The notes beneath the pieces are model-generated. The model was not told where the DNA came from. It saw nothing but the letters and a program-made list of their open reading frames with translations, and did no database searches. The translations under genes were made by a program, and so were the position numbers. From positions 6,138,001-6,202,000 of the forward strand of contig OZ020248.1 of the NCBI GenBank assembly GCA_963971285.1: a stretch of DNA of 64,000 nt. The letters are read 5' to 3'. This document shows positions 1 through 64,000 of this stretch, in pieces. Each line of letters opens with the position of its first letter. The stretch's first letter is position 1. Source of the stretch: Astropecten irregularis. Its lineage: Eukaryota > Echinodermata > Asteroidea > Paxillosida > Astropectinidae.

Positions 1-95
1 ACAAAGAATAGCCCCTCGTATCCTACATACTGCTGCAGCGCATCATAAGTTATACGATTGGTAGTAAGTTACGATGTGTTTTGTGAAATCGAGTT
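1..95. mobile_element. MITE family B, cut by the window edge
   Basis: GTAGTAAGTTACGATGTGTT, then TTGTGAAATCGA, is the right end of the family. The left part lies outside the window. Confidence 0.6.
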
Positions 96-539
96 CAGAT
101 CGTTGTCACAGCATAAACGCCATTGGAAATGGAAGGCAAAGTTGCAGGTGCACAAAAATTATACTATAAAGTTCCACTACAGTACGATATTCCCATGATC
201 AATCCATACCATGTATACATGTATCCAAGTGTCGGAGGAAACTGGGTTAATGCGAGGTCTATTGCAAGTCGCAAGTTCACGTGGGTCATAGGGCTAAGAT
301 AAACTTGGTTACAGTTTCGCGATTTCTCCTCCTTGTTTAGTCCCTTGGGATTTGGGGGCGAGATCTCTGTATCGGGATGGGCCGATACAATTACAGGCAC
401 ACCGGGTCGATTTGGCCGTGCAGACGTCGCAAGTGACAATATTCCTCAATGTGTAGCGATGTTTCTGCCCCAATTATTCTTCGATTTGAGGTTTGATGTT
501 TGCCTGAGGCTGTAGGCTTAATAGGAACAATTATTTATG

Positions 540-706
540 CTCGAACCGGCGACCTCCTGAACACCGTACAGGCGCTCTACCAACTGAGCTCAGTTGCTCA
601 GATGGTATTCAGGAGGTCTCCGGTTCCACTTCCAATACCGCATCAGTCAAAGTGTTCAATTTTCAATGACTTTAAATTCACTCAGTTTCCCTTGTGGTTA
701 TTTGAT
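540..706. mobile_element. Head-to-head tRNA-like SINE fragments
   Basis: On the minus strand, 540-592 reads GAGCTCAGTTGGTAGAGCGC, then GCCGGTTCGAGC (A and B boxes). On the plus strand, 586-706 carries another degenerate head and the tail TTTCCCTTGTGGTTATTTGA shared with 54.65 kb. Confidence 0.5.
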
Positions 707-867
707 GATTAAACTATTTATGCTACTAGTTGTAGTTTCTGTACAATTTTGACCAAGTTCATTTTCAAGCAGTGAAATGTTCTGAAGTTCTGACATGGTA
801 TGAAGATTTCATTGTATTGGTGCAATTTCACTTCCAACAGTTTATACATTCTTTTATTAAGATTACA

Positions 868-1100
868 GGGGCCAATTTCAAAGAGCTGCTTAGCACAAAT
901 TGTGCTTAAGCATGAAATGTCTTCTTTGATCAAACAGGATTACGGTCAAATTTCCATGTGATTTTCACTGCTTTGGACTTGTAGGCCCCTATTCGGCCAT
1001 TATTTGCTGAGCATAACATTCACAAGGAGTTTTGGCTGGTATACTTATTTTATTTACCAAGGTTTTACGATCTTATAAGCTTAAGCAAATTTTGGTCCCA
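868..1100 (+). mobile_element. MITE family C, rearranged
   Basis: GGGGCCAATTTCAAAGAGCT, then GCTTAGCACAAATTGTGC, at the head. The tail is worn (AAGCTTAAGCAAATTTTGGT). Confidence 0.55.
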
Positions 1101-1556
1101 GTTGTTGACCATCGTCGAGCTTGAATGGTCAGCGTGGGCGCGCCGCGCTTTTGCCACTTCTTGTGGGCTGACCTTCAGCCGCTTTCCTGCGAATTTTACT
1201 TTCCACATCAAGGCACCTGTCCAATTGGTCGCAATTGCTACCAAATTTGTTTAAGACTAATTGACCCGTTGGCCACAAATGAGGACCATCAAATTATAGG
1301 GAAACGGCCACCCCTTAAGTTAATACCGTGCGGCACTGTCCAGGCCCAGGCCCCAGGCCGATCTTCATCGGCAGTGCCTGGCCAAGCTCCACGCTGCTCC
1401 TGCCCTTAGGCTACAAATCTGGTAATAGTTGGCCAAGCAGTGGGCCTGGATGACTCACGCTCTCTAAAAATAAACCAGGTTTTGCAGCACGAAGCTATAC
1501 TTAAATCTATATATGACCTTGGTTAGTGTAATCATGGAGCTTGGTTTTGGGAAATT

Positions 1557-1926
1557 TTAAAGGTAATATCATACTATCGTTTTTGTCAAAGAAATACTGA
1601 GATTCATGGGCAAAAATATCAAGACAGATACAGTAACACTAACAGTCATCTGTGAAAATTTCAGCCCCATTCGGTGCCCACTTTTTGAGAAAACAGTGAA
1701 ATACAGCCACAGTCTTTTCTCTTTGATCTTTGATCTTTAAAATGTCAAAAACTATTTTTGGTCACTGGTTTGACTCTTTTCTGTAAAAATACAGCATTTC
1801 AGGCAGAAAACTTTTTACAGCATGTCTCTACCATCCCCATCTTTATACCCTGTAAGTTATACGTAAATCTGTGAACATTTCTGTTTCGGTATGTTACCAA
1901 AGTGTGATACTAGTTACTGCCTTTAA
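1557..1926 (+). mobile_element. MITE family A
   Basis: Starts TTAAAGGTAATATCATACT and ends with the inverted relative. Shares the family core GTCATCTGTGAAAATTTCAG, then GGTGCCCACTTTTTGAGAAA, and later CACCATC...ATACCCTGTAAGTTATA. No coding potential. Confidence 0.8.
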
Positions 1927-2444
1927 GGAAAAACACTAAAGCACACGTGGCGTGTCAGGTTTGTGATAATTACCCCAAAGTGACAGAAATCCCACCAAGA
2001 AGTCCTGCCATAGATTCAAGGACGGGACCAGTCTAGTCGGGATCACCAGCAATAAGGAACACACGCGAGCAATCACGGGGAGGGTTTTTATTACTGAGGG
2101 GAGGGGGGGGGGAGAGATTACATCAATTCATGAGCTTTAATTATTCACCGGAAATGATGGAGACTGGTTTTAGTTTGAGGGGCATTGAGCTGGTTTGCTT
2201 GTGATCAAGATTCCCGCTCTGGTGGGGATCTTACATCTTGGATGATATTCCTTACTCCTGAATGTTGCTAGGGAACTTTAACTGGGGATGGGGGTTAGGG
2301 CATGGAGGTAGGAAGGTTAGGGTTAGGGTTTTTGTCTTTGAATAGGTTGTGGGACAGCAAGATGGAACATTTTGTTGAGGCAGACGCGACAATGTTATCA
2401 CCTCCGAAACCCTCTCATTACCGTCCCAGATGTTGATTTCACAT

Positions 2445-2566
2445 TTCACCAAACTCATCGTAACTTACTATCAATCTTAGGACTTGTGATGCATCGCAGC
2501 CCTACGTAGGATATCCTCCGTAACTCGAGTTACGATCGATCGTAGGGCTTCATGAAATCGAACCCA
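2445..2566. mobile_element. MITE family B
   Basis: TTTCACCAAACTCATCGTAA to CTTCATGAAATCGAACCC. Internally rich in CGTAACTCGAGTTACGATCG-type palindromes. Confidence 0.75.
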
Positions 2567-2870
2567 GACCTGTTTTCCTTTGTTTGTTTTTCGTAAAGCC
2601 TTTCAAACTATAATGCCGACCATATCCCCTCTCATAATGTCTACTTCCTCTTCTCCTAAGTTATAGAAGTAGAGGTGCAATTAGTTACCTCCCAAAAATT
2701 ATGCCCAAGATCTCCTAGTCCTAGACTAAGATAAGACTCGGTTGCCAAAGCTGGAACGGAAACCAAACCGAAATTGCGAGCGAGTTTGAAGAATCACAGA
2801 TCACGGAGTATTACCTGTCCGTCACAGGCTCAGCGGAGAGATAATGTGTAGGCCCCTAAATGATCCACCT

Positions 2871-3410
2871 TAAAGAGCATGCCACATTGGTATTAAACAA
2901 ACCAAAACAAATTGTCACAGATTTACGAATAACTTTCAGGGCATGAACTCAGTGGCGTCGCCAAGGGGGGGCCAGGGGGGGGGGGGGGGGGGGCACGTGC
3001 CCCCCCTGGAAAACCTCGTGCCCCCCCATTTGAGATTTGGGTTGGCGAAAAAAAAAATAATATATATTATTGTAGTGCCCCCCAACAATTGCTAGTGCCC
3101 CCCTTGTGCCCCCCCCCCCCCCCCCCGACTCAAAAGTCTGGTGACGCCACTGCATGAACTTGGGTGCTGGTAGAAATATGCCGTTAAAATATTTCTGCCT
3201 GAAATGGTGTGTTTATCCAAAAAGAGCAAAACTAGTGATCACCAAAACAAAATTTCATCTTCATAATAATTTATAAGAAAACTTGAGTCTGATTTTCGCT
3301 ATTTTCTCGTGACTCAGATGTCCGATTGAGCTCAAATTGTCACAGGTTTATCATTTCATGTACATGCTGGACTATAGACAAAGTGTGAGTGCTGTTCTGC
3401 GACCTTTACT
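2871..3410 (-). mobile_element. MITE family A2, interrupted by the family D element
   Basis: Left part CACAGATTTACGAATAACTT up to 2949, right part from 3153 (TGCTGGTAGAAATATGCCGT) to CTGCGACCTTTA. Removing 2950-3152 and one copy of CATGAACT restores the family order. Confidence 0.7.
2950..3152 (-). mobile_element. hAT-like MITE (family D) with perfect 8-bp target duplication
   Basis: 203 bp, the reverse-oriented relative of the copy at 52.5 kb. Tips are CAGTGGCGTCGCC and GGTGACGCCACTG. It is flanked by CATGAACT at 2942-2949 and 3153-3160. It interrupts a family A2 repeat. Confidence 0.88.
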
Positions 3411-4002
3411 AACGTTTTACACGCCACAGTGAACTGAAAATTATTGTTCTCATTATATAAAAATTATACCAATAAATCTATAGGCTTTGTGTATCATTTC
3501 ATCTTGAGACACAATAATAGCTCATGCTTGGCATTGATTGATGTAAATAAATTCTCTCTCGAAACATTCTGCAGAATCCGAGGCCCTAGTCGTATATCAC
3601 AAGTGATAACGATATTATAAACACGATCTGATTGGGGAATAATAATTCATCGATTGGCTTGACATTAGGCAGATTTTTGTTTTCACCGGTTCATGTTTGC
3701 AAGGATATAAACAACTGTAAATCATTTTATCGCCGTTTTTGTGTTTTAATTCTCGCCTGATGCTAACTCGAGTGTGTCTCTTTGGCTGTGTGTGTGATTT
3801 AAATCCCATCGAAACTAGGAAGTTGTTTTCTTGTTTGTACATTGCTAAGGTAAACAATACTACACAGTGGGAACTAGGTGAAGACGTCATTATTTGCTTC
3901 GTGGGTCGTCGGAGCGCCCTCTCGTGGAATTGATAGTCGTAGAAACTTTTGATGCCCACGATGAAATCCGAAACAGATGACTCGTTTGAAACATGTTTAA
4001 TC

Positions 4003-4272
4003 AGGGGTCGATTTCACGAAACCCATCCTAACGTATAACTACAAATCGTAGAACGTATGATGCATTGCAGTCCCAGGGATCGATTGCACGAAGTCCTACG
4101 ATCGATCGTAACTCGAGTTTCGAATGGTAACCCATCTTATCCTACCTTGGGCTACAATTACGATTGATAGTAAGTTACATTGAGTTTGGTGAAATCGGAC
4201 CCAGATAGGATAAGCCACCTACGATGGGTTATCCTTCGTTACTCGTCGAGTTACAATCGAGGGTTTCATGTT
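4003..4272. mobile_element. MITE family B with another family B copy inside
   Basis: The outer copy begins GGGGTCGATTTCACGAAACC and resumes at about 4207 (GGATAAGCCACCTACGATGG). The inner copy, about 4075-4206, runs from GGATCGATTGCACGAAGTCC to GGTGAAATCGGACCC. Confidence 0.65.
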
Positions 4273-4873
4273 TTTATTCCTCCATGGTGAAATAGTCTTA
4301 CACTTGCATCAATTGCCAATTACCACAGGCACACACGTATTGTGGGGTGGGAGGGGTAGAATTGCTGTGAGGACAGGGGCTAGTCCTCGGAAGTATTATA
4401 TTGCGAACCAAAAAAGAAAGTTTTCTACACTATACGGCTCTTACGATGTATTTTGTACATTTATATAAAGCCCTCAGTCCCAGATGCACAGTGTCACTTT
4501 ACACACCCCGACTAATGGCCAAACGTTTCAAACTACTGTTGACATTGAAACAAACTGAAGACGTTTTCAAGTGGAAGGGGGGTCAAGTTGTAGTAAGCTC
4601 CGCTGTGTATTTATAGGCACAGTATATAGGGTACCAGACGAGTCGAGTTGGTTGGCATCAATCATTCAAGTTTGGACTGTCGCAGCCTGGGCCCCTGGTT
4701 CCCTGGTTCCCACCCACGTGGTTTCACGGTTCAGAGAATGGGGGAACTTTTTTAGGAGTGGTGAAAAATCACACCTGTTGCATGTGTCAGAATCTTCCTC
4801 AAAGTTTTTTTTACGTCGTGCTTCAGACGGGTCAGTTGGTGGATTTTACACGACCCGTGGTCGATCTGTTCCT

Positions 4874-4933
4874 AGCTCCATCGATCGTAACTCGAGTTAT
4901 GACGGATAACCCATCGTATCCTACGTAGTCCTA
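4874..4933. mobile_element. MITE family B fragment
   Basis: ATCGATCGTAACTCGAGTTA, then GGATAACCCATCGTATCCTA. Confidence 0.6.
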
Positions 4934-5407
4934 AATATGTTTTATTTGCTACATTTATAGGAATTCATTCTGTGTTTTCACCGTTTATTCGTTAAGATTG
5001 TTTGGAAGTAAGGACGTTTATTTTCACGCTGTAAAATGTTTTTCCCCAACTCTGATCTAAATATCAACTGATAACAAAGTTGGTAAATATTGATTGAAAA
5101 TGCCTTCTTTTTTTGGTCAAAATTGACGAGAACTTGACCCATGAATTCTAATTACGAATCAACGTGAACAGTTATAGGCCGACATTTTGTTCACATCGAC
5201 TTTTATTAAATATATAATATCATTTTCATGTTTTCGATTTCTTTTGTATTTTTGTTTTCATAGCGAGTACATTATAACAGCAGCGGTGCCAAGAAACAGT
5301 CTGATGTTTATGGTTTTCTACGTGTTCTATACTCATCCAGACATCACACATCACAGCATCAGGTAAATGAGATTTAAATTTTAATAATTTTGTGCTCAGA
5401 AATTAGG

Positions 5408-5465
5408 AAAGAGACGGGCCGATGTTTCGGTCCTATAGCAGGATCTTTCTCAAGGGCTAAACAAA
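5408..5465 (+). repeat. Shared repeat motif, first of three
   Basis: GATGTTTCGGTCCTATAGCA, then GGATCTTTCTCAAGG. The same motif is at 39186-39285 and 48330-48372, presumably from one dispersed element whose ends I cannot fix. Confidence 0.5.
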
Positions 5466-6403
5466 GAAGGTAGCAGCAGTTTATTAATTGTATAGATTTA
5501 TTTATCTATAACATTTCCATTCTGGACCACACTTAGTTTCAAACCCCTCCCTTTTGTCCTGATCCTCTCATCCATTTGTGTGTATCTTTACCTGCATTTT
5601 CTTGTCCTCTTGTAATTTAGCCTTCGAAAAAGATGCTGCTAGGATTGAAATGTGTCAGGCCCTAACTCCAAACATTCTCATTCTGGTTGAACGTAGTGAT
5701 TCGTATTTTGATGCATTTTCTTGTTGCTCAGCGCTCTGCTTTATACGAGGGAAGGAAAGTACATAATGTACCGTGTCATGATTTGATATGACTAGGGTGG
5801 GTTGGAGTCAAGACTAGGGGACCCCCTTTATAAGTTCACAATCCCGCGCCCTTCATAGACGGCCTTGTGGCCCCCACGGCTTCAGGCGACGGGTCCCTCC
5901 TCATGAGACAAAATATTGATGCCAAGTTCACGACCTGGTTTTAGGGCCAATTGGGAACGAGGGCTGGCTGGCGTAAGGGGAATCCGGGGACCGGGGCTTT
6001 TTGTCGGTTGCTTGAAGTCTACCGGATATCCTACTTGCTGCAGAAGGTTGATGGTGGTGGGGTTTGGGAGACGAGGTTACAAGAGAAGCACTCGGAGCGT
6101 GTCACTTGTGTATCACCCAGAGTTCAGATCTCCAAAGCAATTGCTAATGTTTGTCGTGCAACCAAGTTCTGCATGTCCACCATGCACGTCACTCTTTAGG
6201 TCTAAAGTGCCAGCTCAAAAAGTGGTGTATCTGATTCGGTAATGATGTCTACGACTTGTAGGCCTCATGATTTTGTGTGAAAGTTCACAGAAAATACCTT
6301 GCCCATTTTGCTATTACATTGTCTTAGTGTGTCGAGTTGTCATAGAAACTCGAAACAAGATTAGCTGTCGCGTGTGAACTCCAGTTTGCCACGTTACGGT
6401 GTA

Positions 6404-6569
6404 GCGATCTCAGCTGTCCCCTGGTCTCAGCTGTCCCCCTGACATGGGACATGGCACACCACTTAAACAGACGACTTTGCCGGTGTTAGTGCGCAGAGAT
6501 GGCATAACGTATTTTACCATTATTTGGTAAGGGGGACAGCTGAGACCGCGGGAGACAGCTGAAACCGCC
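6404..6569. mobile_element. Small palindromic MITE
   Basis: Left arm GATCTCAGCTGTCCCCTGGT, then CTCAGCTGTCCCCCTGAC. Right arm TAAGGGGGACAGCTGAGACC, then GGGAGACAGCTGAAACCGC. Inverted copies with few changes. Confidence 0.65.
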
Positions 6570-7118
6570 ACAACGGAGATTTTACCTGAGCTAATCAGAT
6601 GAGAATATTTCTGTATTCCCTCCCCATTATGATGTGTTTAGTGCCCCACTCCTGTGTAATTTTTCCCGCGCACTTTTAAGTCAAACGCGGCACGCAGGTG
6701 TTCCCCGTAGGTTTACATGTAAATTCACAAAGACAGCCTTCCGTCTACATATTTCCACCGTGATACAGCCACGAAGGTGCGGCCCAGTATATAGGTCAAA
6801 CAATCCGTTCACGAGCTCATCAATTTATTGCCAGGTCTTCAAGAAAGTGATGCAAATATCTCCTCAAAATTGGGAGTGGTGTGACGAGCCTTTTGATGAA
6901 CATGATGGGAGAAAGTTGCTCCCTTTTGCCTTAAAATGCCATCTGGCCTGTGGAAATAAAAAAGGGAAAGGCGAAATTATTCATGTTTCCATTTTCATTT
7001 TAAAATTTATCTGTGGTTGTGTGACCTCTCCGTGGAGCGACCAGACCCCTATTTTGTCATTCTAGATTTTGCTCTCACTCCAAACGCGAATCGATTACAG
7101 TGCCTTTGAAAACCAAGG

Positions 7119-7551
7119 GCCAGTGTCATTTAGCTGCTAAGCACACAAAAAATTGCTTAGCACAAAAGTGTTGCCTAATAAAACAAACCACCATTAAAAA
7201 TTCCATAATAAACCTGTGAAAATCTGAGCTCTGGGTCACGAGGAAACAGCGAAAACCCGACTCTTATAAAACATAAAGAATGGTTTTGATCGTACCCAAG
7301 ATCAAAACTGTTTTCGGTCTTTGTTTGACTAATTTATGGATAAATACATCATTTCAGGTGGAAATATTTTCTACCAGCACAATCTTCATACCCTGAAAGT
7401 TATACACGTGAGCATCTGTTTGGGTATATGGATGTTACCAATCCTGCATAGTGCATACTGTACCTTTAATCCTGTTTTTATCATGGATATCACAGATATT
7501 TCATGGTTAGCAAATTTGTGTGCTAAGCAGGGCCATGAAATTGGTCCCAGA
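7119..7551. mobile_element. MITE family C split by a family A2 insertion
   Basis: The family C head (GGGCCAGTGTCATTTAGCTG) and tail (TGTGCTAAGCAGGGCCATGA, then AATTGGTCCC) bracket an A2 copy at about 7186-7475 (ATAAAACATAAAGAATGGTT, CATACCCTGAAAGTTATACA). Confidence 0.65.
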
Positions 7552-8221
7552 GCCTCTCTAGCTAGCTATAGCTAGCTTGCTGACATGATCTTGATTATGC
7601 TAGACCATGGAGGAATGACTCCATTGCTAGATACATCAACTCACCTAGAAAACAGAATAAAGGAACGGTAGGGCTGCCGATGAATAATTTGCTGAAGTAA
7701 GTAACTTCTCCTACCAAATGTTATCCCTACTCATACCGCTGATCCAGGTGAACAGGTGGTAATGGTTTGAAACTTGAACACTACCGAGACATTTTTTCCT
7801 TCTCACTCTTCGTCCTTTTTCCTTCGTGTGCAAATTTGATGTTATTACCAAAACCGGAAATTGTTCTAATTTCCCCCAAAGTATTACCAAACGATTTCGC
7901 ACGTTTTCTTCCTCCCATTACATTCACGCACAGTCGTGATATATTGGTCGTTGACTTTTTTTGAATGCTTCAAGTACAGGAGTTAGAACCTGAATAGAAC
8001 AACACATTTTAGGGTTTTTGGAACTGGAGCTGACTAGCCTTTTTTCAAGTTGTTGTATTATTGATAATGCCAGTCTAGACAAGGTGTCAACACGTTTTGT
8101 ATACAATGCGTTAGTATAGGTTTAGTGTACGAAGCGAAACAAGTGTATAGTTGTAGGCGTCTTGAAATTTTTGTTTCTGCTAGAGCAGTTGTCGGAATTG
8201 GCAAAACTGATATGCCACCAG

Positions 8222-8360
8222 TGGTCGATTGCACGAAGCCCTACGATCTATCGTAACTCGAGTTACGAAGGATAACCGTTCCATGATTACTCTAGATCGT
8301 ATCCTACGCTACGCATAATTATGATAATATAGTAAGTTACGATGAGTTTGGTGGAATCAG
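8222..8360. mobile_element. MITE family B
   Basis: GGTCGATTGCACGAAGCCCT to GATGAGTTTGGTGGAATCAG, with a short foreign stretch near 8280. Confidence 0.7.
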
Positions 8361-8573
8361 TTGAAATATTTCTTGGTCTGCCTTTCCCCTCAGGCTTCTA
8401 GAGTCTAGACCATGCCACGGTGATATCGTTGGCCTTTTTGTACGGCATTGCACCATGTCAATTACAGAGAATGCTGCACTGAACATGTTTGGCGCACTTC
8501 TTTACCCGTCTACCGTCTTCTCGCCAAACCCCATGATTTCCCGTACCACAATTTGGACTTGGCGGGACATCAT

Positions 8574-8903
8574 TTTAAAGGTAGTATCATCATACTTTTG
8601 TAGCATACTGAAAGAAAAATCTGTACATGTAAGTTACAAGGTATAAATATGGTGATGGTAGAAACTTATCGTTCCGAGTTTTTCCGCCTGAAATGCTGTA
8701 TTTATCAAGAAAAGATTAAAACCAATGACCAAAAACTTTTTCACAAGAACGAAAATAACGGTGTAAAGATATTTAAAATACCGGGGGCGTTTTCACTTTT
8801 TCTCAAAAGGTGGGCACCGTACATTTCACAGATGACTGTTACTGTATCTTTCTCGATTTTGCGGTCATGAATCTGTATTTCTTTGATAAATACCAAATCA
8901 TGC
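8574..8903 (-). mobile_element. MITE family A, reverse orientation
   Basis: Begins TTTAAAGGTAGTATCATCAT. The family core appears reversed (GGGCACCGTACATTTCACAG, CGCCTGAAATGCTGTATTTA). Confidence 0.75.
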
Positions 8904-9495
8904 TAAACCAAGCCAAGCCTCGGCAATCCTCGCGAGAATTGGAACCTCGCGTCCCCGGTCGATAATGCCCAACTTCCGGACCCGTTAACCACACGAGACT
9001 TCTAAATCTCCACACAAATCAAATAAAACTCCTATAAACTGAAACCATGGAGAGACACAAAGCTGTGTTGACCATTAATACCGATACCCACTCCCTCACG
9101 ACAGTTATGACTGCGTAACCCTAAAAACAATATTGAGCCTACAACGATATCTGAACTCACAAACCGAATGATTGTGTATGATGTATAAAAAGATCGGACT
9201 TCCAACACGGATTGTTTCTTGTCAAACATCTCAGTGGTCCGAGACAGCTAGCGGCGGCTGGCAATTCCCACTACGGCGTTTTGAGGCGGTTGTTCCGCCA
9301 GAGTGATACGGGGCGTAACGGTCTTTTGCCCGGTGGCGCCGTCGTATCGTTACGCCGTTACGATCATGAGACGCCGAACCACTAGGCAAAGATTATTATT
9401 AACTACGGTAATACCAAAAAGCCTTTCAAGCGAACGCCAACATTGAAAAGATTACGGGGAATTGCGGCACATGCATGGTGGCGAGAACAAAATTG

Positions 9496-9889
9496 TTAAA
9501 GGTAATTTCATAGTTTTCTTTTTTTGTCAAAGAAATCCAGATTCGTGGGCAGAAAAATACAGCAACAGTCATCTGTGAAATTTCAGTCCCATACGGTGAC
9601 CAATTTTTGATGGGAAAACAGTGAAAACGCCCACGGTATTTTGAAATCTATTCACTGAGAAGTTCTGATCTCACCCCGAGATCAATACAGTTTGTTATTT
9701 TTGGTCTTTGGTTTCACTCTTCTTTCTAGATAAAAATACAGCTTTTACTCTTGTCTGGATAAATACAGCATTTCAGGCGGAAAAATGGTAACGGTATGTT
9801 TCTACCACCACCATCTTTATACCCTGTAAGTTGTAGGTAAAGCTATGAAGATTTCTGTTTCGGTATGGCTAGGTATGCTACTACTGCAG
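9496..9889 (+). mobile_element. MITE family A
   Basis: TTAAAGGTAATTTCATAG start, full family core, right end worn near GTATGCTACTACTG. Confidence 0.75.
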
Positions 9890-11009
9890 GTCTCTTGAAT
9901 GTTTTGTGTTGTGACTAACGGCCTCCTCCTCTAAGGATTGTGTTTATTGGTAGACTTTGTGTTTGGAGCCAGTCGCAGTTTTGGGCTGACTTGCGAGATA
10001 GCCCATAGTGCCCCATACTAGATGAAGCAAAGACAAAGAGGCGGGAACCCGACGATATGATTGCTGCCCAAAACTGACAGTTAAAAGAAAGTTTTAATGG
10101 TCAGTGGTTTCCGACACTAACGAGGAGGTTGCCACTCCCTGACCACAGAAACCATTCTACAGATTTGGTCACAGTGACCACACAACATAGACCTAATATC
10201 TATTTCTCCTCTAGGTTGTCAGTCGGGTTTTTTTTTATTTTACAGAAAGCAGCTAGTTGCCATAGTAATTGGTTTGAATTAATATAATGTAGGTGCAATT
10301 AGCAATGTTTGGTGAGTTTGGTCCATTTTGTGCACTGACGAACTTCGGCGTCCGGTCGTTTCGCGTGTGGAAGATGGAACAAAACAAACAGACCTCTTTG
10401 TTGGCCGTGTACAAATTGCCTTGTTCAGCATGGCCCTAACCATAGAGGTATAAAAAGGATAGGCCTACCTCCATGCCCTAACTCACTTTATAATAATGTG
10501 AAATGTCGTGTGAGGGATCATTGGAAATGTGCCAAACATTTGAGCCGGAGGCTCCTAGACCTACATTTTGAAGAAAATGTCAGTAGTGGGATCAGTTATA
10601 ACCTATAGCTTCGATAATCTGTCCTCACCCGTCACCTCCAGGGGTTCCCGGTTCGACTCCCAGCCGGGGACCCTGGTGCGAGCGTGGCTGATGTGATGAC
10701 TGTCAGTCCCTTTTACACTGATCGCATTTTCCTCTTCGGTTATTGGAACTTAATTATGAGGTTTTCCTGCATCTTGAAAATTGAGAATTTCCTAAGTGAT
10801 CCGTCCAAAACTCCTCATGTTATTGGAGAGTTGGCATGCTTCAACCCGCGCAACTATTGGAGTAAATGACAAAAGAATGAAAGAAGAATTGAACAAAGTT
10901 GGATCATTAATTCTGAATCGTAGAGTCATCTTCACTCACTATATCAGTGACAGGCTATGGGTGGGGTGGGGTGGGGTGGGGTGGGAGGGGTGGGGGAACG
11001 TGTCCCCAC

Positions 11010-11300
11010 TGGATGCTAGAAACATATCATTCAAATTTATTTTTTTTGTGGAAATGCAGTATTTATTCAGAAGAAAAGTCAAACAATTGACCAAAACATT
11101 TCTTATCTCAGTGAGATAAAAATATGAATAGATGTTTAAAATACTGTCACGGCCGTGTTGTTTTTCTTTTCATTTTTTTCTAAAAAAGTGGGCACCGTAT
11201 GGGACTGGGAATTTCACAGATGACTGCTGTATCTTTCTTGATAGTAAGCCATTGAATCTGCATTTCTTTGGCAAAACCAAAGTACGACGTTACCGTTAAC
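11010..11300 (-). mobile_element. MITE family A, partial, reverse orientation
   Basis: Contains GTGGGCACCGTATGGGACTG and ends ACCAAAGTACGACGTTACCG. The side nearest a G-rich (GTGGG)n run at 10967-10995 is truncated. Confidence 0.65.
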
Positions 11301-11307
11301 AGTTATC

Positions 11308-11520
11308 ATTATAAAACATAAAGAATGGTTTTGATCTTACCCCGAAATCAAAACTATTTTCTAATTTCTGGATAAATGCAACATTTATTTATTTAACAAA
11401 AATATTTTAATAGCATGTTTCGTTTCTACCAGCACCATCTTCATACCCTGAAAGTTATAGGTAAATATGTGAACATTTCTGTTTGTGTATGTTACCAATC
11501 CTGCACTGTACCTTTGTTAA
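11308..11520 (+). mobile_element. MITE family A2 fragment
   Basis: The stretch ATAAAACATAAAGAATGGTT through CATACCCTGAAAGTTATAGG and CCAATCCTGCACTGTACCTT matches the right half of the A2 copy at 35.57 kb. Confidence 0.65.
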
Positions 11521-12679
11521 GTTTAAGTTCGAGCAGCAGTCCTGTAAAACAACACTAAACATCCACCCTTTGTACGATAGCATACCAACTCCAAATCACC
11601 AGAGATTCAGACATCCAAATAATTATCACGGTGGCATGATTTTAAGCGCAATTAATGTTTGGTTTGTCAATCTGAAGATAACTTTAAGAAGTCCCCCGAC
11701 CCCCCCCCCCCCCCCCACCCCTCCCCCTCCCAGAATGACGATCAGGGTTTTTTTTACACGAAAAGATGTGTGATAGACATTCCGTCACTTTAATTATCAT
11801 AACTCGCCATGTATACATATTCCACATGTCAGTGTTAAACGCAGATGTTTTCATGCGACTCCGGGGCTGACGGCCCGGGCGCGAAACGGCGCGTCAACGG
11901 GCGAAGCGACCGACCTTCTCCCTTGGACCCAGATGGCTTTCGTGGTTTCCAAGTTTGGGTCGGAAATGACATAATTCAGATTAGTTTCCGATGATTTTTC
12001 TCCCATTATAGCTCCCTTTTTTATCCGATTATGTTGATGTATGGCCTGCCGATAAAGATCAGATGATTAGCTGACGACACGATGGTCAACCAGACAACCA
12101 CACTCACCGCAATATTCAATAATCATTTCCCCCAAAAAAATCAAATTGTAATTGAGAATTGGCAAAGCCCATCAGCCTAAAAAAAGAAAATTGATTACAA
12201 TTTCAGTCGAGACGACGAAAAACAACGAAACTCTTTCGACGAAATTAAATCTATACAGTTACGTCTGGAACTGAATAATGATAAATAATAACGTCGTTTA
12301 TTCGTTTAATTCCACGGACGAAAAACCTTGCCACCCTCTAAAAAAAGTTTTGGGCGCCAAACAGGAAAACCATGCGCCGGAAGTTTAATCGCCGCTGAAA
12401 CCGCCATAACCTTGGCCAATCATTATTATACGACTGGTCGTGTGTGTTGCCACTCTTGGTCTAGGCTTGAATCCAGTCTGTAAAGTCTGTTAACTTCATT
12501 ATTGTGGCTATGTGGGCTTAATGCGATTACATCCTGACACTTTCTCCTAGTCCTAGATATTATAATTATTCTAGAACAAAATGGACTCGGTTCGTCGGAA
12601 ATTGTATTTCGTTTAGTGGGACTTGGCTGCTTGCTTGTGTCCATCACGAGTCAACCACTAGCCTGAGGGTGAACGGCCT

Positions 12680-13272
12680 GGGGCCAATTCTAAGCACCAA
12701 AATTTGCTTAAGCACCCAAATCCTTGGTACAAAATCAGTATGCCAGCCAAACTCCTTTTGAATGTTATGCTCAGCAAACAATGGCTGAATACAAGTCAAA
12801 AGCAGTAAACATAGTATGAAAATTTGGTTGGTAAATCCTGTTTGATCAAGGAAGACTTTTCACATTATTTTCATGCTTAATGTAGTATTATATTTTGATG
12901 TATGCAGTTTCATGGGCAAAAATAATAAAGGAAGATACTGGAACAGTCATCTGTGAAAATTTCAGTCCCATACGGTGCCCACTTTTTGAGAAAACAGTGA
13001 AAAACGGCCTCAGTATTTCTGACTGTCTTTTCACCGTAATTGTTTATCTTTAAAAGATCAAAATTGTTTTCGGTTGTTGATTTCAGTTACTAATTTCTTG
13101 ATAAATAGGGCCTAAAGCATTTCATGCGGAAAATTGTAAAGGTAGGCCTATGTTTCTACTATCACTGAATGTATCACCATCTTTATACCCTGTACGTTAT
13201 AGGTAAATATGTGACCATTTCTGTTTGTTTCCTACCAAAGTACATGTAGGCCTTTTTTATGAAATTGGCCCC
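12680..13272. mobile_element. MITE family C split by a family A insertion
   Basis: The head GGGGCCAATTCTAAGCAC and tail TGAAATTGGCCCC bracket a family A copy at about 12888-13248 (GTCATCTGTGAAAATTTCAG core). Confidence 0.7.
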
Positions 13273-14170
13273 AGGCAGCCAGCCACACGCAGATGCTCAG
13301 ACTGGAACCGAGTCTACGCATCGCGACGAAAGAAGTAAAAACAAACAGCGGTGTCACGGGCGATTAGCGCGCCCAAAACACGGCTCAAAATTCACAATCA
13401 ACTGACAGACGATACTTTGCAGTGATTTAATTGCCGCGCTTTTTCTAAGGCCACTGGAAAACGTAATTATGTTACGCGGGAATCTAGTAAAGGAAGACGA
13501 CGCGTCTGGTGTCTGCATTATATTTCTCCTCGCAGTGCTTTTTTTGTTTAGGTCTGGTTTAATACTCCAAGTTTTTGAACAGATGTTATATTTTCTTTTT
13601 CTATTTTTCTCGGTCGGTCCGTTTGGTGTACATCTCTCGTGTTAGTGACTAGTGACATCTTCGCTGAACACATCGGGCAATCCACCCGACTCCATGGCAA
13701 CAGGGCACGTGACCTTGGGGTGGCGTTTAAAGGGGCTTGCTTGCAAAGGTGGAAGGGGACATTATGAAAAGAGCCTTACAGCATAGCCGACGTTTCTAGC
13801 ATCATCAGTTATTCGTCATCATTTCTAACATGTTGTATATTGTGTAACGACATGCATCACTTTTGGATAGCGCTGTGTTTCAGAGAGTGATCACATTGCT
13901 TCGTTGGCAGTTATACTGTGATGTCCGTTTTGTAACGGGATCACGCCAACTATAATGTTGCATATTATTATAAATGAGGCATGATGGGATAGAAACAAGA
14001 TGGCCGCCAGTGACATGTAATTTCCAACAACTAATCTACATAATCGAATATAAACCAGAAATTAGTTCCTTCATAATCAGAATCGTCCGATTGTGATTGG
14101 ACCTTGGTTGTTAGCCTAGTGAGGAATATCCCCGTTGAAGTCTTTCTCCTCAAATCGAATGTCGGCCTGT

Positions 14171-14212
14171 CCATGGAGGAAGAAATAGATAAGTCTATTT
14201 CTTCCTCCATGG
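14171..14212. repeat. Perfect 19-bp inverted repeat with 4-nt loop
   Basis: Arms CCATGGAGGAAGAAATAGA and its exact complement around TAAG, with no mismatch. Confidence 0.9.
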
Positions 14213-14413
14213 TCTGTCATTCAAAAATGCTGTATGGGGTCTATACCCTGTCTCCACTTCCACCGGTCATCGTGACGCACTTCCATTCGTCTCAGGCTCC
14301 TAGCCCTAGGCCTATCCCTTTGGCAGCACTTTCCCCGTACTACAAGGGAAATGCAATTCTTCATTTTGCATCAGACTTTATTTTTTTGCTTTGGCGAATT
14401 TTTATTTGATTGC

Positions 14414-14754
14414 CTTTAAGGTTATTTTTATACTTGATTCGTGAGTAAATGTATCAAGATATTACGGTAAAACAGTCATCACTTTCTGTGAAATTTCCAA
14501 TCCCATACGGTGCCCACTTTTTGAGAAAACAGGGATAAACGCCCACGGTATTTCCAAACAATGTTCACCTTCAGAAGATCAAAATTGTTTTTGTTTATTG
14601 GTTTTTACTCTTTTCTGGAGGCAGAACAGTTTTTACAGTACCATCACCATCTTTATACCCTGTAAAGTAGGCTATATGTAAATCTGTGGAGATTTCAACT
14701 TCGGTTTGCTATACCATGCAGTTATATGATACCATCATTGATAGTATCTTTAAG
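14414..14754 (+). mobile_element. MITE family A, degraded
   Basis: Family core TTGAGAAAACAGGG preceded by CATACGGTGCCCAC, and the CACCATCTTTATACCCTGTA block, with worn ends. Confidence 0.7.
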
Positions 14755-15593
14755 GTTCATTTTCAATATTCTTCAGCAATGTTATGCAGTTGTTTGTCCA
14801 TCATAATTATCATTATTTGAAATGTATAATTATTTTCTCGCTCTTTTCCGGTGTCCATGTTGCAATCTGCGGAAGCCTTTCGGTTTTATACTTTATAATA
14901 TTGGGACTACCAATTGTTTTAATGTCTCAGGATAATTATAAAGTGTATTTTATGAAATAACGATAAGTGACAACCTTGATGATTAGGTAAATTGTCAAGC
15001 TTATTCAATCTTTGGTTTTTTTGGTGACGTGGGTCGAGGTATGACGCATATCGGAGTGAGTAATATTGGCCGAAATCACAGCCGTGTTTCTCCATCGGAC
15101 CACGGCCCAAACTCCGCTTACTCGCACGGTGTGGTAGTGTGACACCCGGAGCGTGAATCGGCGAGTTTTTGATGGGGACCGCCGCCACCGCGCGACCGAC
15201 CACCAAGCCCTTGTACCAGAGACACCAAGTCTGTCACCTCGGTACGCCTCATCGGGTTCCCTTCGTACCGGCGTTTTACTTTGATATCCATCCCATATTT
15301 ATCGCAGCTTCGATGACGCGATGATATCAACCATGTTGGGTGGGTGCGTCCATAACAGACCGGTGTGTTTTTCTTGTTTTGCCCACCTAAAGTTTGTTTC
15401 GCTTTTGAGTAAAGTGTGATTGATAGGTACTTATTGGCACTAATAGGCACTAATGTGACTAACCAGATTTGTGTACTGGGCACTCCATCCCACCCAATAC
15501 GTAAGAACCACAGACCAGGGCTATCATGTTGCACCACTGTGATACTGTCAAAATGCACGATCCTATCGGGGTTCTTAAAACCAGGAGGACCAG

Positions 15594-15703
15594 GGGTTGA
15601 TTTCACCGTCCCTTCGATCGATCGTAACTCATCGTATCCCACGTAAGGCTGCAATGCATCATAAGCCCTATGATCATTGATAGTAAGTTACGATGAGTTT
15701 GGT
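15594..15703. mobile_element. MITE family B
   Basis: GGGGTTGATTTCACCGTCCC to AGTTACGATGAGTTTGGTCA. Confidence 0.65.
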
Positions 15704-15714
15704 CAGTGTTCAGG

Positions 15715-15945
15715 CCAGTGTTATAGTTGATGAGTTCGAGTATGAGTACTTTTTTTCATGAGTAATTAAGAGTACGAGTATGAGTTTCTTGTCATGAGTA
15801 CTTTTTCCATGAGTACGGGTATGAGTACGCGTACTTTGTCATGAGTATGATCGAGTACGAGTTGAACGGTATAGGGCTGTTTACCTTGTGAGTACACTTA
15901 CTCAAGTACGAGTATGAGTAGGAGTATACTGCAACTCTGATTCAG
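15715..15945. repeat. Degenerate GAGTACGAGTATGAGTA repeat
   Basis: Repeated GAGTA(C/T)GAGTATGAGTAC units broken by CTTTTTCATGAGTA stretches. It directly follows a family B copy. Confidence 0.75.
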
Positions 15946-16287
15946 GCGCATTCGTACTACACGCACTACACTACAAGTCAAAATCTTCAGGCCTCCTACA
16001 GCTCAACCGAATAAAAAGGAAAACCTGGAATCCCTTCTTTCACTCATCGCATGGAGTCGGTCGGAAACTTGGTGACTTTGATGTCTCTGTGAATGTTTCG
16101 AGGCCGGGGGCTATTTTTCCCCCCTTTGAAGTTTCACCTGAGTCTTTTTCCGTCTTAAATTGTGGAAAATCAACTCGCTTCCGGGTACAAATGTGACCTC
16201 TGCACCTATTCTCGATTTGTCCTCTCTTTTCTTATTACCACTAAAAGGGTAAAAGAGGGATGATGGGTAGAAGAACTTGGTCGCTGC

Positions 16288-16659
16288 TTTTAAAGGTAAT
16301 ATCATACTACTGTAGTTGGTTTTTGTCAAAGAAGTACAGATTCCTTGGCAACAATATCAAGGATGATTACAGTCACAGTCATCTGTGAAAATTTCAGTCC
16401 CATACGGTGCCCACTTTTTGAGAAAACAGTGAAAACGGCCACAGTATTTTTTAAGTCTTTTCTCTTTTATTTTTGATCTTTTAAAAGATCATGATTTTCG
16501 GTCGTTGTTTTACTAATTTCTGGATAAATACACCATTTCAGGCGGAAAAAGTTTAACGGTAGGTTTCTACCAGCACCATCTTCATACCCTGTAAGTTATA
16601 CGTAAATCTGTGAACATTTCTGTTTTGGTTTCTTCCCAAAGTATGATACTACCTTTAAG
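16288..16659 (+). mobile_element. MITE family A, well preserved
   Basis: TTTAAAGGTAATATCATACT at the left and AAAGTATGATACTACCTTTA at the right form the clearest terminal inverted repeats of the family. About 370 bp, no ORF. Confidence 0.85.
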
Positions 16660-18902
16660 CAATGTTATGCAAGGATTTTGGAAATTCTGAAGATGAAGTG
16701 ATTATCGCAATTCATCTGAACCTTTCTTTAGATATAGTCCAACATTTTGTTAACTAAGGTTCCTTTTTTTTTTAATGCATAGGCCTACACTGTATTTATG
16801 TCATCCTGAGGTTACTGCAACCGCAAGTTTATCGACATAGGTATACTCGGATGTTGTGTATACTTTTAAGTTATAGCAGCGATGTAGTTTTGTATGAAGC
16901 CTGCAATTTGTCCGATTTGATAGCTTGAGACACTGGTCGCGGCTTGACCTGTGACATGACAGGAACAATGAGAGCGCCCTCTGCGGGTGGGTGACAGCCA
17001 GCAGATGAGGAGCAAATTATCCTCCGCGTACGTTCCTAATGGTGGGGGAGATTGCTCTCACCTGGGGTTGGAGGCCTATAATCCCCCGGTCAGTAACCTT
17101 CATTGCAGGTCGCCCTTGATGCCAAACGACGTTTCTGGAACTAAGGAAGGTCATACCTGGCAGTCAAAAATAATTCTGTAACTCTTGATACACCCATGGC
17201 TCCCGTTTTATGCATACGGATTAAAAATAAGAGAGTAAGAGGGTGGGGGTGCATTAATTTGGCCAGACAGGTTTATAACCCTCCCTAGTCCGCTCAGACA
17301 GAAGGAGGAATATTCTAGGGGAGTTGGTAGCTAGGCGTGAGCTCGCGAGGACCTGACAGATTTGCGGTCGTAGGATCAGAGGAACAAGCCGCCTGGAGTC
17401 TAGTCAGTCTCTCCCCCATCAACTCCCTGCCGGGGTTTGGCCGATCGACCATCGGTGATTCCCATTCCAGGACCCTGGTAGCGGACCCTGGCCTGCTGGC
17501 TCGGTCGGTCGATCAGGCTAGTCCACGGTTACCGCGGCCTTTCAAGTAAAACGCGGAGAAGTGATGGATTTATTGCCTGACCGTCGGCCGAGTACAAACG
17601 CACTTCTCGGTAGGAGTTTGTAATTAAAAAGGATATCCAAATAACCGTATGGGCCTTCAACTTCAAGCCCATCTCAAATATGGATATCCGATATTGTTGA
17701 ATTCAGCGGTCATGATAATATTTCTGTCGCAGTGATCTGAATTATTTGTATTTCATGTTTTGAAATAAGCGCGTTTTCGTCATAAAGTTCCCCGTAGGTT
17801 AGTGATATTGGGACGGAAAGCGTAGCGCGCCTTATACATCGCATGCACTTCAAAACTCCTCACATTGCATAGGCTATCTTTGGAGAACCTTGATGAAATC
17901 TTTATTATTTTGATTTTTGGCCCAATATGCGGACACTGGAGGCTAATATCGGTCATTGGACCAACTGTCCACCACTTCTGTTTTCACACCACATTTTTTT
18001 GGTCATTTTGTTCTGGCATTTCAGATGCTAACTTACTTTCTTCTTAAAGGTGCATGTCTCTGTGAATCCATCTATTTAAGGAGCCAGAGAACCGCCCCTT
18101 ATTGTGTACACCACCTCAAACCCAAGTTGCTCAGAAACGCCATTTACATGTTTGTCACTGATCTATAACAGTCAGTCCTGTGTAGAAAATGATTGTTGTT
18201 TGTTGTTGTTGTCTTCTTCTTCTTCTTGTTCGTCTTCTTCTTAAGATTCTTCTTCTGATCAATCTTTCCTCAGTTGTTCCTGCACCTTCCATCTTTTTAT
18301 TATCAGCGTGTCTCGTGTTATGATGATAGTGGCGATATTTAACATGCCAAATGTCCCGCATGTTTGCATATATCAACACAGCGCGTGAAACTTTGCCAAA
18401 TGGATTGTGTCTGACTACACGTCTCGGCGTGCACGAGGACTTTCCGACTTTGCCAACAACATTCGAATTCCAACGAATAAAACGTGTTTAAAGTTCATCT
18501 GAAATCACTATGATTTATATAGGACATGCAGCGACAGAGCCTCTGTATTACAGTAGACGCAAAAGTGACACAATTTACGGATGCATAGCAACTCCCGCCC
18601 TTTTGTGGTATGTCGTCATCTATCTGAAAATATTGAACTCTTGGTCTCGTGACACAGATTTTTTTTCTGGCAGTGTGATTCACGGTAAGCGACGTGGTTA
18701 CGTGACAGCCGTGACTTTTGGTGTTTCCTTCTCGGTAGTCGACGCGTCAATATGACACCAGCCACGATGTATTCATTTCACATTTATGAAATATGATATT
18801 AAATGGGTACCAACAGTAGCAAACAGCTGGGTATGATGTAGAGTCGATCGACGGTAGTGGCGTAGTTGCCTGCCATGGGTCGCTGGGGGCGCTTCTCCAT
18901 CT
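16660..18902. other. No gene seen
   Basis: Short open frames only, none with recognisable motifs. A (TTC)n-rich stretch lies at about 18213-18255. Confidence 0.5.
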
Positions 18903-18937
18903 GGGGCCAATTTCACGGCCCTGCTTAGCACACAACA
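18903..18937. mobile_element. MITE family C, terminal fragment
   Basis: GGGGCCAATTTCACGGCCCT followed by GCTTAGCACACAA only. Confidence 0.6.
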
Positions 18938-19653
18938 GAAAATAATGTTAAAGATCATGTGAATACTTTTCACCAATAACTCCTTTCTGCACGCAATCGG
19001 TTGGCGGTATCTTTAAGATAAGTTGAAGGATATTCGTATATGGCATCTGTGACGTCACCACGGTCGCCTTTCCATCCATTAATTGCGCCCAGGACTGCCC
19101 ACTTGTTACGTGATTGACGTCTTGGGTGCGTGAACGTGATCCTGGGACCTACATGGGGTCGCCCGTTAATAGGTCACTTATTTTACTGGTTAAATTCACG
19201 CGTGATCGTGTCACGGTCACGCCACGGCCACAGCACCGTGGACGATGTGCCGGTAACGAATTGGCGTGACATGTGACGTCAACGTAACTTGATGTTACGG
19301 TGGTGCATTCGTATGACTTTTTGGTTGTGTTGTCACAAAAAGGTGGATGGTAGTAACTGTCATTTTCATCAAAAACGTGTAATACGTTTAGCCAATCAGT
19401 TGACCCAATGACTTTGAAATATGATTATGGGCTATAAAATTAGGCCTAAGATATACGTGTTTATTAATATTTATAGTTATGTGGCAAAACGTGCGATACT
19501 TCTCATTTCTTTGTGCATGCACGTGATAATAACATTGTCACTCCGTCGAGTTTTGGCCTCTCCCTGAAATTTTGAATTTCAATTTTCTGCTGACGTCAAA
19601 AACACTGCGAAACTTTATTCAGTACAGGAGTCACGGCAATGACAATTCAACCA

Positions 19654-19897
19654 GGGGCCAATTTCACGGCCCTGCTTAGCACAAAAATGTGCTAACCATG
19701 AAATTTCTGTCTTAATAAAAAACGAGATTAACGACCAAATTTTCATGTGATGTATATCACTTGTGATTGTTCCTCTAAAGCTGTCGTTTGCTGTCCATGA
19801 ATATCGAATGGAAATTTTAATGGTGGTTTGTATTGAGCAAGACATTTTGTGCTAAGCATTATTTTTTGTGCTTAACAGGTCCATAAAATAGACCCCT
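19654..19897 (+). mobile_element. MITE family C, complete
   Basis: GGGGCCAATTTCACGGCCCT head, GTGCTTAACAGGTCCATAAA tail, about 244 bp. Confidence 0.8.
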
Positions 19898-19899
19898 GA

Positions 19900-21523
19900 T
19901 GGTTAATCCTGTCAATCCGCACGCTTTAGGCGGGCCGAGTCGGGTTCGACCAAGGGGGAGAGGTCATCGAGTGCCTCGGTATAGTCACCGATAATTTAAA
20001 AGCTAACATCAACCGAACCACTCCTCAACAAGATTCTATAACATCGCCAGCTCATAAATCGGTATTCGGAGCCAAAAATCCGCCGCTTTTTGGAATTAAA
20101 AACTTGGTATTATAGTAGAGCGGAGTGGAGGGGTCCTGCCCAGTCTCTACACCGCAGGTAGCCTGGCGCCTTGATCGGTTCAAGAACATACGTCTGTTAA
20201 TCAGCACCCAATCCATGACGGGCGAAGGTCCGTCATAAAACACTGCCATCAACCCCCAAAATAATAATAAATAAGATACAAATCCACATCCAATAACCCT
20301 CCTCTTAAAACCCTGGGTTTAAGTACCGATAATTAAAATGGCTTTCCTCACCAAATTATTCTGGGCCATTTTTTTAATGAATTTTTGTTTTATTTATACC
20401 GGGGGATTGTAGTCCGAGTTGCCTTGGATTTGTACGAGGGGGCCGGCCGGGGCTTATCCCCCGGCCCGGTCCCCGCCGTATTGGAGTCAAGTTGATGGTC
20501 GAACTGACAGTAATATGTCGTAGTTTTGGTTTTTGTCCTTTCGGCCGTTGAACTGAAATCCAACCTTTCTCCTCCCAATTTCGCTCATTTTGAAATATCT
20601 CTGGTATAAAGGACCTCGGTTTGACTTTATCATGTGGTGCATGCTATATAACGAAACAATATTTGACATCTTGGCACTTTGCCAAATGATCGAATATTAC
20701 CGGTTAACATTCTATATAATTGAAGCTTTGTATATGCATAATTGTTTATTTCACACTTTCAGTCTGGCATTTTAATTTACCTTCTCCGTTGTAACTTCAT
20801 GTTGCCACACAATATAGGAATGAATAACTGGGTAAAGTATCTTGCTTAGAGACACAAGCACCAAAAGATACTCGCCACATACACATAGCTATGCCATTTC
20901 ATGTTTCTATTTGCCAAAATTTCATGAAAGGCCAAGACAGATCGTAACAATATGCATGTTAATTTTAATTGCTAAGTAAAGTGCGATGTCACATTACTAT
21001 AGTTACTACAGAAACAGGAAAAACTCATATAAAAGATGAATCTGTGTAAATCGACTGTCGCTTCAGTCGACACACTCAAACTGCGGCCAGACCCGTGGAC
21101 AGTCTACGGTCCCCACCCATCTATAGCCAAGACGCCCGTAGGGCTTCACGAACTGGTATAATCATCCGTGCATCATTTCCTTCCGATGATAAAAGTTTCC
21201 CATTGTCTCAGTTTAGTTCCAGACGCCCACAAAACCAAGAAGAGCTCCACACCCCCTCCCCTCCCCCTTCTACTTGTCAATCATTTGTTAGCCTTGCTTG
21301 TCAGTCGCCGTTCTCTGCACTTAATCTGCACTTGTCTTATAACCAGATTGACACCCTTGGTCAATGAAAACCATAAAAGATAAGACAAGCAGTCCCGTGG
21401 AGGTTGGGTATTTTTCTTTAATCATGAGCTGACACCATTGAAATAGGTGAAGGTTCACTAATCCGAAGATTAGTTTAATCAATTGAGCTGAGGAAAAGTT
21501 TTAAAGAACTTCAGGTACTCTCT
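19900..21523. other. No gene seen, left flank of the large transposon
   Basis: Unique-looking sequence without recognisable repeats or exons. No motif of the transposon subterminal type occurs here, which supports the left boundary. Confidence 0.45.
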
Positions 21524-21569
21524 ATCTGTAAAAAATGTTGGGCATTTTTTAACCAATATTTTAACCAAC

Positions 21570-22135
21570 ATTGGTCTACATATCAACTGGTAACATAATT
21601 GGTCAATAATAACCCAACTGGTGTTGGGTAGTAACTTTCCCTATTAATTGGTTAATTATCTTTGCCAACAAGTTGGGCTTTTGCTTTTACCCAACCATTG
21701 CTATTTTGCATTTGCCTCATCTGTTGGTTAATAGTTATCCCAGCAGTTGGTCAAATAAGATTGCGATTTTGTTGGTTAATCTGAATTTCCCATTAATTGG
21801 TCAAATCGTTTTGCACAATAATTGGTCACTTCATTGCAAGTAGTTGGTTATTTCTTTGTCTCCTTTGTTGGTTAACCTGAACTTCCCAGTTGGTCAAATA
21901 TTTTTGCACAATAGTTGGTCAATTTCATTCCAAGTAGTTGTTTTTTGTTTGTCTCATTGTTGGTTAATATTAACTTCCAAGTTGGTCAAATCATTTTGCA
22001 CAATAATTGGTCAATTTCAACTATCCCAGCAGTTGGTTGCTTTTTCACATGTTATTGGTTGAAATGAGCTTCACAGTTGGTCAAACTTGCAAAATAGAAG
22101 TTGTGTATTAAAACTTTCTGGTAGTTGGCTAAAAA
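21570..22135. repeat. Left subterminal repeat array (TTGGTCAA/TTGGTTAA)
   Basis: About 18 copies of TTGGTC or TTGGTT, nearly all in one orientation, plus a few reversed copies (AACCAA, CCCAAC) nearest the tip. A longer block ending GCACAATAATTGGTCA recurs near 21811, 21905 and 21996, a spacing of about 93 bp. This resembles the subterminal motif clusters bound by the TnpA protein in plant CACTA elements. Which protein binds here is unknown. Confidence 0.75.
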
Positions 22136-22286
22136 CACTTGCATCCCCTTTGGAATGATGAACCTCACTTGCAATAGTCAAATCTATAGTTTCCACACTT
22201 TGTTTCTTAGTTTGCCTATATACTGTACAAGGAAGGTAACGCAAATGAAACTGATTTCACTATAATTGTACAAGTTAACACAAAAC

Positions 22287-22292
22287 TTTATT
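22287..22292 (-). other. Candidate polyadenylation signal for the SAMD3-like gene
   Basis: AATAAA on the minus strand, about 0.9 kb past the stop codon and still inside the transposon. Weak evidence: the motif is common in AT-rich DNA. Confidence 0.25.
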
Positions 22293-22439
22293 TCAAAACT
22301 AATAAAGAACAGTACTTTTATCAACTGTATCACTCCTTCCGGTATAAGTTGAGTCAGTTGCAACTATGGCATATTACTTTTATGCAACTGATCTCAAAAC
22401 GAGACTTCTCTTTTAAAAGGGAATACAAATATATAAACC

Positions 22440-22850
22440 AAGCTACTGAGCTATACTAGACCACGACTACTGCAGTGAAGATATTGATGCATGTGATTTA
22501 CTTGATTTTTATGTAACAAAAAAACCCAAAAGAGTGGCTTCTCTCTCATAAAGGAATACAAATGAATAAATCAATCAATCCAACCATCTTTTCAGCTGCT
22601 AGATATTACACCATTAATACTATACAGTAAAGATATTGTTGCATGTGATTTACTTAATTTTATACAAAAAAAACCAAAGAGTGACTTCTCTCTCAAAAAA
22701 AAAATCAATCAATCAATCCAACCATCTTTTCAGCTGCTAGATATTACACCATGAATATTATAGTAAATATATTGTTGCATGTGATTTACTTAATTGTATA
22801 CAAAAAACAAACAAACAAACAGAGTATCTTCTCTCTCAAGGAATACAGGC
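22440..22850. repeat. Tandem repeat of about 136-152 bp in the 3' part of the transposon
   Basis: The block containing GCATGTGATTTACTTAATT, then a CTTCTCTCTC stretch, then CCAACCATCTTTTCAGCTGC recurs with anchors at 22489, 22641 and 22777. Units are AT-rich and partly degenerate. It lies downstream of the SAMD3-like stop codon and may be in the 3' untranslated region. Confidence 0.7.
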
Positions 22851-23204
22851 AATCAAACCGAATTCTCAGTTATTTGATACAGAACCCTGCAGATTCAATC
22901 TTGTTCAATGTTCAATGTGCAAAACAAACGGAAGAGTTAACTTCTCTTGCAAAAAGGAATATTATAAACAAATTTATCAAACCAAATCCTCAAAAGATTT
23001 ACCTTTTAACAGACAATGAAAAAGGTCTCTATCCAGATGTTTCTCAGTAATCCTTTGTGTGGCGTATTTTGAGTTGCATTTTTAAAATCCTATTTTTCTT
23101 CATTACATATTGCAACTCAATTTTGAGGCAAAACTAACAACAAACAACAGTTAATAATTCCTGTATTATCATGTGCTGCTGATAAACAAACTAAAACATC
23201 AAGT

Positions 23205-26200
23205 TTACTTGAGATGTTTGGTCAGATATGCCCTGAAGTCCCTCACAGTGGGAGGAATGGCTGTAGGCAGCTCGTATATAAAGACCTGTAAGAATTCCCA
23301 CACTGTTTTCACTTGGGGTTGATACATAATGTCGAGCACAAAGTGTGCCTTGAATGCAACGTCAATGGTGTTCAACAAACTTGGGTAGGACACAGCTCGT
23401 CTCTCTGCAACGAGGAAGTGCTGAGTTGGCTTTAGGCGGTCTGTAGCATACAGTGCCAGTATGAATGGCTGTGGCCTCTCAGAGCTGTCAATACTATGCA
23501 GGTAGTCTTCCACATTCGTGATGGACTGAAAAAGGAAAGGTGAAAATTAGTTTCGAAGAGAAAATGGTAAGCCATTAAAACTTAATTGATCTGAAATGGT
23601 TTAATCGGTTGAAAATGGCATTAGTGATGAAGGCAGACAATAAGATGCAATTTACTGAAACACAGCAAAATGCTACAAGCCATAATGCAGTCAATAATGC
23701 TGATTAGATTTTTGTCAAATACATAATGATAACACCACAGATGATGTACAATGCGCAAATTTCATTTAAGTAAGATGCTCAAGTTGCAAAGAGAAAATAC
23801 AAAATAGACTTGATATTATTCATCAAAGTATGAAGAGAAGTAGGATTATTCATTTGCAACTTGCAATGTCTTTCTTATGTCTTTCTTGATCATGTCAATA
23901 CTTTCTAACAATTTTGACCAAACAAAAAGAATAATTACTGGATTCAAATTCAAGTCGCATTTGAATTAAATTGACATGTAATCTTTTCAATTAAACCTGT
24001 TTGTTTTTATAAAAGTATGGACTTTGGGCTAAGATAAATCATGAACAGCTTACTGGTTTTAAGTCAATGAAAGCATCAACGCTGTCCTTGACAGTGCATC
24101 GGCCACCACCCTTCCCCTTACTTCGTCCTCCTAGAATGACCGGTAGTAGCATGAACGCCAGGTTTTTCTTCTCATCTGAAATGTAAAAAAAAGAAGGAAA
24201 CCAAAGGTAAAGACTATTCCCTGTCAACATTCTGACCATAAGTCTCATTCACCTTGTTATTAATATAGTTCTTATAGCCCTGGCCAAGACATTTGTCAAG
24301 CATACTGCACAGACAACAGGTATTATATGAATCTAAAAGGGCAATCAGCAACCTCAGGTGGCGACCATAATATGCCAATGTTGCAGTTCTCCAATTTTTT
24401 TTTTAAATGGACTGCAGCTTGATCACAAGGAGAAAATACTGCAGTTTCCGTGCGGGCCGCTACGTGAAAAACACAATCACATCGTTCCACGTTTGGTTTC
24501 AGCTCAAGTGTGCATTAACTCTATATTCAGTGAGTGGATTTTATCTGCTGATAAGCCAGAGAAACAAACCACATAGGCCTACTGTGTCTGAACATCACAT
24601 GCATGGGAACATCACATAGCCTAGCAAGTGAGGAGAAAAAGCTCCTCAACCTCTGACTTAATAGGAATAATTCAAAACCAGTAAGAATTTATAACAGTTT
24701 ACCTGTAGAGAGAGTGTCCTCTTTTACATCTTGCAGGTGAAGGGTCTGCTTCCACGTTGGGGCCATGACATTGGCATATGTTATAACTGGCTCACAAACT
24801 AACTCCCACTTGTAGGACAATTTATCTGCGATGCCTGCATGATGGATGTTAAAGTCCTGTGCGATCTGTAATAAGACAACAATTTAAGCTGTTACAAATT
24901 CATGGCAAGATCATACAAGACATGTGTAACATTTAAGGATATCTCTGTGGAATCATGCAATGTGGCAAGACCAATTAAGTGAGTTATACTTGTAGTTTAA
25001 ATCCACAATAAAGAGTCAACAGGGAATAACACACAAACAAATTTCCCCTCAAATTTGGCTCGAATGGCCTCTTTGACAAATGCAAACAAACAGTTGTGGG
25101 GGAGGAGGAAAAAAAACAAGAAAGCTGTGTTTCAATAGATCAAAATTACTTTGACGTGACCTTTCTACCTGTACACACCACAACCTCTTGAAATTAGGAA
25201 TACTTTTTACCATGTCTTTGTCCAGTAAACGTGGATACTTCTCCAGGATGTCAGCCAGTGAGTGCTTCTCGGCAATGAACTGCTTACGATGCTTTGTGGT
25301 TAATTTCATGTATTCTTTCACCTTGGTGACTGGCTCCATATTCTCCTTCATCCAAGCAACCATCTCTGCTTCGCTTTCTGGGGAGCGATCCTCTTCATCT
25401 GATGATGACTCTGTAGCAATCAAGTGTACAGAGAAATCGCAATGGCATTTATGTCCATCTTACAAGTTGGAATAAGGTTTGGAAATGAACACGGGTGCCT
25501 TAAAGCATACTTAGCTTTTGACAGTCAAGGTCACATACATAAAAAACCACATCCTTTTGATTCACGTTTTGTGTGCATTGAAACTCACAGAAAGCACCAA
25601 GTTAACACACATTCGCATTTGCCAGTGTTGTCCTACATCTAATTAAGGAAAGCAGATATTTGCCAACTAGAGCTGGGTGCCAATATAATGTATGCCAAAT
25701 AAATACCTTCAGAGGATGGTTGCTGTCTGTTGTTGCTCTTTTCATTTCTGTCAAGCATGGTCTTCCTGATATACCTGAGGCGTTCTTCTAAATATCCTGT
25801 TGCTGGCCGTCCACTAGCTCCTTTCATATACCATGCTTCCTAAACATGAAACAAGTTAATTCAAGTGCAAACAACATTTTCGTCTACTTAGACTTTCTTT
25901 TTAAAAATTGAAAAAAATTACTCTGTTGTAAGCTGAAACAAATCAAAACCCACTAAATTCGCAATTTTCATTGTTGAAAAATTGATTTAAATTTGGAATC
26001 AAGCTCACCGTGATTGCAACCCATAAGTATTTAGGGGCATTATTTCAATTTAATTAGATATACAGAAACATTTTTCTCCAAATTTTATAAAATTTTCTCT
26101 CTTGAAGAATGACAAAATTGTAAATCTAAAACAGTATACTTACAAAGCCATTTCCCTCTGGATCCTTGAGATGTGGAAACTGTGTAATGATGCTCTCGGC

Positions 26201-29200
26201 AAGTAACTGCTTCACATATGAACTTGGTCTAAGATTGTAAGATGGAAAAATCAATGTTAAAACCTTAATTATATGGCATGGAACAGAAAAACTCTGCTTA
26301 TATTAGCACCACAGATTCGGTTTTTATGTGTTGCACTGCAAAATTGACAGCTCAGTATTAGCAGAGTATTGTACCCAACAAAGTAGTCAACAAATAAGGC
26401 TGCAGGAAAAATTGATTGCATAAGCAAATCCACAGCATTTTCAGTTAGGTTGTGTGGAAACTGGATTAACTGAAAGAGAGCACTGGATTGTACTGAGAGT
26501 TTATGGTCATCATACATTTAAACATACAATCCAAATATTTCCTGAGTGTTGACATTAATTTGTACTTACTTCAAACCGTGATATTGAATAAGATGTCCAA
26601 CCAATAATGCTGTCATGGTGCACCTGTCCTTCTTTGTTAATACAGGCTGAGATTTGTTCTCTAGGCGATCAACAACACTTGCTCCTCTCAAATCTGCCTT
26701 AAGAATGGTTTTCACATGCTGTCGAAAATAACGAGAAATTTGCACTCATTTCCTTAATTATATTATCTAAGCCATTTGCCACAGATAACCTTGTACTCAC
26801 AATCTCAAAATTCTAAGGCATGTACACCTGTACGTGCATTTGTAGGCAAACCCCCAAGTATGGCACAGACTCCTGTACTGATGGTGTAAATAATGCTTTG
26901 CTATAAACAAAGATAGATGAGCTCAGATGACTAGTAAATGTTTTGATTTTTAAGATCTGAAAAAATCTTGCAGAAAGTGAAATAAAAAGGCTTACAAAGT
27001 GAGACGACAGCTTCTTCTTTTTCTGGGAAGGTTCAAAATGTGAATCAGCCTGGGACGAGTCAGAGAATGCATCAAGTGTGTCATCTGTGTCCATGCATGT
27101 ACTAGTAGAAGGGCTGCTGCTTGGGAGAGGTATGGAAGGGCCCGGTTCCTGGTGCTTCTGAAACTGAACATACACACATGTACAGTACAATTAATAATAC
27201 GTTTTATTTTTGATATTATTGAAAGGCAGACCATTTCATAAACCAATTTGTAAATTAAAGGTATGATGCAGATTTAATTCAGTCTGGAAGCTTACTGCAT
27301 GTGGTATGCAATGGTGATATCATAATCCATTATGCACATAATTATGCACAAAATAATCGAACTGCATGGTACAAAATTGCTACTTGAAGTTTTCTCCAAA
27401 ACAAACCAATCTAAATCATACCTTTAATAACATTGTCTTACCTTATATAACATTGAAACGGGTGACAATGTACAGTGAATCATCTTCGTCATCGTGGCAG
27501 CGAGTAACATGATGTGGCCGATAATCAAAAAGATCCTCTGGTTTTTTTATCATGATGCTTTCATTTGTCTCCTGCACACTGAATGCATGGTAGTGTCTAT
27601 TGAAGACAATCACATTCCATGGTTTAACTGTTAAAAATACACCACTCAGGTTCACAAGAATATGCTGAACTTCACCGAACTGTGGTCCCTCATCTGTCCA
27701 TCCTGTAAGTACCATGCTGTTTGGTCGTAGCTGGTATCCATGAAGTTCTACCATACTTGCAATTGTAATTTCTGAATCATGTGGAATCTTCAGTGTAGCA
27801 CAGATGAAATCTGCCTCTTCCAAAGAATTCACAGATACAGGAACTTGATTTTTAACATCAACTTTGTATTGAAGTACATCATCCTCATCAGAAGCCATGC
27901 AACACTGCTGCTGTTGATGCCTCATGGCTACTGTTTTGGCAATATTTCGGTAGTTATTACATGCTGTAGCCCATCTTTTAAACTGCTTATGTTTAGCTTC
28001 ATACCTCATACAAGAGAATTGATGAAGTGGACCAACTTCCCTTATTGCCCTTGGATAGTGCACCATGTGATGCTGCTTTGGAATTAGATGACGAGGTGAA
28101 TGAACTTGAAGAAAAAGCTGATGATGATCTTGAATCATGTGCTTTAGTGAGTATGTTGCTCCTCTGCTTATTGTGTCACACATCACACATTTGTAAATGT
28201 CTAGTAGTAGAAGAAAGACATCCCACACATCAGATCTCTCTGGCACTAAATCTCCAATTATCAGTGGAAGATGAAGTGCAAGACACATTGTCTGAGCCGC
28301 CTTTTGTCCACTTGGACCACCTGGATTGTTAATTGCTGATGATCGAATTGAACTTGGTTTATTTTTTTTGTCCACTCGACCATAGCTAAAAGCATTGATT
28401 CTGCCATTAACACATTCAAGTGTTAACAGTTTCTCTTGAATCAAAGCTTCGAGAGTAAGGTGGATCTCTAAAGGTAGTACACCTTCCATCAAGTCGTGCA
28501 TTACATCAGGCACAATGTTATCTGTGACATGATACCCAACTACATCGTTCAAAGCAGAACATCGCTTGATGCCGGTATTACTCACATTGTTTTGTGCAGC
28601 ATCCTTTTCATAATTGCCCCTTGTCCTGATCAACTTGGGATCTTCAACAAGTTGACATCTGGCAGTATCCCTGTGTGCTCTGCAGAATCTGCATGGATAG
28701 TTGGCAACAAAACTCCCTACATAGCCCAACATTTCGTGGAGTCCCAGGTTGTCACCAATCACTTGGTACAAGTATGGCTTTACTATTCCTGAAAACTCTC
28801 TACATGAAATTTCTATGCCATCCTTAGAAAGCCTATTCAGATCTTTCACAATGGTTGACAATATGCAGTCAATTCCATACTTGGACACAAGAGAACATTT
28901 TGCGCAGGCAACCAAAAGAATATTTCTGAGAGCTGCTTGGTTTTTTGCAGGCAAGCTAAGGATACTAGCATAAAATCCACTTAGCTTATGCACACCTCTA
29001 CGTGATCCTAGAGGATTGGCTGTTTCGAATGCATCATTGTACAGGAGAATTGGTAAAACTATGCTCCCTTCATCCTTTGCTTTAATTCGTTCTCCCACAA
29101 AATCCCCATCACGGAAAGATCTGAGAACATTCGCATCTGCTGATTTTTCTTCATTTAGAATTGAACTTAGAACCCCTGGCTGCTGAAGAAAAAACCTGAA

Positions 29201-30911
29201 ATTGTTTTCAATGGGAACATATTGGTAGGTGTCTCCTTTCTCAATTTGCATAATTTCTCCTGTGCCTGAGGCAATTTGTGAACCAAAGGTCCTCCCAACA
29301 AGCTTTTCCTCTGGGGGGATCAGAAGACCTTCCTTTTTGAAGAAGGAGTTCCGCTGGTATTGTGTCCTAAGCCCATTGAAGGATGATTTGATGGCTTGAA
29401 CTTTTTGCCTGAAGTCATCGAAACAAGCATCATTGTCTTTTACTGTTTTACTGTTTAACATGGAAGTCACACTGCTCCCAACACTGTCCAAAACCGTGAA
29501 CAGTAATTCTTCAACTTCTGAAAGAACATTTTGGATGAATGAGGATGGAACAGCAGATGACATCATTCTTCTAATGAACATTTCAATGTGTTCTCGTGGA
29601 TCTTCTTGGATCAGTCTTTCATCTAGAGGTGAATCACTGTGTTCAGACTCTTCATTCTCACCTAAAGTACTGTTCTCAAACTCTTCCTCTTCGCAGGCAA
29701 GTGCTTCATCCTTGGAGTGTAAGGTTTCTCCACAATGTGTTGAAATAAGGTGTCGTTTAAAAGAGGAGCAGTATGAAAATTTCTCCAAACATCCATTTTG
29801 ATGGCAAATAATCTTGGTTGCAGTTCCAGATGTTATATTATGGACATATTTCAGATGGCGAAATAACTGCTTAATACCTCCATTAATAGAAGAGAAACAC
29901 CTGAAACAAGTGAAACCCATTGTGACTTTGTGTTCTTTGTAAATTCAAAGACTGGCAAGCATGATGTAACTCACTTCTTTCCTCCAACCATGCAGAAATT
30001 TCAATCTGACACCAATCTTGGGTATCATCTCAGCAATTGCAGTTTCATCAAGCAGCTCCAAACATGCTGTGTCCACTCCTTGCTCTGTATAAGTACAACA
30101 TTGTAAAAACAAAGGCTAAGTTATAATCAATTGTTAACCAACATGCTGTACTTTCACGGTTTTAAAGAAAATTATCATGCAACCAAATTAGCATGAAGGG
30201 AGAAGCTTTGGCCTTTGTTTTCATTCAAAACAAAAATTACTGAATGATTCATTAGAAATTAAATGATGCATCAGACAATATTTTACGGTGGACTATAAAT
30301 ACAATAGTAGGCCCCCTACTACTAACTTAGTAACTATTAGTACTATGAAACACGTAGGCTAGACCTATGGGCTAGGCCTAGCCTAGGCTACTCCCATTAT
30401 TATATTATTAGGGCTAGCCCTAGGGCCTAGGCGTACTTAGGCTAAATGAGATTTGGCCAAAAATCAGTCAAGAGGTCTAGCCAGGGGCCGCGCCAGGGGG
30501 TCGAGTTAATGATCAATATAATTAATGATGTCTTGATAGTGCTTGCGCCGCGACCCTCTTTGCATTAGGGCTATTTGAAGGCATGCAAAGAGGGCCGCGG
30601 CGTAAGCACTGTCAAGGCATCATTATTTATCAATAGTAATAGGCCTAACGTTAGGCCTACATTAGGCTAGCTTTTTTTTGTAGTTGTACTGCCGCTCACA
30701 GCTAACGTTGGGTCGTGTGCTGTGCATGCACAGCGGACCGACAGCGTAACTTGACGGCGATTTATCCGTGTCAAAAACAAGAATTTAGATTAACCCTGGT
30801 AGTTTCTTTATGTCCTAAACTCTTCTTACCTTGGAGGTGATCGGCTAGTTCAAGCACATCCCATTTCAGAAGATAATAACGAATGTCGTCATCTTCTCCA
30901 CCGGGCGCCAT
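23205..30911 (-). CDS. SAMD3-like protein, 10 exons, SAM domain at N-terminus
   Basis: Spliced CDS of 1575 nt (524 aa), close to my recollection of vertebrate SAMD3 length (about 520 aa). Exons on the minus strand: 30911-30830, 30084-29975, 27163-26996, 26718-26570, 26228-26144, 25839-25707, 25410-25169, 24865-24703, 24175-24054, 23525-23205. All junctions are GT-AG and all phases agree. Residues 13-64 form a SAM domain (WDVLELADHLQ, then EQGVDTACLELLDE, then IPKIGVRLKFLHGW) split by a phase-1 intron. Residues 65-120 are a Ser/Asp-rich linker ending in a KKKK run, a possible nuclear signal. The rest resembles the SAMD3-like C-terminal region, including LVGHLIQYHGL, FPHLKDPEGNGFEAWY and AFKAHFVLDIMY. 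The start was chosen at MAPGGEDDD, with A at -3 and G at +4; an in-frame upstream ATG at 31013 is weaker. Family assignment rests on motif recognition. The position between the transposon tips suggests it is an element-encoded accessory protein rather than an ordinary host gene. Confidence 0.82.
27443..29920 (-). CDS. C2H2 zinc-finger DDE transposase (CACTA/CMC-like), intact
   Basis: A single uninterrupted 825-aa ORF lying entirely in intron 2 of the SAMD3-like gene. Two C2H2 fingers open it: C5-x2-C8 with H22/H27, and C39-x4-C44 with H57/H62. An acidic linker follows (about 70-110). The core resembles CACTA/CMC DDE transposases. Candidate catalytic residues are D296 in LLYNDAFETANPLGS, D390 in VIGDNLGLHEMLG and E641 in CMRYEAKHKQFK. 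A CxxC pair at C410/C413 follows D390, as in CMC-type cores, and the motif PDVMHDLMEGVLP lies at 471-483. Residues 720-800 form a C-terminal domain I do not recognise. Upstream in frame there is a TGA 27 nt before the ATG, so this ATG is the first possible start. Its role would be cutting and rejoining element ends in the nucleus. The absence of stops or frameshifts means recent activity or selection. Catalytic residue assignment is inference. Confidence 0.85.
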   Translation of the reverse strand: MGFTCFRCFSSINGGIKQLFRHLKYVHNITSGTATKIICHQNGCLEKFSYCSSFKRHLISTHCGETLHSKDEALACEEEEFENSTLGENEESEHSDSPLDERLIQEDPREHIEMFIRRMMSSAVPSSFIQNVLSEVEELLFTVLDSVGSSVTSMLNSKTVKDNDACFDDFRQKVQAIKSSFNGLRTQYQRNSFFKKEGLLIPPEEKLVGRTFGSQIASGTGEIMQIEKGDTYQYVPIENNFRFFLQQPGVLSSILNEEKSADANVLRSFRDGDFVGERIKAKDEGSIVLPILLYNDAFETANPLGSRRGVHKLSGFYASILSLPAKNQAALRNILLVACAKCSLVSKYGIDCILSTIVKDLNRLSKDGIEISCREFSGIVKPYLYQVIGDNLGLHEMLGYVGSFVANYPCRFCRAHRDTARCQLVEDPKLIRTRGNYEKDAAQNNVSNTGIKRCSALNDVVGYHVTDNIVPDVMHDLMEGVLPLEIHLTLEALIQEKLLTLECVNGRINAFSYGRVDKKNKPSSIRSSAINNPGGPSGQKAAQTMCLALHLPLIIGDLVPERSDVWDVFLLLLDIYKCVMCDTISRGATYSLKHMIQDHHQLFLQVHSPRHLIPKQHHMVHYPRAIREVGPLHQFSCMRYEAKHKQFKRWATACNNYRNIAKTVAMRHQQQQCCMASDEDDVLQYKVDVKNQVPVSVNSLEEADFICATLKIPHDSEITIASMVELHGYQLRPNSMVLTGWTDEGPQFGEVQHILVNLSGVFLTVKPWNVIVFNRHYHAFSVQETNESIMIKKPEDLFDYRPHHVTRCHDDEDDSLYIVTRFNVI
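30524..30624. repeat. Hairpin in intron 1 of the SAMD3-like gene
   Basis: Two 42-bp arms, 30524-30565 and 30583-30624, are inverted copies differing at only 4 positions, around a 17-bp loop. The arms contain CGCCGCGACCCTCTTTGCAT and its complement and are GC-rich against an AT-rich surround. This could be a small MITE inserted in the larger element or a structural element of its transcript. Confidence 0.75.
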
Positions 30912-31589
30912 GATTTTCGAGACTGACTGATTATACTGAACGTAGAAGACTGTACATGTAATGTACACGCGACGCACGTACGTACCTACTATACTGTACA
31001 CATACACCCCCACGCGCGCGTCACGTAGCCATGTGTATATATTTGTGCAAAAATGGCGCGAATGCCGCCCAGACTATGCTAATTAATTGTTAAAAAATTA
31101 CCACTTTCGCAAGGTAATACAACGTATAGTTATCCAGTAATTTGGTCAACTCGATGAATTCTTGGATGAATTCCAAGTTCAAATAATGACAACCGCGCGA
31201 TTGTATCGGTATGAAAGGGGCATGCAGGACGTGCGGAAACATGATTCACTTCAACCTAGGGCTACAGAGGTCATTAGGCCTAAACTGAACCTATAATCTG
31301 CTGAATAATTATTAACCAGGCATTAACGATATTCATCCAGTAGGGCAATGTGTGATTTTAGATGCAGTTATTGAAATGAATATGTTCTCTATCATAATAA
31401 GAAAAAAATATTAATAAAACTAACATTAGGCCAAATAAACTTTGGTTTAACGGAACTTGCAACCCGATATCTTTGCGGTTGAAAAGACCACGTTTTGTAC
31501 AAATAACTTTGCTTAACCTTTCAAACAAAATTAATGATTGCGGTGGGTGTATAATTATTTTCATTACCCAACTTGTGGATAATTTCTAT

Positions 31590-32049
31590 CACCACTGTTG
31601 GTTAATCAGCCACCCACGAGTTACATTTAGTCACAGCTATTTTTTTCTTAATGCCATTATTTTTATTTTTTACCATTTTCAGAATAAATGTTTACCATTT
31701 TCAGAATAAATTTTTACCAAACAAAATGGACTTCTCGATATTGCTCAATATAAATGGTTATTTTTATACAGCATTGGGCATCTATTTCGGGTTTACTCAA
31801 TAAATATGCTTTATGCATTTTTTATTACTCATTTCGAGTATAAAATATTAACCAACTGTATTGGTCAAACATTTTTAACCAATAAAACAACACAAAATTA
31901 CCATTATGTTGGGAGTTCGCATTGACCAATTTTTGTTCAATGTTGTTGGTCAAAATTAAACAGAAAATCCCAACATTTCTATTAATGACATACCAATTGT
32001 TGGGTAAACAAATTTACCCAACATTTTTTTGCCCAACGTTTTAACAGTG
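31590..32049. repeat. Right subterminal repeats and terminal inverted repeat
   Basis: The same motif family as the left end but sparser: GTTGGTTAAT near 31597, TTAACCAACTG near 31849, ATTGGTCAAAC at 31860, TTGACCAAT at 31922, GTTGGTCAAA near 31944, and a run of CCCAAC/TTGGG motifs up to the CAGTG tip. It lies upstream of the SAMD3-like start codon, so it would also cover the promoter side of the element. Confidence 0.65.
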
Positions 32050-32666
32050 ATACCATCTCTTCAAATCTCAGCTATTATATTGCCACAGAGTGAGAACTTT
32101 CGTCTTATTGGTTCAATTTTGCATCCGTCGTTTAAACTGTAAGGGTTTTTCTTTACCTTTGAAGTGTATAACGCCGCGTGCTAACTCCCATTCGTATAGC
32201 AGCCACATACTATTTATGGTACCGAGTGTGCATAGCTGATGGTATCGAAGCATATTTTTGTTTTTCATGAGTCCATCTGACATATTTCTGCAAACCTTAT
32301 ATTACAATTTTACACATTCTCGTTAAATTCGAGACTTTCGTCCCCCAGTCGAGATGGATGTCACCCCACTACCCCCGTACTTCTCGCCACATCATCCTTG
32401 ATCAACTTCTATCTTCTATTTTGTCTAATGAGGGCGCTTTATGGCGACCATCTTTGAGGGCGATACGCATAGCACTGAGCCTACAATGTCAAAATAATAC
32501 ATTGATGTGTAATCATTGTGTGATTGTAAAAAATATTAAATGGGGTTTTATTTAGTAAATTTATTCATTATTGCCCTAATGTTCGTAGGATTTCTATGTT
32601 ACTCGCCGACCCAAAAGATGGCGCTCGATGTAATAATGAAATCTTATAATGCGCCAACTACATCCT

Positions 32667-32881
32667 GGGGCCAATTTCACGGCGCTGCATAGCACGAACA
32701 TTTCCTAAGCAAAACAGGGCTAACAACCAAATTTCCACCTGTTGTGTATCACTTGTGATTGTTCTTTGGCTGTTGTTTGCTGACCATGAATATCATATGG
32801 AATTTTCAATGGTGGTTTGTTTTATTGGGCGAGACATTTTTGTGCTAAGCAAATTTTTGTGCTTAACAAGAAATTGGCCCC
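32667..32881 (+). mobile_element. MITE family C, complete
   Basis: GGGGCCAATTTCACGGCGCT and AAGAAATTGGCCCC ends. Confidence 0.8.
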
Positions 32882-35573
32882 TGAGTACAGTGCTCAATGT
32901 GCAGGAGGCTACACAGCTCTTAGAAACATTGACAATCGAGACAGACTGCAAAAACTTTATAGATCTGGATCATAATCATATGCATAAATTCACAGCTGTA
33001 CTCGATGTGTGCTGTTGTATTCATGCAGTTCTTCCAAACCCTCAAGCTCTAACTAGCTAGCTAGTGCATAGCCCTAGCCCCCAGCAGCAGCCGGAGTAAT
33101 TACTCTAGTGATAGGATCGATTCCCTTAAGGGAGGAAGCGTCAATCATAATCGTTTCATCGGCAAAGCCCCAGGAGCTACCCCCGAGTCACGGGCCCGGC
33201 CTGACGGTCGCAATCATTAGTCCCTGGCAGGAATCGAGCCGAAATGATTGCGATTAATCGACTCCCGATGACATATATGATATCCCAGTCCCTTGTTTGT
33301 GTTCTATCTCCTTGCGAGAAATTATGTCTTAATCATTTTTTCCCTCCTTGAATTTTTTTCATGATGAGGAGGTGTTCGTGGGCCTAGTCTCTCCCCCAGG
33401 CCGGGGAGTGAACGTTCCCCGTGAATTATTTGACCAATTTTTCAGTCGGAATGTCAGTGAGGCCCACTAATCGGGATTTTATGCAACATCCAAAGGCCAC
33501 GAGATCAGAATGGAATCTGAGGCAATATCCACGCCCTAGGACACGATATTTTGTTATAATTATTTGAACCCCCTAAAGGTTTTTGAAATAAACCCTCCAG
33601 CCCTCAAACTATTGGCTTCAAATTGAACTTTTGGTTACCTTTTTCCTGTTTTAAATTCTCAAGAACTTCCCCATGTCCAGAAAGTGTTCCATTTAAAATG
33701 ACTATTGTCCATCTCCATGAAACATTTTATTCAGATATCGTACCTGAGTAAATTGCTAAAATTGTTTTACCTTCTTTTTAATTTCCTTCCGATAGAAATG
33801 TTGGTATATATTAATGATTTTATCAATTCTGTAAGATGACTCGTCATTTCACTCCATTGGTGACAGTGTTGGATTTCACAGAATATTAATATTCATCTTT
33901 ATAGGGTCTACCGAATTCGCGCATTGTGATTGGCCAACACGTTGAAAACTCTTGGAGACGCACTATTGCGATGTGCCTATGTCCCCTCATCCGGTGTGTT
34001 CTCATTTTTATCTAAGATTTCAAAGAAGAAAAGCTATGACGTAAAAACAAATCCATTTGACTTCAGTGTTCCTCTTCAAAACTGACATCATTAAGCCTGC
34101 AACAAGAGTTTGGCGCTAGTTTTGCCCCATCCGCCAAAAAAAAAAAAAATGAATGGACGGCTCGGTACATCGCTCTGTTTCTACATCTGCAGAACAATTT
34201 TTCACTTTCTGTTTTTACAAATTTCTCTTTTCGAAGTAAAAAAACGTAACTGAAAGTTTTACTATAATGAAGAGGCTGGGAAATGCATCAAGAAGCATTG
34301 TGAACAAAAAATGATTTCTTTTTTGGGACAAATGGTTCCCTGTTCCTTGGTAACAATTGTATTTCTCTCTTGTCATTCACAGCACAGCATGAGTGTTAAG
34401 CAACTCACACAAATCATTCTGTAGAAAATTAAATAAATACAAAACAGGTTCGGTCAAAGTAATTTCACTTAGTTTTAAAGTCGGCAAAAATAAGCGGAGT
34501 GTAGGAGTGAACCAGTGGGGTGCTGCGTTAAGCGTAATTTCTGAGCAGCATGACCGGACATAATAATGGTTCATAAAAAAAATAGAACTCGAACCTAGGG
34601 ATTTGAACTAACCCCCTCCCCTTCATATTCAAACCCCTCCCCTGGATTTGTACCTCGGACCCATTTGTTATCCCCATTAACCTCTAGTTGCCTGGTTAGG
34701 GGTTTTTGTGTGTGTGGAATCGTTTGGCATCAAACTGTGTTATGACTTCTGTAAAACAGAATTTATTATATAAAATCTACATAGTCTGGCTGGTTTGGTC
34801 ATTGTTGTGTGTTTATTAAACGGTTTTTGACTTTACTGATTGCTAGGGTTTGGGGTAAACTGCAGAGGAAGTTTTGGAGTGGTGCAGTCGGCTGGGGAGG
34901 TATAATGGGCCTAATTTATTGCGCAGGAAAAAGAGAAATGGATATCCAGATCAGATTTGTTTCGGCCGGTGGAGAATTACTTTCTACATGAGACAGAATG
35001 AATAACTGCTGACGTTTTCCCTGTGATTTACTTAAGAAAAGCTCTTTTTGCACTGATGCACAGTCGGCCATTTTGTACCAATTTGGGATCCCTTGTATTG
35101 CCGTTGTCTTGCAATAAAGGGATATTTGACTTCGACCTTACACGCCCTCTATTGACTTCAGACGGTAGCTGACAGGCAAGGATATATTCTAGAACCACGT
35201 CAATAGTTGACATCTAATTGCCGTCACGTTAAGTCATTGAGAACGGCGTGTGTTTAATTTCCATATTCAAAGCATATTCAAATTTCGTGTGACTTCACTT
35301 ATGTTTTATCACAGACTGAATGCATCTATCAGCAATGTATGCGGAAGTCTGACCTTTGACCTGGTATCATCTCACCACCCCTTCTTATCCCATAATTCTC
35401 TGCGGTCTGATCAGCATTAAACCATATCAAAGTGTGTCAGCCGACTACAGGTCCCATCTTGATAGGACTTTTCAGTTGGGTGTTTAAAAACGAGATCTCT
35501 TTCCTCATCCCCACCCTGGGGGTATTCCGAACCAGCACGTTGCTACCAAATTATTTATACCAAGTGCCTTTTT
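32882..35573. other. No gene seen
   Basis: No convincing splice-bounded exons. Open frames are short and unrelated to anything I recognise. Confidence 0.45.
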
Positions 35574-35936
35574 AAAGGTATAATACATGATTGGTAAAGG
35601 TCACAGAACAACACTCATACTTTGTCTGATCCAATATGTGCATGAAATAGATCTGTGAAAAAATTGAGCTCAATCGGACATCTGAGTCACGAGAAAATAG
35701 CTAAAACACGAATCAAGTTTTCGTATAAAACATACAGAATGGTTTTGATCTTACCCCGAGATCAAAACGGGAGATCGGGCTTTGTTTGACTAATTTCTGG
35801 ATAATTACACCATTTCAGGCGGAAATATTTTAACGGTATGTTTCTACCACCACCATCTTCATATCCTGAAAGTTATACCTAAATCTGTGAACATTTCTGT
35901 CTAGGTTTGTCACCAATCCTGTTCTGTACCTTTAAC
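35574..35936 (+). mobile_element. MITE family A2, reference copy
   Basis: TTAAAGGTATAATACATGAT at the left, CCAATCCTGTTCTGTACCTT at the right. The interior has GAGCTCAATCGGACATCTGA in place of the family A core, but shares the CATTTCAGGCGGAAA and ACCATCTTCATA blocks. It is a sister subfamily. Confidence 0.75.
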
Positions 35937-37779
35937 TCTGAAAATAATTCCAATATTCCTCACTATTATTCCTGAAATTGGGGTTTTGGCGGTTTTACGG
36001 TCTTCACAAAGACCGGGTTTAAACTGCGTGATGGATGGGGTCCAAGGCCGTGAGATCTTGCCTACTGTATCATCATGCAGCGGGCGGTGTGGATCTGTGG
36101 ACACCGTATTGCCGGAGGATCTCTCGGTACATTTCCTGGGCTCGTCACGGTGGAAGTGCCCCTGGTGGCCCGTAGAGAAAACTCTAGCAACTCGGGGAGA
36201 TTCCTGCACTTTTATTTCGGTTCGTTTGGATTTTGCCAGGGAAGTGCAGTGTCCCCATTTTATATCTCGCGTGGTAGTGATGGGGTAATTGGGTGCAGTG
36301 CAGTTGTAAGTTCGGGCATCCTTGACACCAAAATATAGTCACCTCATAAGCGAAATTGGATTCAAATAAGGAAGTAGTGCGCCCTCTGTTGTTGAGCTCA
36401 GACATCGTTTTTCTCAAGATATATTTATTTCGACTTTGTAACTTTTTAGAAATTATACACAATTGTATGAGCCAGCAACACATTTCTATGGCTTCTGACT
36501 ATCACCAGATAAAAATGAATCTCTACCAAGGATAAGCCCTGTATGTGATAAGCATGAGTTAAGATTATGGTTGAGCGCAATGGTACGGTAACCGTATTCA
36601 GGGTCTTAGGTTCGAATTCCGCTATAGATTTAGTCTGTTTTCCTCGTGGATTATTCATATTGGTGGTGTCGTTAAACTGAGGATGGTGTTTAATTTCTTC
36701 AGACTCCCCTTTTTCTACAGTCAGTTGGCTCAATGTCCATCGGTAGGACTATGGAGCTAAGAAGAGTTCCTAGCTCCTTGGTGTATGCCTTATTGGTCGC
36801 AATGGACCACGGAACCACCCTTGAATATTGGTCGACGTGGCCCCTGGCAAACGTGCTGCAATCCCCGCTCCCATATAGGCTTGATTCCCCCTCCCAGTCC
36901 CCGGGCCATGAAAGGACATTAACTTGGTACTACGAGAATTCACCGAATGTTAGTCCCACTGAGGAGGTTAAGATGCAAACCTTACACCCTATTTCATCTT
37001 ATTCCCCTCTCCTGTTGGTCTTTCTAGATCTACTCGTACATCCCCATCCCTCCCCTCTCCCAAATTTTCTTTCCAGGAAGAGAGCATGTTTCATCATACC
37101 TAGTAGCCAACCTACTTCCTAACGGCGCGACAATACAATAAAATAAATCGGTCAGACACAACCTGTTTCAGATGTCTTCGAGTATAACCCCCTTAGATCA
37201 AGACATGGAGTCACTTTTCTTACACCGGACAAGCTGCATATAACTGCCGTCTCGTTCAGCACCAATACTCGCCTCGGAGTCCAATTGCTGAATTTATTTC
37301 ATAGTGTATTAGATTATGATGTGATGATTGACACTGGCGTCAATTCCAACACTTTATGTATGTGAGTCCGGTGGTACATGTTGAATCAAGACTACATGGG
37401 GAAATCAAGGAAAATGGCGGGCTTGTATATTTCTGTCGTCGCTTGCAACCAGCCACCACGTTTGACCTCTGTCACAATATCTTTTTTTCTAGTGCATTTC
37501 ACTCCATCTTTCTTACTTTTTTTGAGCATAATTTATTTGTCGTTAGAATTATTGATAGGCCTATGTGATTTTTCTGTTTGGTACAGAATAAAATGGGCTA
37601 TCAAATTTATGACGTCTGGTTAGTGTCATTTTGTAAATGTAGGATCTTTGGAACATTTATCAATGCCGTGTATACGTTATGACTTATGAGCAATGATATG
37701 ACTTTTGTCTTTAGGAAAGGAAATCTAGTTGGTTTTGTTGCTTTGTTTTTAGTGCTGCTTTATGTATATTGTTCTTGGT
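35937..37779. other. No gene seen; one tRNA-like stretch
   Basis: Near 36560-36625 a GGTTGAGCGCAATGGTACGG, then TAGGTTCGAATTCCGC, pattern looks like a decayed SINE head. A 129-codon frame at 36733-37122 has no recognisable domain. Confidence 0.4.
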
Positions 37780-38402
37780 ATCGTTGATCTGCTGTTGTGG
37801 CTGGTGTTGGTATTGCCATGTTGGGGTTGGTGCTGTTGATGTTAATGTTACTGCTGTAATCTTTGTTGCTGTTGCTGCTGCATGGTTCTGCTGCTGCTGC
37901 TGGTGTTTTCTTTGGTCTTGCTTCTGCTTATCTTGTTGCTGTTGCTATTTGTTGTTATGCAGTTAGGCCTATTGAGTTTCACTCATGCTGCATTTTTATA
38001 CTCTCGCTGCTGTTGTTGCTGCTGCTGTTGTTGCTTCTACTGCCACCACTTCTTCTGCTATTGCTGCCACTGCTGCAGTTGCTCAGTGCCACTGCTGCTG
38101 CTGCTTCTGCTACTGCTGCTGTCGCTGCTGCTGCTCTTGCTAATGCTGCTGCTACTGTTGCAGTTGCTGCTGCTGCTCAGTGCTACTGCTGTTGTTGCTG
38201 CTGCTACTGCTGCTGCTACTGCTACTGATGCTGCTACTGCTGCTGTTGCTACTCACCACTGCTACTGCTACTGATGCTGCTACTGCTACTGCTGCTGTTG
38301 CTACTGCTGTTTCTACTACTACTGCTACTGTTGTTGTTGCTGCTTCTGGTATTGCTATTGCCGTTGTTGCTGCTGCTACTGCTGCTGCTGTTGCTGTTGG
38401 TA
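37780..38402. repeat. Long imperfect trinucleotide repeat (GCT/GTT/ACT)
   Basis: About 600 bp dominated by GCTGCT, GTTGCT and GCTACT triplets. It produces several Leu- or Ala-rich open frames on the plus strand that have no other support as genes. Confidence 0.9.
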
Positions 38403-38997
38403 TGTTTTATCCCTTTATGTTTCCTTCAAAATATGAAACGTTAATTTATGTCTATCAATATGTCAGCATTCATTGAAGCCTTGTTTTTGGTGCTTGATTC
38501 ATATTTCTTCTGCTGAACTCTGTCTTGCGTGCAACAGGTGGTTTCTCATGGGGGACGCGTGGTGACTGGACCCCGTATAGACATCCAGCTGCGCGTGGCT
38601 GGTATAATAATATCGTGATGTCTTCCGTCTCCGGACTTGAAGATTTATGAAATGATATTATTATGAATCGATTGTAATCGATACTTAGCCGTCTGAGACG
38701 TCGGCAGGATCGTTGACGAGTTCTCTGCATTGGCATTGAGGGTCTGTGCATGATTCATGTGTTGGGTTGGGCTGTGTGTGAACCCGTGGCAATGCTATAT
38801 ACCACAATTTACCTTAAGAGTAAAGAGAGCATCGTTTTGCTTGCTCTGGACTGCCAACTTAGACGTGTTAAATGTAGTACCTTGGTAAAGTTTATAGAAC
38901 AGCTGCGGTCTGTTCATGATTTGATTTGTCATGGAAAGAAAACAAACCTGTGAAATTGCAAAAAACCGTTGCAATTGCTAATCGTAAGATGATTGTA

Positions 38998-39170
38998 AAG
39001 TGTGAGTTTTGATCTCCGAGGCAAAACTGTTTCGGTCTTTAGTTTTACTCATTTCTGGATAAAAACAGCATTTCAGGCGAAACATGAACTGTTTGTTTGC
39101 AGCAGGCCCACCTTTATACACTGTAAGTTACACGTAAACTTTGTGAACATGCCTGTTTCCTATTCTATGC
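38998..39170 (+). mobile_element. MITE family A/A2, right-hand fragment
   Basis: TTTACTCATTTCTGGATAAA, then CAGCATTTCAGGCG, then ACACTGTAAGTTACACGTAA. The left half is missing. Confidence 0.6.
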
Positions 39171-39185
39171 TCAGTGTATATAGGA

Positions 39186-39285
39186 GGGCCTGACGTTTCG
39201 ATCATATAGCAGGATCTTTCTTAAAGGCCATAAATTGACACGAGATTGTCCTCTTGTCGTTGATCGAAACGTCAGGTCTTTCCAA
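39186..39285. repeat. Shared repeat motif, inverted pair
   Basis: CCTGACGTTTCGATCATATA at the left and GTTGATCGAAACGTCAGGTC at the right, spaced by about 50 bp. AGCAGGATCTTTCTTAAAGG inside. Confidence 0.55.
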
Positions 39286-41002
39286 CTGTGTCATTGTGTA
39301 TATTGCAGGCCATTGTTTTTGGTTGATGAGCAGTTCGCAGTTTATTACTTATGTTAATAAAACGAAATAGTGGTAGAACGCAAGCAAGCACCACTCTCTT
39401 ATGGGAGAAGCTGCGGTCATTATTTGGTTTGTTTCTCACTCCAGCCACCCTGACCCTACCCTCTACCCATCTCGTGTTCTCTTGGGGAGCATGTGGGAAG
39501 GTGAACCTCAATATACCCTCCCGTGACCTAGATAAGCTTGCCCTCTTAATTCTCTATCAGCTTAATCACGAGAATGCCATTTTTATTAGAATAATATTGA
39601 GTTCTTCGCTTTCCTAAACTACAATGATGATATAGATGTGCCAACGTGTAGGCCTATATACTTTTAAATTCACCAACTTTTTACAACAAATTTTGTATGG
39701 AAATTAAGATGTCTGAAAAAAAGTAAGCCCCTTAATTATGCTTATCCTCATTGAAAAAGTGGAAGACAAGACTATGGCGTATGTAAAAGTTAAATCTGTT
39801 CCCTCTATAATTGTGTCCGGGGAAAGAATTACCCATGCAGGTAAAAGTGTCCCGGGCAACTGGTATACATGGCCACAGCCGTGTAAATGCGGGTTTTTTT
39901 TTGTACGTTTACCATTATTGTACGAGATAATGCGTAGCTCAATTATACACCTATCACTGATATCGTTCTCTTGTTCGTATATACCACAACTACAACTGTC
40001 TTATTATGACGTCTTTCGTCTCCCTAGGCTCCAGTCTCAGACGTTTTCTTCTCCCAAAATGTTGACTTTCACATTTTTCAATTCTCCAATTTACTGAATC
40101 GGTAGGCCTATAGTTTGTCTGCTCCAATTCGCAAAGAAAATACCAGTTACGTGTCCACGTGCATACAATTTGATTCGCTTCCCAAGTTCTTTCGGCCAGG
40201 AAGTTATTAATAATCCTAATCTGAAAATAATGATTACGATTTAAATATAGGTATACCGGTTGTCTTGCATACTTTCTTCTTGTTTTAAAGGGCAGAAGTA
40301 ACATTCGAGAATAAATCAGGCCTATGGATTATTTTAGTGAAAGGCCGGGGTGGAATTATGTGGAAGATTGTTGGGAGTTAGCGGTAATTGGCGCAGTTAT
40401 TCAGCGGGTTCCCCAGCGTGCGTTCCCCGTACGGGCTCCCGATCACAGCCCCGCTGAAAGACACAATTACTGGCGGGAATTGGGGAGGATTTCACCTCGA
40501 ATCCCTTAAAATTGCACCAATTATAAGATCGGTGTTTTCAAAAGACCTGGTTTTTCTAGATATGTTTTGAAACGTAAGCTCTGGGATAATGGGATATGTT
40601 TTCTTTGTAAAAAATATAACGTGAGAATGCGCACGCGCTTTTTATGCGCATGGACCTTATGAGGATAGCCCAAAACGGGTTATGATGCAAAGCATTCTGG
40701 GTAAAATTGTTGCGAGGGCTGGCACTGATGTATATTTTCCACATAATTTACCTACTGGCCTTTGCGTGCTCATGTTGTGCACCTTATCTGAAGAAAATGT
40801 CTACCGCCCCCTAGCGTCTCAAAAGTATATAACTGTTTGATTGGTCGGTTATTCGTCGTTTGATTAATATTAATTTGTATGCAAATTGTATGATTATGAA
40901 TTGATAATGCAGAAGCGAAAGTTGAAAACTTGGGCCTACTCAAAATTACCTCAGTTTGAAACGCTTATAAAATATACCCCAACTGTTATAACCTGCGTTT
41001 GA

Positions 41003-41253
41003 CGTAACTATGATGGGACAACAGGGGCACATGCCCCGGGCGCCACTTTTTAGGGGGCGCAACAAATGCATAGGCAAAAAAAGAGCTATTTTTGAAGTCA
41101 TTATAAATCTAATCCGATGAAGTTTGAACAAAAGACAAATATTTCACTTTTGAATTTCTGATTTTCTTTTTTCATAAGCATTAGAAGTTGGAATTGGGGG
41201 CGCAATTTTAGCGCTTGCCCCGGTGCCGTTTTCCCTATAGTTGCACCACTGTG
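41003..41253. mobile_element. Possible TIR element
   Basis: GTAACTATGATGGGACAACA, then GGGGCACATGCCCC, at the left resembles the inverse of CGGTGCCGTTTTCCCTATAG, then TTGCACCACTGTG, at the right. Poor match at the tips. Confidence 0.35.
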
Positions 41254-42082
41254 TGAGTACAACCTTTACCGTGAGGGCATTGAACGGCAAATTTACCGAA
41301 ACTCCTAAAGACAATTCCAACAATTGGTAGAATTATTTGTGGGTGAAATACACCTCAGGTGTATGTTTACGGTACATCTTCACCAATGGAGACACGCTGA
41401 CTGTGGACTTTGACCGCATAACCCCTTAAAGACAAAAGAAACTTCCGCTTCCTCCCATTACTTCGATTTCAACCGTAAAAACCTCCGATATTTTCTTCCT
41501 TTTGTCTCAAAATGCATTAATAAAAAGAAACGGAAGAATTGAAATCATTATTCACCCCTAGAAAATGCGTGACGAATGGTGAGTTGGATGCGATCGCCTT
41601 TCCGTGGACGGAACAAAGTCACCGTGTCGTGGGTTAAAATACACCGGGCTCTTCGGTGACTTTCCCCCGGTATAATACGTCTGGGAGCGCCACGTCCATT
41701 TTGCAATAACAAGTAACGTTATCCGTTTGTAAACTATATAATTCGCCGTTCCATGGAATCGTATTCCGTTGAAAAGGGATTCATTTACCTGGTTTGTATA
41801 CACATTGAAGTTCATCTGGGACCTGCTTGCGATTTGCATTATACCGTGTTGATGTCACCGGTCGTATCTTTTGCCTCAAACTATCCGACGATTTCACAGT
41901 TTGTGCCGAGGTAACCCCTAACACATCCGCCCTCTATATTGCCCTGCAAGCACGCATGGAAACAAACTTGTGAAAGAAACAATATATTCCGGAAGTGTGA
42001 GAATCACATTTCATAATATGATGAAATTCCTGACCTGGAACTTGGACGCATAGAGGGCGCCATTCCCTCACTTTTAAAACTT

Positions 42083-42517
42083 GTTAAAGGCAATTTCATA
42101 CTTTGGTTTTTGTCAAAGAAATGCAGATTCATGGGCAAAAATATCAAGCAAGATACAGTAACAGTCATCTGTAATTCCCAGTCCCATACCAGTGGCGGAT
42201 CTAGCTTTTTGGTAAGGGGGGGGTTTACCCAGAGTGAATTTTTCTAGCCAGGCACTGCGAGGGCGGGTGGGGGTAGGTGTGGGAGCTACCCACGATGCCC
42301 ACGTTTTGCCATGTTTTAAATCTTTTCACTAGGGCCTAGATTTTTTATCTTCCAAAGATCAAAATTGTTTTAGGTAATTGGTTTTACTCTTTTCTGGATA
42401 AATACAGCATTTCAGGTAGAAAAGATTTAACGGTATGTTTCTACCATCACCATCGTTATACCTTATAAGTTATAGGTAAATCTGTGATAATGTCTGTTCG
42501 GTATGCTACCAAAGTGT
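42083..42517 (+). mobile_element. MITE family A with foreign insert
   Basis: TTAAAGGCAATTTCATACTT start and GTATGCTACCAAAGTG end. At about 42188-42290 the usual CATACGGTGCCCAC core is replaced by AGTGGCGGATCTAGC plus G-rich sequence, probably part of another element. Confidence 0.7.
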
Positions 42518-43499
42518 CCCCCTCCATAAATGGCTCCCCAGACACGCCCCTTTCTCCGGGCCACCCATATCACTAACCGCATAACATTTTTGTAAGCTGT
42601 ATCACTCCATCATTAATCACCCATTATTTCATCATTTTCTTTATAAAATATCACAAAGCGGAAGTAGGTAGGCTATAGGCAGCTACTTCTGCAATATCCA
42701 AACTGACCAGCGGTACACGTACCACAACTCCAAAGGATGCATACACATTTTTACAGTTGAAATAATGGTTTTGTAATTTGAAACCCGGTACGTTTTTAAT
42801 GGCACCGCGGGGAGTTAGCAGAGCGGGCTGCGAGGGTGCGGCACGGGGGAAGAAACCGTCTCGGTGCCAGGTCAGCTGCGCCTGGGTACCCCGGTAAGCT
42901 CGCTCGCCGTCGCGCCGCAGTCGTGAGTGGCGTGCCCCATGATTTACACTCTCAGACATCGGCAAGGGGCCTCCCTGTCGTATCGTCATGAAACCAATCC
43001 CTTTTCTCTAGTCATAAGTCCCTTTTCTTTTAAGACTGTAATTTGATTTTCGCGAATTGATTTTTTTTTACGGGTTGGTTGTTTCTTGGAAGTTTGCCAG
43101 AGTTGCGGTGAGATGATGGGCCGTCTGTGGTCTTGTGTGTCGGGGTGTCCAGTTCTGTGTGTATAGAGTTCACTTCGAATTAACTTCATCATCTTAAGAT
43201 TTCAGCAATAAATTTTGTAGATTTTCCCCTACAATCGCCAACAGACTTTTTGAAGAAAAAAAATGGTTTTAAAAATCAACCTCGAGAAAATTACCGGTAT
43301 GTGAAAATTGAAAAGTCGACGTTGTTTTTTCGTGCATGGAGATCAGACTTGTCTGTAAATTGCATTAATTGCTCCGTGTGACATGGGCCCGTCAAGTCCT
43401 AGGTTCGATTCCCGCCCGAGTTCCCTGCGTTTATCTTATACTGCCTCGATCTATCGCGTGTATGTCTATGCATGTTTTGAGATTGGTGCATGCATACAG

Positions 43500-43984
43500 G
43501 GTGAAAAAAGAACTTGAACGGGATATGTTTTTCAAAACAAACAAATGACACTCAAACGTTTAGTAAAGCATAAATTCAACAAGCATTCTCTCCTGCTTAA
43601 AGGAAAAAAAGAATGAAACAAATTAATCATTCCTAAGAGGACTTATGTCTTATGTCTATTTTAATGAAGGTACTAATTTTGCAAGCTGTCCATGGAATAC
43701 TTGACAAAACCAATGTTAAGTACGCATTGTAGCTAGCAGTGTACGTAGGTTAGGTAAAATAACAATACCCTTTCAGATGTTTAATAAACATTCTATGGAC
43801 AGCTTGCACAATTAGTACCTTCATTAAAATTAGGCATAACTCCTCTAAGGAAAGATCAATTTGTTTCATTCTTTGTTTTCAATAAGCAGGAGAAATGCCT
43901 GTTAAATATATGTTTTACTGAACTTTTGAGTGCCATTCTTTTCTTTTGGAAAACATCACCAATCCCGGTCAAGTTTTGACTCAC
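43500..43984. mobile_element. Foldback element with arms of about 200 bp
   Basis: Left arm includes CTGTCCATGGAATACTTG and ATGAAGGTACTAATTTTGCA. Right arm includes ATTCTATGGACAGCTTGCAC and TAGTACCTTCATTAAAATTA. The outer ends (TGAACGGGATATGTTTTTCA against GGAAAACATCACCAATCCCG) also pair. No ORF. Confidence 0.75.
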
Positions 43985-43999
43985 CATGTAAGGATGTAA

Positions 44000-45490
44000 T
44001 TGCATGCATGCAGCGGGGAGTTATCAGGCCCTGCATGATAGCAGCCCGTCGATTTCACAACCTTGAAACATTGTTTCTGTTACCTAATCATTATGGTGTG
44101 TATCTCACGCTGTGATGAGCCCTAGCCCACCCTGTATAAGCTGTTTCAATAATCATAAAAAAAATCCTTTCTTTTTCACTCTTTTTTTTCCTTTTCTTAC
44201 AATATAATGTCGGCTTCTTCTTTCAATTTTGACGGGTGCTAAATGATTCTGACAAGTGTTTCCCCCCACGAAATGCCTGCCACACGACTTGTTGGTGGGT
44301 ATCCTTCAGGATCGGTTGTAATTCCAGCGCTTTTTCTACCCTGTCCTTTTCATGTGTGGTCCGCCGAGCTTAGGGCAGGTCCTCTCCGTTGCGGTCGAGT
44401 GAATTTGCCCCGCTAAAGTTTGCGTCCAAAGCGTCAGGCTCACACTGCTAATGATACGCTATCCAGTGACACTTTAACCGAGATCTACTGAATATCAACT
44501 TCTCGACAGCTATGATATTCTGTTACCCTGCCTTCCAAAAAGTCCTCCTTTTCCCTCCCCCTCCAAACATTTCAAACTCCGAAGACTCCATCTCGCCACC
44601 CAGATTTGTTTCCATTAACTCGTGGGGCCGCACCGCTCTGGACGCGGCCAGTGCTTTCGCTCTGTCAACGCCACTTTAGAACGCCGTCCGGAGTGTACAG
44701 ATATTTTTTCTTCGTCATATTATCTTTGTTTTAAAAAGAGGAGTGGTTTCTTAAAGACGTGCTGTTAAAACAAAACCCATTCAGAAGTTGATGGATGCTT
44801 TTTTATGTGGGTCAAGTCCAGGGTGTTTGACGGGAGGGGGAGGGAGAGGGGGGGGGGGGGTCTGTTTTATGCCCTGACAGAGCGAAGGGGCAAGCTGGAC
44901 TATATTCATCACCCACATGCACCTGCTCCTACCGCACGTTTGAACATCGCCTATCAAAACATCGTTGGTCAAATAACTGCGGCCACGAGGTCGCACCGAG
45001 TCGGGCTGATGGCGCGTACCGAGTGAACAAGACAGACTACGGTATGACTATCATGCCAGAACATTCACGAAATAATATCTGTAATTACTCATCGTCATGT
45101 CGTTTATGCGCATAATACAGACCACCCAAAGAAAGAAACCATAGGGTCATAATTTATAACCAGTAATCTTTATATTCACGACCACAATTGTGGGTGATTT
45201 GTTGTGTTTTCCCTGGAGTTTCTTTTATATAAATACTGAGACGAGAAAGGGTCATTATTTTGAGGAATGAGAACACTTAAGATCCATAAATACTGGTATA
45301 GTTAAGTAGTTAATATCTTAAATAAATCATCGCCCAGTGAACTGAGTATAAATATTGGATAAGTGGAGAGGTCCATGATGGTATGCATTTTGGGGTCGGT
45401 GAATAGAGATGGCCCATCGACTTATACCATGCAGAAAGTAATATTGTCCCAAAGTTATCATGCTCCCCGCTCCCCAGTCCCCAGACATTA
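44000..45490. other. No gene seen
   Basis: Includes a G-rich run at about 44832-44861. No exon or repeat family member identified. Confidence 0.4.
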
Positions 45491-45640
45491 TAGTTGGGTG
45501 CTGTGGCCTAGTGGTCTGGCGTGTTGTACTCAAGATCCTGTGGTCAACTTACAAATTGTGGGTTCGAATCCAGCCATGAGTTAGTGGTGCTTACGTTCTT
45601 GTGCAAGACGCTTTGTCATACATTGCATATACATTGTCAT
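45491..45640 (+). mobile_element. tRNA-derived SINE, 5' part
   Basis: GGGTGCTGTGGCCTAGTGGT, then GTGGGTTCGAATCCAGCC, then TGCAAGACGCTTTGTCATAC. It matches the head and start of the body of the SINE at 58.77-59.02 kb; the rest of the body is lost. Confidence 0.72.
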
Positions 45641-46677
45641 ACACGTCATAATTTTGACGTGAAGACTGAAGGCTGATTCTTACTTCTACCTTTCTACGAT
45701 TGAGTGTAGTTTTATACTACACCCCCCCCCCTCCTCTTCGGACTATCATGTAAGGTATATCCAGATCATCCAAACGGTTGTTTGGTAACCGAAAATCCCT
45801 TGGAAATTATTCAGGAATAGAGAATTTTGATATGCGAAATCACCGTCGGGCATCTTTTGTAATTGGCCCAATCACAAGAGGGCGCTATAGCATAATTTGA
45901 ATCGATTCGTGCGTGGTCGAATGAATGACAGATGACTCAAACAGATGTCCCTGTTCTTCCCTCCGTTAATTTTTTTCCCTCCAATTTCACCACGAACACC
46001 TGCTGGGTAGACGAAGCTCATATCGCAGAAGTTAATTTATGAGAGTTGATGCCTAAAGTCACATAGTTTGGAAGAGTAATCGGTTCGCCCCATAAAAAAA
46101 GACCTTCTGAACTGCCCACGTCGTCCACTGAACTGACAATTGCTACAACACTATCTTAACCATCAGTATAAAGATATAAGCTATATATACTCATATATGT
46201 CATCGATGCTATGGCACGACTTCACGTCAATTTTTCCTTAACCGATGTCGCATGTTGGACATTATAGAACGGATATTTGGTGTCTTGTGAGGAATCTTTC
46301 AGGTTTAATGCCACGCCCCTCCCCCTCCCCTACATTTCCTCCGTGTATAGACGCAATGATGACGTCATCAGCTCTTTCATTTGGGTGGTATTATTTCTGT
46401 CCTCAATTTGTCGAATTTGAGTGAGTGTGTGTGATGCGACCGGAGACAAGTCTACGCGTGTCCTTCCAATTTTGTGCCAAGAACGTCTTCATTTTCAGCA
46501 TACAATGAAGCAAAACGATTTAGCATATAGTTGTACGAAGTAGTCTTCTTTCAAGCTTCCTAGCACCTTACCTGGTCAAGGATTCTTGATGCATATCGTC
46601 ACGATGCAAGATAGATAATCATGTGAATATGTATTTCCTTTTCGTCTGTATAGAAAGATGTTAACTTAAGCTGGTAA

Positions 46678-47008
46678 CTTTAAAGGTAACATCATACTTT
46701 GGTCGCTTACCCAAACAGAAACGTTCACAGATTTACCTATACTATAGGCCTAACTTACAGGGTATAAAGATGGTGATGGTAGAAACAAACCTTTCAAATG
46801 TTTCTGCTTGAAATGCTGTATTCATTCAGAAAATAGTTAAACCAAAGATTAAAAACAACTCATGTGGAAAGATTTGAAAATACTGTAAGCGTTTTCACCG
46901 TTTTCTCAAAAAGTGGGCACAGTATAGGACTGGAAATTTCACAGATGACTGTTACTGTACCTTCCTTGATATTTTTGCCCATGGATCTGCCTTTCTTTGT
47001 GAATAGAA
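46678..47008 (-). mobile_element. MITE family A, reverse orientation
   Basis: TTTAAAGGTAACATCATACT start and reversed core (AAAGTGGGCACAGTATAGGA). Confidence 0.75.
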
Positions 47009-48425
47009 TTATTTGCACTGCACAAAAGACGGCAAATATAAACGGGAAGCACGTTGTAAAATGTGGACATAGCGAGAACTATTGGCAGGGCTTTTGTTTT
47101 TGTTTCTTGTATGTTAAATCTTTATCTTAAATTGCAGACTATGCGCCATGCATGCATAGGTCTTTGCAGTGACCCACAGGATGAGTGGTTGTAATCCGCG
47201 TATTTCGACATCTTTGACCAGTCCTAGAAAAGCTGGACAAATCCAGAGGATTCAGAAACATTTATCAACTCTTTATCCAGGATTGCCCTCCTTACTTTCC
47301 AAATCTGCCCCTCTTTGGGGCCAAATCTTATAGGATTATGATTTTTTTTCATGCACGGTTTCTCCCTTTTTATAGAACAAAAATTGGAGAGTAGAATGTG
47401 TTCGCGGAGTCAAGTTTAGAGCGAGAGTCAGAGAGGTGATGACAAGGAGGGAGAGGTATCACTCACTAACATAGGCCTCTGCCAGGAAATCGGCAGAAAT
47501 TACTGGGGAAACGTGAGCTTGGTAACCCGCTTGGGAGATGAAACCTCCACGCTGGCCGTGGATATTTAGCTGCGTGCGGTGGAGTGGCATGCATACACCG
47601 GCCCGTGCTGGATCATGGACCGCGGTTATAAGCGCTACCGGCCCCCGAGAACGTCCCCCTCTACTCTTCAAGAACCGTGGACGGCTGTTGATTCAAGTAC
47701 GGCGGTGTTGAAGTGGAGGCCCTTGGGGCTCCCCTGCGCTAAATCCTCCCCGAGTTTGGACTCCCCCCTAATCTAAACATCTCGGGGAAGATGACATCAT
47801 TCTTAGCCCGAAGGGAGACCCCGGCATTCCCTCCCCCACCCCCCTATACCACCCCCTCCCCTCAAACCTGGTGGAAATTCCCCGACACGGTTTCTGTGCC
47901 AGACCGTGTCACAATGTTTCCTGAGCGGATGTCATTGGAACTTGAGCAGGAAATTATTGATTAAGGATGAGATCATTCCAGCAGATACCGTGTCAGGAAT
48001 ACTTGGGCTTGATGACAGTGAAATGTGGGCAAGCCCCACGTGGATGTGCCAGTTAAAAACTCGGCATCAAGACGTCCTGCCTATAGGCCTAAGAGCCTTT
48101 CAACGTCCCACACCCAATACATTGACTAGTAGTCTTTGACTCGAGACTAGCTTTATGAAAACCAAAACTGCTCAGCAGGCAGAAAATATACTCATTTATT
48201 TCTTAGCATAATTATTGCAAAGAAAGCAATAATACTGTTATAATTGATATAAGACAAGTAATAAACTGCTGCAAACTGCTCATTAGCCAAAATAATGACC
48301 TGAATTTTATAAAATGCTTGGAGTTCGGAGAGCCCTACGCGTTTCGATCCTACCAGGATCTTTATCGAAGCAACACTAGGCCTAGGAATTGAAAGATAAA
48401 TGTATTTTCCTGCAAAGCCTGCATA
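47009..48425. other. No gene seen
   Basis: Contains C-rich stretches near 47840 and short open frames only. Confidence 0.4.
48330..48372 (+). repeat. Shared repeat motif, third occurrence
   Basis: CCCTACGCGTTTCGATCCTA, then CCAGGATCTTTATCGAAGCA. Confidence 0.45.
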
Positions 48426-48633
48426 GGGCCAATTTCATAGAGCTGCTTAAGCACAAACATTTGCTTAAGCAGCAAAAACCTTGGTAAATGAAATCAGTCA
48501 TGCCAGCCCAAACTCCTTGTGAATGTTGTGCTCAGCAAACAAGTCAAAAACAGATGTTTATAAACATCACATGAACATTTGGTTGGCAATCCTCTTTGTT
48601 TAAGAAAGACTTGAAATCCATGAAATCGGGCCC
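48426..48633 (+). mobile_element. MITE family C, variant
   Basis: GGGCCAATTTCATAGAGCTG and CCATGAAATCGGGCCC ends. The core matches the 12.68-kb copy rather than the 19.65-kb one, so family C has two subtypes. Confidence 0.7.
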
Positions 48634-49543
48634 TGGTTTTGGTGGGTCGATAGATAGGTGTGATTTTGGAAGAAGGACAAACTGCTTGGCTCCATTACTG
48701 AGTATTGTCACCTCGTTAAGTTTCTTGAAAACCCTTGTAGGCCCTATAGTTATATTCAATATAGGACATACGTTTTCCTTGAGTAGTTTGTATACAAGCA
48801 TTACATCACGTCTTCAAAATGTTTACATTATCTGCTCTTTTGTTGCCATTTTCGTCACTCGTGAAACTGAAAGTCGTCGAATAAAGATTGTTGTCGTTAC
48901 AATTTTGCACTTGATTAGTGGTCGAAAATATAGGACTTTTTCAACCCGACCTATATCTATTCAACCTCCGACATTCCTCCAGTCCATGGTTCAACAGGCT
49001 CATCTGAGCATTACCAAAATACCTACTCATGTCACCAGCTTCTTTCCTTGCTCGTCGTTAATTTTTTTTCACTCTCGCTTCGTATTTATTTTTCCTCACG
49101 TAAAGATTTTGCCACTTCAAAGACTTTCTGATTTAATGAAGTTGTTGAAAAGAAAAATGAGAAGAAAAGAACGACCGCCGTTTACAACTAACGCTCAACA
49201 CTCCGCTGTATTTACACAGGGCGGTTAACCCCGTCACATTTCAAAACAATTTGTGCCGAAAAAGAAAAGATTAGACTTTTTCACAATTTCATTTCTTTTC
49301 TTTTTAGAGGGTGGGGGAGGGGGTGGTTGTCTAGGCCATGACGGGCCATGAATCAGTCCTGCGTTAGTCAACGATATTCACTATTGGCCATTAGGGCTTC
49401 AACCACAATAAATAAACAGCAAGAAATTTGGCGGCTGAAATCACAGGAAACTTAAGCAAACGGTTAACGGCGACTGAGAAGGTTAGCTAGGTGGACCATG
49501 GAACGATATACGGCGGTATCAATGTGGATAGGTTGCCGTAGAA

Positions 49544-49884
49544 ACTTAAAGGTAGTATCATACTTTGGTTTTTGTCAAAGAAGTACAGATTCATTGGCAG
49601 AAATATCAAGGAAGATACAGTCACAGTCATCTGTGAAAATTTCAATTCCATACGGTGCCAACTTTTTGAAGAAATCGTGAAAATCGGCCACAGTATTTCT
49701 TAAGCCTTTTCTCTTTTATTTTTGATCTTTTGAAAGATCAAACAGATTTTCGGTCGTTGTTTTACTCATTTCTGGATAAATACAGCATTTCAGGCGGACA
49801 GCATCTTCTTCATACCCTAGAAGTTATACGTAAATCTGTGAACATTTCTGTTTTGGTCTCTTACCAAAGTATGATACTACCTTC
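49544..49884 (+). mobile_element. MITE family A
   Basis: TTAAAGGTAGTATCATACTT and CAAAGTATGATACTACCTT ends. Confidence 0.82.
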
Positions 49885-49901
49885 AGTAATGAAACCTTTG
49901 A

Positions 49902-50262
49902 TTTAAAGGTACTATATATCATGCTTTGGTAGCATACCGAAACAGTTACCTAGTAACTTACAGGGTATGAAGATGATGGTAGAAACATACAGTTAGATAT
50001 ACCCCGAAATGATCTATCCAGAAAAAAAATGTAAAACCAATAAAAACAATTTTGATCTTTTAAAGATCATAAATAACGGTGAACAGATTTTTAAAAATAT
50101 TGTGGGCGTTTTTCGCTGTTTTCTCAAAAAAGTGGGCACCGTATGGGACTGAAATTTTCACAGATGACTGTTACTGCATGTATCTTCCTTAAGTTCCTTG
50201 ATATTTTGGCCCATGAATCTGCATTTCTTTGACAAAACCCGAAGTATGATTTTACCTTTAAG
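49902..50262 (-). mobile_element. MITE family A, reverse orientation, next to another copy
   Basis: TTTAAAGGTACTATATATCA and GAAGTATGATTTTACCTTTA ends. It faces the copy ending 18 bp upstream, giving a large inverted pair. Confidence 0.82.
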
Positions 50263-50512
50263 CGTGGCGATTCGTCACGGCCTGAGTTTTGCAAGAAACT
50301 GACATTTAATCCTGCGGTCCGGACTGAATCACACACCTGACCGTGGTGCTCTGTTACCTCGGAACTGATATAACTTGCAGCCTCCGGTTAATTCTTGCCA
50401 AATTGTTCCAAGAAATGACATGTAGGCCTGGACATTTTACTAGAAAAGTCTTGCTTGCAACATAAGGGAGCGTGAGCTAGATCTAGTTACTTGTGCCCTG
50501 CATTACTGTCTC

Positions 50513-50882
50513 ATTAAAGGTAATATCATACTTTGGTTTTTGTCAAAGAAATGCAGATTCATGGGCAAATCAAGGAAGATACAGTAACAGTCATCTGTGA
50601 AAATGTCAGTCCCATACGGTGCCCATTTTTTTTTTTTTTAGAAAACATTGAAAATGCACACAGTATATTTCTTAAGTCTTTTCACTGTTATTGTTGATAT
50701 TGTTTTTGTCATTAGTTTCACTCTTTTCTCGAAAAAATGCTGCATTTTCGGCATTACGATTTTAACGGTATGTTTCTACCATCACAAACGTTATACCCTG
50801 TAAGTTATAGGTGAATCTGTGAAGATTTCTGTTTCGGGTATTATGCTTCCAAAGTATGATATAGAGTATAGACCTACTTTTA
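50513..50882 (+). mobile_element. MITE family A
   Basis: TTAAAGGTAATATCATACTT start, family core, worn right end. Third copy within 1.4 kb. Confidence 0.78.
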
Positions 50883-51109
50883 AACGACTTGAGCATGCAT
50901 GCCATAGTTGCACTTTATTAAGTTATCGTTTTTCGGCAATACGGTTTCATTTTGAGAATTTTCCAAACAAAATTTTCCAAGCAAAACAAAAACCCTTAAT
51001 CCTCTTCATTAAAAGTGTTACATAAGCCAAAGGTCCTTTTGCGAAGGCGATAGGCTTTGGATTTATTTTGCTACCACCATTAGATGTCCAAAAAGGAAAT
51101 GAGTCCTGG

Positions 51110-51299
51110 GGTCGATTTCACCAAACTCTACGATCAATCGTATCTCGAGTTACGAAGGATAACCCATCGTATCCCACGATGGGTCTTATATTAAGTTCGA
51201 TTTCACGAAACGTACGATGAGTTGAACTCATCGTAAATTCCCCGGTAACACATCGTAAGTTAAGGTGAGTTACGAAGAGTTTGGTGAAATCCACCCCAG
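51110..51299. mobile_element. MITE family B, compound, upstream of CENPP
   Basis: GGGGTCGATTTCACCAAACT to TTGGTGAAATCCACCCC with a second TTCGATTTCACGAAACGTAC head inside, so two copies are merged. It ends about 330 bp before the CENPP start codon. Confidence 0.7.
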
Positions 51300-51631
51300 G
51301 ATAGGGCTTCACGACGAAGCCAAAGAAAGGCTCCGGCTTCACCATGTATCTCAAGCCGTCGTTCATTATTTTTATGAAGGCCTAGCGAGAACCCGAAATG
51401 GGGGAAGACAAATAAATCCTAAGCCTAGTATAGCCTCAAGAATCATTTTTGTAAAGGCCCACTCCAGCTTTGCTGGCGTGAAGCGGTGACTCGATATAGC
51501 GCCCTCAAGTGGTCAGAATTATATAGTTGTTTTACAGCGGTCATTTCCAAAACAATTTTAATTTCACAGTGTTCAATGTTTTGAACATTTTCATTGCGTT
51601 TTCTGGTTTAATTAAGGAAATACACATCAAC

Positions 51632-54600
51632 ATGGCAGCTTCATCTGATGCTGATATAATCGAGGAGGCGAATAGAGCTCTTCAGGGGTGAGTGTCTCTA
51701 GGTTTAGATGTATTTTTTGGCTGTAGCTATTGTCACGTACTTTTGCCAACTCTAACGTTAGCTGCCAAAACATCTCGCGTTTTGTTTTTTGCAAACTTGT
51801 CCTTGAATGATTAATTAGTATTTAATGTTCTTAGCAGCAATTAGTCCCCAGTATACAATGTAATGTGAATTGTTCCCACAGGCAGGAAACGAAACGAATA
51901 AGAGCACAACTTGTGAGATTGCGGGGCCGGGTCCTTCGTAAAAATACAAACAAACTACGTGACAATAAATGCATATTTTCACGAAATGGGTTGAATGGAG
52001 TCATAGGGGCCTACATTCTTTTTCTACCTCCATGTTTTTCAAGTCAGTAATCCTGCAGGTTGCCGATTCTTGTCAAAATACAAGACAAGGATTAGGACAA
52101 GTTTTTGGAGGTTTAGTGTCTTTTACGCCACCCAAATTAATTAAGTATTTATTTAGCATGTTTAGGTCTTCTGTTCCAAAATGAAATTTGTTAGGCCCTG
52201 CTTAGTTAGGCCTAATAAAGTTAGGCCACATAAAAAAAATTACATGTTTAGCGTCCCCGCCCGACCTCCGATATGAGCCCGACCTGTATTATTTTTTCTA
52301 TTTTTTATTTGTCTCCAAAAAAATAAATATTGGGGGAAACAATTATTTTTTGTCTGTAAAAGCAGTGTGCGCTAATATCTACCGTAATTTTCGGATTAAA
52401 CATCATGAAGGCCACCTGGGGTAGAAGCCGCAGCATGCGAAAAATGTACACATTTAAGCGGAAGGGACATTTGATAATCAACGTTCCGGAAATTTGTACC
52501 GATGTGGCGGACTGAAGGAATATCAGCAGTGGCGTCACCAGACTTTTGAGTCTGGGGGGGCACAAGGGGGGCACAAGCAATTGTTGGGGGGGCACTACAA
52601 TAATATATATTATATTTTTTTTCACCAACCCAAATCTCAAATGGGGGGGCACGCGGGGGGGCACGAGGTTTTCCAGGGGGGGCACGTGCCCCCCCTGGCC
52701 CCCCCTTGGCGACGCCACTGAATATCAGCCGAGCGCATGACTAGAATTACCATAACCCGACTTGAGTCAAGTCTACATACTAGGTTTCTCTAGTCTACTG
52801 AAATTTCCAATGGTCATATAATAGCTTGAAAGCTTCTATGGTCTTCAGTATCTTCCTAACATGTTTTCTGACCACGAATACCATGTATCTTTTCTTCCAC
52901 AGGCATGTTGCCATTCTATCCTTAAAATAAAAAATAAAAATAAAAACCTCCCTCCCTACCTAGAAAATTTGAAAGAGGTGGACGCTAAACAATTTTTTTT
53001 TTATGTGGCCTTAAGTTAAAGCAAATTTATTCATGGGTCTTGTAAACCCTAAAATCAACATATTTCGGCAATATTTCAGTGAGAATAAAACAGTTTCTTA
53101 CCCAAATAAATACTGAAAATAATATGGGTGGCGTAAAAGACACTAGGCCTAATGCCAGTTTTTGTTTAATTTCCTGAAGGGGAAATAAATCTTGAACTGT
53201 ATGCTGGCTATAGTGGTAAATGAATTTCTGAAGAATGAAGGCTGCCTGTAGGCTGTATTCAGCGTAGTCTTGTGCTTGTTTTAACAAATTCCTCTGGCAA
53301 TTTGTTTGTTTGTGACATAGCTTCAACAATGAGGACTGCGACGTGGACCACAGCGAGCAGCTTGACGATTGCCTAGCAACCATGACAATGGTCATGGAAT
53401 CCAAAGAGCGCTACACTGCAGAGATTGAACGCCTGAGGGAGAAAGTCACATCGTTGGAAGAGCAAGTTGAAGCTGATGAACAGAAACTGCTCCAGATCAA
53501 AATGGCATCGTTGAACAGGATACAGTAAGCATTATGGCAACACATGTTAAAGTTTCGTCTTCTGTGCACTCTTAAACCAGGATAAAGTTTCTTAGGTGAT
53601 TTCTTTTTCTGCAAAGGAGAGCCTGAGTATCAACCATTAGTTATGAAGATTTTGAAGATTTTCCGGAATTTCTTTAAACCTTGAGCAGTACTTTTTACTA
53701 GTTTGATTACCCGGTAACCCTAACTCTCTGCACTTGATTTCCGCCTGAAATGCTGTATTTATCCAGAAATTAGTAAAACAAAAGACTGAAAACAGTTTCG
53801 ATCTTCGAGATCAAAACCTCATAATTAGAATTACCTTACAATTTTGCATAACAATTGCAACAGTTTTTCACTGTTTTCTACTGTTTGCATTGATCAATTG
53901 AGGTGATAATTTCACAGGTTTGTTTTTATTTCATGACAAATCAAATTATGAACAGACTGTTTATGATAGACTGTTCTATCAACTCTACTAAAGTATGATA
54001 GTACCTACCTATAAATCTCATACAAATCATGATTTCACCATTCTTCAAATGATCATTACTGTTCGTTGATAACTTTTAAAACATTATTTGTTCATTTTTG
54101 AAGGTCGTCTCTTCAGCCTGGCCAGCATTCCTTGAGCAGTGGTACCGACCAAGCCACTCTAGATCACGTAAGTAAATATCAAATGAATAATCAGGGGAAT
54201 CCCTTACATTTCAGGACTAAAAAAATCACTCTTAACAGGAGAAATTCTTTCTAGTTGAGACTTGAGAGAAGTTTTCAGCAGTTGGGATGAATTTTCTCTT
54301 CTAATTGGTTTTGTTGGAAAGAAATACCTTTTCATTCATCAGTTATCATTGATTAAAAGGGGAACAACAACAAATTGACTGGAGCAGGATTTCAACCAGC
54401 AACCTCCAAAATACCATACTAGTACTTTACCAATTGAGCTATCCAGCCCTATTATTGGCATTGTCACAAAAAGTCAATTAACTTTCAGATAGTCAGGCTG
54501 GCAAACAACAATTTTGGGCATCACTATCATACATGTAGGGCTAGATACATGTAGCTCAGTTGGTAAAGCACCGGTACAGTATTCTGGGGGTGGATGGCTT

Positions 54601-57600
54601 GAATCCTGCTCCGGTTTTGTTGTTGACTGTTCAGCGACTTAAAACTAATCCAGTCCATTTCCCTTGTGGTTATTTCACGAGTAACCCTTTCGCGTCGACT
54701 GAAAAAATAAATACTTAACAATCGCTATGCATTAATTGTGTTTATTTTTATAAGTTCTTCAACTTCTCATGCTCAAGTCAAGTCAAGGGGTCTCTCGTAG
54801 CTCAAGTTACAAAGGATAACCCATCGCACCCTTCTTAGGGCTGCAATGCATCCACAGTAAGTTACAATGAGTTTGGTGATCCCTGATCAGATTTGGACAC
54901 AGAGTACCGGTAGCTCATTAATTTCTCTTGATATTAAGTCTTCATCATCTGTCAATTGTCTTCTTTTGTTTCAGTTGAAGCTACAGGGGTCCTTCACCGG
55001 TATCCACTTCAACGATGCTACAGTGACCATAGTTAAGCAGGATGCTGAGCAGACTACCAGGCGTCATTGCCTCCAGGGTCATTGCTCCGGTCTTAGCTTT
55101 CAAGCGGATTTCCAGGTGGAAGAAAGAACGGTACCGCAGCCTTCCGACCTTCACTGGTCTTTTTTTTTGTCATTCCTAATCATACCGAATCATGCAGCCT
55201 TTTTTCATCATACCAGGACCCAAACTTGGTTAATCCAAGGATTTGAGTTATGTTTCTGCTATAGTAACAAATGTGATACGACGGCACAAAATACCATCCG
55301 CCATTACTGCGGTGTCCCCGCCCGCCTTTTGTGTGTAATATCCAAATCCATCTTGCGATTCATGTAATTGGCCCTGCGGTGTATCAGGGGACATACATCC
55401 TGCAGTACAGAGTGCGACGGTGCAGAAATTCTTTTGTTGCCATTCAGTGGGCACAAAAAGGCAGACGGGGACACCGCAGTAATGGCGGATGGTATGTCGT
55501 ACCGTCGGATCGGTCTATAGGCAACCTTTTCCATGCAATCTCCAAGAAGAAATGACATCCGTCTTTAAATTGTCATTTGAAAGGGTCTTGTCTTATGGTT
55601 TATCATATTGAAAGAGTCTTACCTTTTTGCATCGTTACAGGGATGAGATTTCTCAGATTAAAATCTGATTTCTGATTTTTTTGTTTTGGATTTCAGATTT
55701 TTTTCCTCACAGGCTGTGTACAAAAGTAAAAGAGATTTTCAGATTTCAGACTTTTTATGCTCCCTGTCAGCTGTTTTCAGACATTTTTATCATTGGTCAA
55801 TCTCATCCCTGATCGTTAAAATCTGTCTCCATCTGCATCAACTGCCATCGTTGAGCTTCCATTGAGTAAATTACAGTAATCACTTATCGATTTTCCGCCA
55901 CTTAGCATTGAATGAATGTCTCACATTATAACGTGTCTTGTTACCACTACAGCTTACTGATTCAGAGAAGAAGAAACATGGGCCCGGGAGCGAGCGAGAA
56001 ACCAAGTCCCGCATCACATCGCTGTCCGTCCGGGTTGATGACAGGTCCTGGCAGGAGCTGGAGGAGTTTATTCGAGAGGCTGAGAATCGCCGAGACTTGC
56101 AGCCGTTCCTGAGGGGCTACGGGCAGTATGCACAGAGGTTCATGGGTCGACAGAAGGCACTGGAACATTTCAAGGTACATCTACTAAGAGTTTATTTAGA
56201 GAGAAGGGGTATAGCAGCTTCGTTTTTCTATAAGCGGGAGATTTTTATGTCGCAGTCACACTACTTTAAGCCAGGCAACACTGGTGCATATTGAGCAGAT
56301 CCAGTGATGGAACCAGTGTCACAAGCTCAACTGTCTGGCGTGCCGAACTGACCGGATGACGAAACCAAACAGCTAGGCACGCAACAAACACAAGCTCAAC
56401 TGTCTGGCGTGCCGAACTGATCGGATGACGAAACCAAACAGCTAGGCATGCAACAAACACAAGCTCAACTGTCTGGCATGCCGAACTGACCGGATGACGA
56501 AACAAAACAGCTAGGCACGCAACAAACACAAGCTCAACTGTCTGGCGTGCCGAACTGACCGGATGACGAAACGAAACAGCTAGGCATGCAACAAACACAA
56601 GCTCAACTGTCTGGCATGCCGAACTGACCGGATGACGAAACCAAACAGCTAGGCACGCAACAAACACAAGCTCAACTGTCTGGCGTGCCGAACTGACCAG
56701 ATGACGAAACCAAACAGCTAGGCATGCAACAAACACAAGCTCAACTGTCTGGCATGCCGAACTGACCGGATGACGAAACAAAACAGCTAGGCATGCAACA
56801 AACACAAGCTCAACTGTCTGGCGTGCCGAACTGACCGGATGACGAAACCACCCAACCAGCTAGGCACGCAACGAAAACGAGCTCAACTGTCTGGTGTGCT
56901 GAGCTGACCGGATGACGAAACCGGCCATCTAGGCACGCAAAAGGACACGAGCTCAACTGTCTGGCGTGACAAACCATATGTACATTCCGCGGTACGCGAT
57001 ACGCGATCGGAGTGACCGGTATGGACATAAACAACTCAACACACCAATAAAATGGAGCAATTTTCGTCATGCTGTGCGCATGCATGGTGTTACATATCAG
57101 GACCTTATTGGTCCACCACATGCAGTGAAATCGCTCAGCACGTGGACAGTCTATCCCTTGACACCAGTAGAGTTGGCACTTCTCTACGTCACAAACAATC
57201 CTCAGGTCCAAAACAACCAACAGATCACAGGATGAAGTCCAGCAATTGGAGAGTAATTTTCTTTATTCAAGAAAGATACAAGCACGTGTAGTTGAGTGGA
57301 GTCCCTAGGCAACATTTTGTAAGGCCGTGTCCGAAACGAGCTTCCAGAGCTACGGCTAGGTCTATTGTCTTGGTATCTCCATGTATTTCCAGCAAAGACC
57401 TAGACCTAGCTCTAGACAACAGATTCGGATGCATCCAGAGCTACGGCTAGGTCTATTGCCTTGGTATCTGCGTGTATTTCCAATGAAGCAAAGACCTATA
57501 CTAGACCTAGCTCTAGACAATAGATTCAGATGCAGCCTATGTCTTCGAGGGCCCACACCAACACGCAGTGGAGCCTTGATGCAGTGGATTCCAGTCATGG

Positions 57601-59249
57601 CCCCCCCTGTAGAGACATACATGTCCGTACTTCGGCCATGTCCAAACGAATGGCTACAGCTATAGGAAGCGGCTACAGCAACTAACCATAGCCTGGTGTG
57701 TAGATTCAAGTCGTAGCCACAGATTATGGTCTAATGAATGATGATTGTATTGTACCTTCCAATGCACAGAGGCAGTACCCTGAGGCAGTGATGTTACCCC
57801 AAGGGTCCAGTGGTGCCAGTATGACCTTCTCCAGACAGTCCAACAAAAGGTACGACGCATCAAATCCTAAAACAATAAGGCATGAGGGAAGAGTACGAAC
57901 CCCGCTGCCTTCGTTTCTTTTGATTTCGTGTTCCGATGTCACAAAACACTATTAAGATAATCTCAACATTTGAGTCAATATTACCTAACCCTAATAGTGA
58001 CTTGTATATTGTGAGTTGTGACATCATACTTTGCATCTGGGATCGATTCACGATTCAGACTAATCTTGGTGTTTTGTGAAATCCCGGCAGCTCCGGACGA
58101 ACAACACAGAGGTTTGGAAGTTTGGGGTTTTTTAGGTAAAACAAAACTTACTGAATCTGATCAAAATCTTACTGGTTGTCAAGTATGAACCAATTGCTAG
58201 AGAGAAGCCACATTACATTTCACACGGCAGAGCAACTGGCATCTGTGAGTCTTTAGACATAGTTCAATTACAACATTTGTTGCTCAACCCCAGAAGTTCC
58301 AAGCAAATCCTCAGACACATTGCGGCATCCAACTTTCGAGTGTGTACTGTTGAAGAAACATTTCTGCATGAACTGTTTTGTCTTATTTTTGGTTGCAGTG
58401 TTGTGTACATGATCACATGGGACATCCGAGTGTCTAGTATCGGACGGGCTGATCAGCATATTGCACTGCACGTTATGTCATCCAAACAAAGTACGATGCA
58501 GTAGATTAGTTAATCATTGTCCCCTTTCACGGCCCTGCTTAGAACACAAATTTGCTAACCATGACATTTCTGTCTTAATAAACATAGGATTAACAACCAA
58601 ATTTCCATGTGTTGTGTATGGCTTGCAATTGATCTTTGGATGTTGTTCACTGACCATGAATATCAAATGAAATTTTTAATAATTGTTTGTTTTGTTGAGC
58701 AAGATATTTTTGTGCTAGGCAGTTTTTTGTGCTTAAAAGCTCCATGAAATTGGGGATATATTTACATTCCTGAAACAATCTCAACTCCCTGGGGAGCCCC
58801 GGCTACTGTAAAGTGCCCAAAGGCTAATCAAGCACACAAAGCCATCTCTATCCTCGCAGGTACCCATTTACACCTGGGTGAAGAGGAGCAATATGTGACA
58901 AAGCATCTTGCCAAAGGATGCAAGCACCACTAGCCCATGGCTGGATTCGTTCCCAAAATCCGTAGATTGACCACAAGTTCTTGAGTACTTCACGCCAGAC
59001 CACTAGGCCACAGCACCCAATATTATAGCCATTATAACAGCATTCCACTGTAATACAAACACTGATCTGCCATGCTGAAACTTGTTAAGACTACAACCTT
59101 CTTGTACCTTGCTCTTTCTCCCTCCTGCAGTGCGTCAGTTAGACGAGCACAAGGTGTTGACGTCAGCGCCGGAGAAGTTTGAGTTGATGCTGCAGAGGTT
59201 GGGCATTGAGCGAACTATTGACAGCTTCATACAGACTGTGACGACGTGA
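51632..59249 (+). CDS. CENPP: Centromere protein P (CENP-P), about 9 exons
   Basis: CENP-P is part of the CENP-O/P/Q/U/R group of the constitutive centromere-associated network; yeast Ctf19 is its relative. Exons: 51632-51687, 51882 to an uncertain end, 53321-53524, 54104-54167, 54975-55130, 55953-56174, 57770-57849, 58399-58490, 59131-59249. From exon 3 onward all junctions are GT-AG with matching phases. Exon 3 encodes a coiled coil (YTAEIERLREKVTSLEEQVE). Exons 5-9 encode the RWD-type region: GSFTGIHFNDATVTIVKQD and SGLSFQADFQVEER, then RITSLSVRVDDRSWQELEEF and ENRRDLQPFLRGY, then RQYPEAVMLPQGSSGASM, then VVYMITWDIRV, then LTSAPEKFELMLQRLGIERT near the C-terminus. These align in order with vertebrate CENP-P as I know it. 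The ATG at 51632 opens a short acidic exon (MAASSDADIIEEANRALQ). Exon 2 needs a phase-2 donor to join exon 3, and only a weak one at 52046 fits. Confidence 0.88.
52117..53150. mobile_element. Inverted-repeat element of about 1 kb in the CENPP intron before exon 3
   Basis: The left end reads TTAGTGTCTTTTACGCCACC and the right end is its inverted copy (GGTGGCGTAAAAGACACTAG near 53131-53150). A second inverted pair lies deeper: GGCCACATAAAAAAA then TTTAGCGTCC near 52213-52256, and GGACGCTAAA then TTATGTGGCC near 52980-53011. No transposase ORF is visible. A family D element sits inside it. Confidence 0.65.
52527..52720 (+). mobile_element. hAT-like MITE (family D) with perfect 8-bp target duplication
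   Basis: 194 bp with tips CAGTGGCGTCACC and GGCGACGCCACTG, and G-rich interior blocks (GGGGGGGCAC). It is flanked on both sides by AATATCAG (52519-52526 and 52721-52728). An 8-bp duplication with CAG...CTG tips points to the hAT superfamily. Confidence 0.88.
53731..54013 (-). mobile_element. MITE family A, degraded, CENPP intron 3
   Basis: CGCCTGAAATGCTGTATTTA near the start and CTAAAGTATGATAGTACCTA at the end. The middle has diverged. Confidence 0.6.
54366..54452 (-). mobile_element. tRNA-like SINE head, facing the copy at 54.54 kb
   Basis: The reverse strand reads GGATAGCTCAATTGGTAAAG, then GCTGGTTGAAATCCTGCTCC. It lies head to head with the next SINE. It is too degenerate to be a working tRNA. 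Confidence 0.55.
54544..54700 (+). mobile_element. tRNA-derived SINE (second type)
   Basis: The A-box-like GTAGCTCAGTTGGTAAAGCA and B-box-like GGCTTGAATCCTGC are followed by a tail containing CATTTCCCTTGTGGTTATTT. The same tail occurs near 680-705. It lies in CENPP intron 4. Confidence 0.6.
54785..54880. mobile_element. MITE family B, partial, CENPP intron 4
   Basis: TCAAGTTACAAAGGATAACC through GTTACAATGAGTTTGGTGAT. Confidence 0.6.
55273..55520. repeat. Palindromic element in CENPP intron 5
   Basis: Arms near 55275-55330 and 55450-55515 are inverted copies sharing CATCCGCCATTACTGCGGTG and flanking bases, with a spacer of about 120 bp. It gives rise to short open frames on both strands that I do not regard as genes. 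Confidence 0.7.
55638..55811. mobile_element. Short TIR element, CAGGGATGAGATT tips, in CENPP intron 5
   Basis: 174 bp bounded by CAGGGATGAGATT and AATCTCATCCCTG. The 7 bases ATCGTTA flank it directly on both sides. The interior repeats a TTTCAGATTTT motif. Non-autonomous; superfamily uncertain. Confidence 0.75.
56322..56970. repeat. 69-bp minisatellite in CENPP intron 6
   Basis: About ten copies. CAAGCTCAACTGTCTGGC starts at 56322, 56391, 56460, 56529, 56598, 56667, 56736 and 56805 (exactly 69 bp apart), then diverged units near 56878 and 56948. Copies differ by a few bases. Because 69 is a multiple of 3, a frame stays open for about 180 codons on the minus strand. I treat that frame as a by-product. 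Confidence 0.92.
57344..57536. repeat. Tandem duplication with internal palindromes, CENPP intron 6
   Basis: Two copies starting CCAGAGCTACGGCTAGGTCT at 57344 and 57435. Each also carries the inverse (AGACCTAGCTCTAGACAA) and can fold back on itself. Confidence 0.7.
58520..58754 (+). mobile_element. MITE family C, in the last CENPP intron
   Basis: CCCCTTTCACGGCCCTGCTT head, GCTCCATGAAATTGGGG tail. Confidence 0.72.
58772..59022 (-). mobile_element. tRNA-derived SINE, in the last CENPP intron
   Basis: On the minus strand it begins GGGTGCTGTGGCCTAGTGGT (A-box like) and continues to GGGAACGAATCCAGCC (degenerate B-box). The body contains GGCAAGATGCTTTGTCACA, CCCAGGTGTAAATGGGTACC and CTTTACAGTAGCCGGGGCTC. 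The same head occurs at 45.49 kb. Confidence 0.75.
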
Positions 59250-59767
59250 CCAATGAACCTGTCCAGCGAACCCAAAACCCCCAGCAGGCCATCCACCAAG
59301 AGAAGCCAGCCCTGGCATCCTGGAAATCTAATCTCCTCATTCTATGGAGCTGCTGGATTCAGACATTGGCTGAGACAGAGAAGATCAGGCCAACCGAAGA
59401 CCCTACCATGGAATATCGTATGAAACATCCTTGTACAGGGTTAATAGACCGATCCATTAAGCCCCGCCCCATTTGTTTCTGACCAATCACAGTCGTGGCT
59501 TATGTCCATCATGTGTTCACTTAAGTCTGACAAATGTACACGCGCGTATGTATGTGCGACAGGAACGTGCAGTGAAGCATTGGAGAGGAACACGTATTCA
59601 TTGCCCACATGTGCAGTGGGTTGGGTTTACTGGATTGGTCTATTCATTTGAACTGTTTAGTCTCCTTAGGAATGCTGAGTATATTTTCAGGAACTGAAAT
59701 CCACACTCTCAGCCAGAGTGATTTCAGGGCAGAATCGTCAGTTTGTTTATTAAAGTGCTGAGTCCAT

Positions 59768-59921
59768 GGGCCGATTTCACCAAACTCTTCGTAACTTGCT
59801 ATCAATCGTAGGACTTTTGATGCATTGAAGCCCTACGTGGGATAGGTCCCTTACGATGGGTTATCCTTCATAACTCTAGTTGCGATTGATCGCAGGGCTT
59901 CGTGACATCGACGCCAGGCCC
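59768..59921. mobile_element. MITE family B, just after CENPP
   Basis: GGGCCGATTTCACCAAACTC to CAGGGCTTCGTGACATCGAC. Confidence 0.75.
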
Positions 59922-60411
59922 CATTAACTTCAGCGTAAACTGGAAACCAGTCCCTTTCAATTTTCAAATGAGTCTGTTTGTATGGCATTTAGCTTGACCG
60001 ATTTATCATTAAAATTTACTTTTCAATTGCCGGGAATACTTTCAGCCTATATTCTGGTGATAATGTATTTTCCAGTATGTCAGTTTTCAGGTTATTAAAC
60101 ATTTATTCTCTATTTCAAATGTTGGCTTAATATACGATCCAGTGAGGCACTCTAAGACTTGCCCGGCCTTAGTCATAGGCCTAGTGGTCAAGAACTTGAC
60201 AACAATCCATTATTTTACAATCCTTTTCCTTTTTAAAAATTCAATTTGATCCCAGTTTCATCCATCATGCCATGACGTGCTGTTTTTATTGTAGATTGTC
60301 CATAAAGCCAAACTGCTTGTGTAAATATGTATAACTTCTAAGACGTTTTTCATACTGATTATGCATACAAGTGTACCATGTTGATATGTAAAATGTTCAT
60401 ATTTTCTAGTT

Positions 60412-60417
60412 AATAAA
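60412..60417 (+). other. Candidate CENPP polyadenylation signal
   Basis: AATAAA about 1.16 kb after the CENPP stop codon. The interval includes a family B repeat at 59768-59921, so the 3' untranslated region could end earlier. Confidence 0.35.
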
Positions 60418-60634
60418 GGCAAAAATATGCAACTGAAATATATGGTTAAATTCTCTTGGAAAAAGCCCCTATTCTGTCCAGTGTCTCGGTCTGATTACCA
60501 GTATGTATAGGACTGACTTTAAAGTAGCTTAAAGCAATTCTTAATTTATTTTTCATTTTTATCAATCTGACATTGCTTTTAAATGCAGTTATTTCAATGT
60601 GTGTAATCCAATTGCAATTACGTTACCACTTAGT

Positions 60635-61157
60635 TACCATCAATCACACAGGCTTCATACGTATAGCTACCATCAATCACACACAGGCTTCATACGTATA
60701 GCTACCATCAATCACACAGGCTTCATACGTATAGCTACCATCAATCACACACAGGCTTCATACGTATAGCTACCATCAATCACACACACAGGCTTCATAC
60801 CGTATCATCAATCACACACAGGCTACATACGTATAGCTACCATCAATCACACACAGGCTTCATATGTATAGCTACCATCAATCATACAAGCTTCATACGT
60901 ATAGCTACCATCAATCCACACAGGCTTCATACGTATAGCTACCATCAATCACACACAGGCTTCATACGTTTATCTATCATCAATCATACAAGCTTCATGT
61001 ATAGCTACCATCAATCACACACAGGCTTCATACGTGCAACTACCATCAATCTCGCACAGGCTTCATACGTATAGCTACCATCAATCACACACACAGGCTT
61101 CATACCGTATCATCAATCACACGCAGGCTTCATATGTTTAGTTACCAACAACCACAC
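60635..61157. repeat. Minisatellite of about 35 bp, 15 or so copies
   Basis: Units of TACCATCAATCACACACAGG followed by CTTCATACGTATAGC, with variation in the CACA count and several shortened units. It lies downstream of CENPP. Confidence 0.93.
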
Positions 61158-61691
61158 CAGTGGTGGATCTAGATTGGAGGCTTTGAGGCCCTTGGGAAGT
61201 GTCCAAACTGTATAGCCTTTGGTCTAGAAATCAAAGGACTATGAACCTAAACTGATCAGCACTGGACGTTTAAACAATCATTTCTATCTCCTCATTCTTT
61301 TCGGGTTGAAATGGTACATACATTTCAAACATAAAGCAATTAAGAAAGGAAGACTTTTATACGAGATGAACTTTGCTTGTCTGCCACTCAAGAGGTTCTG
61401 GGTTCGAATCCCATACAGCAAACGGAACTCAATGAAAAAGCTGTAATGAAGAAGCCGAGTTAGAGAGACACTGGTCAGCCCGGGGAGAAGAAAACACAAA
61501 CTCCGACACAAACCATTCAACTAATTCTATAAATTTATTATGTTGTATGCTGTGAACACGTCAAACATGGCAAGTACGGCCTCAAGGAATTCAAATATCA
61601 TCCAATACAAAATACACAAACAGTTTTTAGTCTTAGAATTACAAACTCTGAAGTGCGTAGAGTAAATCCACTTAATAGTACAGAAACACCA

Positions 61692-61790
61692 GGGGTCAAT
61701 TTCACAAAACTCTACGCAGGATACGATGAGTTATCCTTCGTAAGACGAGTTACGATCTCAAAGTAGGGCTTTGTGAAATCGACATCTGGG
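61692..61790. mobile_element. MITE family B, short
   Basis: GGGGTCAATTTCACAAAACT to GGGCTTTGTGAAATCGACAT. Confidence 0.65.
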
Positions 61791-61936
61791 GCTGATTTCA
61801 CTGACGCTTTGCGATCATCGCTAAGCCCAAATCCATCGCTAAACGGAAAATTGATCGCTACTTTGTATAGGAATTTCCCATTTAGTGATGGATTTGGGCC
61901 TAGCGATGACCGCAAAACGTTAGTGAAATCGGCCCC
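61788..61936. mobile_element. Palindromic MITE adjoining a family B copy
   Basis: Tips GGGGCTGATTTCACTGACGC and GTTAGTGAAATCGGCCCC. Inner arms CGATCATCGCTAAGCCCAAA and TTTGGGCCTAGCGATGACCG. A near-complete hairpin of about 149 bp. Confidence 0.75.
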
Positions 61937-62455
61937 AGGTCAGTCATTGTTTCAGACTGACTGTATGTCCAAAACTTAGAGTACCGGTATCTGTTTTTTA
62001 ATGCAGTGTGCACAGTGGCAAAATGCTAAGCCCAGATGCAGTTTTTGAGGGGAACCGCCGGACGACATTAAAAATGATCCAAAGACCATTTTCAAAGATG
62101 CACAGTTCCCTTAACAGTCCAAATCACAGTGTTAACCATAACAATACATCATCATCATAAACCTACAAATACATGTATGTAAGGAGCAATATACACCATT
62201 TGCCTGTTCAAACTTGTGTTCAAATCAGAGTTGCACTGAGCTTGAACATTACACAGGAGTACAAAGGAGTTGAGAAACAGCCAGCACAATCAAATAATTC
62301 TCCCACAAGGCCCACCGTATTCCCCACTTTTGGTAAGAATGTCTGGTGCAGTTCATCGCCAATATGCGGTAGGTTACATGTACATGTACCGTGTATACAA
62401 TAGAACAACACTATAAGAACTTTCACTGCTATACTGAACATCATCCATGGCTCCC

Positions 62456-62596
62456 AATAGGGCTCTGCACTTGAGTTATTTATAGAATATGCCCTTTATA
62501 TTGACGGCTATAGTTACCCGGATGTTCGGACAAACGTGCGACTTGTTTGTGCGAACATTCTGAATGTTACGTACGTCACAAGCGCAAAGCCCTATT
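62456..62596. mobile_element. MITE family E
   Basis: AATAGGGCTCTGCACTTGAG at the left, GCGCAAAGCCCTATT at the right. Inner arms GGATGTTCGGACAAA and its near inverse. Confidence 0.72.
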
Positions 62597-63093
62597 TATG
62601 TGAACGCCTTAAAATAGCTATTCACAAATGACCACTATAACGAACAATATCTGTGGGTCCTGTCGTCAGTTATAGTGGCATTCTTCTGTCATGATCGACT
62701 GTACTCATTTCACCCAGCTGTAAGCACAATAATGAACTATTTAAAGTCCAAATTAAAGTGAACCAATTTTGCAAGTGCAGATTGTTTGTCTATAAATGTT
62801 TGCTTTATACAAAGTAATTGGCTTATTCTGAACACCGATCCACTTAAGATTATAAACAAATTCCACTTTTTTCCCCAAAATGACTTCAAATTCATTACAG
62901 TTGTATTAATTAACAATTCATTTCCAACATTAAAACTTTTCAATACACGAATGAATTAAACACCTTTTCTTAAATGTAATTGCTTCTTTATACCTAAGAA
63001 CTATTTCAGAATTAAAGAATTCTCCATTCAAAGTGACAATTTATTTCCCATAAAAGAAATAGACTGGAACAATGTCCTGTCATACAATTTTCC

Positions 63094-63223
63094 GGGCCTA
63101 TTTGTTTCAGGCACGAGATCAGTGATCCTGCTGATCCGGATCCCATTTTAGCATATCCTGCATGGGACGTGGATCTGCAAGATCAATGATCGCGTGCCTG
63201 AAACAAACAGGATTAACAGGCCC
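63094..63223. repeat. Palindromic element
   Basis: GGGCCTATTTGTTTCAGGCA near the left end and TGCCTGAAACAAACAGGATT near the right are inverted copies, with GATCAGTGATC/GATCAATGATC inside. Confidence 0.65.
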
Positions 63224-63385
63224 TTGGTCTGCAATCAAGTGAACCGATGATAGTTGAACTTTCCAAATAGTGCCCTCTTGTGGCTACCGGTAATCAGCTG
63301 TTTCCGACTACAGCTTCATTTTGTCTGCAAGATTGCAATTAACCCGCACCACTGAATCAATTTAAATTCAAATTCATTCTGATTC

Positions 63386-63562
63386 AATAGGGCTCCGCGC
63401 TCGAGCTATTTATAGAATACGCCCTTTATATAGACAGCTATATATAGTTACCTGGATGTTCGGACAAAATTCACAATGTTTACGAGTAAATTGTGTAAAA
63501 TATGACGTAAGACTTGTTTGTCCGAACATCTGAACATGACATCATGAGCACGAAGCCCTATT
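63386..63562. mobile_element. MITE family E, second copy
   Basis: AATAGGGCTCCGCGCTCGAG at the left, GAGCACGAAGCCCTATT at the right. Longer than the first copy because of the centre. Confidence 0.75.
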
Positions 63563-64000
63563 GACTCAGAATTCTTCCGATTAGAATTTAAAATCTCAAA
63601 TGAGAGAGCCTTTGTGCAGATTCGTACGTCATATATATATACACATTCTTTTTGTTTTTTACCATTTTAATGATTTGTTGGGTTTTTTTTTTCATTTTTT
63701 TTCAATTGCAAATAACTCCGTGAACATTTCACATAAATTATCTCATATATGTACAAATTCAGTCCTTGAATCTAACTTTACATTACATTTTTTTTCTTGG
63801 AAATATATGAACACAAACAATGTCACGGCCAACTAGAAACACTACTTAGTACTGTAGAATAATCAAGTAATTATATTTTTAAAAAGATCAACAAAGCACA
63901 ACAGCCCAACACAACAAACATAAAAACAAGGTAGTGGATTATGCAACTTCTTTGTACTGTACACATGAGTGAGTTTTGTCTAAATTTACAGGACAAAAAA

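Follow-up and report, generated by a model that had tools for sequence, protein, structure and literature searches.

Does a ten-exon gene that carries a transposase reading frame inside one of its introns belong to the host, or to the transposon? The question is raised by a 64,000-nucleotide stretch of the Astropecten irregularis genome (the window; contig OZ020248.1, positions 6,138,001 to 6,202,000). Our analysis supports the latter reading, which a first-pass annotation had put forward: the locus is a CACTA-like element in which an accessory gene is wrapped around the transposase gene, with tips that lie outside both, a second copy and a pairing of the two genes that recurs.

The rebuilt accessory gene lies on the minus strand and comprises ten exons separated by GT-AG introns throughout; its coding sequence of 1533 nt forms one closed frame of 510 amino acids plus stop. 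The ten exons and their consistent splice phases are as the annotation had described. Exons 1 (30830–30911) and 2 (29975–30084) encode the two halves of a SAM domain, as placed by gene model and SAM profile, and exon 3 (26996–27163) a low-complexity linker with a KKKK run. A core, located by gene model and core search, occupies exons 4 to 9 (26570–26718, 26144–26228, 25707–25839, 25211–25410, 24703–24865 and 24054–24175), with its C-terminal part and the stop codon in exon 10 (23205–23525). The transposase open reading frame (27443–29920, also on the minus strand) sits wholly within intron 2 (27164–29974), again as first described.

Identification of the N-terminus as a SAM domain comes from a profile built from five families, whose best four matches in the PDB are all SAM domains (best E 3e-5), and from Pfam SAM_1, which matches three of the five profile members (best 5.8e-7); the SAM part of the window member, taken by itself, is without a Pfam SAM match. 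Further down, the 30 PDB matches of that profile (E up to 1) include designed repeat proteins as well. For the core, neither Pfam families nor solved structures gave a match, the C-terminal exon of the core is likewise without a structure match, and the accessory protein has no recognised DNA-binding fold. The protein is putatively SAMD3-like, in agreement with the label it had already been given.

From its tips and by comparison with the second copy, the element extends from about 21526 to 32049, a few bases off the 21524–32049 first assigned. The right tip (32030–32049, minus strand) reads CACTGTTAAAACGTTGGGCA inward, whilst the left tip (21526–21544, plus strand) is of the CACTG type and reads CTGTAAAAAATGTTGGGCA, lacking the first two bases (CA) of its complete counterpart in copy 2, CACTGTAAAAAATGTTGGGCA. 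The claim that shared tips flank both genes is therefore confirmed, save that the left tip of the window copy is two bases short. CACTGT is common to the right tip of the window copy and the left tip of copy 2, and CACTCT tips are found in the related loci L010, L012, L013 and L014–L017; inverted tips beginning CACT are thus present, as in CACTA/EnSpm/TRC elements. One right tip type, in the L010 family, is CACACA.

The dinucleotide AT flanks the element on either side (21524–21525 and 32050–32051), and we read it as a 2-bp target duplication by a rule taken from relatives; the AT/AT duplication of the window copy and the TA/TA of copy 2 hold only on the assumption of two missing tip bases. 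In all seven relatives with both ends read the duplication is 2 bp, being TA in L010, L012, L013, L015, L016 and L017, and TG in L014, which rules out the 3-bp duplications anticipated by the annotation; the size is that of TRC elements (2 bp) and not that of plant elements (3 bp).

Subterminal repeat arrays, a further feature of CACTA/EnSpm/TRC elements, are present at both ends. The left array (21526–22150) holds 15 TTGGTYAA sites, 13 on the plus and two on the minus strand (resampling mean 0.26, maximum 3 in 2000), and the right array (31521–32048) holds six, three on each (mean 0.20, maximum 2 in 2000); both exceed chance, since the counts are far above those in shuffled sequence. The motifs are family-specific, differing among the three families examined.

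Copy 2 lies on a different contig (C1), begins at its tip, has flanks that differ from those of the window copy, and departs from it at 53 of 9473 aligned positions. The expectation that the genome would hold other full-length copies with the same tips is borne out in part: a second copy with other flanks exists and the tips recur, but in this copy, the sole close one, the accessory gene is partly deleted.

The transposase, delimited from the open reading frame list, alignment and profile searches, is 825 amino acids long and has two C2H2-like fingers near its N-terminus, which are invariant in all 15 aligned transposases. Seven acidic residues (D271, D296, D390, D472, D476, E479 and E641) are equally invariant and are candidates for the DDE catalytic triad. 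Alone, the window protein does not match Pfam Transposase_21, and seven of the 15 relatives do so weakly, the best (3.7e-4) under the cut-off; its membership of the Transposase_21 (CACTA/EnSpm/TRC) group is thus assigned by homology and not directly, because a relative on contig C9, found by the window protein (3.1e-58), passes that cut-off (31.5 versus 28.6 bits). Plavaka (PF18759), a CACTA-related transposase family, is matched weakly by three of the 15 (E up to 0.1), with no match at E < 0.002 and none for the window protein.

Most telling is the company that the accessory core keeps. Of 13 loci of the same genome that were extended, 12 have it beside a transposase, the exception being L034, where no core was detectable; its exons follow one another in the proper order next to the transposase at 11 of the first 12 loci, and subsequently at L029 too. 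This association is maintained across families with 31–57% protein identity, and core and transposase co-diverge (Mantel r 0.91, p 0.0001; six of seven splits shared, over 10 loci). Genome-wide, 25 of 62 core groups have a transposase match no further than 25 kb away, on the same strand in 23 cases; a window-type core is missing within that distance of 29 of the 56 transposase matches. On the 3' side we observed eight inward-facing core/tip pairs against 0.045 expected; of these eight, two are the copies from which the pattern was derived and two have a tip in common. Overall there are 13 pairs, of which 11 face inward and two outward, the count using 46 of 53 tip matches with eight tandem matches on contig C15 reduced to one. 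Eight control stretches gave nothing in the core search at E up to 1 (a ninth, L004, is not a fair control, since it adjoins a tip match and contains a decayed copy), and five stretches of the window outside the element gave no core match at E up to 5. Two findings had been named at the outset as fatal to the proposal, a single-copy gene with tips found nowhere else, and a transposase widespread without the gene; in fact the gene is multi-copy, the tips recur in the genome, and core and transposase keep together in nearly all extended loci. Given this recurrent pairing and joint divergence, we reject the reading of the accessory gene as a host gene into which a transposon inserted.

What varies among the relatives is the front of the accessory protein. 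The C-terminal core is kept, whilst the N-terminus is a SAM domain in the window group and in L027 (the latter over the Pfam cut-off) and a CIDE-N domain in L025 (39.3 versus a cut-off of 23.5 bits, covering the domain's second half only); in L029 the CIDE-N score of 16.3 is below cut-off, and the locus is absent from the genome-search list for this domain. The N-terminal segment of L020/L024 has no convincing domain or structure match, and inspection by eye upstream of the L027 transposase revealed no exon 1. The accessory gene is placed around, after or before the transposase, depending on family. The idea of a SAM-domain protein as accessory factor stands in so far as the gene is kept with the transposase; the constant part of the protein is the core and not the SAM domain, and some families have swapped the N-terminus for another. 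PB1 was considered as a further N-terminal domain, as an open reading frame a short way downstream of the L034 transposase exceeds the PB1 cut-off (27.7 versus 23.6); with no core found in that locus or in 5 kb beyond, PB1 was set aside and is retained as a lead only. Some 8 kb downstream of the transposase match at C2:341752 lies a CIDE-N gene, for which the 5 kb read likewise showed no convincing core.

Several of these features have counterparts in known systems. Plant CACTA elements need a second protein. Maize En/Spm (tnpA/tnpD) and the soybean element Tgmt have CACT-type tips, subterminal arrays that differ between families and a transposase frame inside an intron of a second gene, as here; the tnpD transcript of Spm/En holds the large reading frame of the intron-1 region (PMC2613891), whereas the frame in the window lies in intron 2, and plant elements make 3-bp duplications (PMC2613891, PMC4158355) where we find 2 bp. 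SmTRC1 and the animal and fungal TRC elements share with the window element the Transposase_21 group, 2-bp direct repeats and alternative products beside the transposase (PMC1636069), but SmTRC1 has tips that begin CCC, unlike the CACTG type; its authors report the other products as not detectably conserved, and the available portion of that paper makes no mention of a SAM domain (PMC1636069). Among the matches listed in a search of open-licence papers (Repbase being outside its scope), none linked SAMD3 to transposons in its title or displayed abstract, none brought SAMD3-like proteins together with transposition, and none on CACTA and the SAM domain dealt with the subject by its title. New here are the kept C-terminal core with a varying N-terminus (SAM, CIDE-N) and the varying gene order.

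Synthesising these findings, we consider the best explanation of the whole, and one we judge somewhat better than an even bet, to be that the element is a two-gene DNA transposon of the CACTA superfamily, young and potentially autonomous, whose accessory protein is a functional analogue, and not a demonstrated homologue, of TnpA. In the window element it is the accessory gene whose intron holds the transposase frame, which is the position of TnpA, although the order varies in relatives. By analogy with maize En/Spm, both genes would form one transcription unit, resolved by alternative splicing or by retention of intron 2. The transposase would act at the CACTG tips, leaving 2-bp target duplications; the core would bind element DNA, most likely the subterminal arrays; and the N-terminal domain would link accessory copies in chains, forming an assembly that holds both ends together and recruits the transposase. 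The first-pass annotation had likewise ventured that the SAM-domain protein perhaps binds the TTGGTCAA array or bridges the ends through SAM polymers.

Other explanations fit parts of the evidence. The accessory protein might instead be a regulator of the element, for example countering host silencing or controlling expression, with DNA recognised by the transposase; the invariant fingers could read the arrays, and the accessory protein has no recognised DNA-binding fold. We regard this as unlikely, if worth serious thought, since the arrays differ among the three families examined, a situation also seen in plants, whose arrays are bound by dissimilar TnpA-like proteins (PMC2613891), and an N-terminus given to self-assembly suits an architectural role; neither point is decisive.

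There is, in our view, a slight chance that a host gene was captured once and is carried along as a passenger that contributes nothing to transposition. Genes with several introns are typical of hosts, parts of the gene are lost in copy 2, and for 37 of the 62 core groups no transposase match lies within 25 kb. Against this, four of those 37 have an inward tip on the 3' side and 11 more lie in a region of contig C11 that also holds Transposase_21 fragments, and the core has stayed with the transposase, diverging with it, across distant families. That a transposase landed in intron 2 of an ordinary, single host gene, which the nested layout alone would permit, is scarcely credible and is ruled out by the outer tips, the second copy and the repeated pairing.

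Returning to the two-gene transposon, the changed front domain in relatives suggests a partner protein that acts through self-association; CIDE domains assemble head to tail into filaments (PMC8647176). We tentatively speculate, at rather less than even confidence, that one CACTA lineage carries a modular accessory protein, in which a kept core is joined to an exchangeable domain that polymerises head to tail (SAM, CIDE-N, perhaps a PB1-like fold), such that selection keeps the ability to polymerise and not any one domain, transposition proceeds by way of protein assemblies that form on the ends of the element, and the large 'SAMD3-like' gene families are transposon parts. Where the available text on SmTRC1 describes no conserved partner for TRC elements (PMC1636069), a conserved multi-intron partner here recurs across the families of one genome. 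The locus thereby offers a case of domain replacement within a transposon protein, its interchangeable N-termini of self-assembling types yield a model of CACTA end pairing that can be tested, and it may also explain SAM-domain gene families of unknown role.

On the minus strand of the element at 21526-32049, we rebuilt an accessory gene of ten exons, with GT-AG borders in all introns and 510 codons in one frame, whose product bears the putative label SAMD3-like given by the first-pass annotation. Its intron 2 (27164-29974, minus strand) holds an uninterrupted ORF of 825 codons, the transposase, and the inverted tips of the element flank both genes on the outside; gene model, ORF and tips are thereby recovered in the layout that the first-pass annotation had described. 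Its suggestion that the same genome be searched for further copies with the same tips (475,729,200 bases in 168 contigs, the one genome from which all our relatives come) yielded a second copy on contig C1, which starts at the tip and has flanks different from those of the window copy. The pieces of this copy differ from the window at 53 of 9473 aligned positions; its transposase retains a full-length open frame, its accessory gene lacks exon 4 altogether and exons 5 and 8 in part, and its intron 2 carries, judging from match coordinates, around 17 kb of other DNA. The opening sequence of that insert (L001:4866-7000) is repeated some 1.2 kb further along. Within the window itself, accessory intron 1 contains a palindrome about 113 bp long (30518-30630), revealed by a reverse self-match with copy 2 (80.5%), and an ORF at 56266-56805 (minus strand), built of a repeated unit of about 23 residues, is probably a minisatellite.

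With element boundaries set from near-identical relatives, L015, L016 and L017 run from CACTCT to AGAGTG with TA on each side, L014 has the same tips with TG on each side, and L010, L012 and L013, flanked by TA at each end, have CACTCT as one tip and CACACA (reading inward) as the other. From these shared flanks follows a 2-bp target duplication in all seven relatives with both ends compared, in place of the 3-bp duplications for which the first-pass annotation had proposed a check. Because L014 has TG, the two flanking bases are not fixed as such; a fixed base is nonetheless possible in L010, L012 and L013, since the left flank reads CTA in all three. Applied to the window copy, the 2-bp rule gives AT as the flank at either end and a left tip that lacks CA; applied to copy 2, it gives TA at either end and a right tip short of two bases. 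Both readings assume the loss. At up to two mismatches, the tip pattern finds 53 genome matches versus 17 for a reversed control. One variant, CACTGTAAAAAATGCTGGGCA, recurs (C1:21873593, C14:14417744, C14:19857679, C23:5274536, C24:5890433 and C28:467231), possibly in non-autonomous derivatives.

A genome search with the transposase gave 56 scored matches; counted from the match table, 35 of these lack internal stops and stay open for 800 codons or more. All 15 transposases in the alignment keep two C2H2-like fingers and seven acidic residues unchanged; at E up to 0.1, there are weak matches to Transposase_21 in seven of the 15 and to Plavaka in three, and the window transposase matches neither. 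It retrieves a relative on contig C9 (3.1e-58, 27% identity) that exceeds the Pfam Transposase_21 cut-off on its own, and which is the best evidence that the window transposase belongs to this family. Pooled dN/dS is approximately 0.30 over eight near-identical pairs (23 synonymous, 26 other changes), a pool of few events in which some sequences enter twice and the pair L027/L028 alone gives 1.2.

At 30 transposase loci, 1.5-kb flanks were scanned for parts of the accessory gene. Nineteen loci have a same-strand SAM exon upstream (L019 and L030 are a single element), and two, L025 and L029, have the accessory C-terminal end upstream of the transposase; the other nine (L020, L021, L023, L024, L027, L028, L031, L032 and L034) gave no accessory match there. 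On extension, 11 of 12 loci showed exons of the conserved C-terminal core in order, including L020, L024 and L027, blank in the shorter flanks; L029, extended later, has core exons too, making 12 of 13 overall (L010/L012 and L015/L016 being two families each counted twice), with L034, where no core was found, the sole miss. Several exon models were trained on the loci they scored; exons 4, 5 and 7 of L027, exon 8 of L025, exon 4 of L009 and all of L029 lie outside that training. Beside L009 (C15:8507673-8511379), the last accessory exon stands six times in tandem at a spacing of about 680 bp; L024 contains this exon twice, the second time in part.

Genome-wide, the window core gives 106 matches in 62 groups, 25 of them no more than 25 kb from a transposase match, with the strand shared in 23 cases, and 27 of the 56 transposase matches have a core group within that distance. 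Eleven of the remaining 37 groups lie on contig C11 at 19.7-21.9 Mb, with seven Transposase_21 matches at 19.2-21.2 Mb, and a further four carry an inward-facing tip 3' of the core. Uniform placement would predict 0.045 core/tip pairs of this orientation, and eight were counted; two of the eight are the copies that gave the tip pattern and two have one tip in common. The eleven C11 matches are isolated last exons in a region (19.2-21.9 Mb) common to the Transposase_21 matches, and 4.5 kb of it (L060) yielded the last accessory exon alone, with no other exon found. Across 10 loci, transposase and accessory distances correlate (r 0.91, Mantel p 0.0001) and the two trees share six of seven splits by our count, from an alignment in which L025 and L027 are without some core exons.

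The N-terminal domain varies ahead of this core. A five-family profile that includes the window ranks SAM first against the PDB (ANKS6 3e-5, Polyhomeotic 0.003, BICC1 0.005); three of its five members match SAM_1 singly, and the window member is not one of these. L027 has a SAM domain, and L025 a CIDE-N domain, above the Pfam cut-off; L029 has a segment corresponding to the latter, below cut-off and absent from the 12 matches of a genome CIDE-N search that includes L025. L020 and L024 carry a different segment (43% mutual identity), for which no match to any domain or structure was found. SAM and PB1 domains can form head-to-tail filaments. Head-to-tail helical filaments are likewise reported for CIDE domains (PMC8647176). 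Gene order varies too: the transposase lies within intron 2 in the window group, directly after the accessory gene in L025 and L029, ahead of the accessory N-terminal part in L020 and L024, and ahead of SAM exon 2 in L027, where a search by eye for exon 1 upstream of the transposase did not find it. Elsewhere, a PB1 domain above cut-off (L034:1033-1401, minus strand) lies directly downstream of a related transposase at a locus without detected core, and a CIDE-N gene (L062:20-1128; G000:C2:341752-352224) follows a related transposase match at a distance of about 8 kb downstream, with no convincing core in 5 kb there.

The transposase frame of L014-L017 and of L018 stays open all the way from accessory exon 2, and no methionine codon occurs from the exon-2 donor up to the first finger, such that retention of intron 2 in L014-L018 could yield a SAM-transposase fusion. 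The window has a stop that separates exon 2 from the transposase frame.

The left 625 bp of the element contain 15 TTGGTYAA sites (mean 0.26, maximum 3, in 2000 first-order Markov resamplings) and the right 528 bp contain six (mean 0.20, maximum 2), against three in the 9370 bp between and eight in 53477 bp of window flank; the ends of L016 are enriched in TGGGTA and those of L012 in GTAAAA. Plant CACTA arrays are described as family-specific and read by dissimilar proteins (PMC2613891), and the arrays here resemble them in differing by family. We infer that the two genes are transcribed jointly, that the accessory core binds the subterminal arrays and the N-terminus drives assembly of the protein, and that this assembly would pair the element ends and recruit the transposase. 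The main rival is that the transposase reads the arrays itself, through its own C2H2-like fingers. What we have shown is a single element in which two genes are retained and diverge jointly, with arrays at its ends.
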